Assembly: GCA_009602725.1 (NCBI GenBank)
Contig: WELB01000017.1
Coordinates: 875,208 to 906,910, forward strand
Length of the DNA: 31,703 nt
Source of the DNA: Spirogloea muscicola
Taxonomy: Eukaryota; Streptophyta; Zygnematophyceae; Spirogloeales; Spirogloeaceae
Direction: 5' to 3'
Shown in pieces: positions 1 through 31,703 of the stretch. The notes below the pieces were generated by a model. It searched no databases, was not told the DNA's origin, and was given only the letters and a program-made list of their open reading frames with translations. Positions within the stretch are counted from its first letter, which is position 1. Each line of letters opens with the position of its first letter. The position numbers and the translations under genes are program-made.

Positions 1-122
<122 letters not shown>

Positions 123-427
123 CGGCGGCTGCCCGCGCCGCCGGCCGCCCGCCGCCGCCCATCTGCCACGACCCCGTGCCGCTGGTGCTGGAGCCCAGCT
201 CGTTGCCGCCGCCATCGCCTTCCTCGGCGGCGGCGCTGGACCGCCTGCGCCGCCTCCCCAGCCTGCCATTCACCTTCGCTTCTGGGACTTACGCCGTCGC
301 TGTTGCTGCCGCCGCGGGGCTTCCCATCCAACTCGGTGCTGCCACAGTGCCTCAGTCCCCCGGTGGCAGCGGCAGCGGCAGCGAGGCCCGCCATGGTAAC
401 TTCGGCGACTCCAGCCGCGAGTCCTGA
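123..427 (+). CDS. possible C-terminal exon of an unknown gene (weak)
   Basis: One plus-strand frame is open from the T run to a TGA at 425-427. It has the composition of a disordered algal protein: runs of Ala, Pro and Ser, a leucine/arginine-rich patch (LDRLRRLPSLPF) and a Gly/Ser tail. There is no start in the window and no recognisable domain. Other frames here are also open because the sequence is GC-rich, so the frame choice rests only on amino-acid composition. It could equally be non-coding. Confidence 0.2.
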
Positions 428-1136
428 TCGCCAATTCCCCAGTCAGCGCTGCCAGCGTAGCAACCACGCAAGAGAGGAATGTCGTCATTTCTTGGTAGTG
501 CTGCCGCGACGTCGCCAGCGACAGGCACGGTTACGGCTGAGAGAAGGCAGAGCCCTGTCCAGCGCCACAGCTATTGTTGCGCCAGCGTGCGGTACACGCC
601 GCTGCTCGACCTGCTCCGAGGGGCGAGGCTCTCCCTTCTCTCTCGCCGGCCACGTGCCAGTGGCCATTGCATTGTAGCTCAGTACATCAGGTAGCTGTCG
701 TGCAGTCCATGCCAGTGCCCCCGCTTGGCTGGCAGCAGCGCGCTCATCTTCGCCCATTTCGTGTATGTTGGAGCCCACAAGCTGTGGGAGCCAAGAAAAC
801 CTCTGTTTCCACATAGAATAGTTCTGCGCCGATGCCAACACATGCAGCATGGGCCAAGTCCTACTTCTCCCTTCTTGCGCCGATGGTTCCCAGAAGCAAG
901 GCATGTGAGGTTCCCCCTCTGCCCGCATCAATCGCCAGCCGCACATTTATCTCCTGATTAGGGGGACTGAGAGGCCAGGTACAAAGACGAGCTAGCACAT
1001 CTTCAGACGTACATCGCCTGCCTGCTCAGCTGACCCGATCAATATCACGGGTCAGCAACAAGCAGCTTCCCCTCAGGTAAAGGGGAAAAAATTAGGCAGA
1101 AAAGAACGAATCAGCAGGGTGGGAGGGAGCAGCAGC
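428..1136. other. unassigned sequence, no gene seen
   Basis: Several short open frames occur on both strands (for example 725-961 plus, 485-946 minus), but none shows a recognisable domain, codon bias or a consistent series of splice sites. It may contain untranslated or intronic sequence of a gene extending left of the window. Confidence 0.4.
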
Positions 1137-1289
1137 TTTGGCGGGAAAGCGCGCTGGAGGCTCCCCCTCGGCGGGGGGCCGAATGCCAGTACACGTGGCG
1201 CTCAGACAATAATCAGGTCAAGCCACGTGGGATGCACCGCGTTGACCCGCGCCGGCGGCCTCACACGAGGCGGGCTTTAGGGTTTTAGG
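1137..1289. promoter_or_regulatory. promoter-like cluster: E2F-type site, two G-boxes, telo-box
   Basis: TTTGGCGGGAAA at 1137-1148 is the reverse complement of TTTCCCGCCAAA, a canonical E2F/DP element, and is followed at once by a GCGCGC stretch. CACGTG G-box cores lie at 1192-1197 and 1224-1229. TTTAGGGTTTTAGG at 1276-1289 matches the plant telo-box. These motifs within about 150 bases are seen in plant-lineage cell-cycle and light-regulated promoters. The gene they serve is not obvious. An ATG at 1313 opens an 18-codon frame with a GTAAAT donor-like site at its end, but a plus-strand gene would run into the opposing gene from 1746. Confidence 0.45.
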
Positions 1290-1745
1290 AACGGCGAACG
1301 GCCCCTTCTTGGATGGCTCCGACGTATTCGTCTGCATCGGACGGCTTATCGGCCTTTCGAATATGGTAAATAAAAATAAAATTTATGGGTGCCGCTTGCT
1401 GCGAACAGTGGCATTTGCCATTTTATTTGCATTTGCCGTCCATTTGCGGGCTGGCCGCGCCTTGGCTGCTGCCTCCTCTTCTTTTAGTGCTTGTTTTCTT
1501 CAAGTGCTTCCCCTGGCCCCTTCCTCGTCCATTATTCGTTCTTCTTTTGGCTGGCTTTTTCCAGCCCCTATTCTCAATGGGCGAGCCCTTCTTTCTTTTT
1601 CAGGGAGCCTAATAGTCAACTCGACCTGACGAGGGAAGTGACGACCAAGACAGTGACGGCCTACTAGAGTGAAGGTGGTGGCTGTGCATGTGGTCAGCTC
1701 AAGGGTTTGGGAGACATCTCTGTGCGGCGCAGGCTTGGACCCGCA
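1290..1745. other. non-coding stretch between promoter-like cluster and LIN37-like gene
   Basis: No gene is supported. It holds the first copy of the dispersed segment (1488-1609) and presumably the 3' untranslated region of the minus-strand gene ending at 1746. No TGTAA poly(A) signal was noticed on the minus strand here. Confidence 0.4.
1488..1609 (+). repeat. dispersed segment, copy A
   Basis: Similar, with small indels, to the minus strand at 3968-4177 (copy G) and the plus strand at 22448-22745 (copy C). Shared landmarks in order: TGCTTGTTTTCTT, GCTTCCCCTGGCCCC, GGCTGGC followed by CCAGCC, and a 22-base block at 1565-1586 that begins CCCCTATTCT and ends GGGCGAGC. That block is identical in copies A and C. 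Copy G sits directly 3' of the retrotransposon reading frame, so copy A may be a 5'-truncated retroelement remnant. Confidence 0.55.
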
Positions 1746-3980
1746 TCAGCATTTGCTCGGTGACCAGTCCCACACATCGGGGCCAGCTGAGGCAGGTGTA
1801 ATAAGAGGGCCATTGCGAAAGGTCTTAGAGGGCTTCGCCCAGTCACCTTCACAACGACTTGAAAGGGAAGAAAAGAAGCCTTGCAGTCGCAACTGACCAG
1901 CAGCACTGGTGCACTCGGGAGCCCTAGCTACCCGAATGCAGTGCCTCAAGGCTACCTGTCGTCTGCCATTTGGCCCTCCGCCACCGGCGGCATCAGCGAA
2001 GCAAGCCGCACGCGGTACCGCGCTATCCTCCTCGCTCGCTCCTCCTTATACCTGCACATTAGTCTCTTAGCAGATCAGGGAGGCAGCTCACAAAGAAGCT
2101 GAACAAGCCGCTGCTCCAGGCTCCTCATCCGCTAGATGTGATGCAGCCACCAGTTTCTGGAGCCTTTGTGAGATGATTCAAGTCAGCAATAGGGATTTTG
2201 GACCTTCTGCGAGTAGCCTGAAATCCTGCAATCTGATGCAGCAAGAGCTCCGCAGGACTCATGTCCTCCACTGGCTTTGGAAGCTGCCAAGTACACAAGG
2301 ATAGCGCAAGCAATGAGGAGCGTGGAAACCATCAAGCAAGGCTAGCAAGGCAATGCTTCTCATTCGACTCAATTAAATACATGGACAAAGTAATAGCAGA
2401 CCTGACTGGAAGAAGCAGAGCTGCCAGCTTTTCCAAGCTCCAGAGCATCGTCAGGCTCGTCCTCCATCGACAAAGGCTTGGGCAGCGCCATAGGGCTACC
2501 CCTTAGCATGCTCTGCAAATCAGCAGGCACTCAGATGTCAATCTTCCGATAATGCTCAAGAGACAACCTCAGCCTGCACATAGAGCCAATCATAACTTCG
2601 GGGTCGAAGAACATGCAGCAGAAGAAAATTCTAGCCAGCCCTTGTATTACTACTGAGAGCGCCTGGCAAAGCCTGCTCTTCATATCTTTGAGGGTGGGGG
2701 TTGTGTGAGCTTTGGGTCCATACGGCTCCTTGTTGTGGTGCAGCGTCGTTCCTCATCCATCTTCGGCACAGGTCGTACAGGGAGCTTGGGTCGTGCTCGG
2801 ATGCTAACCTGACCTGAGCAGCAAGGAGAAAGCAGAACGCACAGCTAGCCAGAACACTGAGCGCATATGCCTGCAGCTTTGCAAATGCAGCTGACATATC
2901 CGTGGAAGCATTTAAGATATCACGTAGCAAAATGACCTTCACAACATTCTACAAGTCAGGATCCTAATCCAGACAGTTGACAATTGGGCCCCAGCTTTGA
3001 GCCATGTCAAAAGGGAGATGTTGTGCTGACCCGCCTGTCGCAGACCACGACCACATATTGCTCGTCGGCATCCTTTGGCCTGCCATAGAGCAACAAATTG
3101 GAGCCCCAGAACAACTCCCACTGTAAGGTCATGGCTCGTATGTCTGGCAGATTTTGCTTAGGCTTTCTGTAATAGCCGCAGAAAATTAAAGCGGAACATG
3201 AAGGCAGCAGCTTTTAGGTAATGCTGCTGCAAAAGAATCACCTTGACGCCTCGCCGTATCGCACACTCGCTCCGTAAGCTGACACTCTGCCAGGGGACTG
3301 CAGACAACATATGCACTGCTACCAGTGAGGCCCTGCTAATGGGAAAATGACAACCAGTCGCTAAGTTGGTCTACTGGTCAGTCGCTTGCCCTTTTGCTTA
3401 ACAATTGGTTCATTACTTATAATATGTTTATTACCAAGGCTGAGGCATCAGTAGTGCAGCCGGCGCGGCGCTCACCTTGGTGAAGGAAGGCCGGGCCGCC
3501 ATCCGGAAGCCGGCGAGAGCGTGCTGGGGGAGCTTGGCGGCCCCGGGGCTGCCGGGAGGCGCCTGCAGCCGCTGCAGCTGCTCGGCCGCCGCCTGCTGCG
3601 GCCGCGCCGGCCATGGTGGGGACGCCGGCGCTGTGGCAGCGGGCTTGCCTGGCGGAGACGACCCAGAGTAGTGGACCTGGCGGACAGCGGCGTGGCCAAG
3701 GCCCCCGCCGCCGTAGCGAGAGCCCGGCGGATAAGCGCCGCCGGGCCGGGACGGTGCCGCCGCCAGCGAGTGCGGCGGCGGCGGCGGCCNTCGACGGCGG
3801 CGGCGGCGGTTTCGGCGTCGGGACCCCCGAGAGCCTCGGCGGCGCCGCGCGGCCCGCTTTCCCCGCTGCGCTCCGCGCCCGTCTCAGCGGCCTTGCCCAC
3901 CGCCGCCGCCGTCGACTCTTCCGTCGCGGCCCCGAGCCCCTCCGCCATCGCCGCGCCCGGGAGGGAGTGCTCGCCCATGG
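1746..3980 (-). CDS. LIN37-like protein (candidate MuvB/DREAM subunit), nine exons
   Basis: Exons in transcript order: 3980-3476, 3297-3242, 3166-3052 (donor could be 3045), 2948-2724 (possibly split by a 57-base GC-AG intron), 2512-2402, 2283-2204, 2051-1956, 1857-1746 (TGA). The phases agree at every junction. Counting the possible split gives nine exons. The start is ATG 3978-3980 (MGEHSLPG...). Exon 1 encodes a low-complexity Ala/Pro/Gly region ending QQAAAEQLQRLQ...RPSFTK and holds a single N at 3790 with a frame change across it. The middle contains SSLYDLCRRWMRND, close to the LYPICRAWMRN signature of animal LIN37. The end has an Arg-rich helix (QATRRRYKEERARRIARY) where LIN37 carries its RWKxIRxRWKE helix, then a tail ending DVWDWSPSKC. 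LIN37 belongs to the MuvB core of the DREAM complex, which represses cell-cycle genes in the nucleus. The assignment rests on two short motifs in the right order; the N-terminus is unlike animal LIN37. Confidence 0.5.
3790..3790. other. single-N placeholder inside a GCC repeat
   Basis: A lone N lies in a run of GGC/GCC triplets within exon 1 of the LIN37-like gene. The convincing reading frame before it (ending DAETAAAAV) and after it (HSLAAAPSRPGGAYPPG) are not in phase, whether the N is counted or dropped. It therefore probably marks a collapsed gap of unknown length and not one ambiguous base. Confidence 0.7.
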
Positions 3981-4177
3981 AGGATAAGAAGGAAGCGCGG
4001 CCAGATTGACTGGTGGCTGGGAAAGGCCAGCCCAAAAAGAATGGACAAAGTCTGAGGGAGCCTGAGTGCGAACGACTAGGACTAAGACATCAGCCAGGGA
4101 ACGCTGGAAAGCCAGCCCGAGAAAGATAGAACAAAGTACGAGAAGGGGGCCAGGGGAAGCGCTAAGAAAAACAAGCA
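3968..4177 (-). repeat. dispersed segment, copy G (3' flank of the retroelement, 5' flank of LIN37-like gene)
   Basis: Read on the minus strand, this begins about 26 bases after the retroelement stop codon (4203-4205) and runs into the LIN37-like start codon. It shares the blocks TGCTTGTTTTTCTT, GCTTCCCCTGGCCCCC, CGGGCTGGC and ATGGGCGAGCAC with copies A and C. The last block contains the start codon of the LIN37-like gene, so either the element brought the start context or the copies elsewhere carry a piece of this gene's leader. Confidence 0.55.
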
Positions 4178-4399
4178 CACAAACAAAGCAGCTACGAATC
4201 ACTCAGTAACCCCTGCTAAGCAGCCGCAGATCAGAGATGCTAGGCTCCTGGAAGTGGGTCTCCTGGCCAGAGCCAGAGGCAGCAGCGAGGGCTCTGCCGG
4301 CATGAAGGTGCAGCGCGCGGGCCATAGACCTCTGCAGCGAGACGGCCAGGCGCATGCGATACACTTGCGCCAGCGACCCGTCTGCAGGAAAGTCCACCG

Positions 4400-4888
4400 G
4401 CTCCCCATGGAAGCGACGGGCGATGGTATGGCAAGCGAGCTGGGTGAGCAGCTCGAGCCACCGAGCGCACAGCGCCCCATGGGTGTCAATTGCCAACGGG
4501 AAGAACTCGTCTTTCCGCGGATGGTCAGTGTACTTGAGTCTTTAGCCCGAGCGGCGCAGGCGACCGTATACCCAACCTTGGTGGCACATTGGGCTGGGTG
4601 TGAGCGGTTGCATGCGTCGGTGGTCACCACGTCCAGGAGAAGAAGTGGCCCGCCAGCCTGTGGGGTGGCCACTAGGTCGAGGCGACGGGCGTGGAGACCG
4701 TCGGCCCTTTCCTAGAGCGGCATGACGCCGGAGTGCTCCGCTGCCACCGAGAAGCCAGCCTCCACCAGGATGCCATGCATCGCATCACGGAGGCGGTCGT
4801 GGGCCGCTGTCCGCTCGCCGCCGTGGGCGCAGTGCAGGACATGAGCGGCCAGCTCACCGGACTCGGCCCCTCGCTCACCGCATACACA
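4400..4888 (-). other. CCHC motif and restriction-like endonuclease domain
   Basis: A CVC...HVLHC cluster at 4829-4888 is followed by GGERTAAHDRLRDAM, then (after TAG 4712-4714) RRLDLVATPQAGGPLLLLD, VVTTDACN and a downstream K/Y pair (ATKVGY). This matches the arrangement of the PD-(D/E)xK-like endonuclease of RLE non-LTR elements. The frameshift at about 4530-4545 falls just after the catalytic core. Confidence 0.75.
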
Positions 4889-5683
4889 CTGACGCACGCC
4901 CTGGAGACATGGAGGCGGCAGTCCCAAGAGCCGGTGGACGGCAGTGCGAAATGCCTCATCGGGGAGAGTGAGGGCGTCATTGATGGGGAGGGCCTGAAGC
5001 CACGCCGCTGCCCCCGGGAAGGAGGCCAACTGAAGTCTCGCGCTGTCGCGCAATTCGGCCTCGGGCAGCTGCAGCACGGCGGTGGTGTAGGCGGCCTTTT
5101 TGACCACGGCCGCGAAGCGCGCTTGGACGCGCAGGTCAGCGGTGTGCGCGAGGTGCGCAAAGGAGACCGCCTGGCCTGCCAGGTTCGGGTGCGCCGCGAG
5201 CAGCTCCTGGTGGACGGAGCGAAGCGACACCTGGAACGGCAACGCACCCATGTCGACCTACACCACCGCCTGCTCCAGTGCACGCCGGCCGTGGACCATG
5301 AAGCACTGGGCCACGGAGGCGGCAGTCTGCGCCCAGCTGCCGAGGTATGCAGCACGGCAAGAACGGGCGAGCGGACGCAGGCCGAGACCACCGTGGCTGA
5401 GGGGTAGCGCCGCCTGGTGGATAGCGGCCGGCGACTGGAGGAAGCCCTGGTGACGGATCAGGGCCGCCAAGCTCGCCACCATGCCTGCGTCAAAATCCGC
5501 GTACGCCGCCAACGCCCCTGGGGACGGCGGAGTGGCCCACGTCTAGTACTGGGGCCACTGCCCAATGGCCTTGGTCAACATGGCCAACGACAGCTGCATA
5601 TCGTCTAGATCGGGAAGCCGGGCCGCAGGTTGAAGATGCTCCGCAAGGCGGGCTCGCAGCTGCCCCTCCACGAAGCACGGCGC

Positions 5684-6397
5684 GCCGATGGGGACCCCCA
5701 GCAGGGTGAAGCCATCTGCTGGAGTCTGGCAGCCAGTGGGCAGCGTCAGGGTGGGTGGGAGGCCGCAGGGAGACCAAGCCCCGCACTTCGACGCCCGGGT
5801 GGACAGGCCAAGGGTGGCCAGCTGCAGCTCAAAGGTGATGAAGGCCGCCGCCACGTCTTCCGGAGGGCCGACTATGGTGGTGTCGTCCGCGAAGGAAGGG
5901 AGTAGGACTCCTGGGTGTGCCGCAGCAGTAGCCTGCAGAGCCCGGTGGTGAGCGAGCGCAAAGTAGAAGCCGGCGAGGGGGTCCCCTTGCCGCGTGCCCG
6001 CTTGGGACTGCAGGACCTCCACTTGATCCCCCCCTGTCCGCCAGAGGAGGTTGCTGGGCTGACCGTACCCCAAGCGAAAAACGGGTACCAGGGATGGGAA
6101 GGATGCCCGGAGCTCCTCTGCGATACTGGCGCGCTCCACAGTGTTGAAGGCATTCTTCACGTCAACGGCCAGCACCAGCCACCCCGGGTGCTGGTCCAAG
6201 GTCGCACGAACCCCATGGACGACGGCCTCGCCCCCACTCCGCAGCTCCGCGCCGTACTGGTGTGGCGCCATGTGCACCTGCGCCGGCCCCGCATGCTGCT
6301 GCCAGAGTACGCGGCTCACCAGGCGGTACAGGACCTCCCCAATGGCAATGGGCCTGACTTCCCCACTCGGCTTGTCGAGGGCGAGCAGCGTGCTGGT
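5684..6397 (-). other. reverse transcriptase domain of the retroelement
   Basis: Conserved blocks appear in order: LLALDKPSGEVRPIAIGEVLYR (written here as LLALDKPSGEVRP then IAIGEVLYR), LAVDVKNAFNTV with the first catalytic Asp, TRQGDPLAGFYF, SFADDTTIV with the two catalytic aspartates (codons about 5893-5882), LSTRASKCG and GFTLLGVPIG. All catalytic residues are present and the domain has no internal stop, so this part shows no decay. Confidence 0.92.
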
Positions 6398-7234
6398 GCA
6401 CAGTACGCCGCGGATGCTGGCCGGCACGTTGTCTCGGGCCATATGCTGGCAGATCTGCAGCAGCGCGTTGAAGTCTGTCGCCTCACCCTCGAGGAAGATC
6501 TCCAGCAGGTGCTCAGTTAGCATGCGGGAGGGGCTGCCGGTGGCTGCGCGATGGCTGGTCTGGAGAGCCTTCTTGAGGGCGTCGGCTTCCAAGACCACCT
6601 CCTCCGGCGGGGCGAACGCGGCCAACCACGGTGGCAGGGGGGAGCTGGACGGGGGGTGGAGGGAGTCCAGAGCCGCCTTGGTCGGCGCCAGCATCGCATC
6701 GTCCAGGGCCTGCACAGCCCGGGAGAGCTCGCCCGCGTGGCCGTAGCGAAGAGCCCTGCGGACGCTGGCGGCCCGGTCGTGTGTTGCCCCTCGGCCACCA
6801 CGGTTGGCTGCGGACGCCGCCACGGCTGCGTCGTGCCTCGCCAGGAGCTCCTCCCAGTGCCCGCTCTCGAACAACTGGACGCGTTCCAAGAGGGGCTGCT
6901 AGCCCTGCTTGCGGCTGTCGGGAGAGACCCGCCCGAGCAACAGCCGGGGGAAGAGGATGAACAACTTCCACGCCGCCTCGTCCCTGTGGTCGGCGACGAT
7001 CCGCTGCGTCACCGGGCGGAGCGCGCGGTGGAGGTGTGGGCGCGCCCAGCGCGGAACGTGGTGAAGGAGCGGCAGGGCCGCCTGGCGGTGAACTACGGCC
7101 AGGTCGAGGCCTGCCAGCCACTGCCAGTGGTGAGGCGTGGGCGGGGACGGCGCGGGAGGCCTGCCTGGTCTGCCCCGACGACCACCCGCTGCCGCTGCGC
7201 TCCGCGCCTGCTCCGCACGGTTGTTGTTGCACGT

Positions 7235-7300
7235 GCAAGTTCGCTGGTGGTTGGACCGGCCGGACCGCGTGGTGAAGGTCCTCTGGCAAAGCTGGCACCG
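7235..7300 (-). other. N-terminal zinc finger 2 of the retroelement, intact CCHC
   Basis: The minus strand encodes CQLCQRTFTTRSGRSNHQRT followed by Cys: C-x2-C-x12-H-x3-C with all four ligands. It is in frame with the reverse transcriptase. Fingers at this position bind the DNA target in RLE-type elements. Downstream, in the same frame, is the linker AAWKLFILFPRLLLGR typical of the region before the reverse transcriptase. Confidence 0.7.
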
Positions 7301-7712
7301 CGGCGGGTCGGGCGAGAGAGGTGGGGGCGACGGCGGTGGAGCCGGCTCGCTCGGCGGGGTTGGAGGCGGCGGAGGAGGGGGTGGCGTCAGTGGCGCCGAC
7401 TATGGAAGGCTGGGCGGCTCGAGAGGTGGGATGGCGGATGGTTGGGAAGGCGGCGTCGGGTGAGGTGGGGGGCGGTGGGGACGACGGCGGCTGTGGTGAC
7501 GACGGCTCGGCGGGCATGGTACCCTGAGGATGGAGGAGCGTGGTCACCTCGTGGGTCCCCTCGCATCTCAGGGGTGGAGGCGATAGAGTAGTGGCCTCCA
7601 TGGAATGCTCCGTGGTATGCTCCGCCTGAGTAGATGCCAGGGCCGGGACGATGGGGCTGCAAGCCGCGACGGCCGCTGCGGGTGGAGTTCCGGCGGGGCT
7701 GGCATGCCCCTC

Positions 7713-7775
7713 GCAGTGTCGCCGATGCACGGAGACCCCATGGGGAGTCGCGAAGTCCCGCGGGCGGGTGGGGCA
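7713..7775 (-). other. N-terminal zinc finger 1 of the retroelement, one ligand replaced
   Basis: The minus strand reads CPTRPRDFATPHGVSVHRRH followed by Cys, matching the C-x2-C-x12-H-x3-C spacing except that the second Cys is Arg (codon CGC; Cys would be TGC). A single T-to-C transition would explain it. The frame is that of the ATG at 7845-7847, not that of the reverse transcriptase. Confidence 0.5.
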
Positions 7776-7899
7776 CGGCGCGCGCGGGAGCTTCGCAGGC
7801 GAGGGTGGCGATGGCGGAAGAAGGGGGGGCTGCGGCGGAGGTGCCATAGAAGGCGGCGAGGGCGAGCAATCGGTGCGCCCTAGCCCTTAAAACCGCCCA

Positions 7900-7913
7900 C
7901 CGCCGCCGCCGCA

Positions 7914-7949
<36 letters not shown>

Positions 7950-7956
7950 GCCGCCG
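7900..7956. repeat. (GCC)n microsatellite in the divergent promoter
   Basis: A nearly perfect CCG/GCC triplet run with a few substitutions lies between the retroelement start (7847, minus) and the UPF0729 start codon (7993, plus). It is probably in the 5' untranslated region of UPF0729. Similar triplets sit next to every N or homopolymer artefact in this window. Confidence 0.85.
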
Positions 7957-7992
7957 GTCCACTGCGCCTCCGCGCCCGTCGGGGCCGCCAAG

Positions 7993-8767
7993 ATGGTGAG
8001 AGCCGGGCGCAGCTTGGATCCGCCTTGCCTCTGGACGGCCGCGTCGTCCGTGCCCATCTTGCGCCGTGGCCTCGTGTGGCTGAGAGCTGGCCCCGCCTGT
8101 GCCTGGCCCTGCCAGGTGTGCGTGGCTTGCCTGCTGCCCTTCTTCCTCTTCCCCCTCCTGAGCTACCTGCCCAAGATCGTCGACCTCGTCCTGGTGAGCG
8201 CCTGAGGACCTCAGCATCCTTAGCACACTTGCTGCAGTAGTCAGTCCGAGCTGCAGCAGCCGCTTGCAAGTGGAGCAGATTCGACGCCGCAATGAGGTCA
8301 GGCCTTGGTGGACGAGCAATGCTCTCATTGTCGGGCGCTAACGTATACACCTGGGAGTCAGCAAAGGATGTATGCACTTGAGTCTGAGCATGCCTGGAGG
8401 CTGGCCTCACCTGCCCAGCACCCAATAGCCGTTCCATATTGCTTCACTCGTGCACCCTGCTGTCTCCACATCTCGTCAGTTGTTCAATTGCAATTGCAAC
8501 TGACACATGATTGTGTCAAAGGGTTGAGCCAGCAATCGTCCTAAGCTCACTGGAACTTATTCGCGCCAAGTATTGGGCCTCCTTGCTCGGTGGTGCTTCT
8601 TGCAGTCCAAGCTCTATCGCTTGATAGGGAAGGAGTACAAGCCCCCAGTGCGGGAGCCTTTGGCGTGTCCATACAAGCCCGGCTCCCGGCCACCCTCCAA
8701 GGTCACGCCTTACGGCAATTCTGAGGTCAAGGATAAGGTGGACATTGCCTCTCAAAAGACAAGCTAG
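7993..8767 (+). CDS. UPF0729 (C18orf32-like) small membrane protein, three exons
   Basis: Exons: 7993-7995 (ATG only), 8116-8193, 8606-8767 (TAG). The first intron begins with GTGAGA directly after the ATG and ends TGCCAG; the second is GTGAGC...TTGCAG. The spliced product has about 80 residues: MVCVACLLPFFLFPLLSYLP, then KIVDLVL, then SKLYRLIGKEYKPPVREPLA and a polar tail ending ASQKTS. The Met-Val-Cys-x-x-Cys start followed by a hydrophobic segment and the YKPP/CPYKP patch match plant members of UPF0729. Human C18orf32 is linked to the ER and lipid droplets; the molecular function is not settled. The leading hydrophobic segment suggests membrane anchoring. The start context GCCGCCAAGATGG is strong, and a longer unspliced frame from the same ATG is explained by the intron. 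Confidence 0.85.
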
Positions 8768-9376
8768 ACAAACTGCTCACAACAGTTGCCTACCAGTACG
8801 TGGACGCGGCCAAAATTAATCTGTAAAATACTGGATTTTCAAGTATTCACTTATTGACAGGAGCAAGTATGCAGGTCGTGGTGTGCAGTGTAACCGCCAT
8901 CATGCATTGCAGCTGGTTTGGTGGGAGTAGATTAGAAAACAGTGAGGTTATTATCAGAGAACATTGACAAGAGCCGGTTATCTTTTGAAATTGCTTACAA
9001 GGACAATGCGAAATGCATTATGCGTCTCAGACCTGCTCATCCTCGCGCATACTGACCGTCATATGCAATGCACTGCTTGGCCTTGCATGCGTCACTCTTG
9101 GCAGTAGGAACATTGCCAGAACTAAGTGTTGCATCTTGGGCCATTCCCGTGTTGGCAAGTGGTGGCTTGCAATTTTGCAGGGCACCTCTCACTAGTAAAG
9201 GAAGGACAATCTGCATGTGAAGCAGAATACTAAACGCCTGCTTTACTTGACTTACGTTTGCAGACTTGACTCTCACATTCGCAACTGTATTAGAAGGGGG
9301 CTTTGCCCTGCCTTCGATGAACCTCCATGAGCATCTAACTCCTGAAAGCACCAATGAATGACCCGGTGTTTGTGAT
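8768..9376. other. convergent 3' intergenic region
   Basis: It separates the 3' ends of the UPF0729 gene (plus) and the uroporphyrinogen-III synthase gene (minus). Short open frames such as 9013-9195 lack any domain or splice context. A minus-strand TGTAA can be read near 8994-8998, about 380 bases after the synthase stop, which would give a long but plausible 3' untranslated region. Confidence 0.5.
8822..8826 (+). terminator. TGTAA poly(A) signal of the UPF0729 gene
   Basis: TGTAA, the usual poly(A) signal of green algae, lies 55 bases after the UPF0729 stop codon. Cleavage would be expected about 10-20 bases further on. Confidence 0.5.
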
Positions 9377-12164
9377 TCACATAGTCACTACTTGACTTGC
9401 TTGTGGAGCTTCCAAGGCTTCAAGGATGCTGTCAACCCACCTGCAATGAATGGAAAGGCAACGTGAGTCACTGGGTCATCAAGTGCCCGCGTGCTTTACC
9501 TCCACGCCTGCTTGACAGTCCTCAAATCACAAGTCTACTGCAAGTAGGTCTGGTGCTGCATTTCCATCTTATCACAGCCGAATTGCCCAGACTACTAGCT
9601 GAGAAATATAGTGTGCTGCAGAGACGAGGACTGCAAAGCTACCATGACAATGCTTTGATTCGCTCCAGCTCAAGAATGTCAACTACATCTCACAAGGAGC
9701 TACTGCTCTATCTGCCAGATTGCCAGCAGTGTTTGCCCAGATAGCCTTACCCGTCTATGCCAGGCTTGTCTGGGTAGAATATCCTCTTGAACCCATACTT
9801 CCTTGCGGCTTCTGCTGATGTGCTTCCAATGCATGCTGCAGCTCCATCCCACTCTGACTCTTTCATGACAAGCTCCACCCATGCCCTGCATCCCATGGCA
9901 ATGGAGAGCTCCTACTCAGGCCTCCGCCGATGTGAGGAGAGGCAGCTTTCAACAAATCCAGACTTGAACTACACATGATTGTTGAGACAACCAACATCAC
10001 TTCTGGCAATCAAGCCTGAGAGGAAGAAAAGAAGGGTCCTACTTGACTGCTGTTGGAGATGCAAATGCTGCAACTTTAGCTGACGCAGCTAGTCTCAGGG
10101 CGTCTCGATCAATTTGGTCATTGTTGGACTGCAAAATCGCACAGAAAGGATCAATGTTCGGGCACCGACACAATTCTCTCTAGTGCGCGAGATGGCAACT
10201 GACTGTGAAAGGAGAGGTTGACAGGTTGACAGACTAGGGAGGGCACAGTACCAACTTGAGAGTACTAGATGTGCCTAGGACATGCCTCGATGCCAAGCGT
10301 GACACTATGTGAGCATCAAGTCAAGACCCCAAAGCCCTCCGATTTCCTAGCCTACCGTGGAGTATGTGTTGAGGCGAGTAACGTCAAAGCCCCTGGCTGT
10401 CAGGCCCTCCTCTGTAACACAAAGACAAATTTATCATTGGACTACTTACAGTAGCAAGAAGTATTGGCCTCTGGGTCCCATTCAAGACATCAGCTATTGG
10501 TGGACACAAGCTTCAGTAGCACCTTGATTTGCAATGAATCTTCAGTCTAGCTTGCAGATGGGACAGGCACGTTCTCTGTCATGAAGTGGGAGTCAGGAAT
10601 TTTCAAGGTCTGTACCTATGTCATTACTGGCTTTGACTGAAGCTGGATAAAGCACCCTCCCTGAGCCCTCTGGTGCTTTTGGAAGCTCCACAACCAATGC
10701 CTTCCCAATAGCTGCAGAGCATGCCATTCACCATCCGCTCAAGAAAATGGACTTGACAGAGGATGACTGTGATCCGCAAGCAACTCATGTCCAAGAGGAA
10801 AAGGTCATCTCAAGCACTACATCTTGATGCACGTGCTTTGACTAGCTTCTTTGAAACTAGGAATAAGCAGTTAAACTCTGCTAAAGCATGGAGTCTAGCA
10901 GAAACATGCGGATAGGAACCAAAGACAGCGGCATATTTAGCACAACCAAGCCCAGGCCTGACAATTCACGTGAGCTGCTGTAGCAACTTGAATTGTAGTA
11001 TGACAACCACAAAGTTGTGGGCCGCTATCTCGAGGAATATCTACTGAAGTTCTATGGTGAAGCTGTTTCCACAATCCGATCATAATTGTTGCTTTACCCT
11101 TAGTCGGAGTGAAGAAAACATTGACAGACTGACTGTTTGCTTCGCTTTCTGCTCCTGCATTGCATATGACTTCACCAGTTCCAGATTCCACGACAGCGAG
11201 CCTGACACTTGGTGAGCCACCTTCCCTGCATATCAACACACTGATATCGACTTTTGCGATCGACAGCAACGCAGCAAAGTAAACTAGTCATAATAGCTGA
11301 TAAGCCACCTGGTATGGTACTACCACACCGTGCCTGACTAGTCTGACATGGACAACTGGACGAAGCTGATATTATCATCGTGTCAATTGGGAATACCTCC
11401 AACCATTGAGGAAATCTGAAGCAGCCTCGGGAGAAGTAAGCACAATCCACTCAAACTCCACATCTGCGATAACAAGCAGCAGCTCCTACCTCAGCTCTTA
11501 TACGACATCACTATCATCACGGTAAGGCATCAAGGCAGCCATCACTGCGACAGTGTGGCCAGTTCACAAGATGCTGAGAGCTGAGGAGCAACAAAATATT
11601 GGAATAACCTATCGAGGTACAAAAATATTGATCAAATACAAGACTTACAAGCCTTGCCTTTGTCTATTAGTATGGGCGCATGCAACTCCTACAGCGTCAA
11701 TGCAGCCAATGGTAGTAAAGAGTCAGTATTCTCATTCTTATGCAGATTTTCACCTCTGAGGGTCTCCCCCAAGCGCTGCAGGTCGGGCCCTTCGGCGTGC
11801 TTGATCAGTGGGAGCTCCAGGCACTGGACTCCCTTGGCTGCCTGCGGCACCAGCCAAGGCACAGATATCCCTCACAGCTGCAACTAGCTTGCTTCGACGC
11901 TACTTCCAGCATCCGCCGCCATCAGTATCGATGGACGCCAAGTGCACCGCCATTGTTGCAAGGCAGCTCCGAATGCCCGGCGCTGCGCCTCCGCCACTGC
12001 CGGTCGCTAGCGGTGGCACACACCAGTGCACGGACGAGCTTGCCGTTCTTCCCACTCTCCCGCGTCGCCACCACGAGCCGGTCCGGGCGCTGCGTCCCCG
12101 CCGCCGGGAGCTGCGGCGCCGCCGCCACCTCCGCCGCCGCCCGCGGCCGGGCTCGGCCTCCGGC
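9377..12164 (-). CDS. UROS: uroporphyrinogen-III synthase (plastid), nine exons, 5' end in gap
   Basis: Exons in transcript order: 12164(partial)-12024, 11841-11754, 11463-11397, 11225-11098, 10711-10616, 10411-10356, 10128-10043, 9885-9751, 9440-9377 (TGA 9377-9379). All donors are GT and all phases agree. Diagnostic pieces: RLVVATRESGKNGKLVRAL, VQCLELPLIKHAEGPD, FEWIVLTSPEAASDFLNGW, VRLAVVESGTGEV, NVFFTPTK joined to AIGKALVVELPK, VLYPASVKASNDI, GLTARGFDVTRLNTYST, VAAFASPTAVK, ACIGSTSAEAARKYG and GWVDSILEAL. These follow plant UROS from end to end. The enzyme cyclises hydroxymethylbilane with D-ring inversion to uroporphyrinogen III, the branch point to heme, chlorophyll and siroheme. About 285 residues are visible. 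The Ala/Pro/Arg-rich N-terminus looks like a plastid transit peptide and runs into the N gap. Head-to-head with the mannosidase gene. Confidence 0.93.
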
Positions 12165-12280
12165 NNNNNNNNNNNNNNNNNNNNNNNNNNNNNNNNNNNN
12201 NNNNNNNNNNNNNNNNNNNNNNNNNNNNNNNNNNNNNNNNNNNNNNNNNNNNNNNNNNNNNNNNNNNNNNNNNNNNNNNN
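12165..12280. other. 116-N assembly gap over the bidirectional promoter
   Basis: The gap lies between the in-frame transit-peptide region of UROS (minus) and the mannosidase start codon 12 bases beyond it (12293, plus). It must hold the UROS start codon and both core promoters. 116 bases is tight for that, so the real distance is probably larger. Both flanks are very GC-rich. Confidence 0.85.
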
Positions 12281-12292
12281 TGCCGCGACGCC

Positions 12293-15200
12293 ATGGCTCG
12301 CGCAGCGGCGTGGCGCCTCGCCGCCGCGCTGGCCGCCGCGCTGCTCGCCGTCGCCGCCGCGGCGCAGGGCGGCAGGCCGCCTCGCCGTTACGACACAAGG
12401 GCCAGCCCAGTGCCCAGCAAGCTCAACGTGCACCTGGTGCCGCACTCGCACGATGACGTCGGCTGGCTCAAGACGGTCGACCAGTACTACGTCGGCTCCA
12501 ACAACTCCATTCAGGTCTGGTTTGGAACCTCGCGCCGGCGATGTGACTGCTCCGTGGTGCTCGACTACTGAATCTGTAGTCAACTCCCTCGTTCCATATA
12601 TTTATCAGGATTCGCTCCAGCTACTCTATGCTGGTAGTACTGAAAGTTGCTGAAGGCACACGTCGGCAATGTAAGCTGCCCCTCCCGCTACTTCAGTGGC
12701 TGCTTTCCTCGTATGGACTCCCATTGAATGTTTTAAGCAGGCTGGTGGCAGTCCATGCTGAGCTGGTGGCATTCGAGTCTTGCAGATAGCCTCTGTGCAA
12801 TACATTCTGGACTCTGTGGTTGAGAAGCTGCTCGAAAACCCTGACCGGAAATTCATCTACGTGGAACAGGTCAAGCCGTTGCCTACCTAGAGTCAGTACT
12901 GGTCGTCAAGTTGATGTTGTACTTGAAGTTGTGCCCTTCACTTAAGCAAGGCACAGGCACATTGCCCGCCCATTTGGGTATAAACTGGAGCTTTTCTTTG
13001 GATGAGCGTCAGTGTCCGGCGCCCGGTACGAAAATCAGGCATCCGGCTTGACAACCAGTGTTTGTTGCGGCATCTTCAAGTGGATTGCTGCTCTTGAGCT
13101 GCTGCTAGAGTTCTGCCTGATGGGAATTGGTGTCGCTTACTCAGGCATTCTTCCAAAGATGGTGGCGAGAACAGAGCAGGAATCGTAGGAGAACCGTCAA
13201 AAAGCTTGTCAAGGCAGGCCAGCTGGAATTCATGTGCTATTCTTGTCATGCCCTTGCCCTTCTGGTCCTGTTTTTGAAGTGTATCAGCCGAACTGAGCAG
13301 CGTAGGTCTTGTGATTATTGGGAGCCAATCCCCATTGAAATTGTAGAGTCGCCAAAGGAAGTACATAATCAAGGTCACCTGCTAACCATTCTGCTGATCA
13401 AGGTCCTTGACTTTGTGCATCATGACCTCACACTCTTGTATTCTGCTATGCCAGAAACGGGGGATGGTGCATGCACGATGAAGCTGCAACGCACTATGTC
13501 GACATGATCGATCAGACCACATTAGGACATCGCTATATTCTAGACCAATTTGGAGACGACCACTTTCCACGGATAGGCTGGCAAATTGATCCATTTGGAC
13601 ACTCAGCTACACAAGCTTCGCTTCTATCAGCTGAGGTAAATTTTAAGCAGCAAATTTGTCCTGGAACGTGTATTGTGGAGCAATAGTTCAGTGCTTCAGT
13701 GCTGTCTTCTACTTCTGCAGCTTGTTGTCTACCCAAGTGCTCAGAGAGAAAAATTCAGTGAGAGTTGTGCAGTGAAGCATCACTGAAGTAAATATGAAGT
13801 GTCCTTGTAGAGGTTCCTTGCCTTATGAGTACTGAATTTTTGCTTCATCGTAGAGGTAATTTGTAAAGCTCAAATACAATGATCGAAAGCTCTGGAAGAC
13901 AGCAAAGTAGTGCTAATTCTTGTAGCTGGTAGGGGAGGAATCTTTCAATACTGGTGGATGGCACTTCGTTACTACTGTTGCTAATATACGTGCTTTCTAT
14001 TGTGCTCTATTTATGTTAGGTTGGCTTTGATGCACTCTTCTTTGCGCGTGCTGATTATGATGATATAAAGCGACGCCGCAAAGACCTGGAGATGGAGATG
14101 ATCTGGAGAGGCTCCAAGTCCTTGGCTGAAAGTGCCCAGGTTGAGGCTCTTTAGTGGTTGTGACCTTGGATCTTGCCCACTATTGTTCATCCAATCATTG
14201 TAATGATGATTTTAATGTGTATATTAGGAAGTATCCAAGATTCACATCCTAGGATTGCAAATATCCAGCTGAATTGTTGGGGAACTTGCTCTCTGTCTCG
14301 ATGAACAATATCTGACTGGCAACATGACTATGATGTGTTTCCTTGTGTACAGTGTTCACTTTGAACTTTTGATGTGCTTGCTTGCTTGCTTGTGTACACT
14401 GGTCAACCTAAAGCTTTGTGTTGCAGATTTTTGCCGGTTTACTTGGTCATCATTATGACCCACCAGAGGGCTTCAGATATGAGATCAAGTCTCAGGACCC
14501 TCCCATTCAGGTGAGCTTGGCTCAAGTGACGGTTCATGAGACGTTGGCAGGTCCCTACCTTGTCAATATATACATGACAGTCCAAGTGGTGACAATTTTG
14601 ACATTGCTAAGCATTGTGGCAAATCTGTGGTAGGATGACCCCCTGCTTTTTGATGATAACGTCGAAGAGAGAGTCAATGCCTTTGTGGAGGCTGCTAAGG
14701 AGCAGGTGCAAGCCATCAAAGCACATGCACTTTCAATGCATTCAATAGATGTCCTGCATGGCTAGCAGTGAGTGGCCAGCCTTGTGTCACTTTTGTCTTG
14801 TGTGCATTTTTAATGGGATGCCCTTGCAGCTCAAACAATCATTAGCAGGAAGGGCACTCATTGTTTGCTTTTAAGGAACTGACTGACTATTATTTATGCT
14901 TTCAGAGTTCACAATTTCGCACAAATCACATCATGTGGACCATGGGGGAAGACTTTTCATATAGCAACGCCAACACTTGGTACAAGAATATGGACAAGCT
15001 CATTCATTATGTGAACAGGGTAAGGATGGGTCTAGACCCCCATTTTAGAGATGCAGAATTGTAGATGGGGGCAGTGCAGCTCAAGTATTCTACCACTCAG
15101 TTGTGCAACCTTTCTCCTGATGGTAGCATGCAATAAATTTCTCATACTTGTTTACAGGATGGCAGAGTCCATGCCATGTACTCAACCCCTTCGATATACA

Positions 15201-18200
15201 TTGATGCGAAACACTCTGCCAACGAAACATGGCCCCTGAAACACAACGACTTTTTTCCGTGAGTTGCTCCTGGTCAACTGCAATTTACTGACTGCTGGGC
15301 ATAGGCTCACATCCATCACTTTCCATCATGATGATTGAATGTGAGCATGGCTTCAGTAGCAGCTACTTTCAACTAAAGGGCTGCAGGACTTGTAGCACAA
15401 TCAGCATCTGACGAACATTTCCTGCCAGTATATTCTGCTGTGACACTTTCCTTGCCACAGTTATGCAGATTGTCCAAATTGTTATTGGACTGGCTTCTTC
15501 ACAAGTCGCCCTGCATTTAAAGGCTACGTGCGCAAACTCAGTGGTTACCTACAGGTCAATGTCCGAGCCTGCTGGTGGTTTCTGCATGCGTCCTTCCCAT
15601 ATTCGTCCACCTTTTTATGAAGGCTGTGCAGCTACACAGCAAGCAATACATGGAGCTCCTATAGTAATTTGAGGCTACCCAAGCACTGAAATTGACTCAT
15701 GCCACGGATGTCATATGACCAGGCTGCGAGGCAGCTAGAGGCGGCTGTGGGAAGGAGGACAGGAAGCAGATTAACGAAGTTCAATGACAGTGGGCCCTCA
15801 ACAACCGACCTTTTAGAGGAAGCCTTAGCAATCTCACAACATCACGATGCTGTAAGTGGCACGGAGCGCCAACATGTGGCAGATGATTATGCAAAACGCC
15901 TACACATGGGAGCCGTAAAGGTAAGAGTGCTGTACTCTACTATCCACTTCCAAGGAGAATGCAGGCAACCTAGCCACTTCATTGCACTCTCTGTACTTGA
16001 AAATCTTACAAAGTCAGGAGCCCAGCACATCATTGTGTGCAGTGCACTGCTGTCACAGTGATACTTTGTAGTGGGTCATAGAGGATGTTGCCAAGTGTGA
16101 GGACACTAGGATGACACCAGGATTAATTTCTCTGCAAGCATGTCCTCTCACTGGTGGCTGCCACTGGCAAGCAGATCCTCTATGAAGCTAAGAGGAGCTC
16201 TGATCTTTCAGGCTGAGCAAGTTGTAAGTGCTGCACTGGAAGAGTTGACTTCTCTTCAATCAGCAAGCAGAAGGGCTGCGGCAGTCGATCCTGCAATGCG
16301 GAGGACTATGCTTGCTGATGAGGAGGATGTCTTGATGGAGGATACCACGCACAAAGCACCTTTCTTTCAGCAGGTGATGATTACCTCTGTCAGCTTACAT
16401 AAGCTTTGCTTGTATTTACATCATAGTAGTGCAGCAAGGATGCTTGTGAGATGTAGATACTTGCATACCATAGCAGCAATTGAGTAGATGACATGCTGGT
16501 AAGTTGGAGTGGGGTTTTGGAAGTACAAAAGTTTAACATTGGCTCAGACTGGCTTCTCAATATTCTGCAGTGTGATCTCCTCAATATAAGCTACTGTCCT
16601 GTCACAGAGAAAGAACTTCGTCATGATGACAGTCTGGTACGTGGCTACACATGCACTCTATCAGCTCGAATTGGCGTGCTATTTGTTGCATAGTGAGGAT
16701 GTTTTGCAGTGTGACATCCTCAGGATGAGTTGTTGTCCTGACAAAACAGAATGTCCCAAGGACATTTCTCCTTAGCTATGCATGCCTTGCATGCTATGTC
16801 AAGCCTTAGAATCAGCAATGGTACTGGAGTCTTTATCTGTGTTGTGGAGGAACCGCAGAATGGGGCATGAGACGTACTTTGCTAGCAGCATACATGTCAT
16901 CTTCTGATTCTTTTCAGTCACCTAAGGTCCAAAAGTTTGAAAAGCGCAGGTGCTTGTTGCTCATTCAGGACTTGAACTCTGACCAGTACATAATGTGCAG
17001 GTACTTGTTGCCTACAATCCCCTAGGTTGGCATCGCAAGGAGCTCATTAAAATTCCTGTAAGTGGTCCTTTTCCCTGTGAGCGTTTGCAATCTCTTACGT
17101 GCATCTTCCATGAGCACCCAAGAGTATCAAGCTATTCAGCACAAAGGGCTCCTACCATGTAGGAGATGAAGTAGGTGGATGTCAGTAGGTCATATGCTGC
17201 CAGGCTGAAGAATGTACACCTGAACAGCTGTGCTGCCAAATGATACTGCTCCATCTGTGTTCTTCCATGTCAGAGCCACGGTCTCATCACTTGATGTGCA
17301 ATTCTGATTCTGCAGGTCAGCTCAAGCGAGCTTGTAGTGACAGATAAGGATGGCAACACTGTGCCAGCTCAGCTTGTACCCTTAAGTCGTTCAACCAAGC
17401 GCCTCCGCAACATTTATGCTAGCCTGACAAGGGACAAAAGCAAGGACGACGCATTATACACACTCCTCTTCTATGTTGAGGTCCTCCCTCTGGGCTTTTC
17501 CACATACTGTGTCACAGCACTGGCAAATGGCACTGCTGCCAACACAGCAGGTAAATATCAATGACAATATCATACAACTATCTCATAGGCCAGCTTTTTT
17601 GGGTGTGCTTCTAAGAGGTCAATGACATGGAATGCAGCTACTCTGAACAAATTGCAGATTTCTGTGATTTGAGTGACTTTTGCAATCATGTCTTGAATGC
17701 TAAGCTCACTTGATGACATCGATTCACGTACCTGCTTGCTTGCCTGACCAGCAGTAAGCATAACAGCCACTACAGATGCATGCTAGGACCATGCAGGCTG
17801 AACATGACATTCACAATTGGCATTAGATTATGCCAGTTTTCTGACTTCTCTACGACCATTCGATGTCCAGGGAGGGCAGTGATGGCAGAGGAAGATGCAT
17901 CTGGGATGCATTCACAGGAAGCTGTTGCCAGCAAAGCTCAACTCCTAATGGCTCAGGGGAGTAGCAGGTTGAGCCATTTGAAGGCCGCCAAGGTAAAGCC
18001 TGGCTTTCCTTCAGACAACAACCTGGCATGACACTCTGGTGCATTTTGGTTCTTCTAGCAGCTGAAGTCGACCTCATGCTCTGCTCAATCTAGATCAGTT
18101 TCCCACAAGATACTGTGTAAAGACACAGCGGTAAATGCTGTCCTGCCAGCAGACTGTGTTCAATTTTTGAAAGGCTCAGCTGCAATTATAAGTGCAGGAG

Positions 18201-21200
18201 CTCACCTAGTCCGTAAGACAAGCAGCAGTGTGCTAGATTTATCACTGACTATAGTCTATTGTCAATTGGCTCAATGTGACTGCTCATTGAGTGTGTCTTC
18301 AGGATTCGCTGGAAGTGGCTGTATCATTCCACTGGTACAATGCTAGTGATGGGAATACTGAGGAGAAGCGTAACCAGGTGTGTTGCAAGGCCCCTATGTG
18401 TGGCTATAATCAGTCTGGTGCCTTTTAGTCTGCATGTCATGTGTGCCTTTGTTTGCATGCCATGCCTCCATTGCATGCATCAGTTTTAGTCTAAGAAGCT
18501 GGAGCTTGATAGACTCTGTGCCAGCCCATGATAGATTCTATGACGGATGACACATGATGGCAGGCCTCAGGGGCATACATCTTCCGGCCCAATTCATCAA
18601 CAGCTTTTGATATCTGGAAAGATGATCAGCTTGTGAGGATCAAGTCTCTTGTCAAATCTTTGATGCATTGCATGATGGCTTGTTTTACCTGCAAGAATCA
18701 GTTGACTTTCTAGAGGACCCTAGACACAAGGTGCTGGAGTTCTTTTTAGGCACAGCATCTGGCCTGTTGCACTCTTCAGGTGTATACAGGTTGACTCATT
18801 CTTATGACTGTGTACTTCCTGTGTTGATTGCAAGATTGGTCAACGCATTTGGAGAGGCCCTGTTGCAGAAGAGTGGCATCAGTGGTTCTCACCTTGGCTG
18901 TCCCAGGTATTGCACACCCTCATACGCCGCTTATTGCAGCCTGCTAAGGTCCTGTAAGCCAATGAATACTGGGAGTAATTGAAGCTTATGCACTTTGCAC
19001 AAGCACATTGCCTGTATATACTGCAACTAGGCATGCCTACTACATCCGGCGACAATGTTCTCGTCAGCAAGAATGAGAGCTGCAACAAGCCAATGTTAGC
19101 AGGCTCAGCGTCAGTGCTTCCAGTGTGGACCCTATGTCCTCTTATGAGTGCTTGATTCAGCTTGTGGTGCTGCCTATGTGCAGGTTGTTAGAGTGCACAA
19201 GGGAGAGGATCATGCCGAGGTAGAATACACGGTATGGTGTCGTCATCTTGTCGAGCTGCACCTGATGTCAAATTGATTCGTACACATTGGTGATACACAC
19301 ATTGCTATTGTGTTATTTATCCAGTTGTGCCTCTTGTTGGGCATACTTCAGCAGTTCTTAAGTAAACCTGCAAAGGAGCAGCTAGGCATGTTGCTCAAAC
19401 CAATGCTTGTGGCGTGGTCACCTTCCTCGCCAGGCTGCTGGGCAGCTGTGCGAAATGGGTTGCTGCATTGCTATCATATCTTTGACATTATTGTTCTGAA
19501 AGTTACGGAGGCATGTCGGCCAGGTCGGCCCAATTCCAATTGATGACAACCTGGGAAAGGAGGTCATTACACGGTTGACAACAAATATGGACACTGGGAA
19601 TGTCTTCTTCACTGACTCCAACGGTCGGGACTACATCAAGCGAGTATGTATAGCTATCTGTGCATGGATATCAGCAAGTTTGCCCTTTTCTGAAGGCTTG
19701 TGCGTCAATTCCTCCCAGTGATCCTCGGGACATGTCGACCAGATTGCTATCAATATACATCTGCAAGGCTTCTTAAGAAGGGCTTCACTGTGCTACTTTG
19801 ACTGAAAGTTCAAGAAGCAGGGGCCACTCAAGACTGTCCAGTTTAGCAGATGCTGAAGTTGGTTCTCCTCTTCTTGTTAATGTGTGCTGAGCATGCTGGC
19901 AATGACAGGCACTGAATTACCGTGAGGATTGGGAGCTGAATGTGACGCAGCCTGTTGCTGGAAATTACTACCCGGTGAGCCCATATGATGTCAATGATAG
20001 AATATGGTAACCTTAAGTAGTGCCTTAAGAGCTAGTAGCCCCGCAAAGCACAAGTGGCCTGGTGTCCTCATTTATCCTCTATGATGCTGCAAAGCAGGTG
20101 AATGCAGGCATGTACATGTCTGATACACACAAGGACCTGGAGTTGTCCATCCTGACCGATCGCTCTTTGGGAGGAACTAGCCTGAAAGACGGTCAGCTTG
20201 AGCTCATGCTCCATAGGTGAGAACCTTGCTCTATGAATTGGCTACCTGTCTGAGCTGGCCGTGTGATGCGCAAGTATAAGTAACTTCTGGTAGCATGTGT
20301 CAGAAGGCCTTCTATGGATGTCGTGAGCTAAGCCCTTCTTCAGTGAAGAGTATTGAGTTCAATTGTTATCATACCAGGCGGCTCCTTAATGATGATCACC
20401 GTGGCGTTGGGGAGAGCCTCAATGAGACCACATGCACCGAGGAGCCTCCAGTCTGTGAGGGGCTTATGGTATATAAGTCCATGCTCCAGATCACTTGCCA
20501 GTCTTATGACAGCAGCAAGCTGCCTGACCACTTGCAGCAGGTTAAGCCTGCAAGTCATGAAGCTTGTTGTGTGCATCTGCCCTTTGACTGAGTTGTGTTT
20601 GTGCAGGTCCGAGGAGTATTCTATGTGCATGCAGGTCGGCATGTCGATGCAGCTGTGTGGCGCCGCCAATTTGCACAGAGACTCTACTCACCACTTCTTC
20701 TTGCCTTTACCCGACATGTACGAAGACAGACATTTTTGCTCCTAAAGCATAGACAAGCTTGGCAGTTGCCATCAGAAGGTGGTTTGAGTTTGGAAATTTA
20801 TACATGCCAACATGTGCATGTGGCCTTGTCAGCAATCTGGAGATGAGGGGTCCCTACCCTTCTCCTTGGATGTGCTTTCTAGCTCCCAATCAGTCTTTGG
20901 CTCTGCAGACTTTGAGCTTCCGAAGAATGTAGCTATTCTTACGCTTCAGGTGCACGAATCTGCCACTCCTGCTGCAGTCGCGCTTGCTGTCTTTCAGATC
21001 GAAATAGTTGCTGTTCACTTCTGGATGCCTTAAGCAGATTTTTGTGAAAAAGCATCTTCTTGCGTTTCCGATTGTTGTGATATTCTTCAAGTTGAGCAGC
21101 ATCGAGTGCTATCTGCCTTCCCCGTCATTCGTGTCTGGACTTTGTAGGAGTTGGAGGAGAAAGTTGTTCTTCTGCGCTTGGCTCATCTCTTTGAGGTCTC

Positions 21201-21886
21201 ACTCAGACTACACATTATGCTCTCTAAGCACTATCTAAGTAGGGAGGGCAATCAACTACGCCACGTGTGTCCAAGTCTGTAGGCCTGCAATCAGCACAAG
21301 CGCTTTGCGCAAGCTCACATTTCTCCATAGATGCATATCAACATATCTTACCAGCCACCTTGTAATGTTGCAGGTTGACGAGAGCGAAGAGCTTTCCCGG
21401 TTGGCCAACGTGGACATTGCTGAAGTATTTGCAAGCCGCCAGGTCAGCCACCAGCTCGTCAACCACTTATCAGTAGGTGACAGACAAAAGTGGTTCGTTC
21501 GTTTTATTCAGACCCTGTCATGATATCGGGACTGTTAAGGTTTTACTATACAGCACTTCCTGCAGTGGAGTATATGTTGCTGTATGTATTCTTGCTGAGA
21601 TGTGTTCTTGTTCGCTGCTCAGGTGCAAATGGTTGAGGAGCTCAACTTGACGGGGAGACGGAGAAAGGAAGGCAGGAAGCCCCTCCGCTGGCGAGTGGAA
21701 GAGGACATGCGCCACGGTGACAGAGTTGACACTGTGGCTGCGGCACGGAAACCCGTACGAGGCCGGCCACTTGAGGAAAGTGATAATGGGGCAGTGGGAA
21801 AGTTTGTGGTTGAGCTCGGCCCAATGGAGATTCGTACTTTCTATGTCCACTTTGCTCCATCTGTCTCAGAGAGAAATCTAACTTAG
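12293..21886 (+). CDS. lysosomal/vacuolar-type alpha-mannosidase (GH38), 29 exons
   Basis: Exons: 12293-12514, 12786-12869, 13145-13233, 13455-13635, 14020-14139, 14427-14510, 14634-14705, 14906-15019, 15158-15258, 15461-15554, 15723-15920, 16212-16373, 16571-16636, 17001-17057, 17316-17550, 17871-17992, 18303-18377, 18564-18632, 18835-18906, 19184-19231, 19524-19643, 19909-19974, 20098-20216, 20378-20468, 20607-20717, about 20909-20949, 21148-21195, 21374-21442, 21623-21886 (TAG). The product is about 1,060 residues. It starts with a hydrophobic signal peptide ([15 protein letters not shown]). [20 protein letters not shown] has the HxD zinc ligands, [16 protein letters not shown] the nucleophile Asp, and [15 protein letters not shown] the late zinc-binding His. 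It removes alpha-mannose from N-glycans in an acidic compartment. One junction (20717/20909) does not keep phase and is uncertain; all others do. There are no in-frame stops. Confidence 0.95.
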
Positions 21887-22401
21887 AAGAAAGCCGTGGC
21901 AGCAGCTGAGCTTTGCAACTAGCTTCTCTCAGCTGGTCGGCCAGCAGGACGGGGAGCAGCCTGCTGTGGTCATTACAATCATGGTAAACAATCGTGCAAG
22001 CTGTGCAGGCAGCCAGACGCATATTGAGACTCCTCAGATGGCTGGTCTGGGTAGAGCAGGAACTCTGCCTGCAGCCTCGTCAAATTGGTTGTTGCTCATA
22101 TGCCGCTTGCTCGCCTTGTCACTGGCCAATTGCTTGCAGTGGCTGCGCAACTGCTGTGAGGACTGAAGTCGGCCGCCTTGGCTTTCCGAGCAATCCAAAC
22201 CATGCCCCTGCAGCGTTACGATTTGAGAGTGCTGCATTGATATAAAGTCTTCTACTTGCGGCCTGGATGAGTCTCTGTGGACTCGGAGGCATCTTCCGGA
22301 GGTCGACTAAGATGACTTAGACTTGACAGGGGACCCGCTACCCGGAGACCAGTTCCACTGACCTGCGGCAGCTCAACAAGGAATGTCAAGCACCCATAGG
22401 C
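21887..22401. other. mannosidase 3' region, no gene seen
   Basis: This presumably contains the 3' untranslated region of the mannosidase gene and the start of the upstream region of the next gene. A frame around 22320-22490 is open (RYPETSSTDLRQLNKE) but has no splice partner or domain, and it runs through the tandem duplication. No TGTAA signal was noticed. Confidence 0.4.
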
Positions 22402-22450
22402 AACTTGAGTCATTGTGTGCTTCAGAAACTTGAGTCATTGTGTGCTTCAG
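22402..22450. repeat. tandem duplication, period 25
   Basis: AACTTGAGTCATTGTGTGCT followed by TCAG occurs at 22402-22425 and again, identical, at 22427-22450, separated by one A. The perfect identity implies a recent duplication. It abuts copy C of the dispersed segment. Confidence 0.9.
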
Positions 22451-22745
22451 CGCTATCCTGGCCCCTTTGAATTCTGGTCATTCTTTCGTTTGGGCTGGCC
22501 AATGGGCTGGCCACCATCGCCCTCTACTGGAAGAGAGTCGAGAGTCTCTCTCTCACAGTTAGACTTGAACTCGGACGTTGACTCCACATCTAGGAGTGGA
22601 GACTCCGCATGCAGGAGGTGCTGTGCATTCGGATCCTCCAACCCTCTCACTTGCCTCTTGTTCCAGCCCTTGCTTCCACTGAAACTATTCCCCTATTCTC
22701 AATGGGCGAGCACTTTCTCTTTCACTGAAAGCCCACAGAAAGTGC
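22448..22745 (+). repeat. dispersed segment, copy C, upstream of the unknown gene
   Basis: It contains CAGCGCTATCCTGGCCCCTT and TTTGGGCTGGCC near 22448-22500, an unrelated insertion of about 150 bases, and then the 22-base block (22690-22711) identical to copy A. After that block, GAAAGTGCGGCCAGTTTGAC matches the opposite strand of copy G (GAAGCGCGGCCAGATTGAC), so the piece is rearranged relative to G. It ends about 60 bases before the start codon at 22808. Confidence 0.55.
22710..22745 (+). promoter_or_regulatory. nested hairpin upstream of the unknown gene
   Basis: GCACTTTCT (22710-22718) and AGAAAGTGC (22737-22745) are perfect inverted repeats. Between them CTTTCACTGAAAG (22719-22731) is itself palindromic around one base. 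Together they can form one long stem with a five-base bulge (CCCAC). It lies about 62 bases before the ATG at 22808, so it may be in the 5' leader or promoter. No function is known. Confidence 0.45.
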
Positions 22746-22807
22746 GGCCAGTTTGACGGCCATCGAAAGCCGGCGGCGGCGCGGCAAGGGCCAGCGCACT
22801 GCCTGCC

Positions 22808-25652
22808 ATGCTGGTGCAGGCACAACCGCCGAGCGGCGCCACAGCCGTCGCCAGCTCCGCCGTGCCGCCGGCGCTTCGCCGTGCCGCCGTTGCTCCTTCA
22901 CACTCGGCGGCCCCGTCTGGCCACTGCCGCCGGCGGCAGCCACCGCACACGGCGNGCGGCGGAGGCGGCGGCGGGGCCCAGCCCGTCGGACCACGCGGCA
23001 TGGCGGGAGCTCCTCCGCGGCGGCGACCAGGTCACCGCCGTGCTGCAGCAGATGACGGACTACGTAAGCTGAGCCGCCTCGATGACTGGCGCCCACAACG
23101 CCCGTCGGCCTCGCTGCACCGTCTCAGAGGCGTCTTGCAGCCGCAGCCCATATCCAGGCATTGGCTCGCCATGGCTGCCCTCCCACTAAAACCTAGACCC
23201 CTACAGCCTTAAACCCTGAACCCCTGAGCCCACTGAGACGCTCTTGGCGAGCACCACTGCCATCTTCGGCGGCGGCTGCAGCTGGCGGACATCTCGGACC
23301 TGGCCGACGCGGAGGCCGCGGCGGTGCAGATGGCGGCGGCCGGCGCCGTCGGGGCGCACATCGAGGTGCTGGACCGCGCGTTCCTCCTGGCGCTAGACTT
23401 CATGCTCCACCAGGCCCAGAAGGACCACGACGACAAGGTGAATGCTTTTTCTGGGGCCCAGACCTGCGATTATCTGGCTAGTGCCATCACGCCAGCGCTA
23501 GGGAGGACTTGAGGGCTGGGTATAGAATTGAGGTTTAAATTATCAGGTGTAAGGTATGAAGGTATTAGGTATTAAGGATTAAGTGGTTGTGTTGCGTATA
23601 CATATACAAGGGTTTGGCTTTTGGGCTGACTCTGGACGCCTGGCGGCTCGGCTGTCGTGCTCGGTATTGCGCAGCGGGAGTGGCTGCTGCAGGTCCTCAA
23701 AGATCAGGTCCTTGCACAGCTCTCCAACAAGTTCCCCTCCCAGGCAAGCTCCGCGGCACTGCTTGACTTGAGCTTGTAGCTGCATATAAATGGTAAAATT
23801 GTGGAGCTTATAAATGGTAAAATTGTGGAGCTTACAGTATCATGGTCGCAGTCGCGGCGACCTGACTGTTTGTCTATTCTGCCGAATTTACAACTACAGG
23901 ACCTTGTGCTCGGCCAGCTGCTCGTCAATGACTTTGTCCTGCAGCAATTTGGACTTCAAGCCACCATTGCATGCGTCACAAAGTTAGATAGCTCAATATT
24001 TGTCATGGCTGTCACAGGTCCAAGTTGTGGGCCTGTTGTGTCGCACCAAGGACAAGGAGGAGAGGCGTGAGGTGCTGTGCCGTGCCGCAGGCGGCGGCGG
24101 CGTCTTCGATGCAGTGGGTGGCGGCAAGTTCGAGATTCCGGCCGCAAAGCTGGGGGACGTTGCTGCCCAGGCGGACGACGTCGTCTCTGTGAGCATGACA
24201 GACTCTTCCTCCTGTCCTGCAAGGGTTAGGTACGTAGCTATGTGGCTCGAAGTGTCAATAGATGACGAGCTCCTCTGTCCACAGGGGTTAAGTTGAGATA
24301 CCAGAGCTGCTGCAGAAAGTCTATCAAGAGAATAGACAGATGGGAGTATCATAAAATGTGTAACTTCAGGGGTCTATATTTGAAGGGCTAGTGTTCAGGA
24401 GGACAAGTACATAGCTGCCTAATTGTTGCAACTTCCACAAGGCTGTTGGTGCTTCTGGGAACTGCCACTTGCCAAAACGAAAACGCATCAAATGGCCCTG
24501 TTATCACTCCAGGAGACTTATTTCAATCATGCTGTATTGAGGCGTACATGATTACTGCCACAGTCTATGGAGGAGCGACAGGCGGTGCCCGACCGGCGTC
24601 TGTTGGCACGGCTGGTCCTTGTGCGCGAGGAGGCGCGGTCGCTCGCTGCCGGAGGCCACTTGGACCCGCGCAACGACACCCGCGGTCTCCAGTCCTTAGC
24701 CCAACCCGAGGTAGACACCAAGCAGGCCTCTCCACTTCCCCAGTAGTCGCCGCTAATTGCGAGGCACCACAAGCTGCTGACGGCTGCTGCCGTCGCGTCT
24801 GTTGTCCAGGTGGACTTCCTGGCCAAGGTCGTCGGCATGCGGCCCGGGCCGGCGCTGCGGACGCAGTTGCAAAGGGTCATGGAGGGCAAGGACGACGGCG
24901 AGGACCGGCCGGGGGGCAACAGCAGTGAAGCTGGCCCTGCGGCGGTCCGGCTCCGTAGCCTGCCGAGCCGAGGGCCGTCAACAGGAAACCCCGGCGATAA
25001 TGACGCCCCGCCGCACAGCGCGGCCGCAGCCAAGGGCGAGGGCAGGCTGCCGGTGCGGCCTGGCTTGTTCCTCGACACCGTGACAAAGGTGGGGCCCTGT
25101 CTTGAACTGCCATCTGCAACACAGCCCAACCTTTATATCACGTTAAGCCTTGATCAGGAGAGAGACAGCAGAGATGCTACATGAAGGCACGCTCCTGCAG
25201 CTCCATGAGGTGGGGCCCTGCCAACGACCGGCTGCTGGGTCTGCATCGGCTGTCCAGGTGCTGGGCGGCCTGTATAGCAGCGGCTCGGCGCGCGGCGTAA
25301 CGGTGCAACAGCTGGAGTTCGTAAGTTCCTGAAGGCCGAGACTGTGATCCCAGATTCTCAGACCATTGGCTTGGCCCCTCAAAAGCTTGAATTCTGAGCT
25401 ATAAGTAGCAGTGCCTGGCCCTCATCCTGTTGAGCATACTGAAATCTAAAGTGTACATAAGGGGCCGTGTCTCTTAGGCTCTGATATTTGGCGTTACTTA
25501 GACTCTTGGTTGCTGAGGCGCGCGGCCAGCCATGAGTTACCTCTAAAAAGCTGAACTGCAGATCCAGCTTCTGATTCTGCCAGCAGTCCTCTTCCCATCT
25601 ACAGATCCGAGAGGAAGTCCTGGCCGTGCTCCAGAATATTGCGCACTCGTGA
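22808..25652 (+). CDS. conserved-looking protein of unknown function, eight exons, probably organelle-targeted
   Basis: Exons: 22808-23063 (with an N at 22955), 23282-23437, 23675-23743, 24018-24188, 24564-24710, 24810-25088, 25258-25320, 25605-25652 (TGA). All introns are phase 0. The third donor is GC (CAG|GCAAGC); the rest are GT. About 395 residues. The start MLVQAQPPSGATAVASSAVP is rich in Ala, Ser, Pro and Arg and poor in acids, like a plastid transit peptide. The body is mostly helical: AVLQQMTDYLADISDLADA, VLDRAFLLALDFMLHQAQ, REWLLQVLKDQVLAQLS, VVGLLCRTKDKEERREVL, VPDRRLLARLVLVREEARSL, VDFLAKVVGMRPGPALRTQL, RPGLFLDTVTKVLGGLYS and LEFIREEVLAVLQNIAHS. No catalytic motif or membrane segment is seen. 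A Gly/Ser/Asp-rich linker lies in exon 6. I do not recognise the family. Consistent phases and amphipathic helices argue that it is a real gene. Confidence 0.75.
22955..22955. other. single-N placeholder in exon 1 of the unknown gene
   Basis: It sits in a GGC/GCG triplet run. Deleting the N restores one open frame from the transit-peptide-like start (…RRRQPPHTA) into AAEAAAGPSPSDHAAW, whereas keeping it shifts the frame. It therefore looks like an inserted gap marker of unknown true length. Confidence 0.65.
23185..23229. repeat. degenerate interstitial telomere-like repeats
   Basis: This stretch of intron 1 holds several imperfect CCCTAAA-type units (ACTAAAACCTAGACCCCTAC, CTTAAACCCTGAACCCCTGA). 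The plant and trebouxiophyte telomere repeat is CCCTAAA/TTTAGGG. The units are too degenerate to be a working telomere seed. Confidence 0.4.
23785..23832. repeat. 2 x 24-base perfect tandem duplication in an intron
   Basis: TATAAATGGTAAAATTGTGG followed by AGCT is repeated exactly at 23785-23808 and 23809-23832, within the intron after exon 3 of the unknown gene. It is recent and probably neutral. Confidence 0.9.
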
Positions 25653-26066
25653 GCAGGCTTATGGGACGACTTACTTTACCGCCCGACAACCTAACTCCAT
25701 GCTTTTGTGTCATGCGGCCCTGGCAAGCACGCTGGTTGGAGGTCACTGAGGGTGCCTTATCCCGACATGGGCATTAGTGCAAATTGCACTACACGAGCAC
25801 TGGCTGGCACTGTATATATAGCAAAGAGAGGACTGGCGGGTTCCGGACAGCGGCGTTCATAACTTACATGAAAGTTGCAAGACACTGGTCGCGCCGGATT
25901 TTCGAGGCTGTTATGCCTTCGACTGCACCAACTATAATCAAATGCAACGTAACTGCATGGGAGCACAAGTGACGGTTAGAAGACATGCTAACTCTCTTCC
26001 CACCTCCCCCCATCCGTTCTCCTCCCCTCCTCTGCTTAAGGAGCGACTTGGGATGCCTGTACGGTC
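25653..26066. other. convergent intergenic region
   Basis: This 414-base interval separates the 3' end of the unknown gene (plus) and the Sel1-repeat gene (minus). TGTATATATA at 25811-25820 resembles a TATA element, but no gene starts nearby. Nothing else is supported. Confidence 0.6.
25864..25868 (-). terminator. TGTAA poly(A) signal candidate of the Sel1-repeat gene
   Basis: On the minus strand TGTAA lies about 200 bases after the Sel1-gene stop codon (26067-26069). That is a normal 3' untranslated length for a green alga. Confidence 0.4.

Positions 26067-31703
<5,637 letters not shown>

What the first reader, a model, noticed from the sequence alone, without database searches (positions are those of the whole stretch)
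4712..6901. Retrotransposon frame interrupted four times, always by TAG
Over about 2.6 kb (7300-4712) one frame carries zinc finger 2, the complete reverse transcriptase, the CCHC motif and the start of the endonuclease. It has exactly four stops, all TAG (6899, 5543, 5258, 4712), no TAA or TGA, and no indel in that span. Ordinary decay of a GC-rich copy should give mixed stops (TGA from CGA by CpG deamination especially) plus frameshifts. Options: a young copy with CAG/TGG-derived nonsense changes; programmed TAG readthrough or a suppressor tRNA used by the element; or targeted C-to-T mutation. Host genes use TAG as a true terminator, so genome-wide reassignment is unlikely.
Basis: partly seen in the sequence, partly recalled or inferred. 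Interest (0 to 1): 0.72.

Follow-up and report, generated by a model that had tools for sequence, protein, structure and literature searches.

The report
Decayed R2-like retrotransposon copy
This is a young but broken copy of a repeated jumping gene, probably in an alga; its four TAG stops look like chance mutations, because sister copies carry ordinary amino-acid codons at those places, so nothing points to special stop-codon reading.

Summary
The observation largely holds: the minus-strand frame from 7300 to 4712 has exactly four stops, all TAG. The unusual readings do not. Among the aligned sister copies (alignments from 38 loci) the codons are: at 6901 CAG 8 of 9, at 5545 TTG 31 of 35, at 5260 GAG 39 of 39, at 4714 CAG 43 of 46. 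Only 6901 is TAG in another copy (one, L027). The implied changes are C>T, T>A, G>T, C>T, so targeted C-to-T mutation does not fit. Other copies have stops of all three types (22 TAG, 7 TGA, 5 TAA) and many frameshifts. From the frame's codons and the observed mutation spectrum TAG should be about 72% of new stops, so four of four has probability about 0.27. Just past the chosen span this copy has its own one-base deletion near 4538, just before it a fifth TAG at 7402, and inside it a 12-base in-frame gap near 6677. Four of four fetched histone H3 genes end in TAG. No CUA tRNA was seen, in an incomplete search. Ordinary decay of an R2-like non-LTR retrotransposon copy.

The parts
4103..7880 (-). 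body of the retrotransposon copy that aligns to sister copies (read from high to low coordinates)
   Evidence: blastn against 38 other loci: the longest alignments start at window 7880-7879 (8 loci) and many end at 4103
7235..7297 (-). zinc-finger-like motif (C..C, H, C)
   Evidence: sequence; label recalled, no Pfam match at E<=0.01
5690..6376 (-). reverse transcriptase domain
   Evidence: Pfam RVT_1, E=8.5e-17; two R2 proteins in PDB, E about 2e-5
4829..4888 (-). CCHC motif
   Evidence: sequence; label recalled, no Pfam match
4628..4687 (-). stretch resembling the restriction-like endonuclease motif of R2-type elements
   Evidence: sequence; label recalled; the same region of a sister copy gave no Pfam match and no PDB match better than E=0.89
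6899..6901 (-). TAG; sisters CAG 8 of 9, TAG 1 of 9 (L027)
5543..5545 (-). TAG; sisters TTG 31 of 35, other sense codons 4
5258..5260 (-). TAG; sisters GAG 39 of 39
4712..4714 (-). TAG; sisters CAG 43 of 46, CAT 1, gapped 2
6676..6678 (-). site of a 12-base in-frame gap in this copy relative to most sisters
   Evidence: 7 of 11 alignments have 12 extra bases, 2 have 11
4537..4539 (-). site of a one-base frameshifting deletion in this copy
   Evidence: 46 of 52 alignments have one extra base here; downstream the window's frame no longer reads like the sister frame in L016

Best explanation
A copy of a multi-copy R2-like non-LTR retrotransposon that, after insertion, was no longer kept as protein and picked up random point mutations and indels. 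The source elements carry one long frame with sense codons at these four places, read by the standard code. The four TAGs arose in this copy (6901 perhaps earlier, as one other copy has it). All four are TAG because this frame is rich in codons one step from TAG (CAG, GAG, TGG, TTG), so TAG is the likeliest new stop. Shown: sense codons at the sites in sister copies, mixed stops and frameshifts in other copies, TAG as terminator of H3 genes. Inferred: the time order and the loss of selection.
For: Sister codons at the four sites. 23 of 30 stop sites in the aligned copies, window included, are seen in one copy only. Stops of all three types in other copies: 22 TAG, 7 TGA, 5 TAA in 19809 codons; expected fractions 0.717, 0.194, 0.089; P(4 of 4 TAG)=0.265. 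The four changes are of three kinds, two of them transversions. One-base deletion near 4538 and a further TAG at 7402. A 68%-identical relative in L016 differs mainly at third positions (392 of 775, against 174 of 777 first and 146 of 779 second) with 261 synonymous to 105 nonsynonymous single-change codons, and has sense codons at the three sites it covers, so the frame was kept as protein in the wider family. H3 genes end in TAG, 4 of 4 fetched.
Against: No frameshifting gap in 858 codons where 4.6 are expected, P about 0.01, though the span was picked for that. Four stops where 1.47 are expected from the other copies, Poisson tail about 0.06 (worked by hand). The 6901 TAG is shared with L027, and six further stop sites are hit in two or three copies, two of these six with different stop codons. 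Private and shared variants differ only weakly in codon position (in the span, private changes in others 270, 328, 359 and shared variants 119, 92, 156 for positions one, two, three), so selection within this family is not clearly visible. The mutation spectrum used for the expectation includes the window copy's own changes (63 of the 1703 private changes), a small circularity.
Confidence: 0.96

Rival explanations
1. Programmed readthrough of TAG, or a suppressor tRNA used by the element, lets the frame be translated despite the stops.
For: All four stops in the span are TAG and the span has no frameshift.
Against: TAG is not kept at the sites: 0 of 35, 0 of 39 and 0 of 46 sisters, and 1 of 9 at 6901. 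The same copy has a frameshift near 4538. None of the tRNA genes called by ARAGORN has a CUA anticodon, but that search is incomplete.
Confidence: 0.01
2. Targeted C-to-T mutation (RIP-like or deaminase-driven) made the stops.
For: C>T and G>A are the commonest private changes: 33 of 63 in this copy, 597 of 1640 in others.
Against: Two of the four stop changes are T>A and G>T. Transitions are only 783 of 1593 private changes, unlike the near-pure C:G to T:A spectrum of RIP (recalled).
Confidence: 0.02
3. Part of the stops are inherited: the copy, or its source, was copied (segmental duplication, or help in trans) after some TAGs arose.
For: 6901 TAG shared with L027; 7285 TAG shared by three copies; 6043 TAG, 5335 TGA and 4873 TGA by two each.
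Against: Three of the window's four are in no other aligned copy. CAG>TAG is the likeliest stop change, and two shared sites carry different stops, so double hits do happen.
Confidence: 0.15

Closest known systems
R2-type non-LTR retrotransposons (restriction-like-endonuclease LINEs)
   Same: The RT matches two R2 proteins of known structure (9nl3, 9dou); one frame with zinc-finger-like motif, RT, CCHC and endonuclease-like stretch in that order (labels and R2 order recalled); alignments with many different 5' starts and a common 3' end.
   Different: By eye the flanks differ from copy to copy, so no single insertion site such as 28S rDNA is seen; similarity to the R2 proteins in PDB is only about 27 bits.
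Dead-on-arrival LINE copies with private nonsense mutations and indels (recalled)
   Same: Stops mostly in single copies, frameshifts, 5'-shortened copies.
   Different: Nothing found that sets this copy apart beyond chance, except a frameshift-free span noticed after the fact.

Membership tests
RLE-type (R2-superfamily) non-LTR retrotransposons | non-LTR reverse transcriptase related to R2 | tested here: met
   Pfam RVT_1 8.5e-17; the only PDB matches at E<=0.001 are two R2 proteins
RLE-type (R2-superfamily) non-LTR retrotransposons | C-terminal restriction-like endonuclease after a CCHC motif | tested here: inconclusive
   motifs seen by eye; no Pfam match and no PDB match better than E=0.89 for this region of a sister copy
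RLE-type (R2-superfamily) non-LTR retrotransposons | no LTRs, 5' shortening with a common 3' end | tested here: met
   many alignments end at element position 4898, with starts from 1121 to above 4800; LTRs were not searched for as such
R2 element proper | insertion at one fixed site of 28S rDNA | tested here: not met
   flanks printed for the copies vary (by eye; no rDNA comparison made); I therefore call it R2-like, not R2
programmed stop-codon readthrough | stop kept at the same site among copies | tested here: not met
suppressor tRNA or TAG reassignment | CUA-anticodon tRNA; TAG not used as terminator | tested here: inconclusive
   TAG ends 4 of 4 fetched H3 genes, against reassignment; no CUA tRNA in 54 loci that cover the 60 tRNA matches, but only 63 of 3014 candidates were scored and one of two pattern searches did not complete
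RIP-like targeted mutation | near-exclusive C:G to T:A change (recalled) | tested here: not met
   two of four stop changes are transversions; transitions 783 of 1593 private changes

The most novel reading that the evidence does not exclude
This copy was for a time constrained against frameshifts but not against TAG, for instance because TAG was read through at a low level, and the deletion near 4538 came later.
Probability: 0.01. Interest if true: 0.6.

Novelty: new member of a known kind. Interest (0 to 1): 0.06.

Why it matters
It explains an apparent TAG-only pattern as ordinary decay and gives a caution: in a GC-rich frame heavy in CAG, GAG, TGG and TTG, new stops are expected to be about 72% TAG, so a short run of TAG-only stops is weak evidence for recoding.

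Tried and rejected
Readthrough, suppressor tRNA and targeted C-to-T were tested and rejected as told in the rivals. A loose T-loop pattern gave 1418 places, fewer than its reversed control (2860), and was useless. The first tRNA pattern gave three places: one is the tRNA-Arg (TCT) gene on C159 read out of register (compare), the other two loci hold no tRNA by ARAGORN. The second pattern was asked for and never answered. A RuBisCO large-subunit search found nothing, while chlorophyll a/b-binding proteins gave 68 matches; that the host is a photosynthetic alga is inferred from the latter, and the missing RuBisCO (often plastid-borne, recalled) speaks neither way for certain. Rfam found nothing in the window. 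Paper searches listed 0, 1, 1, 1 and 3 papers; I saw only the listings with the beginnings of abstracts, opened none, and rest no claim on them. No structure was predicted and no tree was built.

Rows dropped: the relatives at 66-69% identity (in L016 and L031) and alignments under 150 bases were left out; one search kept the relatives, which is why its totals are one higher per site (10, 36, 40, 47). Stops past the last TAG (below window 4712) were listed but not counted, since the window's own frameshift near 4538 spoils the register there. One search scored 40 of 1050 candidates and gave 41 matches, chosen by similarity to 4712-5300; the fetched regions cover them, the many other copies were not looked at.

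Full report
The frame. On the minus strand the frame read from 7300 to 4712 has four stops, all TAG, with first bases at 6901, 5545, 5260 and 4714. It holds a zinc-finger-like motif, a reverse transcriptase (Pfam RVT_1, E=8.5e-17; two R2 proteins in PDB at about 2e-5), a CCHC motif and an endonuclease-like stretch (these last labels recalled). The description is accurate apart from 'no indel': there is a 12-base in-frame gap near 6677 relative to most sisters (7 of 11 alignments with 12 extra bases, 2 with 11).

The copies. A search of the window's own genome (153 Mb, 471 contigs) with bases 4712-5300 gave 41 matches, the window's own included, at 91-100% identity, with 40 of 1050 candidates scored. 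So this is a large repeat family and my sample is the part most similar to the window in that stretch. I fetched 39 regions, the window's own included, and aligned the element to them: 84 alignments of at least 150 bases and 80% identity, from 38 other loci. Some loci hold several pieces, so alignments are not all separate copies. The longest start at window 7880, most are shorter at the 5' side, and many end at 4103.

The four sites. In those alignments: site 6901 CAG 8, TAG 1, of 9; site 5545 TTG 31, other sense codons 4, of 35; site 5260 GAG 39 of 39; site 4714 CAG 43, CAT 1, gapped 2, of 46. Of the 30 flanking bases 27 to 29 match the window on average, so the sites are properly aligned. 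Site 6901 rests on few copies. The implied changes are C>T, T>A, G>T and C>T. The fifth TAG, at 7402, is CAG in 6 of 8, in a poorer alignment (26.8 of 30).

Stops elsewhere. The other copies have 34 stops in 19809 aligned codons of the window's frame between 7285 and 4712: 22 TAG, 7 TGA, 5 TAA. Of 30 stop sites, window included, 23 occur in one alignment only and 7 in two or three. Seventeen of 39 alignments with at least 200 codons, window included, have a stop. Frameshifting gaps are common: 104 in 19285 codons over 41 alignments.

Why only TAG. From the spectrum of private changes and the codons of the frame, new stops should be TAG 0.717, TGA 0.194, TAA 0.089; CAG>TAG alone is 0.354, GAG>TAG 0.140 and CGA>TGA 0.041. 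Four of four TAG has probability 0.265, five of five 0.190. The spectrum includes the window copy's own changes, a small part.

What remains odd. The span has no frameshift where 4.6 are expected (P about 0.01) and four stops where 1.47 are expected (Poisson tail about 0.06 by hand). The span was noticed for these very traits, and just past it the copy has a one-base deletion near 4538 (46 of 52 alignments have the base); on the 5' side of the span there are further gaps. I take it as chance plus choice of the span.

Code and tRNAs. Four of four fetched histone H3 loci, of five full-length histone matches, end with TAG directly after the C-terminus that I recall as canonical for H3; three have nearly the same ending, so they are not four independent cases. 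Of 60 tRNA matches (63 of 3014 candidates scored) I read 54 loci that cover them: no gene that ARAGORN called has a CUA anticodon; six loci gave no gene, one locus gave one gene for two matches, and one called gene had no full anticodon. Leucine and glutamate tRNAs are missing from that set, so it is no census. A pattern for CUA tRNAs beginning TGGC found none; its TAGC twin did not complete.

Selection on the source. A 68%-identical relative in L016 differs at 174 of 777, 146 of 779 and 392 of 775 sites of codon positions one, two and three, with 261 synonymous against 105 nonsynonymous single-change codons, so the frame was kept as protein in the wider family. It has sense codons at the three stop sites it covers (CGC, CTG, GAT), and a second relative in L031 has CAG at the fourth. 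Within the young family the signal is weak.

Verdict. A young, broken copy of an R2-like retrotransposon, probably in a photosynthetic alga (chlorophyll a/b-binding genes; RuBisCO large subunit not found), with random nonsense changes. Ordinary.

Noticed in passing
L020, L021, L030, L035, L037, L047 and others, 3' fragments ending at element position 4898: Many short fragments share only the last 60-250 bases of the element and its terminal GGGCTGG...CCAGCC hairpin with a common tail after it, often several per locus and in a second sequence variant; they could be SINE-like elements using the LINE tail, or strongly shortened copies.
   Followed up: no
window 7880-7956: The window copy stops matching longer sisters at 7880, next to a CCG repeat (7900-7956), while other long copies share further upstream sequence.
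   Followed up: partly
L016:3332-5861 and L031:167-765: Relatives at 66-69% identity to the window element, so at least one more subfamily in the same genome.
   Followed up: partly
window 7285 site in L027, L036, L042: Three of nine aligned sequences, window included, share a TAG inside the zinc-finger-like motif, perhaps an inherited stop in one sub-lineage.
   Followed up: no
window 26710-27273 minus: Open frame with Sel1 repeats (Pfam PF08238, E=2.9e-17), perhaps part of a host gene.
   Followed up: no
window 1-122: Run of 122 T at the window's start.
   Followed up: no
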